Of a stretch of DNA of 64,000 nucleotides, positions 1-64,000 are shown piece by piece (the stretch's first letter is position 1; every line of letters begins with the position of its first letter). Below the pieces are notes generated by a model, which did not search any database, had not been told where the DNA came from, and worked only from the letters and a program-made list of their open reading frames with translations. The DNA is from Terriglobia bacterium. Lineage in GTDB: Bacteria > Acidobacteriota > Terriglobia > Terriglobales > Acidobacteriaceae. The stretch is from NCBI GenBank assembly GCA_020073525.1, contig JAIQFA010000006.1, positions 1 through 64,000 on the forward strand. The letters run 5' to 3'. Position numbers and translations under genes: made by a program.

Positions 1-5
1 GGGCT

Positions 6-11
6 TATAAT
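6..11 (+). promoter_or_regulatory. -10 element directly before ATG (candidate leaderless start)
   Basis: A perfect TATAAT lies six bases before the ATG at 18. That spacing would put the transcription start on the A of the ATG, and no Shine-Dalgarno sequence fits between the two. The -35 region lies outside the window. Confidence 0.5.
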
Positions 12-17
12 TTCCTT

Positions 18-767
18 ATGCGGCGCCTTCTTGCCATTGCGGCGTTCGTGGTTCTCGGGGCCCTTGTGTCAGTCTCGGCCCAGCGTGGCGGCATGCGCGG
101 TTCCGGTGGCGGGCACGGCGGATTCAGCGGCCACTCCGGTTTTGTTGGCCACGGTTCTGGCGGGCCGCGTTTCGGAGGAACTGGCTTCGGCGGTTCGCAC
201 CTCAATTCAGGCTTCCATTCCCACGTCGGATCGGGCTCTCGCTCGTTTGGGAGAGGCGACCATGTTCGCGGTGGGCGATTTCACAATCGTGGTTTCAGAC
301 AACGCTGCTTTGGCTGCTTTGGATTCGGCTACGGATATCCGTACTACTCCTACTACGATCCGTATTGGTGGTATGACTCCTACTCCTCCTATAACGAAGA
401 TGATGAGCGCGAGCGCCAAGAAGCCAGCGAGATGAACGCGCAGAATCTTGAAGAGCAGCGGATGCGCCAGCAAGATCAGGATGCATATGCTCGGCCTGGC
501 TATGGCGGGAGGAGGTCGCAAGCAAGCGATCCGCAGCCGCGCGAAGAAGAGAGGGCGAAGGCCGATCCGGCTACAGTGCTTGTGTTCCAGGATCAGCGCC
601 AGCGAGAGATTCAGAATTACGCAATCGTGGGTCAGACGCTATGGAACTTCACACCGCAGCGCACCGAGAAGATTCCTCTCGCGCAACTCGACATACCAGC
701 CACGGTCAAGGCAAATGACGATCGCGGAGTAGATTTTCGCGTGCCGCGATCGAGCGAAGGACAATAA
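18..767 (+). CDS. Gly-rich exported protein of unknown function
   Basis: Not recognised as a named family. The 249-residue product starts with a clear signal peptide (MRRLLAIAAFVVLGALVSVS, cleavage near SAQ). A Gly/Ser/His-rich stretch follows to about residue 90, then a short Tyr/Cys-rich patch (RCFGCFGFGYGYPYYSYY), then a charged Glu/Gln/Arg segment. The last ~70 residues look like a small folded domain (VLVFQDQRQREIQNYAIVG). Low complexity in the middle suggests a surface or periplasmic protein. The start is set by the signal peptide and the -10 box just upstream. It stands alone; dnaE follows after about 120 bases. Overlapping frames lack a signal peptide and are shadows. Confidence 0.7.
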   Translation: MRRLLAIAAFVVLGALVSVSAQRGGMRGSGGGHGGFSGHSGFVGHGSGGPRFGGTGFGGSHLNSGFHSHVGSGSRSFGRGDHVRGGRFHNRGFRQRCFGCFGFGYGYPYYSYYDPYWWYDSYSSYNEDDERERQEASEMNAQNLEEQRMRQQDQDAYARPGYGGRRSQASDPQPREEERAKADPATVLVFQDQRQREIQNYAIVGQTLWNFTPQRTEKIPLAQLDIPATVKANDDRGVDFRVPRSSEGQ

Positions 768-886
768 GCTGCACTCTCCCTCGTTTTCCACTCCTGTGGA
801 TAAGTTGGCAGTTCCCCTCGCGGCATTCACCAGTAAAATGACGGCAACTTAGAAATCACTTTTGAGCGACATCATTCTTGAGCCCA

Positions 887-3800
887 ATGTCCCAATTCGT
901 CCACCTGCACCTGCATAGTGACTACTCCATGCTCGATGGCGCTTGCGATGTCGAGAAACTTGTCGATCGCGTAAAAGAACTCGGCATGCCTGCCGTGGCC
1001 ATGACCGACCACGGCAATATTTTTGGCGCGGTGCATTTCGTCAATGCCGCAAACAAGGCCGGCGTCAAACCGATTGTGGGATGCGAACTCTACATCTGCA
1101 AGAAAGACGACCACGACATCGCGCGCACTCCGCCCGATGGCGACACCTATAACCACCTCTTGGTGCTGGCTGAAAACGAAGAAGGCTACCGCAACCTGGT
1201 CAAGATCACGTCGGAAGCTTCGCTGCACGGCTTCTACTACAAGCCGCGGGTGAGCAAGAAATTTCTGGCGGAACATTCGAAGGGATTGATCGGGCTTTCG
1301 GGATGTTTGAAGGGCGAAGTGGCCGAGCGGTTGACGGAAGGGAACTACGAGGCGGCGCGGTCGGCGGCCGGGTTCTATCGCGACCTCTTCGGCAAAGATA
1401 ACTTCTTCCTCGAGATTCAGGATCAGGGCTTGGAGATGGAGCACCGCATCCATTCCGGGTTGTTCCAACTGGAACGAGATCTCGGAATGCCGATGGTGGC
1501 GACCAATGACAGCCACTACCTTTGCGAAGACGACGCGCACGCTCAGGACGTGATGTTGTGCATTCAAACCGGCAAGTCCATCCAGGAAACGAACCGGATG
1601 AAGTTCGAGGGCACGCAGTTCTTCGTCAAGAATGGCGACGAGATGCTGCGTGTTTTCAAGGACGCGCCGAGTGTGCTTTCGCGAACGCTCGATATTGCCG
1701 AGCGCTGCAATCTTCGCCTGGAAAAAGTTCCCAGCCCGTTTCCGCGCTTCGACGTTCCGGATGGCTTTACTCTCGACACTTACTTCGAGCACATTACGCG
1801 GCAAGGATTTGCGCGGCGGATGGAGACGCTACGCAATCTGTCGGCGAACGGCCGGCTCAAGCATTCGCTAGCGGACTACGAGCAGAGACTGGCACGCGAG
1901 ATCGCGATCATCCAGCAGATGAAGTTCTCAGGGTATTTCCTGATTGTTTGGGACTTCATCCGCTACGCCCGCGAGTGCGGCATTCCGGTAGGCCCTGGCC
2001 GCGGATCGGCCGCCGGAGCGGTGGTGGCGTACTCGCTCGGTATCACTGACATCGATCCGCTGCAGCATGAACTTCTCTTCGAACGCTTCCTGAACCCCGA
2101 ACGTATTTCCATGCCGGATATCGATATCGATTTCTGCATGAACCGGCGCGGCGAAGTGATCGAATACGTCACCCACAAATATGGACGGGAAAATGTAGCG
2201 CAGATCATCACCTTCGGCACGATGGCGGCGAAAGCCGCGATTAAAGATGTCGGGCGCGCGATGGATATGCCATACAGCGACGTGGACCGCATCGCGAAGA
2301 TGGTGCCGACCACGCTGAATATCAAGCTGGATGACGCGCTGACGGAATCGGTGGCGCTGCAGGAGGCCTACCAGAAAGATCCTCAAGTGCGGCAGTTGCT
2401 CGATACCGCGCGCAAGCTGGAAGGTCTGGTGCGGAATTCCGGTGTGCACGCCGCGGGCGTGGTGATTTCGCCGCGGCCGCTGATTGAGCTGGTACCGCTG
2501 CACAAAACCAAGAACGACGAAATCGTCACCGCCTTCGACATGGTGGCCATCGAAAAGATGGGCTTGCTGAAGATGGATTTTCTCGGGCTGACGACGCTCA
2601 CCATTCTTGACGACACGTTGAAACTTATTGCGCAGAAGGGAACGAAGCTGAGCCTGGACGACATCCCGCTGGAAGACCACGAGACGTATGAGAAAGTCTT
2701 CCACAGAGGACTGACGTCTGGAGTGTTCCAGTTTGAATCATCCGGTATGCGCGACGTGCTGCGGCGCTATCAGCCGAATTCGATCGAAGATCTCACCGCA
2801 CTGAATGCGCTCTACCGTCCCGGGCCGATTCAGGGCGGCATGATCGACGACTTCATCGAGCGCAAACATGGTCGCCGAAAGATTGAATACGACCTGCCGG
2901 AGCTAAAGGAAATTCTGCAGGAGACCCTCGGGGTCTTCGTCTATCAGGAACAGGTAATGCAGACGGCGAACAAGCTTGCCGGTTACTCGTTGGGAGATGC
3001 CGACCTGCTGCGGCGCGCCATGGGAAAAAAGAAGGCGGAAGAGATGGCGGCGCAGCGCGAACGCTTTGTGCAGGGAGCGACGCAGCGAGGGTTTCCACCC
3101 AAGAAGATCGAAAAGATATTCGATCTGATGGCGCAGTTTGCCGGATACGGTTTCAATAAGTCGCACTCGGCGGCGTACGCGTTGCTGGCGTATCACACCG
3201 CGTATTTGAAGACGCATCACCCCGTCGATTTCATGGCCGCATTGCTCACGTCGGTGACCGGAAGCACCGATGACGTGGTGAAGTACATCAACGAATGCCG
3301 CGAGATGGGTATTGCTGTTGAACCGCCGGACATCAACGTCAGCGATGCGAACTTCACTCCGCACGGGCCGGCGATCCGCTTTGGTCTGGCTGCGGTGAAA
3401 AACGTTGGGGGAAATGCCATCGAGTCCATTGTGGCGGCGCGGAAAAAGTTGGGACGGAGCGTCCGTTCTTTTTACGAATTCTGCGAAGAAGTGGACTTGC
3501 GGTTGCTGAACAAGCGGGTGCTGGAGTCGCTGATCAAGAGCGGGGCGATGGATTGCTTCGGACGTCGTGCACAGCTCATGCAGGCGCTCGACACAGCCAT
3601 CGAGCAAGCGCAGAAAGCACAGCGGGACGCGGAGTCGGGGCAGCACGGGCTGTTTGGCGTTTTCGCAGAGGAGACCGCGCAGGAGGCGAACGCTTCGCTC
3701 CCCAACACGCCCGACTGGGATGAGAATGTAAGGCTGGCGGCGGAGAAGGAGATCCTCGGCTTCTTTATCACCGGACATCCGATGGAGAAGTACAAAGACA

Positions 3801-4369
3801 AGCTCGCCGACCTGAATGCGCTCTCCACCGCGGATATCGCCGCCATGAAGAAGTCCACCAACAAGGATGAGAACATCACGACGGCTGGCTTGATTTCGGG
3901 CCTGCGGGTGGCAAAGTCAAGAAGAGGCGAGTTGTGGGCGCAAGCCGCGCTCGAAGACATGTCGGGGAAAGTGGAGCTGCTGGTCTTTCCCGAGGCCTAC
4001 CGGAAGCTCTCCGAGAAAGTGAAGCTTGAGGTTCCAGTGCTGATTCGTGGGGGCGTGCGCATTGAAGAAGGCGCAAATCCAAAGGTTACGGCCAACGAGA
4101 TTATTCCGCTGGACGAAGCCCGCGTCCCGTTGCCGAAGGCGCTCCGTATCAGGATTCCTCTCGGCAGCGCGACGGATGGCACGGTCGATGCGCTGCACGC
4201 GCTGTTCAATGAGCGCAAAGGCGAGGCCAAGGTGCTCTTCGACATGGAGCGGGAAGGCGATTTCATGGTGGTGATGGAGGCCGAAGGCTATAATGTGATG
4301 CCGGACCGTAATTTCCTGGGCCGTGTGGAAGAGCTGTGCGGGCGCGGCAGCGTGCGCGTCATCAGTTGA
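887..4369 (+). CDS. dnaE: DNA polymerase III subunit alpha
   Basis: Catalytic subunit of the replicative polymerase, 1160 residues, the usual DnaE1 size. The N-terminal PHP domain opens with HLHLHSDYSMLDG. The polymerase core carries GPGRGSAAGA and the catalytic acidic motif PDIDIDFC (Asp near 411, 413 and 415). A helix-hairpin-helix region and a C-terminal OB-fold (AGLISGLRVAKSRRGELWA) follow. A TTG at 878 would add three residues, but the ATG at 887 begins the usual MSQFVHLHLH and is preferred. A TAAAAT at 834-839 is a possible -10 box. The gene reads alone, with accA about 160 bases downstream on the same strand. Several long frames on the opposite strand are shadows. Confidence 0.97.
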   Translation: MSQFVHLHLHSDYSMLDGACDVEKLVDRVKELGMPAVAMTDHGNIFGAVHFVNAANKAGVKPIVGCELYICKKDDHDIARTPPDGDTYNHLLVLAENEEGYRNLVKITSEASLHGFYYKPRVSKKFLAEHSKGLIGLSGCLKGEVAERLTEGNYEAARSAAGFYRDLFGKDNFFLEIQDQGLEMEHRIHSGLFQLERDLGMPMVATNDSHYLCEDDAHAQDVMLCIQTGKSIQETNRMKFEGTQFFVKNGDEMLRVFKDAPSVLSRTLDIAERCNLRLEKVPSPFPRFDVPDGFTLDTYFEHITRQGFARRMETLRNLSANGRLKHSLADYEQRLAREIAIIQQMKFSGYFLIVWDFIRYARECGIPVGPGRGSAAGAVVAYSLGITDIDPLQHELLFERFLNPERISMPDIDIDFCMNRRGEVIEYVTHKYGRENVAQIITFGTMAAKAAIKDVGRAMDMPYSDVDRIAKMVPTTLNIKLDDALTESVALQEAYQKDPQVRQLLDTARKLEGLVRNSGVHAAGVVISPRPLIELVPLHKTKNDEIVTAFDMVAIEKMGLLKMDFLGLTTLTILDDTLKLIAQKGTKLSLDDIPLEDHETYEKVFHRGLTSGVFQFESSGMRDVLRRYQPNSIEDLTALNALYRPGPIQGGMIDDFIERKHGRRKIEYDLPELKEILQETLGVFVYQEQVMQTANKLAGYSLGDADLLRRAMGKKKAEEMAAQRERFVQGATQRGFPPKKIEKIFDLMAQFAGYGFNKSHSAAYALLAYHTAYLKTHHPVDFMAALLTSVTGSTDDVVKYINECREMGIAVEPPDINVSDANFTPHGPAIRFGLAAVKNVGGNAIESIVAARKKLGRSVRSFYEFCEEVDLRLLNKRVLESLIKSGAMDCFGRRAQLMQALDTAIEQAQKAQRDAESGQHGLFGVFAEETAQEANASLPNTPDWDENVRLAAEKEILGFFITGHPMEKYKDKLADLNALSTADIAAMKKSTNKDENITTAGLISGLRVAKSRRGELWAQAALEDMSGKVELLVFPEAYRKLSEKVKLEVPVLIRGGVRIEEGANPKVTANEIIPLDEARVPLPKALRIRIPLGSATDGTVDALHALFNERKGEAKVLFDMEREGDFMVVMEAEGYNVMPDRNFLGRVEELCGRGSVRVIS

Positions 4370-4526
4370 TCCGGCGAGTGAGCAGATGCGGCCGATGAGA
4401 CGAGCGAAAACAAAGCGGGCAGAGAAGTCAGATAACGGCGCTGGGAATGCCGCCATTACTGGTACCGACTTTATGCTCTCGATCGTGGAAGCGCATCATA
4501 CCCGAAAGAATGGGAACGTTATCAAG

Positions 4527-5486
4527 ATGGATTCTGGATTGAAAGCGCAGCAGGAACTGGAAAAGATCGAGCAGCAGATCACGCGGCTACAAGCCGTGGA
4601 GGGACAGAACGCGGAAACGGTCCGCCAGATCCAGCAATTGCACGAGCGCGTAAATGACCTTCGCCGCGAGGTTTCTTCGCACCTGAACGCATGGGAGCGT
4701 ACGGAACTGGCGCGTCACCCGCAACGCCCGTACACGCTGGACTATATCGAGCGCATTTTTACCGACTGGAGCGAAATTCACGGCGATCGTGGCTTCCGCG
4801 ACGACCCGGCCATTGTGTGTGGAATGGCTCGTTTTCACGGCGACGAAGTCATCATTGTAGGCCAGCAGAAAGCGCGCGACGCGAAACAGCGCGTTTATCG
4901 AAATTTCGGCATGCCGCACCCGGAAGGCTATCGGAAGGCGCTGCGGGTGATGAAGATTGCGGAGAAATTCAAGCGTCCGATTTTCACGTTTGTCGACACC
5001 GACGGCGCCTATCCCGGATTGCACGCCGAGGAACGCGGCCAGGGAGAAGCCATTGCGCGCAACCTGCTGGAGATGGCGCGCCTGGAGGTCCCGATCGTGA
5101 CCACCGTGATTGGCGTCGGCGGCAGTGGCGGCGCGCTGGCGATTGCTGTCGCGGATCGCGTGTTGATGCTGGAAAATTCCGTGTACTCGGTGATTTCACC
5201 CGAGGGGTGCGCCTCCATCATGTGGCGCGATGCCAGCAAAAAAGACCTGGCGGCCGAGGCCATGAAGATCACCGCGAAGGATTTGAACGAACTCGGCTGT
5301 ATCGATGGCATCATCCCCGAACCGCCCGGCGGTGCGCACACCGACCACGCGCAGGCAGCGGAGTTGCTCGACATGGCGCTACAGCAGCATCTGGCCGCGG
5401 TAAAGAAACTGCCAGTTGGCGAGTTGCTCGATACCCGCTACAAGAAATTCCGCAACATGGCACAGTTCTTCCAAGTGGAAGCGTAG
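4527..5486 (+). CDS. accA: Acetyl-CoA carboxylase carboxyltransferase subunit alpha
   Basis: Transfers carboxyl from carboxybiotin to acetyl-CoA to make malonyl-CoA, the first step of fatty acid synthesis, in a cytoplasmic complex with AccD. The product is 319 residues, matching the family. The N-terminal coiled segment (LEKIEQQITRLQAVEG) and the carboxyltransferase core (VIGVGGSGGALAIAVADRV, then SVISPEGCASIMWRDASK) are intact. The open frame runs back to 4323, but the first 68 residues resemble no AccA and overlap dnaE. The ATG at 4527 begins the normal MDSGLKAQQELEKIE; an ATG at 4473 is the alternative. accD is not in the window. It converges on hom with only 12 bases between the stop codons. 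Confidence 0.95.
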   Translation: MDSGLKAQQELEKIEQQITRLQAVEGQNAETVRQIQQLHERVNDLRREVSSHLNAWERTELARHPQRPYTLDYIERIFTDWSEIHGDRGFRDDPAIVCGMARFHGDEVIIVGQQKARDAKQRVYRNFGMPHPEGYRKALRVMKIAEKFKRPIFTFVDTDGAYPGLHAEERGQGEAIARNLLEMARLEVPIVTTVIGVGGSGGALAIAVADRVLMLENSVYSVISPEGCASIMWRDASKKDLAAEAMKITAKDLNELGCIDGIIPEPPGGAHTDHAQAAELLDMALQQHLAAVKKLPVGELLDTRYKKFRNMAQFFQVEA

Positions 5487-5498
5487 CTTGGATCCTTC

Positions 5499-6812
5499 CT
5501 AGATTATCGGCAAGTGCAAACACGGATGCACCAGGAAATCCAGCTTGTCAATCTGCTGCAGTGCCTGTTCCACCAGCGACGCTTTGCATTCCTCCAGCGT
5601 AATCAGAAACGGCAAATGTGATTTCGGACAGCCCGGCTTCTGCACCACGGCATCGATGTTGATGCCGCAATGAGCAAGAATTGTGGAAAGACTGGCGATG
5701 ATCCCGGGCCGGTCTTTTACCAGGAATCGCAGATAGTGCTTGGCGGTGTAATCGCTGGTGACGGTGGGGTTTTTCTCGGGCGGCTGTCCCGCGTAACTCG
5801 TGCCGGTTTGTCTGGAGCGGGCGATTGCCAGGATATCGGAGACGACCGCAACAGCGGTGGGATGTCCGCCTGCACCATGGCCTCCAAAAACCGTTTCTCC
5901 GCCGTAGGTTCCAGTTGCCATCACCAGGTTGCGGCTGCCTTCTACCCGCGACAGAGGGGACGAGAGTTCGACGAGTGCCGGCTGGACCGCGGCAAACAAT
6001 TCATCCCCTCTTAGCTCGGCCCAGGAAATCTGCCGAATCGTGCAACCCAGCTGATTCGCGTATTCAAAATCGACGGAGTCGATCGCCGAAATTGAACGCG
6101 CCACTATGCTCTCCGGCCTGACGTTACAGTGCAGTCCGACGCGTGCCAAGATCGCGAGCTTGGCCCGAGCGTCCAAGCCGTCGATATCTTCGGTGGGGTC
6201 GGCCTCGGCAAAGCCCAACTTCTGTGCCTCACGCAGAGCCGTGGCGAAAGGAACGCCATTCGCTTCGATCTGGCTGAGAATGTAGTTGCAAGTGCCGTTG
6301 AGGATACCTTGAATCTTGAAGAGCTCATCGCCCGCCAAGCCCTCGTGCAATCCGGAAATCACCGGTACGCCGCCAGCCACTGACGCGCCAAACTGGATCT
6401 GCTGGTTCATCCGCCGCGCCAGACCGGTCAATTCGGGGCCGCAGCGTGCGATCAATTGCTTGTTGGCGGTGACCACGGATTTGCCCGCCGCCAGCGCTCG
6501 ACGAATCCAATCTTCGGTGGGCTGAAGTCCGCCCATGACCTCGACGACGACATCCACGTCGGAGGAGAGAACATCGTCGATATTTTCAGTCCACTGTACC
6601 GAGGACGGGAGCCAGTCCACTTTTTTCCGCGCTACGTTGCGATTGAGGACGTGCGTCAGGCGCAGGTGGGTGTTGGCGCGCTCGCAAAGAATCTTCGCCA
6701 CCGAACTTCCGACCGTCCCAAAGCCGATGAGAGCGACATTGCAGTTTTTCGCGCCATCCTTGTGTGCTCCACCTGCCGAACTGTCGCTGGTGGAATTCAA
6801 CCTACCGGTCAT
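5499..6812 (-). CDS. hom: Homoserine dehydrogenase
   Basis: NAD(P)-dependent reduction of aspartate semialdehyde to homoserine, the branch point to threonine and methionine. The 437 residues show the Rossmann motif GFGTVG (30-35), the substrate region NGTCNYILSQIEANG and ADPTEDIDGLDARAK, and a C-terminal ACT domain (YLRFLVKDRPGIIASLS), which usually mediates feedback control by threonine. The frame could start at a GTG at 6854, but the ATG at 6812 has an AGGAG a few bases upstream and is preferred. It is monofunctional, without an aspartokinase part. Its promoter must lie in the long divergent region shared with korA. Confidence 0.94.
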   Translation of the reverse strand: MTGRLNSTSDSSAGGAHKDGAKNCNVALIGFGTVGSSVAKILCERANTHLRLTHVLNRNVARKKVDWLPSSVQWTENIDDVLSSDVDVVVEVMGGLQPTEDWIRRALAAGKSVVTANKQLIARCGPELTGLARRMNQQIQFGASVAGGVPVISGLHEGLAGDELFKIQGILNGTCNYILSQIEANGVPFATALREAQKLGFAEADPTEDIDGLDARAKLAILARVGLHCNVRPESIVARSISAIDSVDFEYANQLGCTIRQISWAELRGDELFAAVQPALVELSSPLSRVEGSRNLVMATGTYGGETVFGGHGAGGHPTAVAVVSDILAIARSRQTGTSYAGQPPEKNPTVTSDYTAKHYLRFLVKDRPGIIASLSTILAHCGINIDAVVQKPGCPKSHLPFLITLEECKASLVEQALQQIDKLDFLVHPCLHLPII

Positions 6813-7282
6813 TCCATCTCCTATGCTTCGAAGTAGGGCTAGGTCAGGCCGCACTGTTGAGCAAGCCTGTTTTCTCCGCCTTGCTTCTATTATGACTGAA
6901 GCGGAACTGTGACCGGCGGAATTCCGAACAGAAAGCCAGCGGGCTTGTAGGAGATGAGCACCATCGTGCTGCTGGGTTTCACGAGTTGTTGGTCCGCAGT
7001 TGGCGCTCAGATGTCGTGTTGGTAGCTAGCGGGAATGTGCCGATTTCGGAAATCAAAGCTGATGCTCTGCCTTGCGTGTTCGCTGCTGGGTGCTGTTGGT
7101 GCTGTCCTGTTTTTGTGTTGCTGTCATGTTGTTAAATCAGGCCACTACCGTTGCTGTTTGATTCACTCCCTCAGTACCTTTGGACGCGTATAATAAAGAG
7201 TTTTCACTCTTCGCAAGATACCGGGGCGATGGGGTTTGCCCGGTCAAAACTTGATACGGTTCAGACCAGAAAGGCACAGGGG
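6813..7282. other. Divergent intergenic region between hom and korA
   Basis: About 470 bases without a convincing gene. The right part carries a TATAAT (7189-7194) reading toward korA. The middle is rich in GCTG/GTTG words but shows no clear palindrome, and no riboswitch fold was recognised. Confidence 0.5.
7189..7194 (+). promoter_or_regulatory. Putative -10 box of korAB
   Basis: A perfect TATAAT about 90 bases before the preferred korA start. No good -35 hexamer at 17 bases was found. A transcription start near 7201 would exclude the upstream TTG at 7151 as the korA start. Confidence 0.4.
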
Positions 7283-9121
7283 ATGGCAACTACGGATATT
7301 GTGCCCCAGGAATCGTCCGGCCAATTGGGGCATCGGCGTGTCGTCAATGACATGAGTATTCAGGTTGCGACCGTGAATGGGTCGGGGTCGCAGAGTTCCA
7401 ACACAGTCTTGTTGCGCAGCATTTTCCAGATGGGTGTGCCGATTTCCGGCAAGAACCTGTTTCCTTCCAACATTGCGGGGCTGCCGACCTGGTACACAAT
7501 CCGCGCCAATAAAGACGGCTACATCGCGCGCAAGAAAGAAATCGATCTGCTCATCGCGATGAATGCGGAGACAGCGCAGGACGACGTGAAAACGCTGGGG
7601 CCGGGCGCTGCCGTGCTCTACGACGAGCCGCTGGCGCTCGACAAGTTGCGCGACGATCTGATTTATTACGCGGTGCCTTACGACAAGCTGGCGGCGACGG
7701 TGGGTGCTGAAGCCAAACTGCGCAAGCTCATCAAGAACATGATCTATGTCGGAGTAGCGGTGCAATTGCTTGAAATTGATTATGCCGAGGTGGAGAAAGC
7801 GATCCGCAAGCAGTTTGCGACCAAGGCGAAAGCGGCCAACCTGAACCTGGCGGCAGCCAAGGCCGGCCACGATTATGCTGCCGCGAACCTGAAGAAGCGC
7901 GATCCCTTCTACATCCAGCGCATGGACAAGACGAAGGGCAAGATCATCGTTGACGGCAATTCCGCCGCTGCCTTGGGATGCATGTTTGCTGGATGCACGG
8001 TGGTGACCTGGTATCCGATCACACCGTCGTCCTCACTGGTCGAGACCATGATCGACTACATGAAGGAGCATCGCATCGGACCTGATGGTAAGGCGACATT
8101 TGCCATCGTGCAAGCCGAAGATGAACTGGCGGCGATTGGCATGGTGATTGGGGCAGCTTGGGCGGGTGCGCGCTCGATGACTGCGACCGCCGGGCCGGGC
8201 ATCTCGCTGATGGCAGAGTTCACCGGCCTGGCGTATTACGTGGAAATTCCGGCTGTGATTTGGGACATTCAGCGCGTCGGACCATCGACCGGCTTGCCTA
8301 CTCGCACGTCGCAAGGTGACCTGCTCTCGACGGCGTTTCTCAGCCACGGCGACACCAAGCACATCATGCTATTCCCGGACTCGGTCAGCGAGTGCTTCAC
8401 CATGGCACAGGACGCATTCGACCTGGCCGAACGATTCCAGACACCGGTGTTTGTCATGTCGGACCTTGATCTGGGCATGAACAACTGGATGTCGGATCCG
8501 TTCCCTTATCCCGAGAAGCCGATTGATCGCGGAAAAGTGCTGACCAAGGCGGACCTCGAGAAGGCCGGAGGTTTTGCGCGCTATAAAGATGTGGATGGCG
8601 ATGGTGTCGGCTACCGCACACTGCCGGGGACGGATCATCCTGCAGCGGCATATTTTGCGCGCGGCAGCGGTCACAATGAAAAAGCACAGTACAGCGAACG
8701 TCCTGACGATTTCGAGCGCAACATGGAGCGAATCAACAAGAAGTTCGAGACCGCGCGGTCGTTCGTACCGCGTCCAGAGTTAGCGACGGGCAACAAAGCG
8801 AAGATCGGAATCATTGCCTATGGCACTTCACATTGGGCAATCATTGAGTCGCGGGATCAACTGTCCGCCGAGTACAAGGTGGAGACCGACTATCTTCGCG
8901 TGCTGGCGTATCCGTTTACGCGCGAGGTACACGACTTCATCGAGCGGCACGACCGCGTGTATGTGGTCGAGCAAAACCGCGATGGGCAGATGGCCAGTCT
9001 GCTCAAGCTCGATATCAAGCCGGAGTTGACTCCGCGGTTGCGCTCAATCTGCCATATCCACGGATTGCCGATCGACGCGCGGTCCGTGACCGACGAGCTC
9101 ATGATGATGGAGGGCAAGTAA
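7283..9121 (+). CDS. korA: 2-oxoacid:ferredoxin oxidoreductase, fused gamma-alpha subunit
   Basis: Large subunit of a CoA-acylating 2-oxoacid (probably 2-oxoglutarate) ferredoxin oxidoreductase, cytoplasmic. The N-terminal ~190 residues are the gamma domain (GSGSQSSNTVLLRSIFQMG), followed by the alpha domain with YPITPSSSLVETM near residue 244 and a C-terminal transketolase-like part. The frame extends upstream to a TTG at 7151. The ATG at 7283 is chosen because it lies downstream of the TATAAT at 7189; ATGs at 7229 and 7352 are alternatives. korB starts two bases after the stop, so the pair is one operon. No separate ferredoxin-like delta subunit is present. Substrate preference cannot be read from the sequence. 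Confidence 0.9.
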   Translation: MATTDIVPQESSGQLGHRRVVNDMSIQVATVNGSGSQSSNTVLLRSIFQMGVPISGKNLFPSNIAGLPTWYTIRANKDGYIARKKEIDLLIAMNAETAQDDVKTLGPGAAVLYDEPLALDKLRDDLIYYAVPYDKLAATVGAEAKLRKLIKNMIYVGVAVQLLEIDYAEVEKAIRKQFATKAKAANLNLAAAKAGHDYAAANLKKRDPFYIQRMDKTKGKIIVDGNSAAALGCMFAGCTVVTWYPITPSSSLVETMIDYMKEHRIGPDGKATFAIVQAEDELAAIGMVIGAAWAGARSMTATAGPGISLMAEFTGLAYYVEIPAVIWDIQRVGPSTGLPTRTSQGDLLSTAFLSHGDTKHIMLFPDSVSECFTMAQDAFDLAERFQTPVFVMSDLDLGMNNWMSDPFPYPEKPIDRGKVLTKADLEKAGGFARYKDVDGDGVGYRTLPGTDHPAAAYFARGSGHNEKAQYSERPDDFERNMERINKKFETARSFVPRPELATGNKAKIGIIAYGTSHWAIIESRDQLSAEYKVETDYLRVLAYPFTREVHDFIERHDRVYVVEQNRDGQMASLLKLDIKPELTPRLRSICHIHGLPIDARSVTDELMMMEGK

Positions 9122-9122
9122 C

Positions 9123-10181
9123 ATGGGGACGACAACCACCAACACGCCAACACCTGCTCCCGCGCCGAAGACCAACCGAATTGGGCTGCAGGTGATTGAC
9201 TATCGCGGCGGGAAGACGACGCTCTGTGCCGGTTGCGGGCATAACGCGATTTCCGAACGCATCATCGACGCGATGTATGAAATGGGCGTGCAGCCCGAGC
9301 GCGTGGCCAAGGTCAGCGGCATCGGCTGTTCCTCGAAGAGCCCGGCTTATTTCATGAATCGCGCACACAGCTTCAACTCCGTGCATGGCCGCATGCCTTC
9401 GATAGCGACGGGAGCGATGCTGGCGAACAAAAACCTGATCGCCCTGGGTGTGACCGGCGACGGCGACACGGTTTCGATCGGTGCCGGGCAATTTATCCAC
9501 CTGATGCGGCGCAACCTGCCCATCATTTACATCATCGAGGACAACGGCTGCTACGGCCTGACGAAGGGCCAGTTCTCGGCGACCGCCGATCTGGGATCCA
9601 CGCTGAAAAGCGGCGTGGTCAACGACCTTCCTCCGGTCGATACCTGCGCCATGGCCATCCAACTGGGAGCTACTTTTGTGGGCCGCTCGTTCTCCGGCGA
9701 CAAGCGGCAGCTCCACACCATGCTCAAGGCGGCCATCGCTCACAAGGGCACGGTGATGCTGGACGTGGTTTCGCCGTGCGTCACCTTTAACGACCACGAG
9801 GGCTCGACCAAATCCTACAAGTACATGCAGGCCCATGAAGAGCCACTGCACGAAGTCAGCTTCGTGCCAGCGTTCGAGGAAATCAACGTTGACTACGATC
9901 CGGGAACGACGTTTGAGGTCACGATGCATGACGGGTCGAGCCTGCGGTTGCGAAAACTGGAGCAGGAGTACGATCCGACGGACAAGATTCAGGCGGTGCG
10001 CCGGTTGATGGAATCGCACGAGAAGGGCGATGTGCTGACTGGCGTGTTCTACATCAATGCCAAGGCCCCGAGCTTTATTGACATGCTGAACGTTACTGAT
10101 CAGCCGCTGGCGACTTTGCCGGAATCGTTAACGCGTCCGAGCAGGGAAGTGTTGGCGAAATGCATGGAAGAGTTGCAGTAG
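9123..10181 (+). CDS. korB: 2-oxoacid:ferredoxin oxidoreductase, beta (thiamine diphosphate) subunit
   Basis: Partner of korA, carrying thiamine diphosphate and one 4Fe-4S cluster. The 352 residues contain GDGDTVSIGAGQF (TPP/Mg binding, from about 112) and EDNGCYGLTKGQ. Four cysteines sit at the positions expected for cluster binding in two-subunit enzymes: C35 and C38 (LCAGCGH), C69 (GIGCSS) and C219 (SPCVTFND). The first ~15 residues are a Thr/Pro-rich extension. It is translationally linked to korA and followed by two hairpins, then by a convergent gene. Confidence 0.93.
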   Translation: MGTTTTNTPTPAPAPKTNRIGLQVIDYRGGKTTLCAGCGHNAISERIIDAMYEMGVQPERVAKVSGIGCSSKSPAYFMNRAHSFNSVHGRMPSIATGAMLANKNLIALGVTGDGDTVSIGAGQFIHLMRRNLPIIYIIEDNGCYGLTKGQFSATADLGSTLKSGVVNDLPPVDTCAMAIQLGATFVGRSFSGDKRQLHTMLKAAIAHKGTVMLDVVSPCVTFNDHEGSTKSYKYMQAHEEPLHEVSFVPAFEEINVDYDPGTTFEVTMHDGSSLRLRKLEQEYDPTDKIQAVRRLMESHEKGDVLTGVFYINAKAPSFIDMLNVTDQPLATLPESLTRPSREVLAKCMEELQ

Positions 10182-10208
10182 ACCGCTGCGAAAGAGAGCA
10201 AGAAAAAT

Positions 10209-10234
10209 GAGCCGGCCCCTCTCGGGACCGGCTC
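10209..10234. terminator. Hairpin after korB
   Basis: Inverted arms gagccggcccc and gggaccggctc around a short ctct loop, with one mismatch. TATCTGTTT follows on the plus strand. It lies between convergent genes and may stop transcription in both directions. Confidence 0.55.
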
Positions 10235-10248
10235 TATCTGTTTGCGGA

Positions 10249-10272
10249 GGGCCGGGCGTCGCCGCCCGGCCC
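10249..10272. repeat. GC-rich palindrome (REP-like)
   Basis: Perfect 10-base arms (gggccgggcg / cgcccggccc) around a 4-base loop. There is no T run, so it is more likely a REP-like intergenic palindrome than a second terminator. Confidence 0.55.
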
Positions 10273-10287
10273 TACTTCAACCTGCCG

Positions 10288-13200
10288 TTAATTCACCGCA
10301 AACACCAGATCGTCGTGATCGTCGTACGCTCCCGTGCTGCACGAGGACGCGCTCCCTTGATAACGGAAGTTCGCGCGCACCGCCTGCAGCGTGCTGCCGG
10401 TTGGTAGCGTGTAAGTTCTGGAGATAGCCTGCGCTCCACCTGCTGGAGGCACGATCGTTCCGATCAGCACCCAGCTCGGGCTATTGGCGTTGGCCGCGTA
10501 GTAGAGGTCCAGAGAATCGGACGAACCGGTGCTCCAGGCCCATACCGTCGCGGTCACCGTAACCGTGGTGCCCTGAGTCATCGCGCCGGCGCTGGTGGAA
10601 GCCACCATGAGGCGGTCGTTGGACTCATCGGAGTGGAAGGTTCCCGACGTGCCATCAGCACACGAGTTGTTGATGGTATTCGGTTGATTGGGTTCGGCTC
10701 CGCCGGACATCGTGTCCTTGCCCAGCAGCAACGAAGCACCTGAGTCGCAGGAAGAACCTACCGTCGCGCATACCGGAGCCTTCAGCGTGGAACTGTAGGT
10801 CGCGGTTTGCGCTCCTCCACCAGTGGATGTCACCGTTAAGGCGATGGTTGTCGTCTGCACGATGGAGCCTGAGGTTCCGGTCACGGTGACATTGGTCGTG
10901 CCTGTGGTCGCCGTGGGCGAAGCGGTAAAGGTTAGGGTTGCAGTTGCGCTGCCGTTTGCCGGAGGAGTGACGGGGTTGGTAGAGAATGCCGCCGTCACGC
11001 CCGCGGGAAGTGCGGACAAGCTGAGTGTGATCGCCGAGTTGAAGCTGTTCACGCTGGTGACGGTCACCGTGCTCGATGCGTTTGCACTTTGCACGACGCT
11101 GACCGCACTCGGAGCCGCCGACACCGTGAAGCCTGGAGCTCCAGCGCTCACGGCGAAGACCAGATCATCGTGGTCGTTATAGGAGCCGGTGGTGCAGGAA
11201 GACGCGGTTCCTTGGTAGCGGAATTGCGCGCGCACGGCCTGTGATGCGCCACCGCTCGGCAGCGTGTAGTTGGCGGAGAGCGTCTGCGCTCCGGCCGCTG
11301 TTGGTGCGATCGTTCCGATCAACACCCACGTCGGACTGCTGGCATTCGCAGCGTAGTAAAGGTCAAGGTGATCGGACGTGAAAGTGCTATAGGCCCAGAC
11401 CGTCGCGCTGACCTTCACTGTTTTTCCCGGCGCCAGGGTACTGCCGTCGGTGGTTTGAACAACGAGCCGGTCGTTCGACTCATCGGAGTGGTATGTCCCC
11501 GACGTGCCGTCGGCGCAGGAGCTATTGATGGTGTTGGGTTGATTGGGCTCGCTGCCGCCTGCCAACGTGTCGCGTCCCAAGAGCAGAGACGGACCCGAGT
11601 CGCAGCCGGAACCGACGCCGGAGCAGGCCGGAGCCTTGAGCGTCGCGTTGTAGGTTGCGGTCGGCAATCCGACCGACGAGTTGACGGTCAGAGAGATGGT
11701 TGTCGAATGGGTGAGGGATCCGGAGACTCCCGTCACCGTCACTGTAGCCGTTCCGACTGTGGCTGACGCCGATGCTGTGAACGTCAGGGTTGAAGTGGCG
11801 CTGCCGTTGGCCGGCGGCGTAACCGGGTTGGTCGAGAAGGCGGCAGTAACGCCGCTTGGCAAACCAGTCGTGCTCAGTGTGGTCGCAGAGCTGAAGCTGT
11901 TCTGACTGGTGATGGTGACGGTGCTAGCTCCGGTTCCACCTTGTGTGACCGCAACCGAAGAGGGCGAGGCGCCGATGGTGAAGTTCGGAGTCGCAGCCGC
12001 ATTCACGGTTAGGGCAATGGTCGTGGTATGCGTGGTTGCACCGGAGGTCCCGGTGATGGTCACCGTGGCTGCACCGGTGGTTGCCGTTGCCGAAGCCGTC
12101 AGCGTCAGGGTCGACGTTGCCGTGCCATTCGCGGGTGGCGTCACAGGGTTGGTGGAGAACGCCGCCGTCACGCCGCTGGGTAATCCGGAGGCGCTGAGAG
12201 TTGTGGCTGCGTTGAACCCATTCAAACTGGTCAAAGTGATGGTGCTGGTTCCGCTGGACCCCTGCGTCACGGCAAGCGACGAGGGCGATGCACCGACGGT
12301 GAAATCGGGCGTGGTGCTGCCGCAGGTCGGAAACTTGAAGTTCGCTATGCGAGTGTTCCAGTTGAAGGTGCCGTTGGTTTTCATGTACTCCTGGGTGTAC
12401 CAGAACGTACAATCGTCCACCGGATCGACCTGCATGGCGCTGTAGTCGCCCCAGCGGCTGAGGCCGGTGGTCTGCGAGCCGGTGCCGGTCACTACGTTGA
12501 CTTCAGTCTCCAGTGTGCTGGCAGGATCGGTTGGGATGCGCCCCGCGTATCGAATGGTGGGATTGAGCGAACTGCTCGACACACTGTAGCCGACCGCCAA
12601 GTCGCCGGCCTGATCCATGGCGACGCTACCCATCCAGCGGTAGCTCGAATCGGGAGCGAACGTACTCTGCTGTGCGACCGACGGAGTTCCGCTGGGGTTC
12701 TGGATCTCGTACCAGCGCACGCCGCCGGAAGAACCTGCCACCACCGAGTGATTCACCACCAACGACTCGTGCGTGCCGAAGTTTCGGTACGCCAGCCGGT
12801 ACATGAGGCGATCAGCCAGCGAATCGAGTTGCTGCGTTGTCCCGGACTGCGGAACGCACGTGCCGCCACCGCACAACGGGCTGAACGACGCCACGCTGAT
12901 CACCGTGGGGCCGGTGAAGGTGGAGTTCGAAGGCGTGTTGAAGTCCGCATGGAATTTGTAGAGATTCAGGTTGTTCGTTCCGAAGTACAGCATGTAGTTC
13001 GGAGAACCAGCCGGGGGCGCGGTGTTACCGTCGATATCGGAAGGCAGCAAACCTCCGACCGAAGAGCCTTGCTGGAAGCACACCTGAGTGGCAGCCGTGC
13101 CTGCCAACATCGCCGTGCGGTTGTAGGCGCAAGCATCGGCGCCGACAAACGTGTTGCCGTTGAACATGTTGAAGGTTTCGTAATAACCGTCGGACCAGAC

Positions 13201-13884
13201 TCCCATCTTGGGATAGTCGTCGAAATTTCCGTATTGAAAGCTGTAGCGGTTAAAGGTGCCGGTTGCGTCTGAGGTCGTCGAAACCGCGATACATTGCAGG
13301 AAAGGCGTAGTCGATACCGAGAACTGGCTGAAGACCCAGCGCTGCGCCGCTTTGTCGTAGAGCACGACGGGATCGCCGTCATTGTTTGTCTGACAACCGC
13401 CACCGAATCCCGACCAGAGGGTATTGCCCGCAGTCGGCCCGGCAATCAGGGCTCCGGTGGTTTTGTTAAAGATGGCGAACGAAGAGTTCACCCATTGCAC
13501 ATACTGCGTTGCTCCCACTGTGCCGTTGGTGTCAGGTGGCGCGCTGTTGACAGTAAAGCCATACTGTCCCGCACCCAAGCCTTCAAAGCTTGTTCCGACT
13601 ACTGGCGTTAAGGGCGCCAAGGGAGTTTGCTGAATGACGGAATCTATTTCGCCCGGAGCCAGTCCGCCAGGCGATGGAATTCTGCGAACCGGTTCGGCCT
13701 CCCGTCTCTCGATCGACGGCGGCGGAGCATGAAGAATCATTTCGCTTAACGGAGCAGAAACATCGCGATGAACATCATGGCGTACAGTCATGCGGGACTG
13801 AGCGAGACCAGGTAGGCAAGAGCACAAGACGAAACATGCCAAGACAGTGACATGTTTGAGGGAGGACATCTTCTGTGTGATCAT
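10288..13884 (-). CDS. Large secreted protein with repeated Ig-like and jelly-roll-like modules
   Basis: Function unknown. The 1198-residue product starts with a signal peptide (LACFVLCSCLPGLAQS) and a strong AAGGAGAG ribosome site. Residues ~60-525 form a head domain with Trp/Tyr-rich strands (NTLWSGFGGGCQTNNDGDP, YTQEYMKTNGTFNWNTR). Two Ig/BACON-like repeats follow, each with SGLPSGVTAAFSTNPVTPPA or a close variant. Then come a ~165-residue module (ATYNATLKAPACSGVGSGC ... YNDHDDLVFAV), a third Ig repeat, and a second copy of that module as the C-terminus. Paired cysteines in the modules fit an extracellular site. It is likely a cell-surface or matrix protein. It stands alone on its strand; plus-strand Val-rich frames inside it are mirror images of the repeats. 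Confidence 0.8.
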   Translation of the reverse strand: MITQKMSSLKHVTVLACFVLCSCLPGLAQSRMTVRHDVHRDVSAPLSEMILHAPPPSIERREAEPVRRIPSPGGLAPGEIDSVIQQTPLAPLTPVVGTSFEGLGAGQYGFTVNSAPPDTNGTVGATQYVQWVNSSFAIFNKTTGALIAGPTAGNTLWSGFGGGCQTNNDGDPVVLYDKAAQRWVFSQFSVSTTPFLQCIAVSTTSDATGTFNRYSFQYGNFDDYPKMGVWSDGYYETFNMFNGNTFVGADACAYNRTAMLAGTAATQVCFQQGSSVGGLLPSDIDGNTAPPAGSPNYMLYFGTNNLNLYKFHADFNTPSNSTFTGPTVISVASFSPLCGGGTCVPQSGTTQQLDSLADRLMYRLAYRNFGTHESLVVNHSVVAGSSGGVRWYEIQNPSGTPSVAQQSTFAPDSSYRWMGSVAMDQAGDLAVGYSVSSSSLNPTIRYAGRIPTDPASTLETEVNVVTGTGSQTTGLSRWGDYSAMQVDPVDDCTFWYTQEYMKTNGTFNWNTRIANFKFPTCGSTTPDFTVGASPSSLAVTQGSSGTSTITLTSLNGFNAATTLSASGLPSGVTAAFSTNPVTPPANGTATSTLTLTASATATTGAATVTITGTSGATTHTTTIALTVNAAATPNFTIGASPSSVAVTQGGTGASTVTITSQNSFSSATTLSTTGLPSGVTAAFSTNPVTPPANGSATSTLTFTASASATVGTATVTVTGVSGSLTHSTTISLTVNSSVGLPTATYNATLKAPACSGVGSGCDSGPSLLLGRDTLAGGSEPNQPNTINSSCADGTSGTYHSDESNDRLVVQTTDGSTLAPGKTVKVSATVWAYSTFTSDHLDLYYAANASSPTWVLIGTIAPTAAGAQTLSANYTLPSGGASQAVRAQFRYQGTASSCTTGSYNDHDDLVFAVSAGAPGFTVSAAPSAVSVVQSANASSTVTVTSVNSFNSAITLSLSALPAGVTAAFSTNPVTPPANGSATATLTFTASPTATTGTTNVTVTGTSGSIVQTTTIALTVTSTGGGAQTATYSSTLKAPVCATVGSSCDSGASLLLGKDTMSGGAEPNQPNTINNSCADGTSGTFHSDESNDRLMVASTSAGAMTQGTTVTVTATVWAWSTGSSDSLDLYYAANANSPSWVLIGTIVPPAGGAQAISRTYTLPTGSTLQAVRANFRYQGSASSCSTGAYDDHDDLVFAVN
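10291..12310 (-). repeat. Internal tandem modules of the Ig-repeat protein
   Basis: In coding order: Ig1 (about 12310-12000), Ig2 (11995-11690), module M1 (11662-11145), Ig3 (11140-10830), module M2 (10806-10291). M1 and M2 stay clearly similar at DNA level, e.g. around the codons for GTIxPxxxGAQ and NDHDDLVFAV. This points to duplication of an Ig-M unit of about 860 bases. Boundaries are approximate. Confidence 0.7.
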
Positions 13885-14233
13885 TCCAACTCTCTCCTTG
13901 ATTCAATGGAAGTTAAAGCGACGGTGGGATCGGAAACGGGCGTGGGTGGCGTAGTTGTCTGCACAGGTGCCCGCCTTCCTAATGTGACTACTAGCTACAG
14001 TAGTTGGACATTCTAACCAAGAAAGAGTGTTTTTGTTGGGAAATATTTTAGGAGGCAGTTCTCAGTTCCCAGTTCTCAGTTCTCAGTAAAGGCCACTGGG
14101 CGGCCAGGGCACTCCCGACAGTAGTTCTCAGTTCCTCAGTTGTTTGGTGTTAGGAGGGAGTGAAGGGGCATCTTCCAACTGGGAACTGAGAACTGGGAAC
14201 TGAGAACTAGCAATCGGGATCTATTTCCTACCA
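13885..14233. other. Intergenic region with heptamer inverted repeat
   Basis: About 350 bases upstream of the Ig-repeat gene. The left part should contain that gene's promoter; none was assigned. The right part holds the heptamer inverted repeat listed separately. No gene seen. Confidence 0.5.
14057..14209. repeat. Inverted pair of heptamer arrays (AGTTCTC type)
   Basis: The left arm (14057-14087) consists of tandem 7-mers AGTTCTC/AGTTCCC. The right arm (14177-14209) is the reverse complement (GGGAACT/GAGAACT units). About 90 bases separate them, with one more degenerate copy near 14123-14139. The same 7-mer recurs at 29273-29345. Confidence 0.8.
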
Positions 14234-15250
14234 TCACCCCATGGTCAGCACCACGCGAAAACGTGCGCGGCCGCTGATCATTTGTTCATAGGCTTCGGCC
14301 GCTTTTTCCAGGGGGAACTTCTCGATCATGGGACGAACTCCGGAGAGAACGCTGAACTGCATCGTGTCTTCGGAGTCCATGGCGGTTCCGGAGACCCATC
14401 CCTGGAGAGCAGTGCGACCCACGATCAACTGAATGGGCGTGACGGCGAGAGGGTCGGCACCCGCGCCGACCACGATGAGTTTGCCGTTACGAGATAGTCC
14501 ATTGAAAACGGCAGACATCGATTTGGAATCGGGCGCGGTGGCGAGAATGATGCGGGCGCCTCCGAACTTCTGCAATTCTGCGGCGGGATCGCCAGCGGCG
14601 GTATCGACGTAATGAGTGGCTCCGAGCTTGCGGGCAAGAGCTTCTTTGTCTTTGCCTCGGCCGATGGCGAAGGTGCGGAAGCCCATCTGCCTCGCGTATT
14701 GGATTCCCAGATGGCCGAGTCCTCCTATGCCTTGAACGGCGACCAAATCGCCGGCGCGTGCGCCCGAGTTGCGCAGCGCATTGAAGACCGTGATGCCGGC
14801 GCAGAGCAGGGGCGCCGCTTCGGCGGTGGGGAGATCGTCGGGGATGGCGGCTACGGCCTCGGCGGGCGAGATCATGTATTCCGCATAGCCTCCGTCGTGG
14901 GTTATGGCGGTGATTTTTTCGTTTTTGCAGTTGTTGAAATCGCCTCGGCGGCAGAACTCGCAGGTGAAATCGTGGCCGCCGTGCCATCCCACTCCGACGC
15001 GTTGGCCGGGTTTCCAGTTTGTGACGTCAGCACCGACCGCGTCAATGCGTCCTGCGATTTCATGTCCCGGAACACGGGGGTACTGGATACCGGGCCAGAG
15101 GCCTTCCTTGACCAGCGCGTCGCTGTGACAGATGCCGCAGGCCTCGACTTTAATGCGGAGCTGATTACGGCCCGGCTCGGGAATATTTCTTTCGACCAGT
15201 TCGAAATTGCCGCCGGGCTTGCTGATTTGGACTGCTTTCATTCGAGACAT
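14234..15250 (-). CDS. Zinc-dependent alcohol dehydrogenase (MDR superfamily)
   Basis: NAD(P)-dependent oxidation/reduction of an alcohol/aldehyde pair, cytoplasmic. The 338 residues show the catalytic zinc site CGICHSD (C38) with GHEIAG, the structural zinc motif CEFCRRGDFNNC, and the Rossmann motif GIGGLGHLGIQYA. Overall it resembles AdhP/AdhA-type ethanol-active enzymes (VPGHEIAGRIDAVG). The frame extends to 15307, but the ATG at 15250 has GAGGAAAG ten bases upstream and begins MSRMKAVQ, so it is chosen. The gene is isolated, so the substrate is unknown. Confidence 0.87.
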   Translation of the reverse strand: MSRMKAVQISKPGGNFELVERNIPEPGRNQLRIKVEACGICHSDALVKEGLWPGIQYPRVPGHEIAGRIDAVGADVTNWKPGQRVGVGWHGGHDFTCEFCRRGDFNNCKNEKITAITHDGGYAEYMISPAEAVAAIPDDLPTAEAAPLLCAGITVFNALRNSGARAGDLVAVQGIGGLGHLGIQYARQMGFRTFAIGRGKDKEALARKLGATHYVDTAAGDPAAELQKFGGARIILATAPDSKSMSAVFNGLSRNGKLIVVGAGADPLAVTPIQLIVGRTALQGWVSGTAMDSEDTMQFSVLSGVRPMIEKFPLEKAAEAYEQMISGRARFRVVLTMG

Positions 15251-15410
15251 AGTTCTTTCCTCATGACTTCGGATTTGTGGAAGTATTGTCTGAAACAAAC
15301 AGCGCAAGAGAAATAGATGTGCGAGGGCGTGACGAGGACTCAGACGTCAGCCCTTCTACTATCGAGTTGCTGGCTGCGTCGCCAACGTCATAGCGTCGAC
15401 ATTTTGAAGT

Positions 15411-15450
15411 GCGGGCGGGACGCCCGCATGACAGCCGCCGGGACGGCGGC
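15411..15450. repeat. Double GC-rich hairpin (GGA-loop REP-like pair)
   Basis: Two consecutive perfect 7-base stems with the same gga loop: gcgggcg-gga-cgcccgc (15411-15427) and gccgccg-gga-cggcggc (15434-15450). They lie downstream of the 77-residue minus-strand gene. Confidence 0.65.
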
Positions 15451-15464
15451 GCTACAAATAGCTC

Positions 15465-15698
15465 TTAGCCGGTCTTCTTAAACTCGCCTTCGAAGGAATG
15501 TTCGGGACTGTGGCCGGGTTCGGGGAAATCGCTGTCGGCGCCGTCTTGCATGGGATCAGGGTTGCGGTGCCCGAGTTGGTCTTTCATGGAGTTGTTGCCG
15601 CTTTGCGTGCGTTCGTCGGGCTCCTTCGAACCCTTTCCGCGGTCGGCATCATTTTTGAGATGGTCGCTGGAACTGTTCGGCATGGCAGGCCTTTTCAT
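15465..15698 (-). CDS. Small hydrophilic protein of unknown function
   Basis: A 77-residue, strongly charged, Pro/Asp/Ser-rich product (SSDHLKNDADRGKGSKEPDE ...) without hydrophobic segments, probably disordered. An AAGG sits before the ATG at 15698; a second ATG at 15683 has AAAAGG. An overlapping plus-strand frame (15498-15716) is a hydrophobic antisense reading with no ribosome site. No family recognised. Its composition recalls small stress-related hydrophilins, but that is only an impression. Confidence 0.5.
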   Translation of the reverse strand: MKRPAMPNSSSDHLKNDADRGKGSKEPDERTQSGNNSMKDQLGHRNPDPMQDGADSDFPEPGHSPEHSFEGEFKKTG

Positions 15699-15839
15699 GG
15701 TGCCTTAATAGAATAATGATTCCACGGTCAGGTTACCCTGAAAGATTGAGGGGGGCAATATCTTGCCTCGGGACACCTGCAAGTTGTTGTAATGATTACG
15801 ATAGGTAAATTTAATAGTCGATTAACCTGATCTTCAATC

Positions 15840-15845
15840 TAAAAT
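15840..15845 (+). promoter_or_regulatory. -10-like box five bases before ATG
   Basis: TAAAAT ends five bases before the ATG at 15851 in an AT-rich stretch with no Shine-Dalgarno sequence. This suggests a leaderless or nearly leaderless transcript. The -35 region is not recognisable. Confidence 0.4.
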
Positions 15846-15850
15846 AGAAC

Positions 15851-16696
15851 ATGGTTAGCAAAAGCTATCGGAAACACTATTTGTTTGCCAGCGACTTCGA
15901 CCAGACGTTGACCTTCAACGACACGGGCTACGTTCTGAGCGAGTTGCTCGGCATTTCTGTCGAGGAATTCGAGCGCAAGGCCAAAGGTATGGCGAAGCTG
16001 AACCTGGTTCAGCAGGGCGCCGAGCTTTCTTACCTGCTCTTGCACGATCCCGAGTTCCGTTCACGCGTCCGGCGCGATGACTTGATCGAGGCGGGCAAGC
16101 GCATTCGTCTCAAGGAAAACATCAAGCAGGTTTACGAGATACTCGACCGGCGCATCGATGGATTCCACTTTGATTTCTACGTGATCTCGGCTTCGCCAGT
16201 GGAGGTGATTCAGTCGGCGCTTGAAGGCATCGTGCCTGAGGACCACATCTTTGGCACTGAGTTCAAATACAAAGCCTCCGGCGAAATCGAGAGCCTGGTA
16301 CGAGCCACCGCCGGCTATGGAAAAGTCACGCGGCTGGATCAACTCGAAGAGCAGTTGGGCATTCCTGCGGATCATGTTGTCTACGTGGGAGACGGCAGTT
16401 CCGACATCCACGTCATGCTACAAGTAAACCGGCGCGATGGCTTCACCATTGCCGTGTCGGAGTCGAAGCTGGTGGCGCAGATCGCGAAGCGCACCGTGCT
16501 CAGCGACAACGCCTTGCCAACGCTGGTCCCGATTCTGGAGGAGATTGCTGGTTGGCAGCGGCCGCAGATCCGGCAGCTATTCGAATCGTACGGTTTTCTA
16601 ATTCAGGGATGGGATCGCGTGCAAACCGACTGGGTCACGTTGCGGCCGAGTGGTGGCGTGGTGGCGGAAAAGGCTAGGGCGGCGGACGTAGTTTGA
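15851..16696 (+). CDS. HAD-superfamily phosphatase (phosphoserine-phosphatase-like)
   Basis: A cytoplasmic hydrolase of 281 residues. HAD motif I is DFDQTLT (D15 nucleophile, D17 acid/base). Motif II is VISASP, and the motif IV acidic pair is in [13 protein letters not shown] helical cap lies between motifs I and II. The arrangement fits the SerB/MtnX-like class acting on a phosphomonoester; the substrate cannot be named. It has no operon partner on its strand. Its start is supported by the motif position and the -10 box just upstream. Confidence 0.8.
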
Positions 16697-16765
16697 GGGC
16701 CCGCCGGAATCGTAGGGGAGCCGGACAACTAATTTTCATGAGCAGGGTTCTTATTGGCCTAGGGG

Positions 16766-16788
16766 TTCTGCCTCGGGTTGAGGCAGAA
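16766..16788 (+). terminator. Hairpin downstream of the HAD gene
   Basis: Perfect 9-base arms ttctgcctc / gaggcagaa around gggtt, followed by a weakly T-rich tail. It lies between the HAD gene and the next same-strand gene. Confidence 0.5.
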
Positions 16789-16814
16789 TTCCGTCTAATT
16801 ATTGAGGCCTGCTT

Positions 16815-17372
16815 ATGAGTAGACTCCGCATTCTTTTTGTAGTCTTGATCGCGATGTCTGCCGCCAAATTGACGGAGGCGCAGCAGCAGCGCGAGTGGAT
16901 GCCGCAGGGTATTGAAGCTTTGCGGCAAAGCGCTTCCTCGAAAACGGAGTTTACGCTGGACCACTCCATGCTGGTATTTGCTTCCAAACTGGACCCGGAC
17001 AATGAGGACCTTCGCCGCGTGATCGCGGGTGTGAGCGGAGTCTCGGTGCATAGCTACCATTTTCCAGGAACGTGGATGTATGATCCGGCGGCGCTGGACT
17101 CCGTGAAAGAGGAGTATCACGCGGCCGGCTGGAAACAGTTGATGAACAACCACGAAAAGGATGGCGGGTCAGGCGTGACCGACCTCTGGATCCGCTTGGA
17201 GAATAACGCGGTCAGCAACGTCGCGATGCTCTTTGCCCGCGCGAACGAGGTCGACTTTTTTGTGGTGTCCGGGTCGATCAGTCCGCTCGATCTTTCCCAT
17301 CTCGGCGGTCACTTTGGCATCCCCAAGATCGAAGGCGGCGTGGTGGTGCCAAACACTCAGGGGAGACCCTAG
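16815..17372 (+). CDS. Exported DUF4252-like protein
   Basis: A 185-residue product with a signal peptide (RLRILFVVLIAMSAAKLTEA). The rest fits the DUF4252 pattern: a central SMLVFASKLDPDNEDLRRVIAGVSGVS region and DLWIRLENNAVSNVAMLFA, followed by a conserved strand-rich end (FFVVSGSISPLDLSHLGG). In such proteins the domain is periplasmic or lipid-anchored and sometimes neighbours ECF sigma/anti-sigma genes; none is present here. A GAGG lies just before the ATG. Family assignment is by pattern memory, so moderate. Confidence 0.6.
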   Translation: MSRLRILFVVLIAMSAAKLTEAQQQREWMPQGIEALRQSASSKTEFTLDHSMLVFASKLDPDNEDLRRVIAGVSGVSVHSYHFPGTWMYDPAALDSVKEEYHAAGWKQLMNNHEKDGGSGVTDLWIRLENNAVSNVAMLFARANEVDFFVVSGSISPLDLSHLGGHFGIPKIEGGVVVPNTQGRP

Positions 17373-17474
17373 GGCAGTTTGCGTAGCGTGGACACCGTTG
17401 TCCGCAAAAAGTGGGCGGCGAATGCCAACTTTGGGGCGGGCGATTAGCCAAGCCCAAAGGCAAATGTACCAGCA

Positions 17475-17492
17475 GCGGACAGGAGTGTCCGC
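17475..17492. repeat. Hairpin between convergent genes
   Basis: Perfect arms gcggaca / tgtccgc around ggag, near the stop codons of two convergent genes. It may be a bidirectional terminator or a REP-like unit. Confidence 0.45.
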
Positions 17493-17505
17493 TCTATCTA
17501 TACGA

Positions 17506-18351
17506 TCAGCGGTTTTTTGGCGCTGGTCCTACCTTCCGTAATCTCTCTCGAGCCTGGGTCGCTTCGGTTGTTCGCGGATAGCGTTGGATGACGTGCTTCA
17601 GTTCCTGCGTGCCCTCGTCTTCTTTGCCCATTTCGAGAAGCGCATATCCCTTTTTGAGCTGGGCGGTGGCAGCCTTGTTTCCGCTGGGAAAATTCTGCAG
17701 GACTAAATCATAGTTCGCGACCGCCGACTTGTAGTCGCCCGCTTTGAACTGAATTTCCGCCAGATAGAAATAGGAATTTCCAGCCAGGTCGGTATTCGGA
17801 TAGAACTTGATGTAGTCGTTGAATTCCTGAACCGCCAAGTCGTTTTTTCCGCCGTTGTAGTCGCGCAGGGCGTTGTTGTAGAGCACGTCGGGCGCTGGGG
17901 CCTGAGCCATGGCTTGGGCCTGCTGCTGTTGTTGTGACTGCTGTGCGGCCAAGGACTGCTGCGCCGTCTGCATGTCCTCGAATTGCTTGCTGAGCTTGGC
18001 GAGACGCACCTTGAGTTCGTCCATCGTGTCGTTCAGCGCCTGGATCTGCCCCGAGATCTGGTCGACCTGCGCGGCTCGATCTTGCTGTTGTTTGTTGATG
18101 GAAGTCTGCAGACCGTTAATGGCCGCGGTCACCTTGTTGGCAGCGTCAGTGTTCTGCTCGAGTAGATTCTTCATGACGCCCATGCGCTCGTCAAAGGACT
18201 GCTTCATCTGCGTCATCTGCTGCTGCAACTGGTCAACCTGCGTCTGCAGCTGGATGATTTCCTTACTGGCTCCGTAGGCAGGGGCGATCCAGATACTGAG
18301 GAAGAGCGCCAACAGCAGCGCGGGAACGAGCGAGACTCGGATAGATTTCAT
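17506..18351 (-). CDS. cpoB: Tol-Pal system protein CpoB/YbgF
   Basis: Periplasmic coordinator of outer-membrane constriction and peptidoglycan synthesis, last gene of the tol-pal operon. The 281 residues comprise a signal peptide (LVPALLLALFLSIWIAPAYG) and a Gln-rich coiled coil to about residue 140 (KEIIQLQTQVDQLQQQMTQM), the trimerising region in the family. C-terminal TPR repeats follow (NNALRDYNGGKNDLAVQEF, YFYLAEIQFKAGDYKSAVAN). The open frame runs to 18405, but the ATG at 18351 has AAAGGG upstream and begins the signal peptide. Confidence 0.88.
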   Translation of the reverse strand: MKSIRVSLVPALLLALFLSIWIAPAYGASKEIIQLQTQVDQLQQQMTQMKQSFDERMGVMKNLLEQNTDAANKVTAAINGLQTSINKQQQDRAAQVDQISGQIQALNDTMDELKVRLAKLSKQFEDMQTAQQSLAAQQSQQQQQAQAMAQAPAPDVLYNNALRDYNGGKNDLAVQEFNDYIKFYPNTDLAGNSYFYLAEIQFKAGDYKSAVANYDLVLQNFPSGNKAATAQLKKGYALLEMGKEDEGTQELKHVIQRYPRTTEATQARERLRKVGPAPKNR

Positions 18352-18414
18352 AATTAACCCTTTAGATGTCAAAAACTCGTTGATAGTCGGGGCTTCGCGC
18401 AACATCTTCCCTCA

Positions 18415-18516
18415 GCGGCTAAAGCCGTCTTGATTTGCGGTATTTGCGGTGTGGCTGAAGCCACGCCCTTTCAAAACAAAGTCAGGTCCTGAACTCAAGG
18501 GCGGCCACAGCCGCCC
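18415..18516. repeat. Cluster of small palindromes between pal and cpoB
   Basis: Three hairpins lie in a row: cggct-aa-agccg (18416-18427), gtggct-ga-agccac (18451-18464) and gggcggc-caca-gccgccc (18499-18516). They may lower expression of cpoB relative to pal. Confidence 0.6.
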
Positions 18517-18531
18517 TCGGTTCATTCTTCG

Positions 18532-19284
18532 CTACTTCTCGTATACGAAGTGTCCGCGGCGATTTTGCTGATAGCAAGCTTCATTCGACTCGGTGCAGAA
18601 CGGCTTTTCCTTGCCGTAGCTGATGGTCTTGATGCGATCGCCGCTCACTCCTGCCTGGATTAGCGCATTCTTCACCGTGTCTGCGCGATTCGTACCCAGG
18701 GCCAGGTTATATTCGGTCGAACCACGCTCGTCGCAGTGTCCTTCGATCGTGATGTGGATGTTGGGATACTGTTGCAGGAACTGGGCATCGCCCTGCAACG
18801 ATCCTTGCTCGCTGGCGCGCACATCGTACTTGTCGTAATCGAAGTAGATGTCCTTCACGTTTTGCGAGAAGAGTTCCTCCTCGGTAGCGGACGGCGCCGG
18901 TGGTGGTGGCGGTGGCGGTGCGTTAACGGTCACGCGAGCGGTTGCGTCCTGGGTTCCGCCAGCGCCTTTCGCGACGAGATGGTAGGTGGTCGAGTCGGCC
19001 GGCGTTACTTGTCGCGAGCCGTTGGTTTCCACTGTGCCGATTCCGTCAATGCTCACGTCGGTTGCGTTCGTGGTCTGCCAGGTTAGTGTGGTCGCTTCGC
19101 CCTTGTTGAGAGTATTCGGATTTGCGGACAGCGAAGCTGTGGGAGCCGGGGGTGCGGGTGGTGGCGGTGGTGGCGGCGGAGCGGCCTTCTTGTGGCAAGC
19201 GGCCAGGAACATGATCGCGCCGAGTGCGAATACCAGGGTCGCCCATCTCGTCATCGTGGTTGTCGTTCTTATTGAGTGCTTCAC
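18532..19284 (-). CDS. pal: Peptidoglycan-associated lipoprotein with an extra Ig-like domain
   Basis: Outer-membrane lipoprotein that binds peptidoglycan and TolB. The GTG at 19284 has a perfect AGGAGG upstream. The lipobox is LAAC, with lipidated C30. A poly-Pro stretch follows, then an Ig/PKD-like segment (residues ~50-118: SANPNTLNKGEATTLTWQ). A second Pro stretch leads to the OmpA-like domain with GHCDERGSTEYNLALGTNRA. At 250 residues it is clearly longer than typical Pal (about 170); the excess is the Ig-like insert. It lies between tolB and cpoB. Confidence 0.92.
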   Translation of the reverse strand: MKHSIRTTTTMTRWATLVFALGAIMFLAACHKKAAPPPPPPPPAPPAPTASLSANPNTLNKGEATTLTWQTTNATDVSIDGIGTVETNGSRQVTPADSTTYHLVAKGAGGTQDATARVTVNAPPPPPPPAPSATEEELFSQNVKDIYFDYDKYDVRASEQGSLQGDAQFLQQYPNIHITIEGHCDERGSTEYNLALGTNRADTVKNALIQAGVSGDRIKTISYGKEKPFCTESNEACYQQNRRGHFVYEK

Positions 19285-19408
19285 CTGATCCTCCTCTTTC
19301 TGTGCGCCCGTGTGGTGGCGTATCGTTTGCAGCTTGACGAAGGGGGCGCACTTTCGGCCAGCCGCAAGACAATTTTTCTTAACAGAACGGTGAAACTCTA
19401 ATCTCCTC

Positions 19409-19474
19409 AGCGCCTGAAGGCGCTCTCATGACGTAACTCCTATTGCGCGCCTGAAGGCGTGCCCTGATACAAGT
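19409..19474. repeat. Repeat family B copy (CCTGATAC end), abutting tolB
   Basis: Palindrome agcgcctgaaggcgct, then a second gcgcctgaaggcg and the family end gccctgatac. The element finishes at the tolB stop codon. Confidence 0.6.
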
Positions 19475-20836
19475 CTACTTCCAACTCCAGTTGGGCTGCG
19501 TGTTCGCGCCCTTGAAAGTCAGCTGCTTTACGTGGGTGCCGTCCGCCAGCATGCTCCAGATCTGGTCGCTGCCCGAGCGGTGGGACTGAAACACGATATG
19601 GCGTCCATCTGGAGACCAGCAGGGAGAATCGTTGCTTCCTGCATCGTGTGTGAGTTGCACCCACTGCTTGCTGGCGATATCCATCAGGTAAAGATCGTTG
19701 GAACCCGGCTCTCCCGGCCCGTACTTGCGTATCCACGAGAAAGTCAGAAATTGTCCGTTCGGCGACCAGTTGGGAGCGACCGCGTAACCCTGATCGGTGA
19801 CGCGTTGCACATTGGTGCCGTCTGTTTCCATGGTATAGATCTGCGGGAGCCCGGTGCGCCCGCTTACAAAAGCGATCTGGGAACCAGTTTTGCGATTCCA
19901 GGTAGGAGAAACATCGGGCCCCTGATCGTTGGTCAGGCGGCGCGAGTTTCCTCCGGAGGCGTCCACGACAAAAATATTGGGATAGCCATTTCGCGACGAG
20001 GAGAACGCGATCTTGCCCTCGGGAGACCAGGAAGGTGAAAGATTCATGCCTCCAAAACGCGGGAAGCTGACAATGCGGTTGAGATCGAATGAGTACATCA
20101 TAATCTCCCAACCACTTTTCGTAACCGAGCTGAACGCCAGGCGCGAGCCATCGGGCGAGATGCGTGGCGACAGAGAAATGCCCCCCAGGTGCGTGACCTG
20201 CTGTTGGTTGTCGCCATCGTAGTCCATCACCCAGATTTCTTTGTGCCCGGTACGCTGACTGACGAAATAGATTTTGGTTTCGGCGATTCCGGCAACGCCT
20301 CCACCCAGGCGGAAGATGATCTCGTCGGCAAACCGATGCGCGATCACGCGCACCGCCTCACTGGTTGCGTTGTCGGTGTACTGCTTGCCGAGCACCTGCG
20401 GCGACTTTTCATTGGTGACGTCGTAGAGCCATCCCTGCACCGTGACTTTGCCGGCGAACGCTCCCAGGTTGCCGAAGGCGAGCATGGAAGCGTTCAGTGG
20501 CGAGGAACTCCAATCCTTGAAGTTGACCTCGGACGGCTGCCCCGGCACCTGCAGCGGATAAAAACTCTTGGACACAAGGTCGAAAATTCCCGCGTTGTCG
20601 AGATCGTTCCACAGCACGTCGTTGAAGGTCTTCAGGAGGTCGGCATTCTTCGCGTCAGAGGTCGAGGACTTGAAGTCGGACGCAGCCAGACGCACTTTTT
20701 CGACGCCCAGTCCGGTCCCGGTGCGAATCCAGTCTTGCGCGGAACTCGTGACCGCCAGCAGAAACAGCGAGGCAACGGCGATCAATGTATGCGCGATCAA
20801 CGCACGATGATGGATGGGGCGAGCCGAATCACTCAA
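19475..20836 (-). CDS. tolB: Tol-Pal system beta-propeller protein TolB
   Basis: Periplasmic partner of Pal and TolA. It has a signal peptide (LIAVASLFLLAVTSSAQ), an N-terminal TolB domain (VRLAASDFKSSTSDAKN) and a C-terminal six-bladed PD40 propeller with repeated SPRISPDGSRLAFSS-type blades. An ATG exists at 20872 inside a repeat element and has no ribosome site. The TTG at 20836 has GGGAG at good distance and is preferred, giving 453 residues. A palindromic repeat separates it from the upstream tolA gene. Confidence 0.92.
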   Translation of the reverse strand: MSDSARPIHHRALIAHTLIAVASLFLLAVTSSAQDWIRTGTGLGVEKVRLAASDFKSSTSDAKNADLLKTFNDVLWNDLDNAGIFDLVSKSFYPLQVPGQPSEVNFKDWSSSPLNASMLAFGNLGAFAGKVTVQGWLYDVTNEKSPQVLGKQYTDNATSEAVRVIAHRFADEIIFRLGGGVAGIAETKIYFVSQRTGHKEIWVMDYDGDNQQQVTHLGGISLSPRISPDGSRLAFSSVTKSGWEIMMYSFDLNRIVSFPRFGGMNLSPSWSPEGKIAFSSSRNGYPNIFVVDASGGNSRRLTNDQGPDVSPTWNRKTGSQIAFVSGRTGLPQIYTMETDGTNVQRVTDQGYAVAPNWSPNGQFLTFSWIRKYGPGEPGSNDLYLMDIASKQWVQLTHDAGSNDSPCWSPDGRHIVFQSHRSGSDQIWSMLADGTHVKQLTFKGANTQPNWSWK

Positions 20837-20860
20837 TTTATGCTCCCTGTTTGGTCGGCG

Positions 20861-20920
20861 GTCGTTGGTCATTAGTCGTTGGCAAGCCCTGCAAACGACT
20901 AATGACTAGCGACCAACGAC
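20861..20920. repeat. Heptamer-type inverted repeat (GGTCGTT units)
   Basis: The left arm has units ggtcgtt-ggtcatt-agtcgtt. The right arm (20893-20920) is its near reverse complement (aacgactaatgac ... gaccaacgac). It forms a long imperfect hairpin in the tolA-tolB gap. Confidence 0.8.
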
Positions 20921-20928
20921 CGCTTTTT

Positions 20929-21717
20929 CTACCTCTTGTAATCGAACCAAAATTCCACCGACACCTTGCTTCCCGAATAATCCGGTGGCAGCGGGCCAAA
21001 TGAATCAATACGCTCCAGCGCCCGTTTGGCCGAGAGGTCGAGCGAAGGCACTCCACTCGACTGCTCGATCTGGACGTTGGACGGGTGCCCGTCGCGTGCA
21101 ATATCGAACGTCAGATAAACCCGCTTTGCCTCCGTGATCCGCGGATCCACTTCATATTTCAGCCAGTTTTCCGTGACTTTCCGCTGCACCGCCTGGACGT
21201 ACCATGCGAACCGGCTACCGAAATCGCCGCCGCTTCCGGTAAAGCCGAATCCGCCCTTGGCGGCGCCCGCGGTCATCGTGTACGGCCCGCTCACCGGACC
21301 ACCCTCGCCATAGGGAATCTGATTCGACTCGGGTTGCTCGGGTTCCGGCTTGCGCTGCGTCGCGCTACGAACCGGCGCAGGTTTTACTTTTTTCGTGTTC
21401 TTATCGGGAATCGGAATCGCCTCCGGTTCCTTTTCCTGAACCGTAGGTTGCGACTTCGAAAGTCCCTTGGATTCCGTTGCCAGCACGTTCGTTGTCGCCG
21501 CCGGGTTGGCAGGCAAGGGAACCGCGCTCACCAGCGTCGCTCCCATGGCATCCCCGCCACCACCGCTGCCCCAGCCGGTGCCACGCATCCCGGTAATAAA
21601 CGTTGCATAGAGCACCACGAAGGCAGCGAACGCCACATGCAGGCCGAGCGACCAAGCCAGTGGCCGGCGCAGTTGGCTGTGCTCGGAATAGATATCGAAA
21701 TCAGCGATGGCCGCCAT
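20929..21717 (-). CDS. tolA: TolA-like energy transducer with TonB C-terminal domain
   Basis: Inner-membrane protein linking TolQR to the outer membrane. The 262 residues have one transmembrane segment (LAWSLGLHVAFAAFVVLYAT), a Gly-rich then Pro/Lys/Glu-rich linker, and a C-terminal TonB-family domain (VYLTFDIARDGHPSNVQIEQ, SVEFWFDYKR). The operon position (tolQ-tolR-this-tolB-pal-cpoB) says TolA, while the domain is TonB type. It may also serve TonB-dependent receptors. The ATG at 21717 lies 17 bases inside tolR; a TTG at 21741 is the alternative. Confidence 0.87.
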   Translation of the reverse strand: MAAIADFDIYSEHSQLRRPLAWSLGLHVAFAAFVVLYATFITGMRGTGWGSGGGGDAMGATLVSAVPLPANPAATTNVLATESKGLSKSQPTVQEKEPEAIPIPDKNTKKVKPAPVRSATQRKPEPEQPESNQIPYGEGGPVSGPYTMTAGAAKGGFGFTGSGGDFGSRFAWYVQAVQRKVTENWLKYEVDPRITEAKRVYLTFDIARDGHPSNVQIEQSSGVPSLDLSAKRALERIDSFGPLPPDYSGSKVSVEFWFDYKR

Positions 21718-22129
21718 GGGTATCCGTTGGCTGCGTAACAATGCTCACATTACTGATGCCCGCCTGTTTGATCGCGTCCATTACCGTGGCGAAGGCGCCG
21801 AATGGAACATCTTCGTCAGAGCGCAAGTAAATCGACTGGTGTTGTGGATCGCGAATCTTCTTCTTTAGCGTCGCTCCAATCTGGTTGATGTTGATCGGAT
21901 CGTTACCCAAAAAAACTTTCTGAGATTTGTCGATGCTGATCACCAGCCGTTCTTCGGTGATCTCTTTGACCGTGCGGGTGTGGGGCACGTTGACTTCAAT
22001 TCCCGACTGCAACACCGGGGCGGTCACCATGAAGATAATGAGCAGCACGAGAACGACGTCCACCAGTGGCGTGATGTTGATGTCGGCCAGCGCGGTTTGG
22101 GTGCGCCCGTTAGCGGAGGTGAAAGCCAT
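21701..22129 (-). CDS. tolR: Biopolymer transport protein TolR/ExbD
   Basis: Proton-channel partner of TolQ. The 142 residues have one N-terminal transmembrane helix (VVLVLLIIFMVTAPVLQSGI) preceded by the family motif INITPLVDV, whose Asp is the proton-carrying residue. A periplasmic domain follows. The start overlaps the tolQ stop (ATGA), so the two are translationally coupled. Confidence 0.93.
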   Translation of the reverse strand: MAFTSANGRTQTALADINITPLVDVVLVLLIIFMVTAPVLQSGIEVNVPHTRTVKEITEERLVISIDKSQKVFLGNDPININQIGATLKKKIRDPQHQSIYLRSDEDVPFGAFATVMDAIKQAGISNVSIVTQPTDTHGGHR

Positions 22130-22833
22130 CAGCGCCGTACCTCGGTGGCTTGTGGCGCCTGGCGCTCCACCAGGTTGAGCATCTCCAGGGTGAAGTCGTC
22201 GTTGCGCGACGCCATCTCACGGATAGAGCCAATGATCAGGTTGTAGGCAATGACTGCGGGGATGGCGGCCGCCAGACCGGCGGCGGTGGTCACCAGAGCT
22301 TCGGAGATTCCGGGAGCAACTGCGCGCAGCGTCGCCGCGCCTGCCGTGCCCAGCCCGTGGAACGCGTCGATAATTCCCCAGACAGTTCCGAACAGTCCAA
22401 CGAACGGCGTAACTGCCCCCGTAATTGCCAGCCACGGAACATTACGTTCGAAGCGAGTGATTTCCTCAGAGGATGCGATCTGCATGGCGCGCTGAATGGC
22501 CACGGGGTTGTGGACCCCCCCGGTTGTTCCCATCTGGCGCTTGAACTCCGCCACCGCGCCTTCAAACACTCCCACCAGCGGACTGGGGCGGAACTGTTCG
22601 GCCACCGGGGCGATGTCCTGCAGGCGCTGTGCCTTTCGAAAGGCGCGCACGAAACGTCCGCTCTGAAAGCGCGCGCGGTTGATCAGCCGCCACTTGGAAA
22701 GAATCACGGCCCAGGAGAGCACGCTGAAGGCGATGAGCAGCAGGAGCACGGTTTTGGCGACCGGACCGGTCTGAAGGACGAGATCAACGATTTCGCCGCC
22801 GATAAACAAAAGGAGGAGGGAAGGAAAATGCAT
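22129..22833 (-). CDS. tolQ: Biopolymer transport protein TolQ/ExbB
   Basis: Inner-membrane proton channel subunit of the Tol motor. The 234 residues have three membrane spans: one near residues 20-45 (VLLLLIAFSVLSWAVILSKW) and two in the C-terminal half around TPFVGLFGTVWGIIDAF and LAAAIPAVIAYN, both family signatures. It is the first gene of the six-gene tol-pal operon. No good ribosome site precedes the ATG at 22833, so the exact start is open. Confidence 0.93.
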   Translation of the reverse strand: MHFPSLLLLFIGGEIVDLVLQTGPVAKTVLLLLIAFSVLSWAVILSKWRLINRARFQSGRFVRAFRKAQRLQDIAPVAEQFRPSPLVGVFEGAVAEFKRQMGTTGGVHNPVAIQRAMQIASSEEITRFERNVPWLAITGAVTPFVGLFGTVWGIIDAFHGLGTAGAATLRAVAPGISEALVTTAAGLAAAIPAVIAYNLIIGSIREMASRNDDFTLEMLNLVERQAPQATEVRR

Positions 22834-23056
22834 CGTTTTTTTGGAAGAACTCTATGAAAGATTATAGACCACGGCGACGGTGTGCTCAGCCCGGGTACCG
22901 CATCGGTCAATGCGGTTGGAGCGAGGGTCTCAGGTGTTCGGTCTCAGGTCGCAGGAAAAACCAAAATCCCACTGATCCCCAGATTGCTCGTCGCCGAGTT
23001 CTTCCCGAGACCTAATACCATTAAGACCGGAACGCCAGGAACTGCCGGACGCCGCG

Positions 23057-24010
23057 CTACGGGTTCGGAATCACGGCCTGCACTTCGTTGGAATACCCGC
23101 TTTCCTGGCCTTGCGCGTTCACCTCGGTGGCAACGTAATAGTAAGTCGTGCCGGAGACGACGGTGTAGTCGGTGTAGTTGGTCGAGGCATCCAGTGCGCT
23201 GTTGATCTCCTGGAAGGGGCCGGACTGCGACGTGCCCCGGTACACGTTGTACCCCACCGCGCTCCCATCTCCCGGTTGCCAGGAAAGAGAGACGTTGTGT
23301 GCTTGCTGCGCCACGCCCGTGCCGCTCACCGATACGACCGTCGGAGAGTTCACGGCATTGCTGGTGAAACCCACATTGCCCGACGCGCTGCCGGACGCGT
23401 TCGGCGTGAATTGCACCGTGACCGGGAGGCTCTGGCCTACCTGAATCGTTACTGGCAAGCCCAGCCCTACTATTGCGAATTCCGAGCTGTTCGACCCGTC
23501 GGACGAGATGGTTACGGCAGTTCCCGATGCGGTCAGCGTAACCTGCAGACTGGCGCTTGATCCCACCGCGACATTGCCGAAATTGAGGCTGGCTGGAGTC
23601 GCTGCCAATTGCGCTGCGTTGGGATAGAAGCCGATCCCGTGGACGCGCAGGCTTAATGGGGAATTCGGATCGTTACTCTTAAGTAGGAGGGTGGCGTACA
23701 CGTATCCTTTGGCCATTGGCGTGAATATAACGGGCAGCTGGACGCTCGCCCCGGGCTGGAGGCTCATCGGTAGAGGAAACTTGCCGAACGAGAAAGCACT
23801 CGCTCCCTGTATTGACTTGGAATTGATACGCAGCGTTTTGCTCCCAGTATTCGAGAGCTGGAAGGAGTACGAAACGGAGGTGCCGATCTGGACCTTGCCG
23901 AAGCCGTAGTAGCAGGGCTTGCAGTGGAGTTGCTGTGCCATGGCCGGCGCGGGCGCCAGCACCAGACAACATAGCAGGCATCCGATTAAGACGAGGGGGA
24001 AGGCTCGCAT
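23057..24010 (-). CDS. Secreted protein with choice-of-anchor-D and fibronectin-III-like domains
   Basis: Function unknown. The 317 residues begin with a signal peptide (AFPLVLIGCLLCCLVLAPAP). Two tandem HYDIN/anchor-D-type Ig domains follow: FGKVQIGTSVSYSFQLSNTG, then LNFGNVAVGSSASLQVTLT, with NASGSASGNVGFTSNA. The C-terminal Fn3 domain contains NVSLSWQPGDGSAVGYNVYR and ends near SGYSNEVQAVIP. Such modules are typical of acidobacterial surface proteins. The ATG at 24010 is chosen because it opens the signal peptide; the frame extends to 24082. Confidence 0.75.
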   Translation of the reverse strand: MRAFPLVLIGCLLCCLVLAPAPAMAQQLHCKPCYYGFGKVQIGTSVSYSFQLSNTGSKTLRINSKSIQGASAFSFGKFPLPMSLQPGASVQLPVIFTPMAKGYVYATLLLKSNDPNSPLSLRVHGIGFYPNAAQLAATPASLNFGNVAVGSSASLQVTLTASGTAVTISSDGSNSSEFAIVGLGLPVTIQVGQSLPVTVQFTPNASGSASGNVGFTSNAVNSPTVVSVSGTGVAQQAHNVSLSWQPGDGSAVGYNVYRGTSQSGPFQEINSALDASTNYTDYTVVSGTTYYYVATEVNAQGQESGYSNEVQAVIPNP

Positions 24011-24194
24011 GGGCTCATCTTCACGAACTGCGCGGTCGTCAGGCAAACTCAGAAGTGCATTTTGACCAATCTTCAGTACCACTTTGGGAATGGGCAGTTT
24101 GTTGCGCGCATCGCGCTGGGCCGTGTGCTATGCTGCGCCTAAATTGCAGGACAGTGGATTGAGCGTCGTCTGAATTGAAGATCGTAGGACCCTT

Positions 24195-25895
24195 GTGCTG
24201 GCCGAACTTCGACTCGAAAATTACGCGGTGATCGACAATGTCGTGATTGAATTCGCGCCGGGTCTGAATCTTCTGACAGGCGAAACCGGGGCGGGAAAGT
24301 CCATCCTGATTGACGCGCTGGGGCTACTGCTGGGAGAAAAGGCGTCTTCTGAAGTGATTCGGACGGGTGCGGAGCGGGCCGTGGTGGCCGCCGTGTTTGA
24401 GAGCGATGGAGCCGCTGCGCGTTCGGTCGAAAGCATCCTCGAGACCAACGGCCTGGACGCCGAAAATGGTTCACTGATTCTGCGGCGCGAAATTGCTCCC
24501 GGCGGCAAGGGCCGCGTCTTTATCAACAACCAGCCGGCGACCGTGGCCGTGCTGAAACAGATTGCGCCCCATCTGGCGGTCATCCACGCGCAGAATGAGT
24601 CCCTCGCACACTTCGATGCCGCAGCTCGGCAGGACCTGCTTGATGCTTACGCCGGGATCGAGTTGAAGGAAGTATCCGCGGCATTTGCTCACTGGAAGCA
24701 GATTCGCGGACGCATTGCCGACCTCGAACACGACGAGCAGGATCGCATGCGGCTGCTGGACCTGTGGAACTTCCAGTGTCACGAAATCGAAGAGGCGCGC
24801 GTGCGGGCGGGCGAAGATGAGCTACTGGAAGCGGAGAAGCGCGTCTTGGCCAATGCCGAGAAGATTTACGGCGCGGCCATGAATGCTTTCGACTTGCTGT
24901 ACGAGGGTAACGCTTCCACTTCATCGAGCCTGCGCGCCGCGCAGAAACACATCGAGGAGCTGGCTCGTTATGAGCCGAAGTTTCAGGAAGCGGTCGCGGC
25001 CTTGGAGTCGGCGCGCATCAGCGTCGAGGATGTGGGAGCGACGCTGCGCGATTATGCCGGCGGGATCCAGGCTTCCCCCGAGCGTCTCGCCGAACTCGAA
25101 GAGCGGCTGGCGTTGCTGGATCGTCTTAAACGCAAGTACGGACCGACGCTGGACCAGACCATTGCCTTCGGCGAGGACATCCGCCGCAAACTCTCGGAGA
25201 TGGAGAATAAAGATCAGGTACTACTTGAATTGCGGGCGCAGCTTACCGTGGCCGGAGATGACTATCGCAAAGCGGCCCGCTCCGTCTCGAGCAAACGGTT
25301 GGAAGCGGGTCGGAAATTAGAAAAGTTGGTCGAGGCGGAGATCAACGATCTCGCCATGCGCGCCAGTTTCCGAATTGCGGTCGAAGAAAATGAAGGCGAG
25401 GAGCACTGGACGGCTTCGGGCATCAACCAGGTCGTCTATCGCATTTCGACCAACACGGGCGAGACCATGCGTCCTCTCGAGCAGACTGCCTCGGGCGGAG
25501 AACTTTCGCGCGTCATGCTGGCGTTAAAAGCGAGCGTCGAAGCGGGAACCAATCCGGCAGGCAGGAAAATGTCGGCCGCCGCGCCGCGCACCTTGGTCTT
25601 CGACGAGATTGATACCGGCATCGGAGGCCGCGCCGCCGAGGCCGTGGGGAAGAAACTGAAGGCGCTCTCCAAAGGCAATCAGGTTTTGTGCGTGACCCAT
25701 CTGCCGCAGATCGCAACCTTCGCCGATCATCACTACCTGATCGAGAAGCGCGAATCCGCGGGCCGCGCGAAGACCACTGTGCGCCACATCACGGGCGAAG
25801 AACGCACCGAAGAAGTGGCGCGCATGTTGTCGGGAGCAAAGCTTACCGAAACTTCGCGCAAGCATGCGGAACAGATGATCAAAGCGAATGGGTAG
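24195..25895 (+). CDS. recN: DNA repair protein RecN
   Basis: SMC-like ATPase acting in double-strand-break repair. The 566 residues have the N-terminal RecN signature MLAELRLENYAVIDNVVIEF, Walker A GETGAGKS (about 30-37) and a long central coiled coil. The C-terminal signature is ASGGELSRVMLALK with Walker B LVFDEIDTGIGG. The GTG start at 24195 follows a TAGGA. Length matches the family (about 555). A monocistronic gene. Confidence 0.95.
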   Translation: MLAELRLENYAVIDNVVIEFAPGLNLLTGETGAGKSILIDALGLLLGEKASSEVIRTGAERAVVAAVFESDGAAARSVESILETNGLDAENGSLILRREIAPGGKGRVFINNQPATVAVLKQIAPHLAVIHAQNESLAHFDAAARQDLLDAYAGIELKEVSAAFAHWKQIRGRIADLEHDEQDRMRLLDLWNFQCHEIEEARVRAGEDELLEAEKRVLANAEKIYGAAMNAFDLLYEGNASTSSSLRAAQKHIEELARYEPKFQEAVAALESARISVEDVGATLRDYAGGIQASPERLAELEERLALLDRLKRKYGPTLDQTIAFGEDIRRKLSEMENKDQVLLELRAQLTVAGDDYRKAARSVSSKRLEAGRKLEKLVEAEINDLAMRASFRIAVEENEGEEHWTASGINQVVYRISTNTGETMRPLEQTASGGELSRVMLALKASVEAGTNPAGRKMSAAAPRTLVFDEIDTGIGGRAAEAVGKKLKALSKGNQVLCVTHLPQIATFADHHYLIEKRESAGRAKTTVRHITGEERTEEVARMLSGAKLTETSRKHAEQMIKANG

Positions 25896-26318
25896 TCTCA
25901 TCCGGGAAAGGCAGTCATCCCTCCGCGCTTTGTTTGGCGGGAGCTTGGAAGGGCAAGCTTTTCTATGTCGCCGGAGGCTTTTGCTCCGCTGACGGATCGC
26001 GAACTGGACGATCTGGGGTTCGAACAGTAGCTCGGCGTCCAGCCCCTAAAGGGGCGTTTAATCTCGATGAATTTACGGCATCGCTAAAGCTAAAGCGATG
26101 CCCTGATACGAATCTCAGTTCCGCAAAGCCGACCTGATACGAATCCCAATTCCGCCACAGTGGCTTTGCGACCCCTCCCGTTTGCCCCCTTATTTTCCCC
26201 GCCCGCTGCTAATCCCCACTCCCTCAAAGGCTTACATTGACCCAGGGGTGCATCTTTCGATACTCTTAGAGCATCTTTTGCAATGGAAAGTGTACCCTGA
26301 GTGGGTGGGGGATACGAC
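25896..26318. other. Intergenic region with family-B repeats upstream of ispH
   Basis: About 420 bases without a supported gene. It holds the family-B repeat at 26041-26155. The AT-richer right end should carry the ispH promoter; no box was assigned with confidence. Confidence 0.5.
26041..26155. repeat. Repeat family B, reverse copy plus a truncated second copy
   Basis: agcccctaaaggggcg (26041-26056), then a ggcatcgct / agcgatgcc hairpin ending in ccctgatacgaat (to 26113). A second partial cctgatacgaatccc lies at about 26131-26147. Confidence 0.8.
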
Positions 26319-27290
26319 TTGTCTCAGACCAAGAGTTTATTGCTGTTGAAGCCGCGTGGATTCTGCGCCGGGGTGGTGCGGGCCATCGATATTGTCCGGA
26401 TTGCGCTCGAGGCCTTTGGGCGGCCTATTTATGTGCGCAAGGAAATCGTTCACAACCGCTTCGTGGTTGAGGAACTGCAGCAGAAGGGCGCGATTTTTGT
26501 CGACAGCGTCGACGAGGTTCCCGAGGGAGAACGCGTGATCTACAGCGCCCACGGAGTTTCTCCGGAAGTGCGCGAGGCCAGCAAACTGCGGAATCTGCGG
26601 GTAATCGATGCTACGTGTCCGCTGGTCACGAAGGTGCACGTGGAGGCGGTGAAGTTCGCGAAGGAGGGCTATTCGCTCATCCTGATTGGCCATCGCGATC
26701 ATGACGAAGTGATTGGCACACTCGGCGAAGCGCCGGCAGTCACTCAGGTGGTCGGGTCGCCTGCCGAGGTCGCGTCGGTCACTCTGCCCGATCCGAACCG
26801 CGTGGCCTACTTAACGCAGACGACGCTCAGCCTGGATGAGACGCGCGACATTATTGCTGCGCTGCGCAAGCGGTTCCCCAACATCAAGGGTCCGGCCGCT
26901 CAGGACATTTGCTATGCCACGGAAAACCGGCAGGTTGCCGTGAAGCACGTGGCGTCGGATGCCGACTTGCTGCTGGTGGTTGGTTCCGACAATAGTTCAA
27001 ATTCCAAGCGTCTGGTGGAAGTCGCCCGCAGTTTGGGTACCGAGGCGCATCTAATTGATGATTGCCGTAACATCCGGCCACAGTGGTTGAATGGCGTGAA
27101 GACGGTGGCTCTTACCGCAGGAGCATCGGCTCCGGAGCACCTGGTGCAGGAAGTCGTGGAGTACCTGGCTGGGCAGGGCTTTGGCGATGTACAGGAATTG
27201 GAAATCATGCCGGAAAATGTGCGTTTTGGATTGCCGCCGGAGATCGTCGCAACCATCGCCGCCGCTCCGGCCGTAGCCTTGGAATCGTAG
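26319..27290 (+). CDS. ispH: 4-hydroxy-3-methylbut-2-enyl diphosphate reductase
   Basis: Last enzyme of the MEP pathway, making IPP and DMAPP with an Fe-S cluster. The three cluster cysteines lie in KPRGFCAGVVRAI, DATCPLVTKVH and QDICYATENRQ. SAHGVSPEV and GHRDHDEVIGTLGE are also typical. The frame opens at a GTG at 26301, but the TTG at 26319 has GGGGGA upstream and gives a normal N-terminus. It starts the hopanoid cluster, with shc 12 bases downstream, so precursor supply and hopene formation appear co-transcribed. Confidence 0.94.
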   Translation: MSQTKSLLLLKPRGFCAGVVRAIDIVRIALEAFGRPIYVRKEIVHNRFVVEELQQKGAIFVDSVDEVPEGERVIYSAHGVSPEVREASKLRNLRVIDATCPLVTKVHVEAVKFAKEGYSLILIGHRDHDEVIGTLGEAPAVTQVVGSPAEVASVTLPDPNRVAYLTQTTLSLDETRDIIAALRKRFPNIKGPAAQDICYATENRQVAVKHVASDADLLLVVGSDNSSNSKRLVEVARSLGTEAHLIDDCRNIRPQWLNGVKTVALTAGASAPEHLVQEVVEYLAGQGFGDVQELEIMPENVRFGLPPEIVATIAAAPAVALES

Positions 27291-27302
27291 TCGGAGTTAT
27301 AG

Positions 27303-29270
27303 ATGGAAGAATCCTCCCCCTATAGTTCGGCCTCCGCGCCGCAGATGCGATTTGGAAAGATCGATGACCTGGGAAGCCGGGTCGCGGTGGCGGTCGACGC
27401 CGCGCGCAACTACCTTTTCTCGCAGCAGCACGAAGAGGGCTACTGGTGCGGAGAACTGGAAGCCGATACCACCCTCGAGTCCGATTACATCCTGCTCCAT
27501 ATGCTGCTGGGTACCGGCAGCCAGACACGCTTTGACAAAGCTGCTCGTTATATCCTCAAGCACCAGAACGAGGACGGTGGCTGGAGCATCTACGCCGGTG
27601 GTCCGTCCAATATCAGCGCATCGGTCAAAGCCTACTTCGGGCTGAAGCTGGCGGGTTTCACCGCCGATCATCTCGCGCTGGCACGAGCCCGCAAGAAGAT
27701 TCTCGACATGGGTGGCGTGACCGAAGTCAATACCTTCACCAAGATCTATCTCTGTTTCTTTGGGCAGTACGATTACGATGCCGTGCCCGCGGTTCCGCCG
27801 GAGATCGTGCTCTTTCCCAACTGGTTCTGGTTCAATATCTACGAAATTTCTTCGTGGTCGCGCGCCATCCTGGTGCCCCTGTCAATCTGCTACGCCAAGA
27901 AGCCTTTCAAGAAAATTTCCGACGAAATGGGAGTGGAAGAACTCTTTGTCGGCGGCCGCGACAAGTCGCGCATGCATCTGCACTGGGCCAAGAAGCGGAT
28001 TTCCTGGCGGAATTTCTTTTTGGTGCTGGATCGTATTACTCACTGGGCAGAGCGTGTGCACATCCGTCCGCTGCGGTCGATTGCGCTCAAGAAAGCGGAG
28101 AAGTGGATGCTGGAGCGCTTCGAGATGAGTGACGGATTGGCGGGAATTTTCCCCTCCATCATGAACTCCATTATCGCGCTGCGCTGCCTCGGCTATTCGG
28201 TGGACGATCCGCAGGTGATCCGTGCGCTCGACGAGTTCGAGAAGTTGGGAATTGAAGAGGGCGACACTTTCCGCATGCAGCCCTGCATGTCTCCGGTGTG
28301 GGACACGGCATACGCGTTATTTGCTCTGGGTGAGGCGGGAGTTCCGGCGACCGATCCACGGCTGGTGCAGTGTGCCGACTGGATTTTGCAGAAGCAGGTC
28401 CGCAAGCCCGGGGACTGGAAGATCAAGAATCCGAAAGGCGAGCCCGGCGGCTGGTACTTCGAATTCAACAACGAGTTCTATCCCGACGTGGACGACACGG
28501 CCATGGTCTGTCTGGCGCTGAGCCGGGTCGAACATCCGAACGGGCGCTATCAGCGTGAGTCTGTGCAGCGGGCGATTGATTGGGTGCTGTCGATGCAATG
28601 CAAGGACGGAGGCTGGGCCTCGTTCGATAAGGATAACGACCGCATGGTGTTCCAGTACGTCCCCTTTGCCGATCACAACGCCATGCTCGATCCCGCAACC
28701 GTCGACATCACGGGCCGGATTCTGGAGTGTCTTGCGACCTACGGATACGACCAGAACCATCCAGCGGTGAAGCGCGCGCTCAAGTTTATTCGCAAAGAGC
28801 AGGAGCCAGATGGAAGCTGGTTCGGACGCTGGGGCGTGAACTACATCTACGGAACGATGCAGGTGTTGCGCGGTCTGGAGGCGATAGGCGTCGACCGCAA
28901 TGACCCGATGATCCAGCAGGCGGCGGAATGGCTGCGATCGGTGCAGAATGCCGATGGCGGCTGGGGCGAGACGGTCGGATCCTACGACGACCCGAACCTG
29001 CGTGGGCAAGGCGACAGCACGGCATCGCAGACGGCGTGGGCGATCATGGGCCTGCTGGCCGTCGGAGACACGCGGAGCGAATGCGTGGCGCGCGGCATGG
29101 CGTACCTGCTGAAGACGCAAAACAAAGACGGTTCCTGGGATGAGCCTTTCTACACCGGAACCGGTTTCCCGCGCGTGTTCTATCTGATGTACCACCTGTA
29201 CCGCCAGTATTTCCCGCTGATCGCACTGACGACGTATTCGAAAGTGATGGCGGAAAAAAGTGCGAACTAG
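27303..29270 (+). CDS. shc: Squalene-hopene cyclase
   Basis: Membrane-associated cyclisation of squalene to hopene. The 655 residues match the family. The catalytic acid motif DVDDTA starts at about D395. Several QW repeats are seen (QNEDGGWS, QCKDGGWASFDKDND, QNADGGWGETVGSYDDP, QNKDGSWDEPFYTGTGFP). It lies directly behind ispH. A heptamer inverted repeat fills the gap to hpnA and could act as an attenuator or RNA stabiliser. Confidence 0.97.
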   Translation: MEESSPYSSASAPQMRFGKIDDLGSRVAVAVDAARNYLFSQQHEEGYWCGELEADTTLESDYILLHMLLGTGSQTRFDKAARYILKHQNEDGGWSIYAGGPSNISASVKAYFGLKLAGFTADHLALARARKKILDMGGVTEVNTFTKIYLCFFGQYDYDAVPAVPPEIVLFPNWFWFNIYEISSWSRAILVPLSICYAKKPFKKISDEMGVEELFVGGRDKSRMHLHWAKKRISWRNFFLVLDRITHWAERVHIRPLRSIALKKAEKWMLERFEMSDGLAGIFPSIMNSIIALRCLGYSVDDPQVIRALDEFEKLGIEEGDTFRMQPCMSPVWDTAYALFALGEAGVPATDPRLVQCADWILQKQVRKPGDWKIKNPKGEPGGWYFEFNNEFYPDVDDTAMVCLALSRVEHPNGRYQRESVQRAIDWVLSMQCKDGGWASFDKDNDRMVFQYVPFADHNAMLDPATVDITGRILECLATYGYDQNHPAVKRALKFIRKEQEPDGSWFGRWGVNYIYGTMQVLRGLEAIGVDRNDPMIQQAAEWLRSVQNADGGWGETVGSYDDPNLRGQGDSTASQTAWAIMGLLAVGDTRSECVARGMAYLLKTQNKDGSWDEPFYTGTGFPRVFYLMYHLYRQYFPLIALTTYSKVMAEKSAN

Positions 29271-29272
29271 CT

Positions 29273-29345
29273 CTCAGTTCCCAGTTCTCGGTTCTCAGTT
29301 AGCGCCGCTTACTCTGGGAACTGAGAACTGAGAACCGAGAACTGG
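29273..29345. repeat. Heptamer inverted repeat between shc and hpnA
   Basis: Left arm (29273-29300) of AGTTCCC/AGTTCTC/GGTTCTC units and right arm (29314-29345) of the complement (GGGAACT, GAGAACT, GAGAACC), with a ~13-base spacer. It starts three bases after the shc stop and ends two bases before the hpnA start. Confidence 0.85.
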
Positions 29346-29347
29346 TT

Positions 29348-30340
29348 TTGAAAGCTTTTGTTACCGGCGCCACCGGGTTTCTGGGCAGTCATGTTGCGCG
29401 TGTCCTGGCGGAACAGGGAGCGCAATTGCGTTTGCTGGTGCGGCCGACCAGCGATCTGCGGAACATCGACGACCTGGATGCTGATCGGGTCCCGGGCGAT
29501 CTGCGTGACGCGGCCTCGATCGAGAAGGCGCTTTCTGGTTGCGATGTTGTATTTCACGTCGCCGCCGATTACCGGCTGTGGGTGCGCGATCCGGGCGAGA
29601 TGTATCGTTCGAATGTCGAGGGCACGCGTGCCTTGCTTGAAGCGGCGCGACGACAAGGCGTACGGCGCGTGGTGTACACGTCGAGTGTCGCGACCATGGG
29701 CTTCACGTCGAATGGCAGCGGGACCGTCGCCGACGAACGGAGTCCGGTCAGCCTTGACGACATGATCGGGCACTACAAGCGTTCGAAGTTCATGGCCGAA
29801 CAGGTTGCAGTGGATGCCGCGAAATCTGGAGTCGATGTGGTGGTGGTGAATCCCACCACTCCGATCGGCGAGCGCGATATCAAGCCGACTCCCACGGGGC
29901 GCATCGTCGTGGATTTCTTGAAGCGAAAATTCCCGGCGTACGTGGAAACGGGTTTGAATCTCGTGGATGCAACGGAGTGTGCCAGAGGTCATGTGCAGGC
30001 GCTCGAGAAGGGAAAATCGGGCGAGCGCTACATTCTGGGCGGAGAAAATCTGACCCTGAAGCAGATTCTGGACCGGCTGGCCGCGATTACCGGCTTGAAG
30101 TCGCCGACAGTGAAATTGCCGTATGTGTTCGCCTTCGCGACCGGGGTCGTGGACGAGATGGTGACGGGCCGGTTGCTGGGCCGCGAACCGCGCGCCACCA
30201 TTGACGCCGTGCGCATGGGACGCAAGATGATGTTTGTGAGTTCCGCAAAAGCGGAGCGGGAACTGGGCTGGCGCACAGTTCCAGTCGACGGGGCTTTGCG
30301 CCGGTCGGTAGACTGGTTTCGTAACAACGGATATGTCTAG
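29348..30340 (+). CDS. hpnA: Hopanoid-associated sugar epimerase HpnA
   Basis: Extended short-chain dehydrogenase/epimerase of hopanoid clusters. The 330 residues have the NAD(P) motif VTGATGFLGSHV, the HVAADYRLWV segment typical of HpnA, the catalytic-region YTSSVATMG and YKRSK. The start is a TTG at 29348, immediately after the heptamer repeat and without a Shine-Dalgarno sequence. The 3' end overlaps hpnG by 8 bases. The exact reaction of HpnA is not settled in the literature. Confidence 0.92.
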   Translation: MKAFVTGATGFLGSHVARVLAEQGAQLRLLVRPTSDLRNIDDLDADRVPGDLRDAASIEKALSGCDVVFHVAADYRLWVRDPGEMYRSNVEGTRALLEAARRQGVRRVVYTSSVATMGFTSNGSGTVADERSPVSLDDMIGHYKRSKFMAEQVAVDAAKSGVDVVVVNPTTPIGERDIKPTPTGRIVVDFLKRKFPAYVETGLNLVDATECARGHVQALEKGKSGERYILGGENLTLKQILDRLAAITGLKSPTVKLPYVFAFATGVVDEMVTGRLLGREPRATIDAVRMGRKMMFVSSAKAERELGWRTVPVDGALRRSVDWFRNNGYV

Positions 30341-31133
30341 GATCGCCATCGTAGCCGCCATGGAGCGGGAAGTGAGGCCGCTGATCCGAAGCTGGAAGGT
30401 CAGAATTCTGGAACACGGCGGGCGGCGATATCGTCTTTTTGAAAACAAAGATGCGGCCCTGATCTGTGGTGGAATTGGAGCCGAAGCGGCGCGCCGCGCA
30501 ACCGAGGCGGTAATTCAGGAAGTTAAGCCCATGCGCGTGCTCTCGGTCGGTTTTGCCGGAGCGCTGGATGATTCGTTGCAGGTCGGGCATGTTCTCGAGC
30601 CCAGCACGGTGATCAATGCGGCCGACGGCGTTCGAACCGAAGTCGGCTCAGGCGGAGGGGTACTGGTGAGTTCGGCGACCCTGGCTGATACGGATCAGAA
30701 GATTCGTTTGAGTAAGGCCTACGGTGCGCATGCGGTGGACATGGAAGCCGCCGCCGTTGCGCAAGGGGCGGAGGCGCGGGGAATCGATTTCGGAGCTCTG
30801 AAAGCAATCTCCGATGCAGCGGATTTCTGCCTGCCGGCGATGGATCGCTTCGTCGCGGGCGACGGCAACTTCGATTCCGTCAGATTTGCTTGTCATGTAG
30901 CGCTGCGCCCGTGGCTGTGGGGCACTACCATTGTGCTTGCGCGAAACAGTTCCAAGGCAAGCCTTGCGCTTTGTGATGCGCTAGCGAGTTACCTCCGACG
31001 TCCTGGCGTCGGCCGTCAAACCTCGCATGATGAGTCTTTGGTTGCGGCATTGAATCCAACAAGGGCTGCCTCAGAGTCCCCCAGCGGACATACTTGCGCG
31101 GGCATTGAGGCTCATACTGAAGGGAAGCGATAA
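30333..31133 (+). CDS. hpnG: Hopanoid-associated phosphorylase HpnG
   Basis: Purine-nucleoside-phosphorylase-fold enzyme that releases adenine from adenosylhopane to give (phospho)ribosylhopane. The N-terminus AIVAAMEREVRPL, the CGGIGAEAARRATE loop and VDMEAAAVAQGAEARGI (the MEAAA of the superfamily) are present. About 45 extra residues at the C-terminus (after ALASYLRR) are low in structure and unusual. It overlaps hpnA and is followed 18 bases later by the dehydrogenase pair. The adenosylhopane-forming partner hpnH is not in the window. Confidence 0.87.
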   Translation: MSRIAIVAAMEREVRPLIRSWKVRILEHGGRRYRLFENKDAALICGGIGAEAARRATEAVIQEVKPMRVLSVGFAGALDDSLQVGHVLEPSTVINAADGVRTEVGSGGGVLVSSATLADTDQKIRLSKAYGAHAVDMEAAAVAQGAEARGIDFGALKAISDAADFCLPAMDRFVAGDGNFDSVRFACHVALRPWLWGTTIVLARNSSKASLALCDALASYLRRPGVGRQTSHDESLVAALNPTRAASESPSGHTCAGIEAHTEGKR

Positions 31134-31151
31134 GACTAAGAAAAATCTACT

Positions 31152-32315
31152 ATGGCGATTGCTCGACCATCCACGTTGGCTGTTGAGAAGACCGTTGCAA
31201 GCGAAAGGCGCGAGATTCCTTTCCGGATTCCGTCGACGATGCAGGCCGCAGTGTATCGCGGCGTAAACGATGTGCGCTTGGAAGAGGTGCCAGTGCCTGA
31301 GATTGGACCGGGCGAGATTCTCGTTCGTGTTCACACCTGTGGCATCTGCGGGACTGATCTGAAGAAGATCGCGACCGGTTCCCACTCCGCTCCGCGTATT
31401 TTTGGGCACGAAACCTAGGGCGTCGTCGCGAAAATTGGGGAAGGCATTCGCAAATTCGCCGTGGGCGATCGCGTGGTGGCGTTTCATCACATCCCGTGCG
31501 GAGAGTGTTATTTCTGCCGCCACAAGACCTTCGCGCAGTGTGCCACCTACAAGAAAGTGGGATGCACCGCAGGGTTTGAGCCCTCGGGTGGAGGATTTGC
31601 CGAATACGTCCGGGTGATGGATTGGATCGTAGAGAAGGGAACGGTGCGCATTCCGGAGGGTGTCAGCTTCGAACAGGCATGTTTTGTCGAGCCGGTGAAT
31701 ACCTGCATCAAAGGAATTGAGACCCTTCGTTTGCAGGCCGGAGAGACCGTCCTGGTGATCGGGCAGGGTCCTATCGGCTTGATTCTGGCGACTTTGGCGC
31801 AGCGGGCGGGGGTTCGGGTGATTACTTCCGATTTGCATCCGGCGAGGCTTACAATAGCAAATAGCTTCGGCCTCAAACTGACTGTTGATGCTTCCAAGGC
31901 TGACGCAGGACAAACTGTGCGCGGAATGACCGAAGGGCGCGGGGCTGACGCTGTCATCTTGGCAGTCGGCGGGACCGGCCTGATTCGGCCCGCCATAGAT
32001 GCTACCCGTCCGGGTGGTCGCGTGTTGCTGTTTGCTCAGACGGTGCGAGGCGAGGTGACCATCGACCCAGCCGCAGTGTGCGTGGACGAAAAAGCATTGC
32101 TCGGATCCTATAGTGCATCAGTGGACTTGCAGGAGGAATCAGTGCGGTTCGTCATGAACCGTGAAATGGATCTGGAACGGCTTATCAGCCACCGTTTCCC
32201 GCTACAAAGCGGTGTGGAAGCGCTGAATCTGGCGGCCCATCCTCAACCGGACTCGATGAAGATCGTCATCCAGCCGGGCAGCGCCGGGGCCCCCAGCACG
32301 CGGGTATTGGCGTGA
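31152..32315 (+). pseudogene. Zinc-dependent MDR dehydrogenase interrupted by one in-frame TAG
   Basis: A 387-codon frame encoding a complete medium-chain dehydrogenase except for a TAG at 31416-31418. Before it are the catalytic zinc motif TCGICGTDLKK and FGHET. After it, in the same frame, come GVVAKIGEGIRKFAVGDRVV, the structural zinc motif CGECYFCRHKTFAQC, the Rossmann motif GQGPIGLILATLAQ and a normal C-terminus. No frameshift or second lesion is seen. TAG serves as an ordinary stop elsewhere in the window (accA, korB, ispH, shc, hpnA), so recoding is unlikely. It is a recent pseudogene or a sequencing/assembly error. It lies between hpnG and a paralogous dehydrogenase. Confidence 0.85.
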
Positions 32316-32346
32316 TGGGGTGGAGGGCGTGGGAAGGACATCAATT

Positions 32347-33396
32347 GTGACTGGCAAGATGACGGCCGCCGTTCTTTACGGCAAAGAAGACATCAAAATT
32401 GAAAAGGTGCCCATCCCCCGCTTGGATGAAGGTGAAGTTCTGGTGAAGGTCCACGTGGCCTTGACTTGCGGCACGGATTTGAAGGTGTATCAGCGGGGCT
32501 ATCACGCCCGCATGATTGTGCCGCCTGCGCTGTTCGGGCATGAACTGGCCGGCACGGTCGAACAGGTCGGAGAGGGCGTGCGCGGCTTCAAGAAGGGCAT
32601 GCGCGTGGTCGCGCTCAACTCGGCCCCCTGCGGCATGTGCTTCTATTGCTCCAAGCACCAGTTGAATCTCTGCGAAGACCTGCTCTTCAACAATGGCGCC
32701 TACGCCGAGTACATTCGGATCCCGCGGCGCATCGTGGAAACCAACATGCTCGTCGTGCCTTCGAATGTGAGTTTCGAGGATGCCGCGATGACCGAGCCGC
32801 TGGCCTGCGTTTTGCGCGGGTTGCATGAAACTGGAGTCGAGATCGGCGACACCGTGGCGGTAATTGGCGGCGGCCCCATCGGCCTGATGTTCGTGCAAGT
32901 GGCCAAAGCCATCGGTTGCAATGTGATCGCGGTGGTGAAACGCGACTCACAAGTCGCATTGGCGCGTAAGAAGGGTGCGCACGAAGTCGTGCAGATTACC
33001 AAGGTAAAGGATCCGATCGAAGCGGTGCGCGAACTGAGTCCGGAGAAACGCGGCGCCGACGTGGCCATCGAGGCCGTGGGTCGTCCGGAAGCCTGGGAGT
33101 GGGCCGTGCAGATGGTTCGCAAGGGCGGCACCGTCAATTTCTTCGGCGGGTGCGCTTCGGGAACCAAGGTGCAGCTCGACACCAACCGCTTGCACTACTC
33201 GGAAATCACTTTGAAGGCGACTTTCCATCACACGCCGGAGACGGTACGCCGGGCCTTCGGTCTGATTGCGGAGAAAAAAGTTCTCGGTACCGACTACATT
33301 ACCGGCGAAGCGCCGCTTTCGCGTTTGCACGACGTGCTGCGCCACATGCTGAACCGTAACGGAGATATCAAGACTGCGATTATCCCGGGTCACTAA
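32347..33396 (+). CDS. Zinc-dependent MDR dehydrogenase in the hopanoid cluster
   Basis: An intact 349-residue dehydrogenase related to the interrupted one upstream. Catalytic zinc motif LTCGTDLKVYQRGYH with GHELAG, structural zinc motif CGMCFYCSKHQLNLC, Rossmann motif GGGPIGLMFVQVAKAIG. The GTG at 32347 follows GGAAGGA and is preferred over a GTG at 32320 and an ATG at 32359. Its place directly behind hpnG and before hpnC suggests a role in hopanoid side-chain chemistry, but sorbitol- or threonine-dehydrogenase-like activity cannot be excluded from sequence. Confidence 0.87.
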   Translation: MTGKMTAAVLYGKEDIKIEKVPIPRLDEGEVLVKVHVALTCGTDLKVYQRGYHARMIVPPALFGHELAGTVEQVGEGVRGFKKGMRVVALNSAPCGMCFYCSKHQLNLCEDLLFNNGAYAEYIRIPRRIVETNMLVVPSNVSFEDAAMTEPLACVLRGLHETGVEIGDTVAVIGGGPIGLMFVQVAKAIGCNVIAVVKRDSQVALARKKGAHEVVQITKVKDPIEAVRELSPEKRGADVAIEAVGRPEAWEWAVQMVRKGGTVNFFGGCASGTKVQLDTNRLHYSEITLKATFHHTPETVRRAFGLIAEKKVLGTDYITGEAPLSRLHDVLRHMLNRNGDIKTAIIPGH

Positions 33397-33430
33397 CGGA
33401 GAGGCGACATCCGTTGCGTACCATGCGCCG

Positions 33431-33470
33431 ATGTACCCTGAGACCTCTGTGTCCTCTTTGGTAAAGAATT
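33431..33470. repeat. Repeat family D fragment (CTCTGTGTCCTCTTTGGT)
   Basis: A short ctctgtgtcctctttggt motif just before hpnC. It is related to the elements at 40171-40243 and 62889-62927. Confidence 0.45.
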
Positions 33471-33474
33471 TTTG

Positions 33475-34413
33475 ATGACGATTGCGACCAGCCATTCCTC
33501 GACTGTGCCGCTCGCCTCCGGTTGGAGTGCGCTGCCGCCGGAGTACGCGATCCCCGACGAGGCGCCCACAGAAGCAGAAGCGCGCGAATACTGCCGCCGT
33601 CTGGCGCGCTCCCATTACGAAAATTTTTCCGTCGCGTCGTGGTTTCTTCCCGAGCGTCTGCGCCAGCACTTTTTCAACGTCTATGCCTACTGCCGCATCT
33701 CGGACGACCTGGGCGATGAAGTAGGCGACACCGCTGCATCGCTGCAATTACTCGATCAATGGGAAACCGAACTGAACGCCTGCTACGACGGTCATCCGCG
33801 GCATCCTGTGTTTGTCGCCCTCGCCGAAACCGTGCGCAAATTTGAAATTCCAAAGCACGAATTCGCCGATTTGCTGACCGCCTTCCGGCAGGACCAAAGC
33901 GTCAGCCGTTACGAAATCTTCAACGATCTGCTCGGCTACTGTCGCTATTCGGCGAATCCGGTCGGCCACCTCGTGTTGTACCTCTGCGGATATCGCGACT
34001 CGGATCGTCAACTGCTTTCCGACTACACCTGTACCGCGCTGCAGCTCGCGAATTTCTGGCAGGACGTGAGCGCGGACTTTGCTAAAGGACGAATTTATCT
34101 TCCTCTCGAAGACCTGCGCCGTTTCGGCGTGAGTGAGGAAACAATCCGCGAGGGCGAAAACACCTTGGCGTTCTGCAGGATGCTCAAGTTTGAAGTGGAG
34201 CGTGCGCGAGAGTGGTTTACGCAGGGCCTGCCGCTGATTGCGAAAGTCGACCGCAAACTGGCCACCGACATCGAACTCTTCAGCCGGGGCGGCCAGGAAA
34301 TTCTGAACGCCATCGAATGCCAGAACTGCGCCGTGCTGGGTAGGCGTCCGGCAATCTCCAAGACCCGGAAGCTGGCGCTGGTCGCTCGTGCCGCGCTAGG
34401 GAAGCTGCGATGA
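33475..34413 (+). CDS. hpnC: Squalene-forming enzyme HpnC (hydroxysqualene synthase)
   Basis: Squalene/phytoene-synthase fold, converting presqualene diphosphate to hydroxysqualene in the HpnCDE route. The 312 residues carry the two Asp-rich regions YCRISDDLGDE and NFWQDVSADFAKGRIYLP. An ATG at 33475 is preferred over the adjacent TTG at 33472. The stop overlaps the hpnD start (ATGA). Confidence 0.92.
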   Translation: MTIATSHSSTVPLASGWSALPPEYAIPDEAPTEAEAREYCRRLARSHYENFSVASWFLPERLRQHFFNVYAYCRISDDLGDEVGDTAASLQLLDQWETELNACYDGHPRHPVFVALAETVRKFEIPKHEFADLLTAFRQDQSVSRYEIFNDLLGYCRYSANPVGHLVLYLCGYRDSDRQLLSDYTCTALQLANFWQDVSADFAKGRIYLPLEDLRRFGVSEETIREGENTLAFCRMLKFEVERAREWFTQGLPLIAKVDRKLATDIELFSRGGQEILNAIECQNCAVLGRRPAISKTRKLALVARAALGKLR

Positions 34414-35342
34414 GCACTGCCGTGGGAAACGCGCCCGCACAGTTTGCGCCGACTGCTTCACAGCTTGAAATGGCGTATTCCGTCTGCCGGAGTATCGCCC
34501 GTTCTGCAGCCAAGAATTTCTACTACGGTTTTCTGGTTCTGCCGCGACGGAAACGCAACGCGTTGAGCGCCGTCTACGCCTTCATGCGGCGTTGTGACGA
34601 TATTACCGACGACAACACGCTCAGTCCCTACGATCGTCACGTCAAACTGGCAGAGTGGCTGGATAGAGTCCACCGCGCCTTGGCGGCACAGCCGACCGAT
34701 GACCCAGTGCTGCTGGCCCTGACCGACGCGCAGCGCAGCTACCAGATTCCAATCGGACTTCTCGACCAGCTTGCCTACGGTACGGCGGCGGATCTCGATT
34801 ACGGTTCTGAGCCTGCGGCCGGCGCACCATTGCTCGTGCGTTACCAAACTTTCGAAGAGTTGCGACAATATTGTTACGGCGTGGCCTCTGTGGTCGGCCT
34901 GGTATGCATCAGGATTTTTGGCTATCGCGACCCTGCCGCTGAGCCGCTTGCGGAACGCTGCGGCCTGGCTTTTCAGCTGACAAACATAATTCGCGATGTC
35001 AAGGAAGATGCTGCCATGGGCCGGGTTTATTTTCCCCAAGAGGATCTGGCACAGTTCAGTCTTTCCACCGCCGACCTGGCGGCGCCCGATCCAGCCCGCC
35101 TCCGCGCGCTGCTGGCGATGGAAGCGGATCGCGCTCGCGAGTGCTACAGCGCCGGAGAAGAGTTGATCCCGCTGGTGAATGAAGACAGTCAGCCTGCCCT
35201 GTGGGTTCTCATTACCATCTATCGACGCCTGCTGGAAAAGATTGCCGCGAACCAGTACGACGTATTCCGTGAGCGCGTCCGATTGACAGTTCCCGAAAAG
35301 CTCACTGTCTTGGGGAAGGGAATCCTCAAGCGCCTGTTGTGA
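34410..35342 (+). CDS. hpnD: Presqualene diphosphate synthase HpnD
   Basis: Condenses two farnesyl diphosphates to presqualene diphosphate. The 310 residues show YAFMRRCDDITDD and NIIRDVKEDAAMGRVYFP, the paired Asp motifs of the family. It is translationally coupled to hpnC upstream and hpnE downstream by stop/start overlaps. Confidence 0.93.
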   Translation: MSTAVGNAPAQFAPTASQLEMAYSVCRSIARSAAKNFYYGFLVLPRRKRNALSAVYAFMRRCDDITDDNTLSPYDRHVKLAEWLDRVHRALAAQPTDDPVLLALTDAQRSYQIPIGLLDQLAYGTAADLDYGSEPAAGAPLLVRYQTFEELRQYCYGVASVVGLVCIRIFGYRDPAAEPLAERCGLAFQLTNIIRDVKEDAAMGRVYFPQEDLAQFSLSTADLAAPDPARLRALLAMEADRARECYSAGEELIPLVNEDSQPALWVLITIYRRLLEKIAANQYDVFRERVRLTVPEKLTVLGKGILKRLL

Positions 35343-36748
35343 TGCCCGCCTCGACACATCAACCCACTGTCGCGATAGCCGGAGGCGGGTTGGCCGGCCT
35401 CGCTGCTGGATGCGCTCTCGCCGAAGCCGGATTTCGCGTGACCCTGTTCGAACGCCGCCCGTATCTCGGCGGCCGCGCCTCTTCGTACCAGCATCCCGGC
35501 ACCGGAGAGATTGTCGACAATTGCCAACACGTGTTGCTCGGCTGCTGCACCAACCTGCTCGATTTCTATCGGCGCGCAGGAGTCGAGAACAAGATTCGCT
35601 GGTATGAGAAGTTGACCTTCCTCGAGCCCGGAGGCCGCGCCTCCGTCATTGCGCCCTCAGCCCTCCCCGCTCCGCTACACACCGCGCCGGCGTTTCTGCG
35701 GGCCGACTGTTTGAGTTTTCGCGACAAACTGGCCATCAGCCGCGCCATGGCGGTGCTCGCTCCTGCGGCCCCGGAGGATCGTGGCGAGTCATTCCTCACC
35801 TGGCTCAAGCGCCACGGACAAACCGAGCAAGCTATTGAACGTTTCTGGAAGACGATTCTGGTGAGCGCCTTGAATGAAGATCTCGATCAGGTATCCGTCC
35901 CTTATGCGGCGCAAGTGGTGCGTGAATCATTTCTTAAGTCAGCCGCTGCCGGGCGCATGGGAATTCCAACCGTGCCGCTTACCGAACTCTATGGCACGGC
36001 TGGAGCCTACATTCGCGCGCGTGGAGGAGATGTCCAGTTTCGTGCCGGCGTGGAGGCGTTTCGAACCGAAGCCTCCGAGGTTAGTGTGACGGCTAACGGA
36101 CGGGAACAGAAATTCGACTATCTGCTATTAGCAGTTCCTTTCGATGTGCTGGGACGCATATTGCCCGATACACCGTCCGCTGCGCCTCTGGCCGCGGCAC
36201 TCGGCCAGTTCACCACGTCTCCGATCACGGGCATCCATCTCTGGTTCGATCGCCAGATCAGCAACCTCGATCACGCCGTTCTCCTCGACCGAACCATCCA
36301 GTGGATGTTTCACAAATCGCGACTGATCGAAGCACGCGGGACTGGCAACGGTGGCGGCAGCTACGTCGAACTGGTCGTAAGCTGCTCACGGAGCCTGGTG
36401 GAAAAATCAAAGACAGAAATCGTCGATATGGCGGTGAAAGAAGCACAAGAGTTCTTTCCCGGCGCACGCGACGCGAAGCTGTTGAAATCGACCGTGATCA
36501 AGGAAGTGAATGCGACCTATTCACCGCGCCCGGGAATTGACCAGCAGCGGCCCAAGCCAGAGACGGTCTGGCCGCGCGTATTTCTCGCGGGCGATTGGAC
36601 CGCAACTGGCTGGCCCGCCACCATGGAGGGCGCGGTGCGCAGCGGCTATCTTGCGGCGGAAGCACTGGCGCGTTTCGCGGGCGAAAAAAGCGCTAGCTTC
36701 CTTGTTGCCGATCTGCCCCCGAGTGGCTTGATGAAATTGTTTGGATGA
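35342..36748 (+). CDS. hpnE: Hydroxysqualene dehydroxylase HpnE
   Basis: FAD-dependent amine-oxidase/desaturase-like enzyme that completes squalene formation. The N-terminal dinucleotide motif is AIAGGGLAGLAAGCALAEAG with ERRPYLGGRASS. The C-terminal FAD contact is RVFLAGDWTATGWPATMEGA. Length is 468 residues. The ATG at 35342 overlaps the hpnD stop (TGATG). Last gene of the shc-hpnE run. Confidence 0.93.
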   Translation: MPASTHQPTVAIAGGGLAGLAAGCALAEAGFRVTLFERRPYLGGRASSYQHPGTGEIVDNCQHVLLGCCTNLLDFYRRAGVENKIRWYEKLTFLEPGGRASVIAPSALPAPLHTAPAFLRADCLSFRDKLAISRAMAVLAPAAPEDRGESFLTWLKRHGQTEQAIERFWKTILVSALNEDLDQVSVPYAAQVVRESFLKSAAAGRMGIPTVPLTELYGTAGAYIRARGGDVQFRAGVEAFRTEASEVSVTANGREQKFDYLLLAVPFDVLGRILPDTPSAAPLAAALGQFTTSPITGIHLWFDRQISNLDHAVLLDRTIQWMFHKSRLIEARGTGNGGGSYVELVVSCSRSLVEKSKTEIVDMAVKEAQEFFPGARDAKLLKSTVIKEVNATYSPRPGIDQQRPKPETVWPRVFLAGDWTATGWPATMEGAVRSGYLAAEALARFAGEKSASFLVADLPPSGLMKLFG

Positions 36749-36845
36749 ACTGTTATAGCGGCGACTTCAGTTACTTCGGTTTCCAGTCCTGCATTACCTT
36801 GATGCCATCCTCAAGATTTCGAAACCGATATACGATTTTGTAAAC

Positions 36846-37433
36846 ATGTCTAGGCACTCCAGGGACGAGGATCGCCGCCGCAATCCGCGATTCGATTGCA
36901 TTGGCTGTGTGAATATCAATTGCCTCCCATCAAATGGAATAATCCTTTCGGGCACGATTCGCGACCTGAGCCTCGGGGGTTGCTGGGTCGACACGCCGCA
37001 GCCCATTGATCGGGGCATGCGCGCCGAGATCGTCCTACGCGTCAACGCGGCATCGTTTCGGGCCGTGGGCGAGGTGAGAACGGTTCGGGGCAACTCTGGC
37101 GCTGGCATGGAGTTCGTCCAGTTGAGTGCCGGCGGAAGGGACACGCTCTCAAACCTGGTCACGGATTTGGCGAGACTGCAGGCGGTGATGAACGCGCTCA
37201 AATCGGTCCGTCGCAAGCTGAATGCGGACTCGTTCAAGGAACAACTGGAGAATGGAAAAGCTCAGGCGAGGACTCTTGGAAGGCGCTTTTCTTTTCCGGA
37301 GAAAATTCTGCCCTCAGAGAGTGTGGGAAAGAGCCGGGAAGGAAGTTCGGAACTGGACCATTCTGCCCGCGCCGGCAAGGATCCGACGGCGGGAGAGCAC
37401 CCGCTCGTGATCACCATCGATTTATTCGGTTAG
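36846..37433 (+). CDS. PilZ-domain protein
   Basis: A 195-residue cytoplasmic protein with an N-terminal PilZ domain, a cyclic-di-GMP binding module. RRRNPRF is the Arg-rich part and RDLSLGGCWVDT the [DN]xSxxG part. The domain ends near GMEFVQLSAGG. The remaining ~90 residues are charged and partly helical, without recognised motifs. It lies about 100 bases after hpnE and is probably transcribed separately. The target is unknown. Confidence 0.82.
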   Translation: MSRHSRDEDRRRNPRFDCIGCVNINCLPSNGIILSGTIRDLSLGGCWVDTPQPIDRGMRAEIVLRVNAASFRAVGEVRTVRGNSGAGMEFVQLSAGGRDTLSNLVTDLARLQAVMNALKSVRRKLNADSFKEQLENGKAQARTLGRRFSFPEKILPSESVGKSREGSSELDHSARAGKDPTAGEHPLVITIDLFG

Positions 37434-37449
37434 CGCATCTGAAAAAACT

Positions 37450-37520
37450 CCCGTAGAGACGGGGCTTGCCCCGTCTTGTGTGCGCCCGGTGGAAGACGCG
37501 GCAAGCCGCGTCTCTACGGG
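37450..37520. repeat. Repeat family A, copy 1
   Basis: A 71-base element with perfect 11-base terminal inverted repeats (cccgtagagac / gtctctacggg). Each arm holds its own palindrome: gacggggc-tt-gccccgtc and gacgcggc-aa-gccgcgtc. It lies between convergent genes. Confidence 0.9.
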
Positions 37521-37524
37521 AAAG

Positions 37525-37905
37525 CTAAATTGCCATCAGCACCACGCCGCCCGCTACCAGCAATGCCGCAATCCAGCGGCGGCGCCCGACGCGTTCGTGC
37601 AGGAATATGCGCGCCGCGGCCGCATTAGCGACAAAAGTGAGTGACGCCGAGGCGGGGACCACCAAACTGAGGTTTCCCCATGAAAGGCCAAAAAGCAGGC
37701 TGTAAAATGCGACTCCCATCGCCATCACGCCGAGAGCAAACGTCGGCGTGGTAAGCACTCGACCCACCACTGCCAGTACTCCGCGCCGCTTCCAGAGTTC
37801 ACCGACGTCGCCTACACGTTTCATGGAGTAGGAAAGCAGCACATCTCCTGTGGTGGAAGCGAGAATGATGAGACCGATCGCAGCCCAGGCATAGATCTCG
37901 TTCAT
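37525..37905 (-). CDS. Half-size EamA/SMR-like membrane protein (second of a pair)
   Basis: A 126-residue protein with four predicted membrane helices (AWAAIGLIILASTTGDVLL, GVMAMGVAFYSLLFGLSWG, LVVPASASLTFVANAAAA, WIAALLVAGGVVLMAI), the small drug/metabolite transporter layout. The ATG overlaps the stop of the upstream paralogue (ATGA), suggesting a heterodimer like ArnE/ArnF or paired SMR proteins. The substrate is unknown. Its position between hopanoid genes could mean lipid or polyprenyl-linked substrates, which is speculation. Confidence 0.78.
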   Translation of the reverse strand: MNEIYAWAAIGLIILASTTGDVLLSYSMKRVGDVGELWKRRGVLAVVGRVLTTPTFALGVMAMGVAFYSLLFGLSWGNLSLVVPASASLTFVANAAAARIFLHERVGRRRWIAALLVAGGVVLMAI

Positions 37906-38336
37906 AGCTCCACCTCCGAGGGAACCGTCTCGCGCGAAACATCCGAGGCAATCTCGTGATGATGTGTAACGGACGGGCCCGCGGCCACGAAGCCCACGCC
38001 GGCGGCGATCAGCGAAATGCCAATCCAGCGGGTCGGTGAGATCACCTCATGAAAACTGAAGTGAGCAATCAAAGCGACGAGGACGTATCCGAGGGATGTG
38101 GCGGGCAGCACATAGGTGAGATCAGCCCACGACAGAGCAGACATGTAACAAGAAAAGAATGCCAGCAGCAAAAGGATTCCCGTTGCGACCCACGGATTGA
38201 GGATGGCCAGCAGGAGGCCGGAAAGATTGTGCAGCGAAACGCTGCCGAGTTCTTTCATGCCGCGTGCCAGCAGGGAATCACCGGCCGTACTGAATACGGT
38301 GATTCCTGCCAGGACGAGGTATTTTCGAAATGTCAC
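37902..38336 (-). CDS. Half-size EamA/SMR-like membrane protein (first of a pair)
   Basis: 144 residues with four predicted helices (YLVLAGITVFSTAGDSLLA, WVATGILLLLAFFSCYMSAL, DLTYVLPATSLGYVLVALIA, WIGISLIAAGVGFVAAG), then a short hydrophilic His/Glu tail. It shares the STAGDSLL/STTGDVLL motif with its partner, indicating duplication. Coupled translation implies equal amounts of both subunits. Confidence 0.78.
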   Translation of the reverse strand: MTFRKYLVLAGITVFSTAGDSLLARGMKELGSVSLHNLSGLLLAILNPWVATGILLLLAFFSCYMSALSWADLTYVLPATSLGYVLVALIAHFSFHEVISPTRWIGISLIAAGVGFVAAGPSVTHHHEIASDVSRETVPSEVEL

Positions 38337-38384
38337 TTCCGATCCAACTCCACGCCTAACACGCTGCGGCAGAACTTGGGATTT

Positions 38385-38445
38385 GTATCAGGGCATCGCT
38401 TTAGCGATGCCGTAAGCTCGAAATCAGACGCCCCTTTAGGGGCTC
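38385..38445. repeat. Repeat family B, forward copy
   Basis: gtatcagggcatcgc with its inverted partner gcgatgcc, a ~20-base spacer, then the palindrome gcccctttaggggc. Confidence 0.85.
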
Positions 38446-38476
38446 GGCATCCGAGGCCGAGTCTTCCGCAGCCTGC

Positions 38477-39949
38477 CTAGGCCTTGGCCGGTTCCGGGGC
38501 AGGCGCTTCTTCCTTCCGGTTTTCCTTGACCCATTTGTGGCGCTGCGAGCGCAGTTTCAGGAAGGTCCGCGCTTCTTTGTACAAACGCTTGCGTTCGGAA
38601 TTGTCGAAGAACGCTTTCCTCAGAATGCGGTACGCAGCCTTGGGACGGAAATAATACTGATCGTAGAAGTGATGGACCGACTCGAGGAGTTCCGCGGCGG
38701 GCAGGTCGGGATACTCGATCTGCACCATCTGGTGTCCGCCGTCGTCCACCATCTTCGTGTCGCTGGTCATGAAGCCATTCTTGATCGCGAATTCGTGCAG
38801 TTCCGTACCCGGGTAAGCATGCGCCACCGACACCTGAATCGTCTCCACGTCGAGTTCCTTGGCGAAGGCGATCGTGTTCTTGATGGTCTCGCGCGTTTCT
38901 CCCGGCAAGCCGAGAATGAAATCTCCGTGGACCACCAGCCCCAGCTTGTGGCAATCCTTCGTGAACTGACGGGCACGCTCGATGGTCGCGCCTTTCTTGA
39001 TGTTCTTCAGAATCTGCTGGTCGCCTGATTCGTAGCCCACGATCAGGAGCCGGCATCCCGCTTCCTTCATCGCCTTGAGCGTTTCGAAGTCGGTGGTGAC
39101 GCGCGAGGTACACGACCAGGTCAAGCCCAGCGGCTTCAGCTTGGCGCAAAGTTCGATGGTGCGGGCTTTCTGCAGATTGAAGGTGTCGTCGTCGAAGAAA
39201 AATTCCTTCACGTAGGGCCAGTAGTCCTTGGCCTTGGCCATTTCACGCGCTACGTCATCGGTGGAGCGCTTGCGCCAAGGATGTCCGCTGAGCGTCTGGG
39301 GCCACAGGCAGAACGTGCATTGCGCCGGGCATCCGCGCGTCGTGTACAGCGATACAAAGGGATTGAGCAGGAATGGCACGTTATAGCGGCGGACGTCCAA
39401 GTCGCGCCGGTAAACATCGGTCACGTGCGGTAGGGCGTCGAGGTCCTGAATGGTCGGCCGGTCGGGGTTGTGTAGCACCCCACCATTTTTTCGGTACGAA
39501 ATGCCCAGAATATCTTCAATCGGCTTGCCCTGGGCGTATTCGACGATGGAGTAGTCGAACTCCTTGCGGCAGGCTACGTCGATCACTTTCGCTTCCATCA
39601 AAGACTTTTCAGGAAGCACGCTGACGTGCGGTCCGACGAACGCGATCTTGATGTGTGGATTGCTATCTTTAATGGCTTCTGCGATGCGAACGTCGCCGGC
39701 AAACCCGGGAGTACTCGTGAACAGCACCAGCAGTTCGTAGTCCTTGCAGGTACGGATGGTTTCTTCCGCCGTGATGTGGTGAGGCGGGGCGTCGAGCAGC
39801 CGAGCGCCCTCTAGCATTCCGGTTGGGTAGGCAAGCCACACCGGGTACCAGTACGATTCGATTTCACGGGTGGCGGGCCAGCGCGACCCGGCGCCCCCAT
39901 CGAAATTCTCAAAAGAAGGCGGATTCAGAAACAGTGTTTTTAATGGCAT
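38477..39949 (-). CDS. hpnJ: Hopanoid-associated B12-binding radical SAM protein HpnJ
   Basis: Radical SAM enzyme proposed to form the cyclitol ether head group of composite hopanoids. The 490 residues open with MPLKTLFLNPPSFENFDGG, typical of HpnJ. A cobalamin-binding-like fold follows (IKIAFVGPHVSVLPE), then the cluster motif CPAQCTFCLW and a SAM barrel (GYESGDQQILKNIKKGA, GDFILGLPGETRETI). The C-terminal tail is Glu/Pro/Ala rich. It sits opposite to and downstream of the main hopanoid operon. A TAAAAT at 39969-39964 on its strand is a possible -10 box. Confidence 0.88.
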   Translation of the reverse strand: MPLKTLFLNPPSFENFDGGAGSRWPATREIESYWYPVWLAYPTGMLEGARLLDAPPHHITAEETIRTCKDYELLVLFTSTPGFAGDVRIAEAIKDSNPHIKIAFVGPHVSVLPEKSLMEAKVIDVACRKEFDYSIVEYAQGKPIEDILGISYRKNGGVLHNPDRPTIQDLDALPHVTDVYRRDLDVRRYNVPFLLNPFVSLYTTRGCPAQCTFCLWPQTLSGHPWRKRSTDDVAREMAKAKDYWPYVKEFFFDDDTFNLQKARTIELCAKLKPLGLTWSCTSRVTTDFETLKAMKEAGCRLLIVGYESGDQQILKNIKKGATIERARQFTKDCHKLGLVVHGDFILGLPGETRETIKNTIAFAKELDVETIQVSVAHAYPGTELHEFAIKNGFMTSDTKMVDDGGHQMVQIEYPDLPAAELLESVHHFYDQYYFRPKAAYRILRKAFFDNSERKRLYKEARTFLKLRSQRHKWVKENRKEEAPAPEPAKA

Positions 39950-40263
39950 AGAGTTAATCTCTTATTTTAGCATTTAGATGCGCCCGCTAAGCGTTCGCAT
40001 ACCCCGGTCGACGCTACCATTTAGGTACGTCTTGAACGCTAGTCAAAAGTGTGGAAATCCTTCCCCTAGTATGCGTTACAGGGGCTCAAACTACAAAAGA
40101 ACGTTGTCGAACGTCGCTTTTACGCATTAAGGCGCGAGAATCGGGTCCCGGTTGGAATGCTGTTGGTTTCCCCTGTGCGCCTCGGTGTACCCCGTGGTAG
40201 AAAAAAGGACTTAACCACAGGGTACACAGGGTCACACAGAGGAAGATCAAAACCAGGTGATAC
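39950..40263. other. Intergenic region upstream of hpnJ
   Basis: About 310 bases. The left end carries the probable hpnJ promoter. The middle (about 40030-40140) shows nothing recognisable, and the right third is the family-D inverted repeat. Confidence 0.5.
40171..40243. repeat. Repeat family D, inverted pair
   Basis: Left arm cctgtgcgcctcggtgtacc... (40171-40198) and right arm aaccacagggtacacaggg... (40212-40243) form an imperfect hairpin downstream of the TolC-like gene. Confidence 0.7.
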
Positions 40264-41595
40264 TCACTTCGAGGCGGGCAGATGCAGCGCCCATTTCTCC
40301 AGATCTCCGGTAGCCCGCAGCAGATTCAGGCGGACCCGCTGGTACTCAAAATCGGCGTCCTGGAAAAGCAAAAAACGTTCGGCGGCTTGCACGCGCGCAT
40401 CGGCCAGTTCGTGTAACGTGCCAGTCTTAGCGTCGACCCGGGTTTGGGCCGCTTCCAAACCCGATTGAGCTAATTGATATTCCAATTGCGCGACCTCGCG
40501 GGCGGCTTCGAGTTGTTCGGCGGCGCGTTGGAGTTTTAGCGTTTCCTCCGCAACCTGATTGCGAGTTGCTTCCGCCTGTTTTTTCGCCTTCAGGGCCTCA
40601 GCATCGGCCGCATCGGCTCGGGCATGCTGGCTGGCGTTGAACAATGGAATCTTTATGCCAAACCCAACTGTGGCATTGTCCCGCTGGAAAGTGCCCTGCG
40701 GAAAGTATCTGGTGTAGTTATTGAAGGTTGAAAACCGCGCATACTGGGCGGAAAAATCCACCGAAGGGTACAGAGCGCGGTGCTCGCCCGACGCCCGCAT
40801 CGCCTCGGCCAGGGAATGCTGGTCGGCTAGCTTGATGGCTGGACTGGAGCCGATCGCCTTCTCCGCAAGATTTTCTTCCGTAGCAACGGGGGGCAAGGCC
40901 GGAATTGTTTCGGGCGCGAGTTCGATGGAGGAAACCGGCAACCCAGTCAGCGTTGAGAGATGGCGCCGAAGAACCTCGACCGATCCGCGCGCCTCCACCC
41001 GGTGAAGCCGCACACGTGCTGCGGTAAGCTTCGCTTTGTTCAAGTCGACGGCGCTGTCCACGCCTTCCTGCAAGCGTTCGGCCACTGCCTGTTCCATTTT
41101 CTGCGCTTCGACGTCATCCTGCTGCAAGCGTACGAGTCGCGCTTCCCACTTTGCCAGTTCCGCGTAGGTGAGCGCGACATCCTGGATGACTGCATTGCGC
41201 TGGTCTTTGTCTTGAAGCTCGGAGGCACGCCATTCGATCTTCGCTGCTTTCAGAAACTGACTCTGAGAGGGATTGAAGAACGTACTTTGTGCGACGACAT
41301 TGAACAGTGCCGGCGGTGACCCTTCGATGGTGAGCGGGTAGCCATAGGTCCAGCCGAGTCCTGAACCGGCGATCAGCTGTGGAAAATAGTTATTGCGGAG
41401 TTCGCGGTAGGAGGCGAAGGCGCGCTGCACGTCAGCATCTGCAATCGCCGAAGCGGTGCTGTGCGAGAGCGCGAGGCGAATGGCGCGTTCGAGAGGCAGC
41501 GGTTCAGCCTGGGTGCTTGTTGCCACCATCAGTAGCAGGGTGAGTGGGCCGAGCGCACGTATAGCGCGCCGCCACTGCGGCAATCGAAGTTTCAT
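40264..41595 (-). CDS. TolC-family outer-membrane efflux channel
   Basis: Outer-membrane component of a tripartite exporter. The 443 residues have a signal peptide (RALGPLTLLLMVATSTQAEP), then LPLERAIRLALSHSTA, the usual OEP N-terminus. Two long Gln/Ala/Glu-rich coiled-coil repeats are separated by beta segments (VGFGIKIPLFNASQHARADA, which is characteristic). The frame extends to 41724, but the ATG at 41595 has GAAGGTG upstream. It is the last of an adaptor-TPR-channel series, separated from the TPR gene by two repeats. Confidence 0.85.
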   Translation of the reverse strand: MKLRLPQWRRAIRALGPLTLLLMVATSTQAEPLPLERAIRLALSHSTASAIADADVQRAFASYRELRNNYFPQLIAGSGLGWTYGYPLTIEGSPPALFNVVAQSTFFNPSQSQFLKAAKIEWRASELQDKDQRNAVIQDVALTYAELAKWEARLVRLQQDDVEAQKMEQAVAERLQEGVDSAVDLNKAKLTAARVRLHRVEARGSVEVLRRHLSTLTGLPVSSIELAPETIPALPPVATEENLAEKAIGSSPAIKLADQHSLAEAMRASGEHRALYPSVDFSAQYARFSTFNNYTRYFPQGTFQRDNATVGFGIKIPLFNASQHARADAADAEALKAKKQAEATRNQVAEETLKLQRAAEQLEAAREVAQLEYQLAQSGLEAAQTRVDAKTGTLHELADARVQAAERFLLFQDADFEYQRVRLNLLRATGDLEKWALHLPASK

Positions 41596-41941
41596 CTTGT
41601 CACCTTCATCTCGTCGCTTCTGCATCACGCACAAATTGTAGTGCGTCAGCAGAGAGACGAGCAGTAACTTTGTCAGGACTGATCGAAGCGGCGAGTTGCA
41701 AAGTGGCATGTTGGGGAAGGGCACGGTTTCACAGACTGCGGAAGTCCTCTAGTTTCGTATCAGGGTATCGCTTTAGCGATACCCCGAGTTCTCCGAAATC
41801 AAGTGCCCCTTTAGGGGCTGAGTATCGACGCGCAGCCCCTAAACGGGTGTCGCATTTAGAATGACTCCGGCATCGCTCAAGCGATGCCCTGATACGCAAC
41901 ATGCTTTTCAGCAAACTTGTTTAGCTCTTCTTTTGATGGAC
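41596..41941. other. Gap between the TPR gene and the TolC-like gene
   Basis: About 350 bases filled mostly by the inverted pair of family-B repeats (41756-41897). No gene supported. The channel gene may have its own promoter between 41600 and 41750. Confidence 0.45.
41756..41897. repeat. Repeat family B, two copies in inverted orientation
   Basis: The forward copy (41756-41820) starts gtatcagggtatcgc and ends with cccctttaggggct. The reverse copy (41834-41897) starts agcccctaaacggg and ends gcgatgccctgatac. Together they form a ~140-base inverted repeat. Confidence 0.88.
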
Positions 41942-42910
41942 TCATTCCCCCGCGACTCGATTCAGCGCTTGCTGGGCGGTACCGTAATTGTGAGCCAACG
42001 ACAAGGACGTGCGGTACTCGCGCGCGGCGCCAGCTTTGTCGCCTTGCTTCTCCAGCAAAATGCCCAGCAGGTAGTGAGCCTTGAATGCAGGCGCTTTTTC
42101 CACGGGACCCGAGGCGAGATAGCGATTCACGAGTTCTGTGGCTAAGGGGAAATGACGACCGGCGCGTTCTAACATAGCGGAAGCTTCCCACAGAACATCC
42201 GGCTCGGGATTAGGCGCCTGGCTGAGTTTGACGAGGGCTTTCTCCATCTCATCGATCCGTTTCTGGCGCCGGAGAAAAAGAGCCAGGTTGAGCCACGCTT
42301 CCGCGTCACCCTTGCTGAGGTCGATGTACTGGCGATATTCCCGCTCCGCGGTGGCGGTGTCTTTTCTGTGTTCGGCGATGCGCGCGTAAACCCAGTGCTC
42401 GCGGGCGGGATTTACCGTTCCAACCGTCTGCGCCTGCAGGCGGGCTTTCTCTTCGCCGCCGCCGACGATGCCAGGGGCGTCAATATAAAACTCCACCAGG
42501 TCGAGCCGGGCCTCCACGTCTTTCGGATTCAGTTGCACCGCGCGTTCGAATTCTCCGCGGACCTTTCCCGCCAGGCTGGCCGCGGAAATGAAATTTACCC
42601 GGTCCGCCTTTTCGCCATACACGCGCCCCAGCCAAAGATGGAAGCGGCCGTTCTGCGGGTCGAGCGAGACGGCTTTTCGGCAGTGGGATTCCGCTCGATC
42701 CCATTCTTCGAGCGTGTAGTAAGCGCGGCAGAGCAAGTTGGACGATTCCGCGTCCGCCGGAGAGGAGGACAGACGGCCGCTCAATTCGGCGATGGCTTCA
42801 TCGATCCGCCCGGCCGCCAACATCTCTTTCGCGGAGTCCCCCACGCTGGCGGTCACCGACGCAATGAGCAGCAACAAGATCAGGAGAATTCTGGAAAAGC
42901 GCGTGATCAT
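41942..42910 (-). CDS. Exported TPR-repeat protein
   Basis: 322 residues with a signal peptide (ILLILLLLIASVTASVGDSA). TPR-type helix pairs run through most of the rest (NLLCRAYYTLEEWDRAESHC, PQNGRFHLWLGRVYGE, EAWLNLALFLRRQKRIDEME, KAHYLLGILLEKQGDKAGAA). The start codon follows directly on the stop of the HlyD-type gene, so the two are coupled. It is probably a periplasmic scaffold; no enzymatic motif is visible. Confidence 0.8.
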   Translation of the reverse strand: MITRFSRILLILLLLIASVTASVGDSAKEMLAAGRIDEAIAELSGRLSSSPADAESSNLLCRAYYTLEEWDRAESHCRKAVSLDPQNGRFHLWLGRVYGEKADRVNFISAASLAGKVRGEFERAVQLNPKDVEARLDLVEFYIDAPGIVGGGEEKARLQAQTVGTVNPAREHWVYARIAEHRKDTATAEREYRQYIDLSKGDAEAWLNLALFLRRQKRIDEMEKALVKLSQAPNPEPDVLWEASAMLERAGRHFPLATELVNRYLASGPVEKAPAFKAHYLLGILLEKQGDKAGAAREYRTSLSLAHNYGTAQQALNRVAGE

Positions 42911-44155
42911 CTAATACTTGACCTGGGTCCGGTCGCCGATCGGTTTGCCATTCGACGAATTGATCGCGACCATGTCTTTGGGCGACAGGCCGCGCGTTAC
43001 TTCCACCTGCGTGAGATTGGAAAGGGAAGTCTCGACCTCCCGGCGCTGCAGTTGGTGGCCGACTACCTGCAAAACATACGGCTTGGAATCGTCCGTGCGC
43101 ACGGCTTCTCGCGGCACCACCAGCACGTTGTCGTGCTCGGCGGCGATGATGGTTACGCCGACGTTGATATTGGGCAGCAGTTTCAAATCCTTGTTATCTA
43201 CGATGCTGGTGGTCTCGCCGACGTTGCGCGAACCCCGCAACTTCACCGTCGATGGGATCGCGGTTACAGCGGAACGCCATACCCGTCCGGGGACGGCGTC
43301 CCAGGTAATTTCAATCGGCTTGCCGGGAGCCAGTCTGCCCACATCGGGCTCATCGACGAAAGCGCGCACCAGCACGCTTCGCAGGTCTGCCACCTGCAGC
43401 AGGAGATCCCCCGCCGCTACAAACCCGCCCTGCTTTGCCGGCAGGGAATACACGGTACCGTCAAAAGGAGCGCGGACATTCGATTTCGACAGGACATCTT
43501 GCGCGGCATCGTAGGCGGCTTGCGCTTCCGTACGTTGCGCTTCGACGCGCGCTAACTCCGCATTCGAATATCGCTTCTTCTGCTTTTGCCGGAGGAAGGT
43601 GAGTTGAGCATCGGCGGCGACGAGGACGTTTTCTGCTTCGCGCACTTCGCCCGCCGAGGCGGCGCCCTGCTGCTCAAGCTTTTTCAGCGCATCCAGATTG
43701 CGTTGTGCCGACTCGCGGTCTGTGCCCGCCTTCACCAGTTGCGCTTCGAGGCTCAGCACTTCTTCCTGGTTCCCGCCTCGTTCCGCGGCCCCAAAGTCGG
43801 CCATGGCCGCTCGCAATTGAGTCTGGGCTCGAGCCGCTTGGGCGCGCGCGTCGGCGTCGTCCAGAACCAGCAGCAATTGGCCTTTCTTGACGGAGTCGCC
43901 TTCCTTGACGTAGACCCGCCGCACACTGGTCGGGATCGGAGCGTGCGCCTCGAAATTATTGACGGGCTCGATTTTTCCGTTGGTGGATACCATGCTGCGG
44001 ATCGTGCTCCGCTCGACAATGGCCGTTCGCACCGGCACCGGGTCATCGCGGCGGGAAACAAAAGCGGCCACGATGCCAACGCCGCCCAGGATGGCGAGCG
44101 CCGTTATCCACCAGCGCCGCGGCCGGCGTCCCGAACTGTTTCCATTCAATGGCAT
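42911..44155 (-). CDS. HlyD/RND-type periplasmic adaptor protein
   Basis: Membrane-fusion subunit of an efflux system. The 414 residues have one N-terminal transmembrane segment (WWITALAILGGVGIVAAFVS) and the lipoyl half-motifs (NNFEAHAPIPTSVRRVYVKE and VRAPFDGTVYSLPAKQGGFV) around a long alpha-hairpin. The beta-barrel and membrane-proximal domains follow (VVPREAVRTDDSKPYVLQV). It heads a minus-strand set with the TPR and TolC-like genes. No ABC or RND pump gene is next to it. Confidence 0.87.
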   Translation of the reverse strand: MPLNGNSSGRRPRRWWITALAILGGVGIVAAFVSRRDDPVPVRTAIVERSTIRSMVSTNGKIEPVNNFEAHAPIPTSVRRVYVKEGDSVKKGQLLLVLDDADARAQAARAQTQLRAAMADFGAAERGGNQEEVLSLEAQLVKAGTDRESAQRNLDALKKLEQQGAASAGEVREAENVLVAADAQLTFLRQKQKKRYSNAELARVEAQRTEAQAAYDAAQDVLSKSNVRAPFDGTVYSLPAKQGGFVAAGDLLLQVADLRSVLVRAFVDEPDVGRLAPGKPIEITWDAVPGRVWRSAVTAIPSTVKLRGSRNVGETTSIVDNKDLKLLPNINVGVTIIAAEHDNVLVVPREAVRTDDSKPYVLQVVGHQLQRREVETSLSNLTQVEVTRGLSPKDMVAINSSNGKPIGDRTQVKY

Positions 44156-44318
44156 AGAGGGAAAGGCGTAAGTTTTAATGTATCATCCACGCGGCGCGGA
44201 GAGCAGCCAAATGCACGCTTGGGACTTACCTGTTTAGATGCATCGCACCGGCCGTTTGCGCCATCTGAAATGCGGAATTCTTCCGGAATCACATAGCCGA
44301 TTGCGAATCCGCTCTAGG

Positions 44319-44324
44319 TACAAT
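44319..44324 (+). promoter_or_regulatory. -10-like box six bases before the queF ATG
   Basis: TACAAT ends six bases before the ATG at 44331, with no Shine-Dalgarno sequence between. The geometry matches the leaderless start at position 18. Confidence 0.4.
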
Positions 44325-44330
44325 AATCAG

Positions 44331-44753
44331 ATGCCGAAATCGCCCCGTTCCACTTCGCCCCGCTACACTCCCGAGCACGCCGCTGCCGGGCTCGACCACG
44401 CCTTCCCGGAAATAGAAACCTGGCCAAACCAGTTTCCCGGATACGAGATTGTGGTGGACGATCCCGAATTCACATCCGTCTGCCCAAAGACGGGCTTGCC
44501 GGACTTCGGGCACCTTGTGATCCGCTACCAGCCCGATCGCCTGTGCCTGGAATTGAAGTCGTTGAAGGAATATCTCCAGGCGTATCGCAACCTCGGCATC
44601 TTCCAGGAGAACGTGGTGAATCAGGTGTTGGAGGACGTTGTCCGCTGGGCGAAGCCGGTGTGGGCCGAGGTGAAAGGCGAGTTTCGTCCGCGCGGAGGAA
44701 TTTCGACCGTCGTCATCGCGACGTGGCCGCGCGGGAAAAAGAATCGGAAGTGA
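44331..44753 (+). CDS. queF: NADPH-dependent 7-cyano-7-deazaguanine reductase
   Basis: Reduces preQ0 to preQ1 in queuosine synthesis. The 140-residue unimodular form has the catalytic cysteine C51 in SVCPKTGLPDFG and the family substrate/NADPH motif LELKSLKEYLQAYRN. The usual HE pair of FHED reads QE here (GIFQENVVN), keeping the Glu. FRPRGGIS is conserved. The frame opens at 44238, but the first 31 residues are not QueF-like. Other queuosine genes are absent from the window. It leads a run with three membrane/transferase genes. Confidence 0.92.
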   Translation: MPKSPRSTSPRYTPEHAAAGLDHAFPEIETWPNQFPGYEIVVDDPEFTSVCPKTGLPDFGHLVIRYQPDRLCLELKSLKEYLQAYRNLGIFQENVVNQVLEDVVRWAKPVWAEVKGEFRPRGGISTVVIATWPRGKKNRK

Positions 44754-44766
44754 TTTGGAGATGACT

Positions 44767-45402
44767 ATGAACGCTGTCAGTCAAAAATTCTTGCTTATCT
44801 ATTCTGTTTCTCTGAGCACTATTTTCGGAGTCGTGCTCTTGACGGGGGCTGCCACGCCTAAGGAGACGAAGTTCGACGAGATCACCGTTCGCCGCATCAA
44901 CGTCGTCGAACCGGATGGAACTTTGCGAATGGTGATTTCGGATCATGCGCAGCTTCCCGGTGTAATCGTCCACGGCAATGAGCGAGAGCGATCGTCTGAT
45001 CGTTCGCAAGCTGGAATGCTGTTTTACAACGATGAGGGTTCGGAGAACGGGGGCTTGATTTTCGGGGGGCACCGCAATGCGAAGGGAGAAGTCGTCGATT
45101 CCGGTGGAAGCCTATCCTTCGACAAATACGAAGCCAATCAGATCGTGCAACTGGCGGGCGTGGACGACAACGAAGATCGCTTTGCCGGATTAATTGTCAC
45201 TGATAGTCCTGCCGCAGGTGCCTCCCACCGCCGCGTGTGGGTGGGACGTGACGAGAGCGGCTCTGCTGCGGTCACGTTGATGGACGCCTCTGGCAAAAAA
45301 CGCATTGCCATCGAAGTTGCCCTTGATGGCACGCCGAGCATTTCGTTCCTGGATGCAAACGGCAGAGTGATCAACCAGATAACGCCGCCAAAATTAAACT
45401 AG
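44767..45402 (+). CDS. Membrane-anchored protein of unknown function
   Basis: 211 residues with one N-terminal hydrophobic segment (LIYSVSLSTIFGVVLLTGAA) and a soluble, strand-rich remainder. That part contains repeated Gly/Asp turns such as VRRINVVEPDGTLRMVISD, GLIFGGHRNAKGEV and ISFLDANGRVINQITPP. The pattern is a repeated DGxxRxxI / DASGKKRI motif, suggesting a beta-solenoid or repeated beta-hairpins. The ATG at 44767 has a GGAG six bases upstream. No family name can be given. It is probably co-transcribed with queF (13-base gap) and the MFS gene. Confidence 0.72.
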   Translation: MNAVSQKFLLIYSVSLSTIFGVVLLTGAATPKETKFDEITVRRINVVEPDGTLRMVISDHAQLPGVIVHGNERERSSDRSQAGMLFYNDEGSENGGLIFGGHRNAKGEVVDSGGSLSFDKYEANQIVQLAGVDDNEDRFAGLIVTDSPAAGASHRRVWVGRDESGSAAVTLMDASGKKRIAIEVALDGTPSISFLDANGRVINQITPPKLN

Positions 45403-45436
45403 TAACCACCGACCGAAACCGGCAGACTACCAACTC

Positions 45437-46759
45437 GTGCCCAATCAAAAGCTCCCCGCCCGCACCGCGCTGCTCGTCCTGACCGCGCTCAATCTGCTCA
45501 ACTATGCGGACCGCAATGTGCTGTTCGCGGTGCAGCCTCTGGTGCAGGACGAATTCCATCTGAGCAAGGTTCAGATCGGATATCTGACAAGCGCGTTCTT
45601 GGGCTTTTACATGATTGCCGCTCCTTTTGTGGGGCCGCTGGCGGATCGCTACTCGCGCAAGCTGATTATCGTTCTGGGCGCAACCTTCTGGAGCGGCCTT
45701 ACGCTGCTCACGGCATTTACCCACACCTACACGGAACTGCTGGTTCGCCACACGCTGGTTGGCATCGGTGAAGCGACCTTCGTGACGATCGCACCAACCT
45801 TTGTGGCGGATTTATTCGCGGAGCAAGTGCGCGGACGCATCCTAGGCGTGTTTTATCTGGCGATTCCCGTCGGATCGGCGGCGGGCTACCTGCTCGGGGG
45901 TAATCTGGCTCCGCACTACGGATGGCGCTTCCCGTTCTACATTGCGGCGGTTCCGGGATTCCTGCTGGCGATTGCAGTGCTCTTCCTGAAGGAGCCGGAG
46001 CGCGGGCAATTTGATTCGCTTAAGGAGTCGCCCGAGGATTCCCCGACGACAGTTTTGTCGGGTAATCGCCTGAAAAGGTTCTACATGACGGTGTACTTCG
46101 ATGTGAAAAGAGTCTATGCCGGTGTTTTGCGCAATCCGGCATTTTTGACGGCGACCCTGGGCATGGCAATGATGACGTTTTCGCTCGGGGGGATTCAGGT
46201 GTGGATGCCGCAGTTCCTCTACAGCGAGCGCCACTACTCTCTGGCGCAAGCCAACTTTATTTTCGGCATCATCATCGTGATCGATGGCATCCTCGCCGCG
46301 CTGGCCGGAGGATGGCTGGGCGACTACCTGTTGCGCCGGATGAAAAGTTCCTATTACCTGGTTTCGGCCGCCAGCATGGCCCTCGGGGTTCCGGTGATGA
46401 TCGTTGCCCTCTTTGTGAAGGGGCGCGCGATGGTGCCGGCTATCGCCGTGGCAGCTTTCTTCCTGCTTCTGAATACTTCACCGCTGAATGCAGCGTTGAT
46501 TAATTCTGTGGGCGCCCACATTCGCGCCACCGCCATCGCCGTGAACATTTTCATTATTCACATTCTCGGCGACGTTCCGTCCCCTACCATGATGGGATGG
46601 GTTGCCGATCGGCGTTCGCTGCAGGCCGCATTTATTCTGCCCGTCATCGCCATGGGTATTTCTTCTGCCATACTGTTCTACGGGATGCGATTTGCGCCGC
46701 CACTGCGGGTCGGTGAACCATTGGCAGCATCGCCCTTACCCTCGGGAGCATCTTCCTAA
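45437..46759 (+). CDS. MFS transporter (spinster-like)
   Basis: Inner-membrane permease of 440 residues with about 12 hydrophobic segments. The N-terminal LNYADRNVLFAVQPLVQDEF and the loop-2 motif GPLADRYSRK are typical of the spinster/organic-anion MFS group. The GTG start at 45437 has no strong ribosome site. The glycosyltransferase starts 5 bases after the stop, so the two are coupled. Lipid-like substrates are known for spinster proteins, but the substrate here is not deducible. Confidence 0.85.
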   Translation: MPNQKLPARTALLVLTALNLLNYADRNVLFAVQPLVQDEFHLSKVQIGYLTSAFLGFYMIAAPFVGPLADRYSRKLIIVLGATFWSGLTLLTAFTHTYTELLVRHTLVGIGEATFVTIAPTFVADLFAEQVRGRILGVFYLAIPVGSAAGYLLGGNLAPHYGWRFPFYIAAVPGFLLAIAVLFLKEPERGQFDSLKESPEDSPTTVLSGNRLKRFYMTVYFDVKRVYAGVLRNPAFLTATLGMAMMTFSLGGIQVWMPQFLYSERHYSLAQANFIFGIIIVIDGILAALAGGWLGDYLLRRMKSSYYLVSAASMALGVPVMIVALFVKGRAMVPAIAVAAFFLLLNTSPLNAALINSVGAHIRATAIAVNIFIIHILGDVPSPTMMGWVADRRSLQAAFILPVIAMGISSAILFYGMRFAPPLRVGEPLAASPLPSGASS

Positions 46760-46764
46760 GCAGA

Positions 46765-47946
46765 ATGCATTGGCAGATATTTCATTGGATTGCAGGCAGC
46801 ATCCTCGGACTGGCCTGGTTTTCGCGCATCGTGGAAGCGGCGTTCGGCATGCCGCAGATCGCCGATATCGCGCGGCCCGAATGGGACCGCCGGCCCTCAT
46901 CCCCGGGTGGCGAGCCCCGAGTCATCATTATTGTTCCGGCGCGCAACGAAGAAGAGAGTATTCGCGACACCCTGCTGCAGTTGCTCGCGCTCGATTATTC
47001 CAACTATGAAATTATCGCCGTCAACGACCGCTCGACCGACGATACCGGTCTGAAGATGGACGAAGTGGCGGCGAGCCCTCAAGCTCATGGATTGTTGAAG
47101 GTGATCCACATTTCCGAACTGCCGTCGGGCTGGCTGGGCAAGACGCATGCCATGTGGACGGCTGGCCAGCAGGCGTCAGGGGACTGGCTGCTCTTCACCG
47201 ATGCCGACGTGCTGTTCAAGCCCGATGCTTTGCGGCGCGCCATTGCCTATGCCGAAGCGGAGCGCGCCGACCACGTTGTCCTTTTTCCGCGCATGATCAT
47301 GAAGCGGCCCGGCGAGAAGATGATGATCGCTTTCTTTCAGGCGCTTTTTGTTTTCGGCCATCGCCCCTGGAAAGTTGCCGATCCGGAGGCGCGAGACCAC
47401 ATGGGAGTGGGCGCCTTCAACATGGTGCGCCGGTCGGTCTATGACGCGGTCGGCACCTACCGCGCGTTGCGTATGGAAGTGCTCGATGACATGAAACTGG
47501 GCAAGGTCGTGAAGAACGCAGGCTTCGCCCAGCGCAATGTCTTTGGCGAGGACCTGATTTCCCTCCACTGGGCAAAGGGAGCTTTCGGCATTGTCAACAA
47601 TCTCACCAAGAACTTCTTTGCCGTGCTTTCCTTTCAGTGGCCGCGCACGGTTGTCTCTATTCTGGGTCTCGGCTTCCTGAATCTGGGACCGTTTCTTGGC
47701 GTCTGGCTGGCGCATGGGTGGGCGCGGGTTCCATACGCCATTGCTCTGGTGTCTCTATTTTTGATTTACTACGGAATGTCGAGGCGCTCGGCGGTTCCAC
47801 CCTATTATTTCTTTCTCCATCCCGTCAGCACCAGCCTGTTTATGTACACGCTCCTGCGCTCCATGGCTCACACTCTCTCGAACGATGGCATCGTCTGGCG
47901 AGGAACAAAGTACCCGTTAGATGAGCTGCGCAAGGGTATGGTGTGA
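46765..47946 (+). CDS. Family 2 glycosyltransferase, membrane-bound
   Basis: 393 residues. An N-terminal membrane helix precedes a GT-A domain with VIIIVPARNEEESI (nucleotide-sugar loop), AVNDRSTDDTG, and the metal-binding DADV in DWLLFTDADVLFKPDALRR. The acceptor-region motif EVLDDMKLGKVVKNAGF follows. Two or three C-terminal hydrophobic helices end the protein. The PSGWLGKTHAMWTAG segment resembles hopene-associated HpnB and carotenoid glycosyltransferases, so a hopanoid or polyprenyl acceptor is possible but unproven. It is translationally linked to the MFS gene. Confidence 0.83.
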   Translation: MHWQIFHWIAGSILGLAWFSRIVEAAFGMPQIADIARPEWDRRPSSPGGEPRVIIIVPARNEEESIRDTLLQLLALDYSNYEIIAVNDRSTDDTGLKMDEVAASPQAHGLLKVIHISELPSGWLGKTHAMWTAGQQASGDWLLFTDADVLFKPDALRRAIAYAEAERADHVVLFPRMIMKRPGEKMMIAFFQALFVFGHRPWKVADPEARDHMGVGAFNMVRRSVYDAVGTYRALRMEVLDDMKLGKVVKNAGFAQRNVFGEDLISLHWAKGAFGIVNNLTKNFFAVLSFQWPRTVVSILGLGFLNLGPFLGVWLAHGWARVPYAIALVSLFLIYYGMSRRSAVPPYYFFLHPVSTSLFMYTLLRSMAHTLSNDGIVWRGTKYPLDELRKGMV

Positions 47947-48181
47947 GATAAGTCACAAGTAAGCGTGACGCATAACACTTGTCTTAGACATTACCTTTCT
48001 GGAATGTCAACGTTATAACTAGGTTCCCACCTATTGCATTCCCTTTGAAGCAGGAATCTACTATAGGGTGCGCAGCAGACTGCGTCTAATCTATCCGTGA
48101 CTGTCGCACTGTGAATGTATAGAAAACTTTCCCCCGCAAAATAAAGCGGATAGTGTCGTTCAATTTCGTAAAGGAGAAAGC

Positions 48182-48706
48182 ATGAAAACATTCCTCACCT
48201 TAATTGTAGTTGTGGGTCTTCTCTCGTTTCCGCTGATGGCGCAGGACTATCCCAAAGCGGAGATATTCGCCGGTTATCAATACACGCACCTTGGTGGTAG
48301 CGACCCAACGATCAATGCCAATGGCTGGAATGCGTCCTTGACAGGCAACTTCAACCACTGGTTGGGCGTGACCGGGGACTTCAGCGGCGCCTATAAAACG
48401 ATCAGCGGTGTTGACCTGAAGGTCTACAGTTATACCGGTGGCCCGGTGGTTTCCTTGAACCACGGAGGGACGGTGAACCCGTTCGTCCACGCTCTGTTCG
48501 GAGGAGCTCATGCGAGTGCGTCGGTGTCCGGCCTAGGCTCGGGCTCGGACAACGGCTTCACCATGATGTACGGTGGAGGCGCGGACATTAAAATGAGCAA
48601 GCTGTTAGCGCTTCGCGGTCAGTTGGATTGGGTTTACTATCGTTTCTCGGGGGTCAGCGAAAGCCACAACGTAAGAATTTCAACCGGTATCGTGCTTCGC
48701 TTCTAA
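48182..48706 (+). CDS. Small outer-membrane beta-barrel protein
   Basis: 174 residues with a signal peptide (TFLTLIVVVGLLSFPLMAQD) and alternating amphipathic strands (KAEIFAGYQYTHLG, WNASLTGNFNHWLGVTGDF, VKVYSYTGGPVV-like segments). It ends in a C-terminal Phe (GIVLRF), the signal for outer-membrane insertion. It resembles the OmpA/opacity 8-strand porin-like class. An AAAGGAGAAAG ribosome site precedes the ATG. A possible promoter with TTGCAT (48034) and TACTAT (48059) lies upstream, with a long 19-base spacer. Confidence 0.83.
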   Translation: MKTFLTLIVVVGLLSFPLMAQDYPKAEIFAGYQYTHLGGSDPTINANGWNASLTGNFNHWLGVTGDFSGAYKTISGVDLKVYSYTGGPVVSLNHGGTVNPFVHALFGGAHASASVSGLGSGSDNGFTMMYGGGADIKMSKLLALRGQLDWVYYRFSGVSESHNVRISTGIVLRF

Positions 48707-48726
48707 GTGTTGAACCGGTGATCACA

Positions 48727-48760
48727 CGGCTGCTTGAAGCCATCGCGCTTGAAGCAGCCG
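48727..48760. terminator. Hairpin between convergent genes
   Basis: Arms cggctgctt / aagcagccg with a 16-base loop, followed by TTATGGTTATT. It lies between the beta-barrel gene and the convergent OB-fold gene. Confidence 0.5.
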
Positions 48761-48766
48761 TTATGG

Positions 48767-49288
48767 TTATTGTGGCTCTTCCGGATCTTCGATCGAAGTC
48801 GCCGAGCCCTTGTTTCTGTGCGTCTTCTTGGCTTTGGGATGGCTGTATCTCCCGGCGCTGGAGTGACCGCGTAGTTCGACGTCGTAGTCTGTCGGCACCC
48901 TAGGCACCACCACGAAAGCGCTTTCGCCTAGCTGTCCAGTGTGGCGCAAAACGATCTGCGCACGCCCCTCGTAGTCCTGGATCGTCCCCGTGATTTCGAT
49001 CTGCCGCCCTTCGAGCTCGCGAATATCACCCACCTTTTTGAGGTCGCGCGGGAACACGACCACGGTGAAGGGACACGCCTGGACATCCTTGCAGAAATTG
49101 AGGAACGTGACTCCATTGCTGCCATCTTCTACCTGGAGCACGGTTCCACTAACGCAGCCAGTTCTACCAACATGTTTGCCCGCGTCGGCGAAGGGAACGC
49201 AGTCATGTTTGGAAGGATTGCCCGCGACGCAAACTCCACTCATCGCATGCAGGATCAACAGCAGAAAAGTGAAGCCAGGAAAACGCAT
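48767..49288 (-). CDS. Exported OB-fold-like protein
   Basis: 173 residues with a signal peptide (FTFLLLILHAMSGVCVAG). A ~100-residue OB-fold-like domain follows: GKHVGRTGCVSGTVLQVED, then FLNFCKDVQACPFTVVVFP, then ELEGRQIEITGTIQDYEGRAQIVL. Four Cys could form disulfides. The C-terminus is basic and disordered. The pattern matches exported OB-fold/nucleotide-binding-like domains seen beside nucleases, but no catalytic residues are seen. Confidence 0.65.
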   Translation of the reverse strand: MRFPGFTFLLLILHAMSGVCVAGNPSKHDCVPFADAGKHVGRTGCVSGTVLQVEDGSNGVTFLNFCKDVQACPFTVVVFPRDLKKVGDIRELEGRQIEITGTIQDYEGRAQIVLRHTGQLGESAFVVVPRVPTDYDVELRGHSSAGRYSHPKAKKTHRNKGSATSIEDPEEPQ

Positions 49289-49502
49289 AAAGCCGGTGCA
49301 CAGGGAAGTGCATCCTCAGTGTTTATTGTAGGCGTGGAGGAAAGATCCTACGCTCGGCGAGACGAAAATTTACGGGGGCATTCCCGAAAGGGAACTTGCA
49401 GCCGAGGTCCCCAGCGCGCCCGGTTTTGGCGTGATGAGGTGGATCGCCGGGGCCGAGCCCCGGCCTGCCACAGTTCTCTCGGCGACTATTACCGCGCGCC
49501 CA

Positions 49503-49850
49503 CTACTTGGTGAAAGATTTTACGGCCGCTGCTTCGTCGTCCTTCACATCGAAGACGGTGTAGAGCTTCGTGATCTGCAGGAGGTCGTGTACTTTCTTGG
49601 TGAGGTTGAGCAGTTTGAGATCGCCGCCCTGGTTCTTGGAAGTGGTGAAGGCGCTGACCAGCTCGCCGATCCCGGAGCTGTCGATATAGTTCACGTCGCC
49701 GAGGTTCAGCAGGATCTTCTTCTGCCCCTTGGAAAGCAGGTCGCGCACGGTTTCGCGCAGCACTACGCTGCCTTCGCCGAGGGTGATCCGGCCGCTGAGA
49801 TCGACAATCGTGACGCCATCCACCTGACGAGTACTGGACTTCATTGTCAC
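49503..49850 (-). CDS. STAS-domain anti-sigma-factor antagonist (RsbV/SpoIIAA-like)
   Basis: 115 residues forming a single STAS domain. The phosphorylatable serine lies in [12 protein letters not shown] (S58/S59). In the family it is phosphorylated by an RsbW kinase, and the unphosphorylated form sequesters the kinase. The GTG at 49850 overlaps the stop of the upstream kinase gene (GTGA) and has AAGGAGG at good distance. The kinase is adjacent; no sigma factor or PP2C phosphatase is nearby. Confidence 0.9.
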
Positions 49851-50290
49851 TGAGGAGCCTCCTTGGAGTCCGCATTGCCGCGGACATGCTTAATCATTTT
49901 AAGTTCGGTACCGGTTTTGGAGGGGTGGATCTCCACCACATCCATAAACGAGCGTATCAGGAAAATGCCTCGCCCTGAGGTCTTCATCAGGTTGTCGGGC
50001 GCCAACGGATCCGGAATCTTGCTGGCGTCAAGCCCTTTGCCCTGATCGCGAATCACGATGACCAGGTCGCGGGCAGTTCGTTCAAACGCGAGCGTTACCT
50101 TCTTGCTCGGGTCATAGGCATTGCCGTGCAAAACTGCGTTCACGGCGGCTTCTCGCACCGCCATGGAGATCTTCATGATCTCCTCGTCGTCGAAGCCAGC
50201 TTCCGCCGCCATGCGGCCAGCCGTTTCTTCGGCATTGTTCACCGTCTCCAACGTCGAATCGAGCGTATAGGAGACGCGGTCTGCGGACAT
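49847..50290 (-). CDS. Anti-sigma regulatory factor, serine kinase (RsbW/SpoIIAB-like)
   Basis: GHKL-type ATPase domain: N box [16 protein letters not shown]1 box [10 protein letters not shown]2 box [13 protein letters not shown]. It would phosphorylate the STAS protein encoded next to it and may bind a sigma factor or another effector. The start is uncertain: the ATG at 50290 gives a normal 147-residue protein, while an ATG at 50350 and a TTG at 50407 would add disordered N-terminal residues. Confidence 0.87.
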
Positions 50291-50514
50291 AGAGCGAACG
50301 GTTCCTGAGTCGGCCTTTCGCCTCGCTTGCGACGTTGACGCTGGGCCCATGGTACTGCCCGATTGCGTTGGACGGGCGAATTGAGAGTTTGCCTGTAGGT
50401 CTCGCAAAAGTCAACGCGCTACCCTAGGTTTATGCCGCAAGATTAAGTTTAGTACAAGGTTCCGCAATCTGCTTTGCGGCGGGCGGCAACGCGCAGTGCC
50501 TATTGGTCACGCTA

Positions 50515-51189
50515 TTAGTTCGCATGGACGCTTTGTACCGCTGCGAAGAACCGCTTCAGCTTGGTCGCATCCAGTTTACCGTCGGTTCGCACGCCGGAAC
50601 ACAGATCGAGCCCGAACGGGCCGACGTCTTCAATTGCCTGGACTACGTTCTCCGGCGTCAGTCCACCAGCCAGAAACAGTGGAATGTCGATACGTTCCCG
50701 GATCGCACGGCTGACACTCCAATCGTGAGTCCTGCCCGTACCGCCCAATTCCTTAACTGCAAGTTTCTGGTTGCCGGAGTCGAGCAGGATGGCATCTACG
50801 TGCGGCGCGACCTGCGCGGCTTCCTCGATGGATTCCGGGCCGGTCACGTGGACAACCTGCACGACAGAAATCCCAGGCAAGGCATTCTTCAAGTCGCGAT
50901 GTGTGCCATGAGTGAGATGATCACAAATCTGGATCGTGTTCGTCCGGCAGAAATGATGTTGCTTGATGATCTCCGCAACACTCTGTCGCGAAGTCAGCAG
51001 GAATGTCCCGATGGGGGGCGGCACGGTCGCGGCAATCTCCGAGATCTGTTCGTCGCCGATGACACCCGGCCCGCTCGGCATGTGTGAAACCAGGCCCAGC
51101 GCGGACGCTCCACACTCGATGGCCAGAGCCGCTTCGTCAATACTGCCGATGCAGCAGATCTTTACCCGTGGTGTGAGAGTCGCTTTCAT
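50515..51189 (-). CDS. trpF: Phosphoribosylanthranilate isomerase (divergent TrpF)
   Basis: TIM-barrel enzyme of tryptophan synthesis (PRA to CdRP). The 224 residues keep the catalytic cysteine in VKICCIGS and the catalytic Asp region VDAILLDSG. The phosphate loops are LAGGLTPENV and GLDLCSGVRT. The common KICGIT motif reads KICCIGS, and no other trp gene is nearby, so it could be a paralogue. The ATG at 51189 begins the barrel; the longer frame to 51261 would translate repeat A2. Confidence 0.82.
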   Translation of the reverse strand: MKATLTPRVKICCIGSIDEAALAIECGASALGLVSHMPSGPGVIGDEQISEIAATVPPPIGTFLLTSRQSVAEIIKQHHFCRTNTIQICDHLTHGTHRDLKNALPGISVVQVVHVTGPESIEEAAQVAPHVDAILLDSGNQKLAVKELGGTGRTHDWSVSRAIRERIDIPLFLAGGLTPENVVQAIEDVGPFGLDLCSGVRTDGKLDATKLKRFFAAVQSVHAN

Positions 51190-51211
51190 GAAGGGGCTGT
51201 TCTGATTTGTC

Positions 51212-51275
51212 TGTAGAGACGCGGCTTGCCGCGTCTCCTGCCGCGAAGTGAGACGGGGCAAGCCCCGTCTCTACA
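51212..51275. repeat. Repeat family A, copy 2
   Basis: Terminal inverted repeat tgtagagac / gtctctaca. The arms contain gacgcggc-tt-gccgcgtc and gacggggc-aa-gccccgtc. It lies between the aldehyde dehydrogenase and trpF. Confidence 0.9.
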
Positions 51276-51295
51276 CCCGGACCATCTGTCGCTCT

Positions 51296-53686
51296 CTATT
51301 CGCCGTATGGAACCCAGATGTTTTTGACCTGTGTGGCGTGCTCAAGAAACCAGCGCCCCTCGGCCAGTTTTGGGTTGAACCAGTCGATGGCGCGTCCTTC
51401 GTTCGTGAAGACCTGCTTCAGATTGCCCACCGACATCGCCTTGGCCGCCGCAGCGCTGGCTTCATCGCCAAAGCACCAGATGGCATCAACATCGTCGTGT
51501 TCGGCGAGGGTCTTCAGAAGTTGCGAGGCATACCCGGTCACAATATTGAGCGCGCCGCCAGGCAAATCGCTGGTGTCGAAAAGCTGGTAGAAGTCGCCGG
51601 TAATAAGCGGATAGGCCTCCGAAGGAACAGCGATCACCGTATTTCCCACGGCAAGAGCGGGCATGACAAGCGAAAGAAAACCGAGCAGCGGCGCCTCTCG
51701 CGGACAGATAACGCCAATGGTCCCAATCGCCTCGTTCATCGCGATCGCCACATTCCGGAACGGAGGATTGTGTACCGCGCCGTCAAACTTATCAGCCCAA
51801 GCTGCATACGAGAAAATGCGCTCGATGCCGAGGTCCACTTCCGTGGCCGCCTGCTTTTCGCCGACCACGGCAGCGAGGCGATGCGCAATTTCGTCGCGCC
51901 GCTGGGAAAGATTCTCCGCACAGTAGTAAAGTACTTGAGCTCGATTGTGCGCCGTAGCCTTGGCCCATGATGTTGCTTTCCGCGCAGCCTCGACTGCGTT
52001 GCGGATGTCCTTACGATTGCCGAGCGGAGCTTCACCCAGCAACCGTCCATCAGCCGCGTGTGCTTCCATGCTGTAACCGGAGTCCGGGCGCGCCTGCTTG
52101 CCACCGATGTAGAGCTTGACCGTTCGATCGATCGCAGGAACATCCGTCGTAGCGTCGAAGTCTGCTTCCGTTTCGGGCGGTGCGATCGCCTTTTGCGCCG
52201 GAAGCGCCGAAGCACCCTTGAACCAAGCTGGCTCCATATATTCGAGCAGGCCTTCGCGTCCGCCCTCGCGTCCGTACCCACTCTCGCGATAGCCGCCAAA
52301 GCCGCAGGAAGCGTCGAACAGGTTGGTGCAGTTCACCCAGACCACTCCGGCTTTCAGTTGCGCGGCCACATGCAAGGCAACGTTGATGCTCTCGCTCCAG
52401 ACGCAAGCCGCCAAACCATAAATCGTATTGTTCGCCAGTTCCACGGCTTCCGCGGGCGTGCGGAACGTCATCGCCGCCAGCACCGGCCCAAAGATTTCCT
52501 GCTGCGCCACAATCGACGTCGGATGCACGTTGCTAAGAAGCGTGGGCGGATAGTAGAACCCGCGGACAGGCAGCGTAACTTGCGGTTGCCAGCACGTAGC
52601 ACCGTCCGCCACACCCTGGTCCACCAATTTGCGGATGCGGTCGAGTTGCACCTTGGCCACGATGGCGCCAATGTCGATGGCTTTGTCGAGCGGCGCTCCG
52701 ATGCGCAGGGTGCTCATGCGATCCTGAATCTTGACGATCAACGCTTCGGCGATGCTTTCCTGCATCAGCAGCCGCGAGCCCGCGCAACACACCTGTCCCT
52801 GGTTGAACCAGATTCCGTCGACCAGGCCTTCCACCGTGCTATCGAGGTCCGCGTCTTCGAAGACGATGAACGGAGACTTTCCGCCGAGTTCCAGCGAAAG
52901 GCGCTTGTGGCTCGTCGCCGTGGCGGCACGAATCGCGCGTCCGACCTCGGTCGATCCTGTGAACGCGATCTTGTCCACGGCCGGGTGCTTGACGAGCGCC
53001 TCGCCGGTTAAGCCGTCTCCGGTGACGATGTTCACGACACCAGCGGGCAAGCCAGTTTCCTGGCAGATTTCGGCGAACATCAGCGCTGTCAGTGGCGTGA
53101 ATTCCGCCGGTTTCAAAATGACGGTGTTGCCTGTCGCCAAAGCCGGCGCAATCTTCCACGCCAGCATCAGCAGCGGGAAATTCCATGGGATGATTTGGCC
53201 AACAACTCCACAGGGAACATACTCGGGAAATTCCTGCTCCAGGAGTTGCGCCCACCCGGCATGGTGATAGAAATGTCGCGCGACCAGTGGAATATCAATG
53301 TCGCGACTCTCACGGATGGGCTTGCCGTTGTCCATTGTCTCCAGAACCGCCAGCAACCGGGAATGCTTCTGCACCAGCCGCGCAATGGCGTACAGGTAGC
53401 GCGCACGGGCATGCGGGGTCAGCGCTCGCCATCCGGAAGACGCGGCCCGCGCTGCTTTGATCGCGGCGTCAATGTCTGCTGCCGACCCTTGTGCAACCGA
53501 CGCGAGCTTTTCCCCGTTCGAAGGATCGAGAGTGTCGAAGTACTCTCCCGCCGCGGGCGCCTGCCATTCGCCGCCAATGAAGTGGTGGAAACGGTGGCCA
53601 TAACGCCCCAGCCAGGCCACTGCTTTTTTGGAGTCTTCTGGAGCGGGGCCGTATTCCATGCTCACGAACTTTTCGGCAATGCTCAT
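51296..53686 (-). CDS. Two-domain aldehyde dehydrogenase (ALDH16-type)
   Basis: 796 residues made of a full N-terminal ALDH domain and a second, incomplete ALDH domain, the layout of bacterial ALDH16. The first domain has IIPWNFPLLMLAWKIAPALA, LELGGKSPFIVFEDADLDS and the catalytic cysteine in NQGQVCCAGSRLL. The second domain (from about 515, LYIGGKQARPDSGYSMEAHA) lacks a catalytic Cys motif and ends at TQVKNIWVPYGE. NAD-dependent oxidation of an aldehyde is expected. With deoC upstream on the same strand, acetaldehyde from deoxyribose 5-phosphate is a reasonable substrate. Confidence 0.88.
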   Translation of the reverse strand: MSIAEKFVSMEYGPAPEDSKKAVAWLGRYGHRFHHFIGGEWQAPAAGEYFDTLDPSNGEKLASVAQGSAADIDAAIKAARAASSGWRALTPHARARYLYAIARLVQKHSRLLAVLETMDNGKPIRESRDIDIPLVARHFYHHAGWAQLLEQEFPEYVPCGVVGQIIPWNFPLLMLAWKIAPALATGNTVILKPAEFTPLTALMFAEICQETGLPAGVVNIVTGDGLTGEALVKHPAVDKIAFTGSTEVGRAIRAATATSHKRLSLELGGKSPFIVFEDADLDSTVEGLVDGIWFNQGQVCCAGSRLLMQESIAEALIVKIQDRMSTLRIGAPLDKAIDIGAIVAKVQLDRIRKLVDQGVADGATCWQPQVTLPVRGFYYPPTLLSNVHPTSIVAQQEIFGPVLAAMTFRTPAEAVELANNTIYGLAACVWSESINVALHVAAQLKAGVVWVNCTNLFDASCGFGGYRESGYGREGGREGLLEYMEPAWFKGASALPAQKAIAPPETEADFDATTDVPAIDRTVKLYIGGKQARPDSGYSMEAHAADGRLLGEAPLGNRKDIRNAVEAARKATSWAKATAHNRAQVLYYCAENLSQRRDEIAHRLAAVVGEKQAATEVDLGIERIFSYAAWADKFDGAVHNPPFRNVAIAMNEAIGTIGVICPREAPLLGFLSLVMPALAVGNTVIAVPSEAYPLITGDFYQLFDTSDLPGGALNIVTGYASQLLKTLAEHDDVDAIWCFGDEASAAAAKAMSVGNLKQVFTNEGRAIDWFNPKLAEGRWFLEHATQVKNIWVPYGE

Positions 53687-53765
53687 TTGGCGTTCGCTCG
53701 ATTCCTTCTTTTAGATTCTGTTGAGAAACCCGATAGTCCTAAGTTTGTGCGAGCCACGTGTCGGG

Positions 53766-54074
53766 TCAAACCTCGCGACTGTCGAACAAAAGTATGTACG
53801 GAGGATCGGTTGTGAAGGTTTGCACGTCCGCTGCTGTGGCTTGCCCCTCCGCGCTCGCGAAGGCCTTTTGGATTGCCGTCATATCGTCGAAGTGCAACGT
53901 CGCGACCAGATGAAAGCCGGACGGCCCGGCCGGTGTCGCAACAGGACCATGGCTGACCTCGTACTTCCTAAGACCGGGGATTTTCTTCGCGAGTGGAACG
54001 TGCGTGCCGAAGTAATGTTTGTCAAAAGCGGCTGCATCCTTCGGAATCTTGTAGATCACCACCAATCGAGCCAT
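53766..54074 (-). CDS. EthD-family small protein
   Basis: 102 residues of ferredoxin-like dimeric alpha+beta barrel type. The EthD signature is VVIYKIPKDAAAFDKHYFGTHVPLAKKIPGL. A good AGGAGA precedes the ATG. Family members serve varied breakdown pathways and their reaction is often unknown. It lies between deoC and the ALDH16 gene, with 80-90 base gaps on each side, so it is probably part of that operon. Confidence 0.85.
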   Translation of the reverse strand: MARLVVIYKIPKDAAAFDKHYFGTHVPLAKKIPGLRKYEVSHGPVATPAGPSGFHLVATLHFDDMTAIQKAFASAEGQATAADVQTFTTDPPYILLFDSREV

Positions 54075-54161
54075 TGCATTTCTCCTATCGCGAAGTCCTT
54101 TGCCGACAGTTCTCCAGTGGCGATTGCTGGTTGTCGATCTGCTCGGAATGTCCGTTCGGAC

Positions 54162-55196
54162 TCACGCCATCGGATGCCGATACTCGGCGGAATAGCGCCC
54201 GGTCGCATGATGCTCCAGTTGCCGCTCGATGTCGCCCAGCAAGCCGCTAGCGCCGAAGCGGAACATTTCCGCCCGCAGCCACGACGGGCCCAGCTCCTCT
54301 TTGATCATCGCCAGCCAGTCGATCGACTGCTTCGCCGTGCGGATGCCGCCCGCCGGCTTGAAACCCACCGCCATCCCCGTTTGCTGTGCGTATTCGCGGA
54401 TGGCGCGAGTCATCACCAGGCCGACCGGTAAGGTCGCATTCGTCGGCTCCTTACCCGTTGAAGTCTTGATGAAGTCAGCGCCCGCCATCATAGCAACCAT
54501 GCTCGCACGCCCTACGTTGCGCAGCGTCAGCAGGTCCCCGGTTCCTAGGATCACCTTCATGTGCGCCGATCCACAGGCCTGCTTGAAGGCTGCCACCTCG
54601 TCGTAGAGCGCCTGCCAGCGGCCACCGAAAACATGTGCCCGGGTAATGACGACGTCGATCTCATGCGCGCCAGCCTCCACCGATCGCCGAATCTCCGCTA
54701 CACGTTCGGCCAGCGGCGACAGACCGGCGGGGAATCCTGTGGACACGGCGGCGACATGCACTCCGCTGCCATCGAGCGCGTGCACCGCAGTTTCGACAAA
54801 CGTGTGATACACGCAGATCGCAGCTACCTTGATTTGCAGATCCTCGATCCCAAGCTTCTGTTCCAGTTCCGGCTGGATGGGGTGACGGCCCTTCGCACAC
54901 AAGCGGCGCACGCGTTCGTTGGTATCATCGCCGGAAAGCGTCGTCAGGTCCATGCAGGTAATCGCCCGCAGAAGCCATGCCGCCTGCCATTCCTTTTTGA
55001 CCGTGCGTCGCGCGGTATGCGATTGGGTGCGGCGCTCCACCGCGCTGGTGTTGACCCGCACTTCCCGAACCCAATCCAGATTGAGAGGAATGCCGGTATT
55101 CGCCAGCAGAGGCCGTTCGGAGAGAGTCGCAATCGCGCCGCCCACGTGCGGAGCGTGGGGCGCGATGCTCCGAGAATTGTCGTGTTCGACCGGCAT
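54162..55196 (-). CDS. deoC: Deoxyribose-phosphate aldolase
   Basis: Cleaves 2-deoxyribose 5-phosphate to glyceraldehyde 3-phosphate and acetaldehyde. The 344 residues include the Schiff-base lysine in GADFIKTSTGKEP, GAHEIDVVITRAH, VSTGFPAGLSPLAER and GFKPAGGIRT. About 90 extra residues at the N-terminus distinguish it from the short E. coli-type enzyme and resemble longer DeoC forms. The ATG at 55196 has GTGGAG upstream; the longer frame runs into a repeat. First gene of the deoC-ethD-ALDH16 set, divergent from the nucleoside hydrolase. Confidence 0.92.
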   Translation of the reverse strand: MPVEHDNSRSIAPHAPHVGGAIATLSERPLLANTGIPLNLDWVREVRVNTSAVERRTQSHTARRTVKKEWQAAWLLRAITCMDLTTLSGDDTNERVRRLCAKGRHPIQPELEQKLGIEDLQIKVAAICVYHTFVETAVHALDGSGVHVAAVSTGFPAGLSPLAERVAEIRRSVEAGAHEIDVVITRAHVFGGRWQALYDEVAAFKQACGSAHMKVILGTGDLLTLRNVGRASMVAMMAGADFIKTSTGKEPTNATLPVGLVMTRAIREYAQQTGMAVGFKPAGGIRTAKQSIDWLAMIKEELGPSWLRAEMFRFGASGLLGDIERQLEHHATGRYSAEYRHPMA

Positions 55197-55237
55197 AAAC
55201 GCTCCACTACAAATGCAGGTTTCGAATTGCCTCATCT

Positions 55238-55299
55238 GTAGAGACGGGGCTTGCCCCGTCTCACTCTGTGGCGGGAGACGCTGCAAGCCGCGTCTCTAC
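55238..55299. repeat. Repeat family A, copy 3
   Basis: Terminal inverted repeat gtagagac / gtctctac. The left arm is gacggggc-tt-gccccgtc and the right arm an imperfect gacgctgc-aa-gccgcgtc. It lies in the divergent deoC/nucleoside-hydrolase region. Confidence 0.88.
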
Positions 55300-55381
55300 G
55301 GGATCGCGGGCTGGATCGCAATATCCGAATATTTCGCAGCCAGTCCTTCGCCGTTCGATTGTACGGCACACGCGCCGAAAG

Positions 55382-56551
55382 ATGAATTCCCGTTTCATCT
55401 TGACACTAGGGACTTTGCGCGACTACGCTACGCGCGATTACCACATCATCCAATTTGCTTGCTGGAGGTCAGTTCTGATTACCCTGGGCCCTCGTTGCGG
55501 AACTCACTCGAAATCTTTTATCTGCGTAATTGTTTCCGTATTTTTCTTGCTAGCGCTGGCAATTCCTGCGTCCAGCGCCACCAGGAAAATCATCTTCGAT
55601 ACCGATCCCGGCACTGACGATGCCATGGCCCTGATGCTGGCGCTGAACTCGCCAGAATTAGATGTTCGCGCCGTCACCGTGGTTCCAGGCAACGTCACCG
55701 CCAAGCAGGGGCTGGAGAATGCGCTGCGCATGATGTCGCTGGCCAACCGCTGCGATATTCCCATCGCCGCTGGAGCCCAACATCCGCTCTTCCAGAAACT
55801 GATCACGGCAGAGTTCTGGCACGGCAAGAATGGCCTGGCGAATATCGAGTTGCCGCCCAGTAAATGCAAAGTCGATGCCCGCTATGGCCCCGACCTCATC
55901 ATTGAGCTGGTGCACGCCGCGCCGCACGAAATCACGCTGGTCCCGGTCGGCCCGCTCACCAACATCGCTCTCGCCGTGGAGAAGGACCCGTCCATCGTTC
56001 CGCTGGTGAAGGAAGTCATCCTCATGGGCGGCTCGATCAGCGGCGGCAACGTGAACGCCGCTGCCGAAGCCAACATTTATAACGATCCTGAGGCCGCGCA
56101 GATCGTTTTCCAGGCCGGATGGCCGCTGACCATGGTAGGCCTCGATGTCGGCGACAAGACTTTATTTTCGGCGAAGTATCTCGAGCAACTCGGAAAGACC
56201 CACGGGCCGGTGAATGATTTCATTTACCAGGTGGCGCACTACCTGATCGATCTTTCCGCGCAATTCGGAGAAAGCGGCACGCCCATGTATGATCCGCTCG
56301 CAGTCGGGGTAGCGATAGACAACGCACTGGTGAAAGCTCCAGCGATGCATGTGGATGTCGAAACCCGAGGCGACTTCACACGCGGCGAGACGGTAGCCAA
56401 CCGTCGCGGCTATGTTGAGCGTAACGTGCTCCGCGGCGACCGATATGTCATCGAAGGAGCCGACAAGGTCGAGCCCAACGCCAAGGTTTGCACCGACGTC
56501 GAGGCTGACCGTTTCCTGCAGCTGTTCGTTTCCAGAATTCGCGGCAAGTAG
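55382..56551 (+). CDS. Exported inosine/uridine-preferring nucleoside hydrolase
   Basis: Hydrolyses the N-glycosidic bond of ribonucleosides. The canonical calcium-binding motif DTDPGTDDAMAL is intact, followed by LVPVGPLTNIALA, VILMGGSI, NIYNDPEAA and MYDPLAVG. A hydrophobic stretch (FICVIVSVFFLLALAIPASS) precedes the catalytic domain, so the enzyme is exported or membrane-anchored. The ATG at 55382 leaves a long (~45-residue) leader; the true start may be further in. It is followed by a transporter gene on the same strand, with a repeat between. Confidence 0.88.
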   Translation: MNSRFILTLGTLRDYATRDYHIIQFACWRSVLITLGPRCGTHSKSFICVIVSVFFLLALAIPASSATRKIIFDTDPGTDDAMALMLALNSPELDVRAVTVVPGNVTAKQGLENALRMMSLANRCDIPIAAGAQHPLFQKLITAEFWHGKNGLANIELPPSKCKVDARYGPDLIIELVHAAPHEITLVPVGPLTNIALAVEKDPSIVPLVKEVILMGGSISGGNVNAAAEANIYNDPEAAQIVFQAGWPLTMVGLDVGDKTLFSAKYLEQLGKTHGPVNDFIYQVAHYLIDLSAQFGESGTPMYDPLAVGVAIDNALVKAPAMHVDVETRGDFTRGETVANRRGYVERNVLRGDRYVIEGADKVEPNAKVCTDVEADRFLQLFVSRIRGK

Positions 56552-56561
56552 TTTCGGTTTC

Positions 56562-56624
56562 GTATCAGGGTATCGCTTCAGCGATACCGAATAGGGCTTC
56601 GAGATCAAACGTCCCTTCAGGGGC
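56562..56624. repeat. Repeat family B, forward copy
   Basis: gtatcagggtatcgc with its inverted partner gcgatacc, then gtcccttcaggggc. It lies between the nucleoside hydrolase and the transporter. Confidence 0.83.
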
Positions 56625-56646
56625 CGCGCATTTCCAAGGAGAAGCA

Positions 56647-57624
56647 ATGTACACACCCCACACGCTGGGTATTGCACTGTTCATGATGATCACGAGCGCC
56701 ATCTGCTGGGGCTCCTGGGCTAACACCTACAAGGGCGTAAAGAACTACCGCTTCGAACTCTTCTACTGGGACTATGCGGTCGGCATTTTCCTAGTGTCGC
56801 TGATTCTCGCCTTCACCATGGGAAGCACGGGCAATGACGCTTCCAGTTTCTTGAACAACGTCCGTTCCGCCGACTCCAACAACATTACTGTGACCATGTT
56901 CGCGGGAGTCATCTTCAACCTCGCGAACCTGCTATTGGTGGCGGCGATTGATATGGCCGGCCTGGCCATCGCATTTCCGGTTGCGATCGGAATCGCACTG
57001 GTTGTCGGTGTAATTCTGAGCTACGTTCAGCAGGCGAGGGGAAATGCAGCCCTGCTGGCCGCGGGCGTGGTTTGCGCGCTGGTCGCAGTGGTCCTGGACG
57101 GAAAAGCCTATGGCAGCCTGGCAATCGCCGGCCGCGCAGTGTCAAAAAAGAGCATCATCGTCTGCGTGGTCTCGGGCGTACTCATGGGACTGTGGGCTCC
57201 ATTCGTCACGCGAGCGATGACCCACGGCAACACACTTGGTCCTTACAGCATTGCAGTCTTCCTCACGCTGGGCGCGCTGCTTTCCTGTCTGATCTGGAAC
57301 ATCTATTTCATGAAGCGACCGCTGGTCGGTGAGCCCGTGAGCTTCGCAGGCTATTTCAGCGGACCGATGTCGGGCCATGCACTCGGATTGCTGGGCGGAT
57401 TTGTCTGGGGCACCGGCATGGTCTTCAACCTCGTCGCCGCCAGTTTCACCGGCGTAGCCATCTCCTACGCCATCGGACAATCCGCGCCCATGGTCGCCGC
57501 ACTCTGGGGCGTTCTGGCCTGGAAGGAATTTGCCGGCGCGCCCGGCAAAGCCAAGCTCTACCTTGCCCTGATGTTCGTCTTCTACTGTCTGGGAATCTTG
57601 CTGGTGGCGAAGGCCAATGGCTAA
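56647..57624 (+). CDS. GRP / ureide-permease-like transporter (DMT superfamily)
   Basis: 325 residues with about ten hydrophobic helices. The N-terminal signature ICWGSWANTYKGVKNYRFEL and ELFYWDYAVGIF is typical of the bacterial GRP sugar-uptake/ureide-permease-like group. Its place behind a nucleoside hydrolase suggests import of ribose or of a released nucleobase across the inner membrane; which of the two cannot be told. An AAGGAGAAGCA ribosome site precedes the ATG. The final helices (AQ-poor, LALMFVFYCLGILLVAKA) end cleanly. Confidence 0.8.
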   Translation: MYTPHTLGIALFMMITSAICWGSWANTYKGVKNYRFELFYWDYAVGIFLVSLILAFTMGSTGNDASSFLNNVRSADSNNITVTMFAGVIFNLANLLLVAAIDMAGLAIAFPVAIGIALVVGVILSYVQQARGNAALLAAGVVCALVAVVLDGKAYGSLAIAGRAVSKKSIIVCVVSGVLMGLWAPFVTRAMTHGNTLGPYSIAVFLTLGALLSCLIWNIYFMKRPLVGEPVSFAGYFSGPMSGHALGLLGGFVWGTGMVFNLVAASFTGVAISYAIGQSAPMVAALWGVLAWKEFAGAPGKAKLYLALMFVFYCLGILLVAKANG

Positions 57625-57633
57625 GGCAATTGG

Positions 57634-57810
57634 GTGAACGAGAGTCATACTCGTCCTCGAAAAGTTCTCGACCAACATCGCAAATGGATTCTCCTGAAAT
57701 TGGAAGGCGGCGGATCTAAACGCGATTTGGCCGTGGCACGATTCGCCGTTGATTGCCCCGCGATCATGCATGTTTCGGACGAAGACGCCGCAAAATCCAC
57801 GAAAGCATAG
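57634..57810 (+). CDS. Possible 58-residue protein, HTH-like remnant
   Basis: GTG start 9 bases after the permease stop. The product contains HRKWILLKLEGGGSKRDLAV, which resembles the first helices of a transposase/regulator helix-turn-helix, but then ends without the recognition helix pattern. A ribosome site is not evident. It may be a short regulator, a gene fragment or chance. Confidence 0.25.
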   Translation: MNESHTRPRKVLDQHRKWILLKLEGGGSKRDLAVARFAVDCPAIMHVSDEDAAKSTKA

Positions 57811-57875
57811 GCGTTATGGAAAAATGAATCTTTCCGAGCCGTTGGAGACGACTCGTGAAGCCGGTACAAAAACTC

Positions 57876-57904
57876 TTGACTTCTCTTTTCTAATCTATTT
57901 ATAT
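57876..57904 (+). promoter_or_regulatory. Sigma-70-type promoter of the TonB-dependent receptor
   Basis: TTGACT (57876-57881), 17 bases, TTATAT (57899-57904), in a locally AT-rich stretch. It predicts a transcription start near 57911 and a leader of about 97 bases before the ATG at 58008. Confidence 0.6.
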
Positions 57905-58007
57905 GACCCATCGTTGAAAAAGGGACGCCCCCACTCCCAGCCGCGTGGAGCATATCCCGAATCGCTGCTCCTTTATCAAGGAGGAGTGGCAGCCAAGGTG
58001 AAAACTG

Positions 58008-61000
58008 ATGCTGAAAAGAAATGCGCTGCTCGTAGCGGTTATCGGTTCCGTGTTGTCTCTCACTTCACTTCTGTTTGGCCAAGCCAACAGCAGTTTCTCG
58101 GGAACCGTTGCTGATAAAACCGGATCGGTTATCTCGGGAGCGACGGTGAAGATCATCTCGCAGGAAACCGGTGTCACCCGTGAAGTGAAGACCGACGAAT
58201 CGGGTCACTACCAGGCGCCGTTCCTCGCTGTGTCGATTTACACCATACGAGTGGAGTCCCAGGGGTTCCAGATCACCGAGCAGAAAGACATCCGTCTGCA
58301 AGTCGCCGAACAGCGCGAGATCAATTTCACGCTGAACCCTGCCTCGGTCAGCCAGACCGTGGAAGTCAGCGCCACCCAAGTGGCGGTGGAGACCACGAAC
58401 CCCACTCTCGGTCAAGTGATCACTGAACAACAAGTGTCCGACCTCCCCTTGAACGGACGCAACTTCGTGCAACTGGCCACCCTGACGCCGGGCGTGACTC
58501 AGGAGACGAACCCGAATAGTTTCTTCAACGGGGGCCCCAGCAGCGAGGTTTCCACGCGCGGATCATTCTCGCTGTCGGTCGGTGGATCGCGTGCCAGCAG
58601 CACGGATTGGCTGTACGACGGTGTGGACAATAACGAACTGACTGCTGGCGGCATCGCAGTGGTCCCGTCGGTTGATGCCATTCAGGAATTTAAGGTGCTT
58701 ACCTATAACTACTCTGCCGAGTACGGAACCCGCGCGGGTCCGACCGTGCTGGTAACCTCGAAGTCCGGATCCAATCAGTTCCACGGATCGCTATTCGAAT
58801 TCTTCCGCAACACGTCACTCGACGCCAAGAGTTATTTTGCTATTTCCAAGGAGAAGTTCAATCTGAATCAATTTGGAGGATCGCTCGGCGGAGCACTCCA
58901 GAAGGACAAGACCTTCTTTTTTGTTGACTATCAGGCGAAGAGACAGCGGCGCGGCATTCCAAACTCAGGGCTTGTGCCTTCGGTCGCAATGCGGGGGGGA
59001 GACTTCACCCTTGATCCTTCCGGAACTTTCCCCCTGGACCAGATCTATAACCCGTACAGCACAAACGTCGACGGCAGCCCCCGCCAACCTTTCTATTGCA
59101 CTTCGGCGGGCGTCGCAGCTCCTGTAAATGCCGACGGGACGCAGGACGCGACTGCATTCGGTGCCTGCAATGTTATCCCGCAGGACTTGATGAGCCCAGT
59201 CACTAAGCAAATTTTCGCCTCGACCGCCTTCTACCCTCTCCCCAACGTCACCGGCAACCCAAACGTCAACTACTCAAGCGTGCCGGTAAGAAAACTGAAC
59301 GAAGGCGAGTTTGACGTTCGATTGGACCACAATTTCTCGGGCAAGGATTCTGTGTTTGCCCGCTTTAGCTACGATCAGGCGGATTCGTACGTTCCGGGAG
59401 GGTCACCGGGGTTCGCGGAAGCCAATGGATTTGCCAGTAACCAGCTCATCGCCAATCACGGGCGAAACGTAGCGATATCAGAAACGCATATCTTCAACGA
59501 TCGCAACATCAACCAGTTTACGGCCGGATTTAATCGCATCTTTAACCACATCAAGTCACAGGGTGACCGGAGTTGTGCAGCGGCGAAGCTAGGTATCGCG
59601 GGTGCGGATATCAACAGTTTTTGTGGCGATTCGGGCGGCATTTCGCAATCGACCAAGGATTGCGTCAGTTGCGGAATGACTTCGACACTCGTCGGCGGCG
59701 GGTTCTGGGCGCTTGGCGATCGAGGCTTCGCACCATTCCAGGGCGGCACGAACGTATTTTCGATAGCCGACTCGTTCGACATGATTCGAGGGCACCACAA
59801 CATCCGCATTGGTGGCGGCTTCCGCGCCAATCAGATGAACGTTGAGACCAATGCGTTTCAGGATGGTTTCTTCGTCTTTACGAACTTGTGGACTGCCAAT
59901 ACCGATTTTACAGGTGGCTATAATATGGCCGATTTTGCTTTAGGGGCGACCAGTTTGGCGATCCATGATCAGACGTTCAAGGGCGCTACCACGGGCCGTC
60001 GCTGGAAGCTGTTTAGACCCTACATTCAGGACGATTGGCGAGTTACCAATAACCTTACCCTGAACATTGGCGTGGCTTGGGCGCTTGTAACACCGATTAC
60101 CGAAGCCCACAATCGTCAGGCCAATTTTGACATGGGCAGCCTCACGGTTTTGGTTCCGGGAGTCAATTCTGACGGACGGGTTGGAATTCAGTTCGATAAA
60201 ACCGCTGTAGAACCCCGCATCGGACTCGCCTGGAAGCCATTCGGCTCGCAGACCACAGCTGTGCGCGCCGGGTATGCGATTTTCCACGACTCTTCCTGGA
60301 ACCAGGGGGCTCAGGGTCTCTGGGAAAACCCTCCATTCTTCGCGGAATCTGACTTCTTTGGCTTCACTGCGTCCGGATGCCCCTCGTATTTCACTCCTTC
60401 TGGAGGAGTGTCGTTCTGCGGCCAGAGCTTTGGTCAGGATAATGTTAACGGTCTAACCATGTCGCAGGGCTTTCAGATTTTCACGACGCCGCCCGATCCA
60501 GCTCACTTCCAAGGTACTTTTCAGGGACAAAATCTTGACTTCAAACAAGGCCAGGTGCAGCAGTTTAACCTGAACATTGAGCGTCAGATGCCTGGGAATG
60601 TTGTAGTGACCGCTGGGTATGCAGGATCTCGTGCTCATCACATCCTGGTCGACGGTATGAATTTGAACGTTGCGCAACCGACCGCGTGCGGCGTCGTACC
60701 TGGGTATACGCTGGGCTGCGGGATCGTCACGCCGCCGGCCGGACCCTTCACCGTGGTTGCGGGCAGTATCAGCACGGGGTTGGCACACTACGACTCACTC
60801 CAGTTCAAAGCCGAGACCAAGAGCATGCGACACGGCCTCTACGGTTTGATGGGGTACACCTATGCGCGTTCCTTTGACAGTGGGTTTAACGACGGTCTCG
60901 GTAGTGGCGCGGGTGTGACGTACTATCCTCTGACCGGAACCAAGCATGCCGATTGGGCGCTGTCTCAGATCAACCTCAATCAACAGTTCACTGCCAGCGT

Positions 61001-61598
61001 CATCTACGACCTGCCCTTCGGCAAAGGCAAGCGATTTGGCGGCGGCTGGAGTGGACCTGCAAACACTGCCTTTGGAAATTGGCAGATTACTGTTATTGAA
61101 AAGGCAACCACTGGTTTCCCGATCTTCACGATCGCGAGCAATAACGCGTCCGGCGTCAATCTGACAAACAACGGAAACAACTACAATCGGCCTGTCGAAA
61201 TAAGCGATCCCCACAAAGCCGGAATAGTCGCGACGAACAGTGATCCAAAGTGCCAGATCCTGGTTTCCGCAGGCGGTTTGGCACCTGATCGAGTGGGAGG
61301 GACTGGCGCATGGTTTAACCCATGCGCATTTGACAACCCACCGTCAGGTGAGCTTGGAACCGCGAACCGGTCACCCCTGTATGGTCCGGGTTATGTGAAC
61401 ACGGATTTCTCGGCGATCAAGAATTTTGCCCTTCGAGAAAGCATGCGTCTAGAGTTCCGGGCTGAAATGTTCAATCTGTTCAACCACAACCAGCTTGGAA
61501 TGCCTGCGGCGGACTTGAACTCCACGGGCTTCGGGGCCATCACCAGTTCCGTTAACAACCCGCGCCTGGTTCAGTTCGCCCTCAAGCTAGAGTTCTAG
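58008..61598 (+). CDS. Oar-like TonB-dependent receptor with carboxypeptidase-regulatory-like domain
   Basis: Outer-membrane active transporter of 1196 residues. Signal peptide (LLVAVIGSVLSLTSLLFGQA), then an N-terminal carboxypeptidase-D regulatory-like domain (SGTVADKTGSVISGATVKII). The plug has the family signature LPLNGRNFVQLATLTPGVTQ and ATVLVTSKSGSN-type motifs, followed by a large 22-strand-type barrel. The last residue is Phe (QFALKLEF). It is flanked by nucleoside hydrolases on both sides, suggesting uptake of nucleosides, oligonucleotides or a related ligand; this rests on position only. A strong hairpin terminator follows. Confidence 0.9.
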   Translation: MLKRNALLVAVIGSVLSLTSLLFGQANSSFSGTVADKTGSVISGATVKIISQETGVTREVKTDESGHYQAPFLAVSIYTIRVESQGFQITEQKDIRLQVAEQREINFTLNPASVSQTVEVSATQVAVETTNPTLGQVITEQQVSDLPLNGRNFVQLATLTPGVTQETNPNSFFNGGPSSEVSTRGSFSLSVGGSRASSTDWLYDGVDNNELTAGGIAVVPSVDAIQEFKVLTYNYSAEYGTRAGPTVLVTSKSGSNQFHGSLFEFFRNTSLDAKSYFAISKEKFNLNQFGGSLGGALQKDKTFFFVDYQAKRQRRGIPNSGLVPSVAMRGGDFTLDPSGTFPLDQIYNPYSTNVDGSPRQPFYCTSAGVAAPVNADGTQDATAFGACNVIPQDLMSPVTKQIFASTAFYPLPNVTGNPNVNYSSVPVRKLNEGEFDVRLDHNFSGKDSVFARFSYDQADSYVPGGSPGFAEANGFASNQLIANHGRNVAISETHIFNDRNINQFTAGFNRIFNHIKSQGDRSCAAAKLGIAGADINSFCGDSGGISQSTKDCVSCGMTSTLVGGGFWALGDRGFAPFQGGTNVFSIADSFDMIRGHHNIRIGGGFRANQMNVETNAFQDGFFVFTNLWTANTDFTGGYNMADFALGATSLAIHDQTFKGATTGRRWKLFRPYIQDDWRVTNNLTLNIGVAWALVTPITEAHNRQANFDMGSLTVLVPGVNSDGRVGIQFDKTAVEPRIGLAWKPFGSQTTAVRAGYAIFHDSSWNQGAQGLWENPPFFAESDFFGFTASGCPSYFTPSGGVSFCGQSFGQDNVNGLTMSQGFQIFTTPPDPAHFQGTFQGQNLDFKQGQVQQFNLNIERQMPGNVVVTAGYAGSRAHHILVDGMNLNVAQPTACGVVPGYTLGCGIVTPPAGPFTVVAGSISTGLAHYDSLQFKAETKSMRHGLYGLMGYTYARSFDSGFNDGLGSGAGVTYYPLTGTKHADWALSQINLNQQFTASVIYDLPFGKGKRFGGGWSGPANTAFGNWQITVIEKATTGFPIFTIASNNASGVNLTNNGNNYNRPVEISDPHKAGIVATNSDPKCQILVSAGGLAPDRVGGTGAWFNPCAFDNPPSGELGTANRSPLYGPGYVNTDFSAIKNFALRESMRLEFRAEMFNLFNHNQLGMPAADLNSTGFGAITSSVNNPRLVQFALKLEF

Positions 61599-61625
61599 GG
61601 CGTTCTGGGCAGTGCGTTCTAGTTC

Positions 61626-61682
61626 GGGCAGACCGAGCCGTCTGGGTCAATCCAGACCAAGCTCAGTCTGCCCTTCATTTTC
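61626..61682 (+). terminator. Strong hairpin terminator after the receptor gene
   Basis: Long two-part stem: outer arms gggcagaccgagc / gctcagtctgccc (one mismatch), inner arms gtctgg / ccagac, then TTCATTTT. A good intrinsic-type terminator. Confidence 0.75.
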
Positions 61683-61710
61683 CAGTCAATACTCTGTCAA
61701 GGATGCTGAC

Positions 61711-62814
61711 ATGCTGAACCGTTTCATGCGCCGAACCGCGCAGATGTTGCTACTTGTGTTCTTGCTCGCCACCGCTGCCTCCGCCCAGAAAATTAAGGTC
61801 ATCGTCGACCAGGACGCCCGCGGCCCCGGCACCAGCGACCAGCAGGCGCTCCTCGTCTTCCTGCAGTCGGAGAAGTTTGACGTCCTCGGCATCACCACCG
61901 TGAGCGGCGATCAGTGGGTGAAGGAAGAGACACAGCACACGCTCCGCATGCTGGAGATTGCCGGGCGCACCGACGTGCCCGTCATCCAGGGCGCGGAGTT
62001 TCCGCTGCTTAACAGCAAAGAAGAGACCGAACGCTGGGAAGCCGTCTACGGCAAGCTCGAATACAAGGGATGCTGGACCGAGCACTTCGCAGCGAAGCGC
62101 TCCACCATCTACGACGAACCCTACCACGCGCCCGACGTTGTGCCTCCCATGTCGGAAGGCGAGCCGCACATTCACGCGCAGCCCGGCACCGCCGCCGAGT
62201 TTATCGTGCAGATGGTGCACAAGTATCCCGGAGAGGTCGTGCTCTGGGCGGGCGGTCCGCTGACAAACTATGCGCTGGCGCTGAAGCTGGATCCGTCGAT
62301 TGCCACGCTAGCCAAGGAGTTCGTCATGATGGGCGGAGGCCTCTACGCCGACAAGGGCGCCATCGATCCCGGAGCCATTGATGCCCGCCGCGAATTCAAC
62401 TGGTGGTTCGATGCGGAAGCGACTCGCATCGTCCTGCGCGCGCCCTGGAAGAAAGTGACTATCACGCCCATCGATATCTCGGTCAAGACCCGCTACACGA
62501 CCGAGATGAAGGCCACCATCACGAAGGCCGGCACTCCGGTGACCGACTACCTGGAGAAGTATTCGTTGCCCGGCTACATGTGGGACGAGATCGCCGGCAT
62601 CGCACTCATCGATCCGTCGATTATCACCGGACAGAAGCAGCTCTACATGGATATCGACGTCGATCACGGCGCCAGCTACGGCAAGACAATTTTCTGGAAC
62701 GCAAGAACGCAGGTTCCACCGTATCTGCGCCTGGCCAGCGTCCAATTCGACATCGATGCCGAGAAGTTCTACAAGATCTACATCGACTTGATGACCCGCC
62801 CAGTGCGTAAGTAA
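61711..62814 (+). CDS. Exported nucleoside-hydrolase-like protein with altered N-terminal metal motif
   Basis: 367 residues with a signal peptide (RRTAQMLLLVFLLATAASAQ). Fold-level similarity to nucleoside hydrolases is clear: GGPLTNYALAL, FVMMGGGLY, EFNWWFDAEATRI and MWDEIAGIALIDPS. The canonical DxDPGxDD motif is replaced by DQDARGPGTSDQQA, with three extra residues and a changed Asp pair. The ATG at 61711 has AAGGA upstream; the longer frame crosses the terminator. Activity on nucleosides is uncertain. Confidence 0.8.
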   Translation: MLNRFMRRTAQMLLLVFLLATAASAQKIKVIVDQDARGPGTSDQQALLVFLQSEKFDVLGITTVSGDQWVKEETQHTLRMLEIAGRTDVPVIQGAEFPLLNSKEETERWEAVYGKLEYKGCWTEHFAAKRSTIYDEPYHAPDVVPPMSEGEPHIHAQPGTAAEFIVQMVHKYPGEVVLWAGGPLTNYALALKLDPSIATLAKEFVMMGGGLYADKGAIDPGAIDARREFNWWFDAEATRIVLRAPWKKVTITPIDISVKTRYTTEMKATITKAGTPVTDYLEKYSLPGYMWDEIAGIALIDPSIITGQKQLYMDIDVDHGASYGKTIFWNARTQVPPYLRLASVQFDIDAEKFYKIYIDLMTRPVRK

Positions 62815-62820
62815 TGGAGA

Positions 62821-62840
62821 GACGGGCGTCCTCGCCCGTC
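62821..62840. repeat. Hairpin after the second hydrolase
   Basis: Perfect arms gacgggcg / cgcccgtc around tcct, four bases after the stop. REP-like or a weak terminator. Confidence 0.5.
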
Positions 62841-62888
62841 CAGTCGGGACCAGGCTGTTCAAGCGAGATAAGGGTAGCCCGAAACGTG

Positions 62889-62927
62889 GAGTTCCTTCGT
62901 GAAACTTAGTGCCCTTCGTGGTTTAAA
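62889..62927. repeat. Repeat family D fragment (CCTTCGTGGTTTAAA)
   Basis: gttccttcgtgaaac and gcccttcgtggtttaaa, matching the style of the elements at 33431 and 40171. The next gene's only in-frame start codon lies inside it. Confidence 0.5.
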
Positions 62928-64000
62928 TGACTTCCGACGTTGTCCGATCTTTCTACTGCTGGCGCTTCTGCTAGCGGCCTCTTTTGCCTCCGCGCAGCCT
63001 CGCCGCAAGATCATCATCAATCAGGACTGCTCCGGTCCCGGAGGCAGCAACCTGCAGACGCTCCTCATAATGATCCAGTCCCCGCAGGTTGAGGTTCTGG
63101 GGATCACGGTTGTCAGCGGAGACCAGTGGCGCGACGAAGAGGTGGCTCACACGTTGCGCCTGCTCGAGATCGTTGGACGCACCGACATCCCCGTAGTGCC
63201 GGGCGCGGCCTTTCCGCTCATCCGGCGCCGCGAGGAGGCCCAGCAGTGGCAGGAGCGCTATGGCAAAGTCGCCTACGCTGGCGCCTGGGATGATCGCTGG
63301 TGGCACGAGCCCTTCGTCGTCCCCGCGCTCCCGGAGGGTCAGCCCACCACTAAGCCTGCTGACGAAGACGCTGCCCATTTTCTGATTCGAATGGTGCACA
63401 AGTATCCGCATGAAGTTACGATCTACGAAGGCGGCCCCATGACCAACCTCGCGTTGGCCATTTCGATTGATCCGCAATTTCCTGCGTTAGCACAGGAGTT
63501 GGTCTTCATGGGCGGAAGCCTTGGCCCCCAGACCGACAACCCCGAGTTCGAGAATAACCCTCGCCACGAATTCAATTTCTGGTTCGATCCCGAAGCGGTT
63601 CACGTGGTGTTGCGCGCCCCATGGAAGAAGATCGTCTGCACCCCCACCGACATCTCGGTCAAGACGAGCCTGACGCCGGCGATGATTAAGGAGATCGACA
63701 AGGCCGGAACTCCCTTGGCGCGCTACGTCGCCCGCTTTTTTCAGAACTTTCCTGGCGCCGACATTATGTGGGACGAACTGGCCGCGGCCGCGTGGATCGA
63801 TCCGTCGATCATCACGAAGCGGGAGACACGATACATGAGCGTCGATCTCGACAAGGGAGCCGGCTACGGCAATACGCTGACTTGGTCGGAGAAGGATAGG
63901 CCCTCACGAACCGTGCAACCGGTCGAGATCCAAGTCGACTTGGACAAGGAAAAGTTTTATCGGATGTTCGTAAGTCTGATGAGTGACGCGACGCCCACTC
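62899..64000 (+). CDS. Exported nucleoside-hydrolase-like protein, cut by the window end
   Basis: Open to the last base of the window, with 367 codons read. The GTG at 62899 is the only in-frame start before the signal peptide (RRCPIFLLLALLLAASFASA). The body is a paralogue of the preceding gene: GGPMTNLALAI, LVFMGGSLG, EFNFWFDPEAVH and MWDELAAAAWIDPS. The N-terminal metal motif is still more degenerate, NQDCSGPGGSNLQT, with Asn for the first Asp and no Asp pair. The C-terminus is missing but is probably only a few residues away, judging by the paralogue. Confidence 0.8.
   Translation, partial: MKLSALRGLNDFRRCPIFLLLALLLAASFASAQPRRKIIINQDCSGPGGSNLQTLLIMIQSPQVEVLGITVVSGDQWRDEEVAHTLRLLEIVGRTDIPVVPGAAFPLIRRREEAQQWQERYGKVAYAGAWDDRWWHEPFVVPALPEGQPTTKPADEDAAHFLIRMVHKYPHEVTIYEGGPMTNLALAISIDPQFPALAQELVFMGGSLGPQTDNPEFENNPRHEFNFWFDPEAVHVVLRAPWKKIVCTPTDISVKTSLTPAMIKEIDKAGTPLARYVARFFQNFPGADIMWDELAAAAWIDPSIITKRETRYMSVDLDKGAGYGNTLTWSEKDRPSRTVQPVEIQVDLDKEKFYRMFVSLMSDATPT

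Follow-up and report, generated by a model that had tools for sequence, protein, structure and literature searches.

Bacteriohopanetetrol (BHT) is the precursor of hopanoids that serve as geological biomarkers, and the available text of two accounts leaves the enzyme converting ribosylhopane to BHT unassigned (PMC5462960, PMC12583986). A literature search found no title or abstract opening that assigns a BHT-forming enzyme, most subscription journals lying outside its coverage. The closest described arrangement is that of Sinninghe Damste et al. (2017; PMC5462960), whose available text names ug1, the gene after hpnG, and ug2, a Zn-binding alcohol dehydrogenase before hpnC that is tied to hpnC/D/E and given no function there. 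The same text describes Chloracidobacterium thermophilum as a producer of BHT and its cyclitol ether, yet without ug2, and hopanoids as analysed by degradation to hopanols.

We analysed a 64,000-nucleotide stretch of a Terriglobia contig (the window), in which a hopanoid gene run opens with ispH (Table 1). An earlier note on this DNA had described two zinc MDR dehydrogenases, here MDR1 and MDR2, directly behind hpnG and before hpnC, and had proposed them as candidates for the missing side-chain reductase. The genes, their order, their common direction from hpnA to hpnE and the 18-base gap between the hpnG-like gene and MDR1 (31134-31151) were as described; however, MDR1 is broken by a TAG codon, and the hpnG call depends partly on position. 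The gene at 30333-31133 falls short of the curated cut-off of the HpnG model, TIGR03468, which is exceeded in none of 59 acidobacterial genomes and thus suits Acidobacteriota poorly. In many relatives a gene of this kind likewise separates hpnA from MDR1; the window gene is classed here as hpnG-like. The operon lacks hpnH, which sits on another contig of the same genome, and hpnJ lies on the opposite strand, past the operon end.

Table 1. Hopanoid-related features of the window, with the evidence for each call.
Feature	Position	Strand	Evidence
ispH (4-hydroxy-3-methylbut-2-enyl diphosphate reductase)	26301..27290	+	NF002189, 454 bits over cut-off; PF02401
shc/hpnF, squalene-hopene cyclase	27303..29270	+	TIGR01507, 800 bits (cut-off 431)
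hpnA, SDR "hopanoid-associated sugar epimerase"	29348..30340	+	TIGR03466, 501 bits (cut-off 368)
hpnG-like nucleoside phosphorylase/nucleosidase, divergent	30333..31133	+	TIGR03468, 96.5 bits (cut-off 187.1); PF01048, 89 bits; position
MDR1, zinc MDR dehydrogenase, predicted NAD(H)	31152..32315	+	translation; PF00107/PF08240 on open part; intact relatives
In-frame TAG within MDR1	31416..31418	+	sequence and translation
MDR2, zinc MDR dehydrogenase, predicted NADP(H)	32347..33396	+	PF00107, 95.9 bits; PF08240, 86.2 bits
hpnC	33472..34413	+	TIGR03464, 342 bits (cut-off 250)
hpnD	34410..35342	+	TIGR03465, 237 bits (below cut-off 279); position
hpnE	35339..36748	+	TIGR03467, 486 bits (cut-off 283)
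hpnJ, B12-binding radical SAM protein	38477..39949	-	TIGR03471, 781 bits (cut-off 578)

In this assembly the MDR1 reading frame is interrupted after 88 codons, and the list of open reading frames shows just its downstream portion. No comparable internal stop was found in any other of the 74 sequences that matched MDR1. Values of dN/dS across MDR1 and MDR2 (about 0.03-0.09) indicate purifying selection, and those of the window MDR1 against five relatives (0.05-0.09) are similar to the values of intact copies. A long-dead pseudogene was rejected on this ground, which leaves an assembly error or a stop of recent origin. Unless it is an artefact of assembly, the stop may have crippled the pair in this genome.

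The zinc MDR family is recognized by catalytic ligands of the form C..HE..E and by a four-cysteine structural zinc lobe. Both the GroES-like ADH_N and the ADH_zinc_N domains scored above cut-off in MDR2 and in the open part of MDR1 (PF00107, 67.6 bits; PF08240, 28.3 bits). In MDR2, the catalytic residues C41, H65, E66 and E150 and the structural-zinc cysteines C95/98/101/109 are invariant in an alignment of 24 sequences (A2), C41 being just nearly invariant in another of 28 sequences (A3). Among 20 MDR1 relatives, the corresponding C53, H76, E77 and E170 and C106/109/112/120 are likewise invariant. MDR2 starts with GTG, and an alternative upstream GTG at 32320 is possible. The AlphaFold2 model of MDR2 (pLDDT 92.3) has the MDR fold, with 5vm2, 4ejm and 1e3j retrieved by Foldseek at TM scores of 0.87-0.89; its closest folds are zinc/polyol dehydrogenases. 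Among solved structures of named function, the closest come from polyol, ketose and threonine enzymes, the first being the NADP(H)-dependent ketose reductase 1e3j. Identification of MDR2 as L-threonine 3-dehydrogenase (Tdh) was rejected, its best NCBIfam match, TIGR00692, reaching 172.7 bits against a cut-off of 458.35. Assignment of either protein to the scyllo-inosose 3-dehydrogenase IolM (NF041097, cut-off 450 bits) was also rejected, with 107 bits for the open part of MDR1, of which it is the best NCBIfam match, and 157.9 bits for MDR2.

The two proteins differ in their cofactor signatures. In MDR1, an acidic residue follows beta-2 in 92/92 operon-linked sequences and in 13/13 stand-alone relatives. 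Position 197 of MDR2 lacks an acid in 103/104 linked and 11/12 stand-alone sequences, and basic residues stand beside it in most of them. The linked sets contain repeats, the same contig being present in two collections, so that the 92 MDR1 and 104 MDR2 sequences correspond to 88 and 100 distinct ones. MDR1 is predicted to be NAD-dependent and MDR2 to be NADP-dependent, the latter looking like an NADP(H) enzyme of the polyol/ketose-reductase type.

The earlier note would have given up its proposal if MDR genes stood beside hpnG in this genome only; instead, the arrangement is common across many Acidobacteriota. Among the best 80 of 584 confirmed loci, MDR1 lies directly 5' of MDR2 in 66 of the 71 named loci whose 5' sequence reaches 3 kb or more, and hpnC/D/E lie 3' of MDR2 in 69 of the 72 whose 3' sequence is 1.5 kb or longer. 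An hpnG or hpnA gene is found upstream on the same strand in 62/71 of these loci, the hpnG label in the gene maps admitting weak BLAST matches. This gene order exceeds chance and recurs in dozens of loci, and on the sequence evidence MDR1 and MDR2 alike belong to the conserved content of hopanoid operons in many Acidobacteriota. Within the family of the window, hpnG and MDR1 are adjacent in all 29 genomes, whereas MDR2 lies within 3 kb of hpnG in just 10 of them. The hpnG-linked gene is thus MDR1, and not the gene at 32347-33396 that had been put forward for deletion. Nineteen of 46 genomes have MDR1 and MDR2 at separate places; where such split loci were inspected, MDR2 stays with hpnC/D/E. 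The f28 loci inspected carry the pair directly behind hpnA, without an intervening hpnG. In genomes outside the family, no MDR-like open reading frame was found within 4 kb, in the available sequence, of any of 17 loci with an HpnG HMM match, some of these matches not being beside other hpn genes. On the same 17 loci, an MDR substitute next to hpnG in pair-less clades was rejected.

We compared the distribution of the pair (MDR1 at E<=1e-45 plus MDR2 at E<=1e-60) with that of HpnH in 297 genomes. Three genomes were not counted as having the pair, one with an MDR1-like sequence (36%) and no MDR2 (G161) and two with MDR2 without MDR1 (G273 and G132). HpnH is present in 42/46 pair-bearing genomes, compared with 76/297 overall, a comparison that takes no account of kinship. 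The pair was nevertheless not present wherever HpnH is and absent elsewhere within the phylum, as it is missing from 34 of the 76 HpnH-positive genomes. For 25 of these 34, the search at E<=1e-60 yielded no MDR2 match; the other nine have one, close in G273 and distant (37-48% identity) in the remaining eight. In the class of genome G221, HpnH, sought at E<=1e-70, is missing from 12 of the 15 genomes with an MDR1 relative, and eight of the 12 are at least 92% complete. MDR1 and HpnH co-occur above chance in this class (3/15 with MDR1 vs 2/178; Fisher P 0.0035, kinship ignored). The joint lack of hpnA, hpnG, MDR1, MDR2 and hpnC in G007 was discarded as independent support, because the missing genes form one block beside a contig end, where loss and assembly gap are inseparable. 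An apparent fused MDR1-MDR2 protein in G221 was dismissed as an artefact of reading-frame choice, the two matches overlapping by 16 bases in different frames. Since relatives of the pair occur in Acidobacteria without HpnH, the pair is probably not the general enzyme finishing the hopanoid side chain. The profile speaks in both directions against the earlier proposal, read in that general sense, as does BHT production without ug2 in C. thermophilum, described in the available text of PMC5462960. A lineage-specific reductase is possible under the same profile.

In stand-alone pairs from genomes without HpnH, the residues of the zinc site and of the substrate loops are almost those of the operon pair. 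Within MDR2 residues 38-66, 26 of 29 are kept in the stand-alone forms, and just four clade-specific differences separate linked from stand-alone MDR2 across 349 columns. One of these, N115 to W, lies in the loop 108-121; position 115 is N, I or L in linked sequences and W in 12/12 stand-alone ones. The linked and stand-alone labels hinge on how far each contig extends, L202 ending within MDR2 and L126, labelled unlinked, lying near a contig edge. In a quick tree that took some of the linked loci and left out one MDR-like reading frame of L061, operon-linked MDR2 forms a single group (SH-aLRT 98), with the stand-alone f39/f81 MDR2 as a neighbouring group (SH-aLRT 98). The MDR1 tree resolved no single origin of the linked forms. 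No common neighbour was seen among the mostly unannotated genes beside the stand-alone pairs; of five neighbours scanned, two contained ketosynthase/FabA-type synthases, one was a response regulator, one a penicillin amidase, and one had no match.

Starting from what is directly observed, namely the order of the genes, their inheritance as a pair, the intact zinc ligands and the cofactor signatures, we tentatively favour, with less than even confidence, a co-evolved pair of zinc-dependent polyol or sugar-alcohol-type MDR dehydrogenases of opposite cofactor bias that was recruited to the operon and acts on a hopanoid polyol group. The NAD-type MDR1 would be suited to oxidizing an alcohol to a ketone and the NADP-type MDR2 to reducing a carbonyl. 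The pair would be older than its hopanoid link and would have become part of the operon in an ancestor of those Acidobacteriota that carry it. Its substrate may be the C35 side chain once HpnG has freed it, or a sugar-like head group borne by that chain, and oxidation by MDR1 followed by re-reduction by MDR2 could isomerize, epimerize or trim the polyol. Against this reading, the two enzymes need not be made together, their genes being apart in 19/46 genomes; the f28 loci inspected have no hpnG between hpnA and the pair; the MDR1 tree gives no single origin of the linked forms; and the near-identical loops of the stand-alone forms fit better with one substrate shared by both forms and unrelated to hopanoids. 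The pair may have retained an older task on some soluble sugar or polyol and sit in the operon through co-regulation or hitch-hiking, which we regard as somewhat unlikely. The largely complete MDR1-bearing genomes without HpnH in the class of G221 and the lack of a seen common neighbour at stand-alone pairs are consistent with such a task. However, linked MDR2 forms one tree group, position 115 differs cleanly between linked and stand-alone forms, and linkage to hpn genes persists down to 57% identity among the best 80 of 584 confirmed loci, which hitch-hiking would hardly hold.

A narrower form of the original proposal, that MDR2 uses NADPH to reduce the open-chain aldehyde of ribosylhopane to BHT in Terriglobia and relatives while other hopanoid makers use a different enzyme, perhaps a distant MDR2-like one, is in our judgement unlikely. 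The NADP-type signature, the similarity to 1e3j, the operon position, the MDR2 matches in nine of the pair-less HpnH-positive genomes and the vacancy for a BHT-forming enzyme in the available text of PMC12583986 and PMC5462960 agree with it. It leaves MDR1 unexplained, however, and is opposed by the loose association of MDR2 with hpnG and its place with hpnC/D/E in split loci, by the 25 of 76 HpnH-positive genomes without an MDR2 match, by the nearly unchanged pocket in relatives from genomes without HpnH and by the 17 HpnG-match loci free of MDR-like frames. The company that MDR2 keeps in split loci would also agree with a role in the squalene branch (hpnC-D-E), for example redox chemistry on hydroxysqualene, a secondary alcohol. 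G221 has the pair, an over-cut-off HpnC match and a weaker second one, and the profile search found neither HpnH nor SHC in it, and no HpnA match above the cut-off. Such a role is nonetheless highly improbable, given that no named relatives are closer than polyol, ketose and threonine enzymes, that MDR1 remains with hpnG and that G132 carries a relative of MDR2 without matching HpnC at E<=1e-40. To return to the recruited pair, its action as a redox epimerase or isomerase, giving a BHT stereoisomer or rearranged form in Terriglobia, is a quite improbable special case. If true, that BHT isomer would be indistinguishable from ordinary BHT after degradation to hopanols, the procedure described in the available text of PMC5462960.

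Such an isomer-forming step would, if true, be new to hopanoid biosynthesis and taken from an older sugar-alcohol pathway. Two conserved candidates, intact in relatives, are now named for the BHT-forming step, and the one that travels with hpnG is MDR1. The phylogenetic profile indicates that they do not account for this step across Acidobacteriota in general, and comparable pairs from genomes lacking HpnH offer a natural control. An unknown zinc alcohol dehydrogenase before hpnC thereby gives way to a hypothesis of two enzymes of opposite cofactor preference.

Among characterized enzymes, MDR2 shares the MDR fold and polyol-type character with ketose reductase/sorbitol dehydrogenase (1e3j, 1pl6), and the title of 1e3j gives NADP(H) as the cofactor, in line with the prediction for MDR2, but identity to the model is just 27-29%. 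MDR2 is very probably the ug2 of PMC5462960, and hence already noticed in print, since the available text agrees with it in phylum, position before hpnC, length of about 350 amino acids and annotation as a Zn-binding alcohol dehydrogenase. MDR1 is probably ug1, whose described position it occupies. The pairing of the two, their cofactor split and their stand-alone relatives were seen here and are absent from the available part of that account.

The hopanoid operon runs along the forward strand of the window: ispH, shc and hpnA are followed by an hpnG-like gene, the zinc MDR genes MDR1 and MDR2, and then hpnC, hpnD and hpnE, with 18 bases separating hpnG from MDR1. The other side-chain gene of the genome, hpnH, lies outside the operon, on a separate contig. 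The arrangement described in the earlier note, two zinc MDR genes behind hpnG and before hpnC, stands with two corrections: MDR1 contains an in-frame TAG, and the hpnG-like gene scores 96.5 bits against TIGR03468, below the curated cut-off of 187.1. Acidobacterial hpnG genes commonly score this low: the HpnG profile was tried on 59 genomes of the phylum, and none passes the cut-off. A block of ORFs of about 490, 440-450, 320-330 and 410 aa, resembling the hpnJ region, recurs 3' of hpnE in several relatives; the ORFs next after hpnJ in the window encode TolC-like, TPR and HlyD-like proteins. The genome also has a second squalene-hopene cyclase gene (G000:C152:6076-7965, 646 bits), and two genomes of the same family (G281 and G241) likewise have two each.

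Features in and next to the hopanoid operon of the window
Feature	Position	Strand	Remarks
MDR1	31152-32315	+	zinc MDR gene
In-frame TAG	31416-31418		inside MDR1
MDR2	32347-33396	+	zinc MDR gene
hpnJ	38477-39949	-	TIGR03471, 781 bits; just past the operon, opposite strand

No other comparable internal stop was found among 74 sequences with an MDR1 match; MDR1 is broken in frame in locus L125 (8977-9989), and locus L176 (8884-9531) has only a short, partial match. The same check on MDR2 flagged none of 81 sequences. The dN/dS values between MDR1 of the window and five relatives (0.05-0.09) are similar to those between relatives (about 0.08), and the substitution pattern of the window copy is still purifying despite the TAG; MDR2 (0.03-0.07) is among the most conserved of the genes compared. 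The stop in MDR1 is either recent or an error.

MDR2 was found in 59 (E<=1e-60) and MDR1, with its open part as the query, in 47 (E<=1e-45) of 297 Acidobacteriota genomes, including 30 and 29, respectively, of the 31 genomes of the window's family. In addition, a named genome collection was scanned, which gave 584 confirmed loci; the best 80 of these, at 57-96% identity, have Acidobacteriota titles, except for one 'Acidimicrobiia' MAG. Of the best 80, 71 extend 3 kb or more to the 5' side; MDR1 lies immediately 5' of MDR2 in 66 of the 71, and a same-strand hpnG or hpnA is found upstream in 62 (hpnG in 56, hpnA in 58). To the 3' side, 72 loci extend 1.5 kb or more, and hpnC/D/E follow in 69 of them. 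The arrangement is thus conserved well beyond this genome. As for the exceptions, the shc/ispH block is on the opposite strand in L118-L120 and L122, with hpnA or hpnG where seen; MDR1 is absent from the neighbourhood in L141-L143, L145 and L146; and L126, L127 and L138 are without hpnC/D/E. MDR2 is 5' of hpnC in Bryobacterales loci too (e.g. L165, L173-L176).

By match positions, MDR1 is less than 1 kb from hpnG in all 29 genomes of the window's family with an hpnG match, and MDR2 is within 3 kb in only 10 of them. The two MDR genes are apart in 19 of the 46 genomes with both, and in the split loci read (L056, L057, L080, L105, L141-L143, L145, L146) MDR2 adjoins hpnC/D/E genes. Therefore, in the window's family MDR1 goes with hpnA-hpnG and MDR2 with hpnC-D-E. 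In eight loci read from family f28 (L060, L063, L065, L066, L083-L086), hpnA is directly followed by MDR1-MDR2 with no hpnG between, and at other places f28 genomes score no more than 72 bits with the HpnG HMM, a weak match. Around HpnG HMM matches at 17 loci from other families than that of the window, a search of 4 kb to either side found no MDR-like ORF.

HpnH was found in 76 and squalene-hopene cyclase in 75 of the 297 Acidobacteriota genomes. Close relatives of both MDR1 and MDR2 (the pair) are present in 46, and 42 of these also have HpnH (Fisher P 2e-25, inflated by relatedness); 34 HpnH-positive genomes are without the pair. At E<=1e-60, MDR2 is matched in nine of the 34, closely in G273 and distantly (37-48% identity) in eight, where the distant homologue may take the role; such a match is missing in 25. 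The pair occurs without HpnH in four genomes, beside hpnA and ispH in G113, G211 and G282 (completeness 84-93%), and alone in G221, which is 100% complete. In a second, independent class, that of G221, an MDR1 relative (E<=1e-60) was found in 15 of 193 genomes, HpnH in 5 and both in 3, and therefore 12 MDR1 genomes are without HpnH, eight of these at least 92% complete. In 13 of the 15, the sequence examined on either side of the pair, up to about 4.5 kb, has no hpn gene; G344 and G345 (family f46) have it beside hpnA/shc or hpnG, with HpnH present, and G066 has HpnH plus an unlinked pair. MDR1 and HpnH co-occur above chance in this class (3/15 vs 2/178, P 0.0035, relatedness ignored), which we count against our own reading. 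Across both searches, the pair is thus neither restricted to HpnH genomes nor universal among them. The observation behind the proposed missing hopanoid side-chain reductase stands as corrected, and the inference is weakened by the 34 of 76 HpnH genomes without the pair and the 12 of 15 MDR1 genomes without HpnH. In G007 (locus L079), shc and hpnH are present, and hpnA, hpnG, MDR1, MDR2 and hpnC were unmatched at the thresholds used; the gap lies beside a contig end and reflects either block loss or incomplete assembly.

The zinc ligands are invariant in both alignments. MDR2 proteins from hopanoid operons (104 linked) and from pairs without hpn genes nearby (12 stand-alone) have 88 of 349 columns in common at >=90%, with clean differences at only four (107, 115, 129, 348), and their consensus agrees at 26 of 29 positions of loop 38-66. 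For MDR1 (92 linked, 13 stand-alone), 82 of 351 columns are common, three C-terminal columns differ, and agreement in loop 36-62 is weaker (16/27). On the whole, this likeness of the active sites suggests that linked and stand-alone proteins share one kind of substrate; if there was a substrate shift, MDR2 position 115 is its clearest candidate, with N, I or L in the linked proteins and W in 12 of 12 stand-alone ones. In Rossmann folds, an acidic residue after beta-2 usually points to NAD, and no acid with basic neighbours to NADP. The MDR1 residue is D or E in all 92 linked and all 13 stand-alone proteins; MDR2 position 197 is without an acid in 103/104 and 11/12, respectively, with K or R next in most. 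Among solved structures with a named function, the closest to MDR2 is 1e3j, an NADP(H)-dependent ketose reductase.

In a tree of MDR proteins (126 rows), the MDR2 proteins linked to the operon fall into a single group (98), stand-alone MDR2 of families f39 and f81 form a neighbouring group (98), and more distant stand-alone pairs fall outside; MDR1 groups were not resolved. Judged from this topology, the simplest reading would be a single recruitment into the hopanoid operon. A MAG titled Acidimicrobiia (L185, VFZE01000054.1) carries an acidobacterial-type operon, ispH-shc-hpnH-hpnA-hpnG-MDR1-MDR2-hpnC-hpnD; its MDR proteins cluster with Bryobacterales-type rows, and it represents either a mislabelled contig or a transfer. 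Stand-alone pairs in genus g175 (L204, L206) have a large synthase of ketosynthase/FabA type in their vicinity, of the kind that makes fatty acids or polyketides.

Our best reading, a tentative one, is that a pair of redox-coupled polyol dehydrogenases was recruited to the hopanoid operon, where it would carry out an oxidation and then a reduction; adjacent NAD-type and NADP-type enzymes would suit such a sequence. The stand-alone pairs, with their similar active sites, are also consistent with a soluble substrate unrelated to hopanoids, an explanation that we place second and regard as somewhat less likely. The NADP-type site of MDR2 and its likeness to a ketose reductase would fit lineage-specific reduction of ribosylhopane by MDR2; the HpnH genomes without an MDR2 match and the stand-alone pairs argue the other way, and we consider this improbable, the least likely of the three.

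A passage of PMC5462960 names the enzyme converting ribosylhopane to bacteriohopanetetrol as still unknown and suggests HpnA, and a passage of PMC12583986 (2025) states that the enzyme responsible for this step has not been established. Going by the former paper, MDR2 is very probably ug2, the Zn-binding alcohol dehydrogenase gene before hpnC, and ug1, after hpnG, occupies the same place as MDR1, to which it may correspond.
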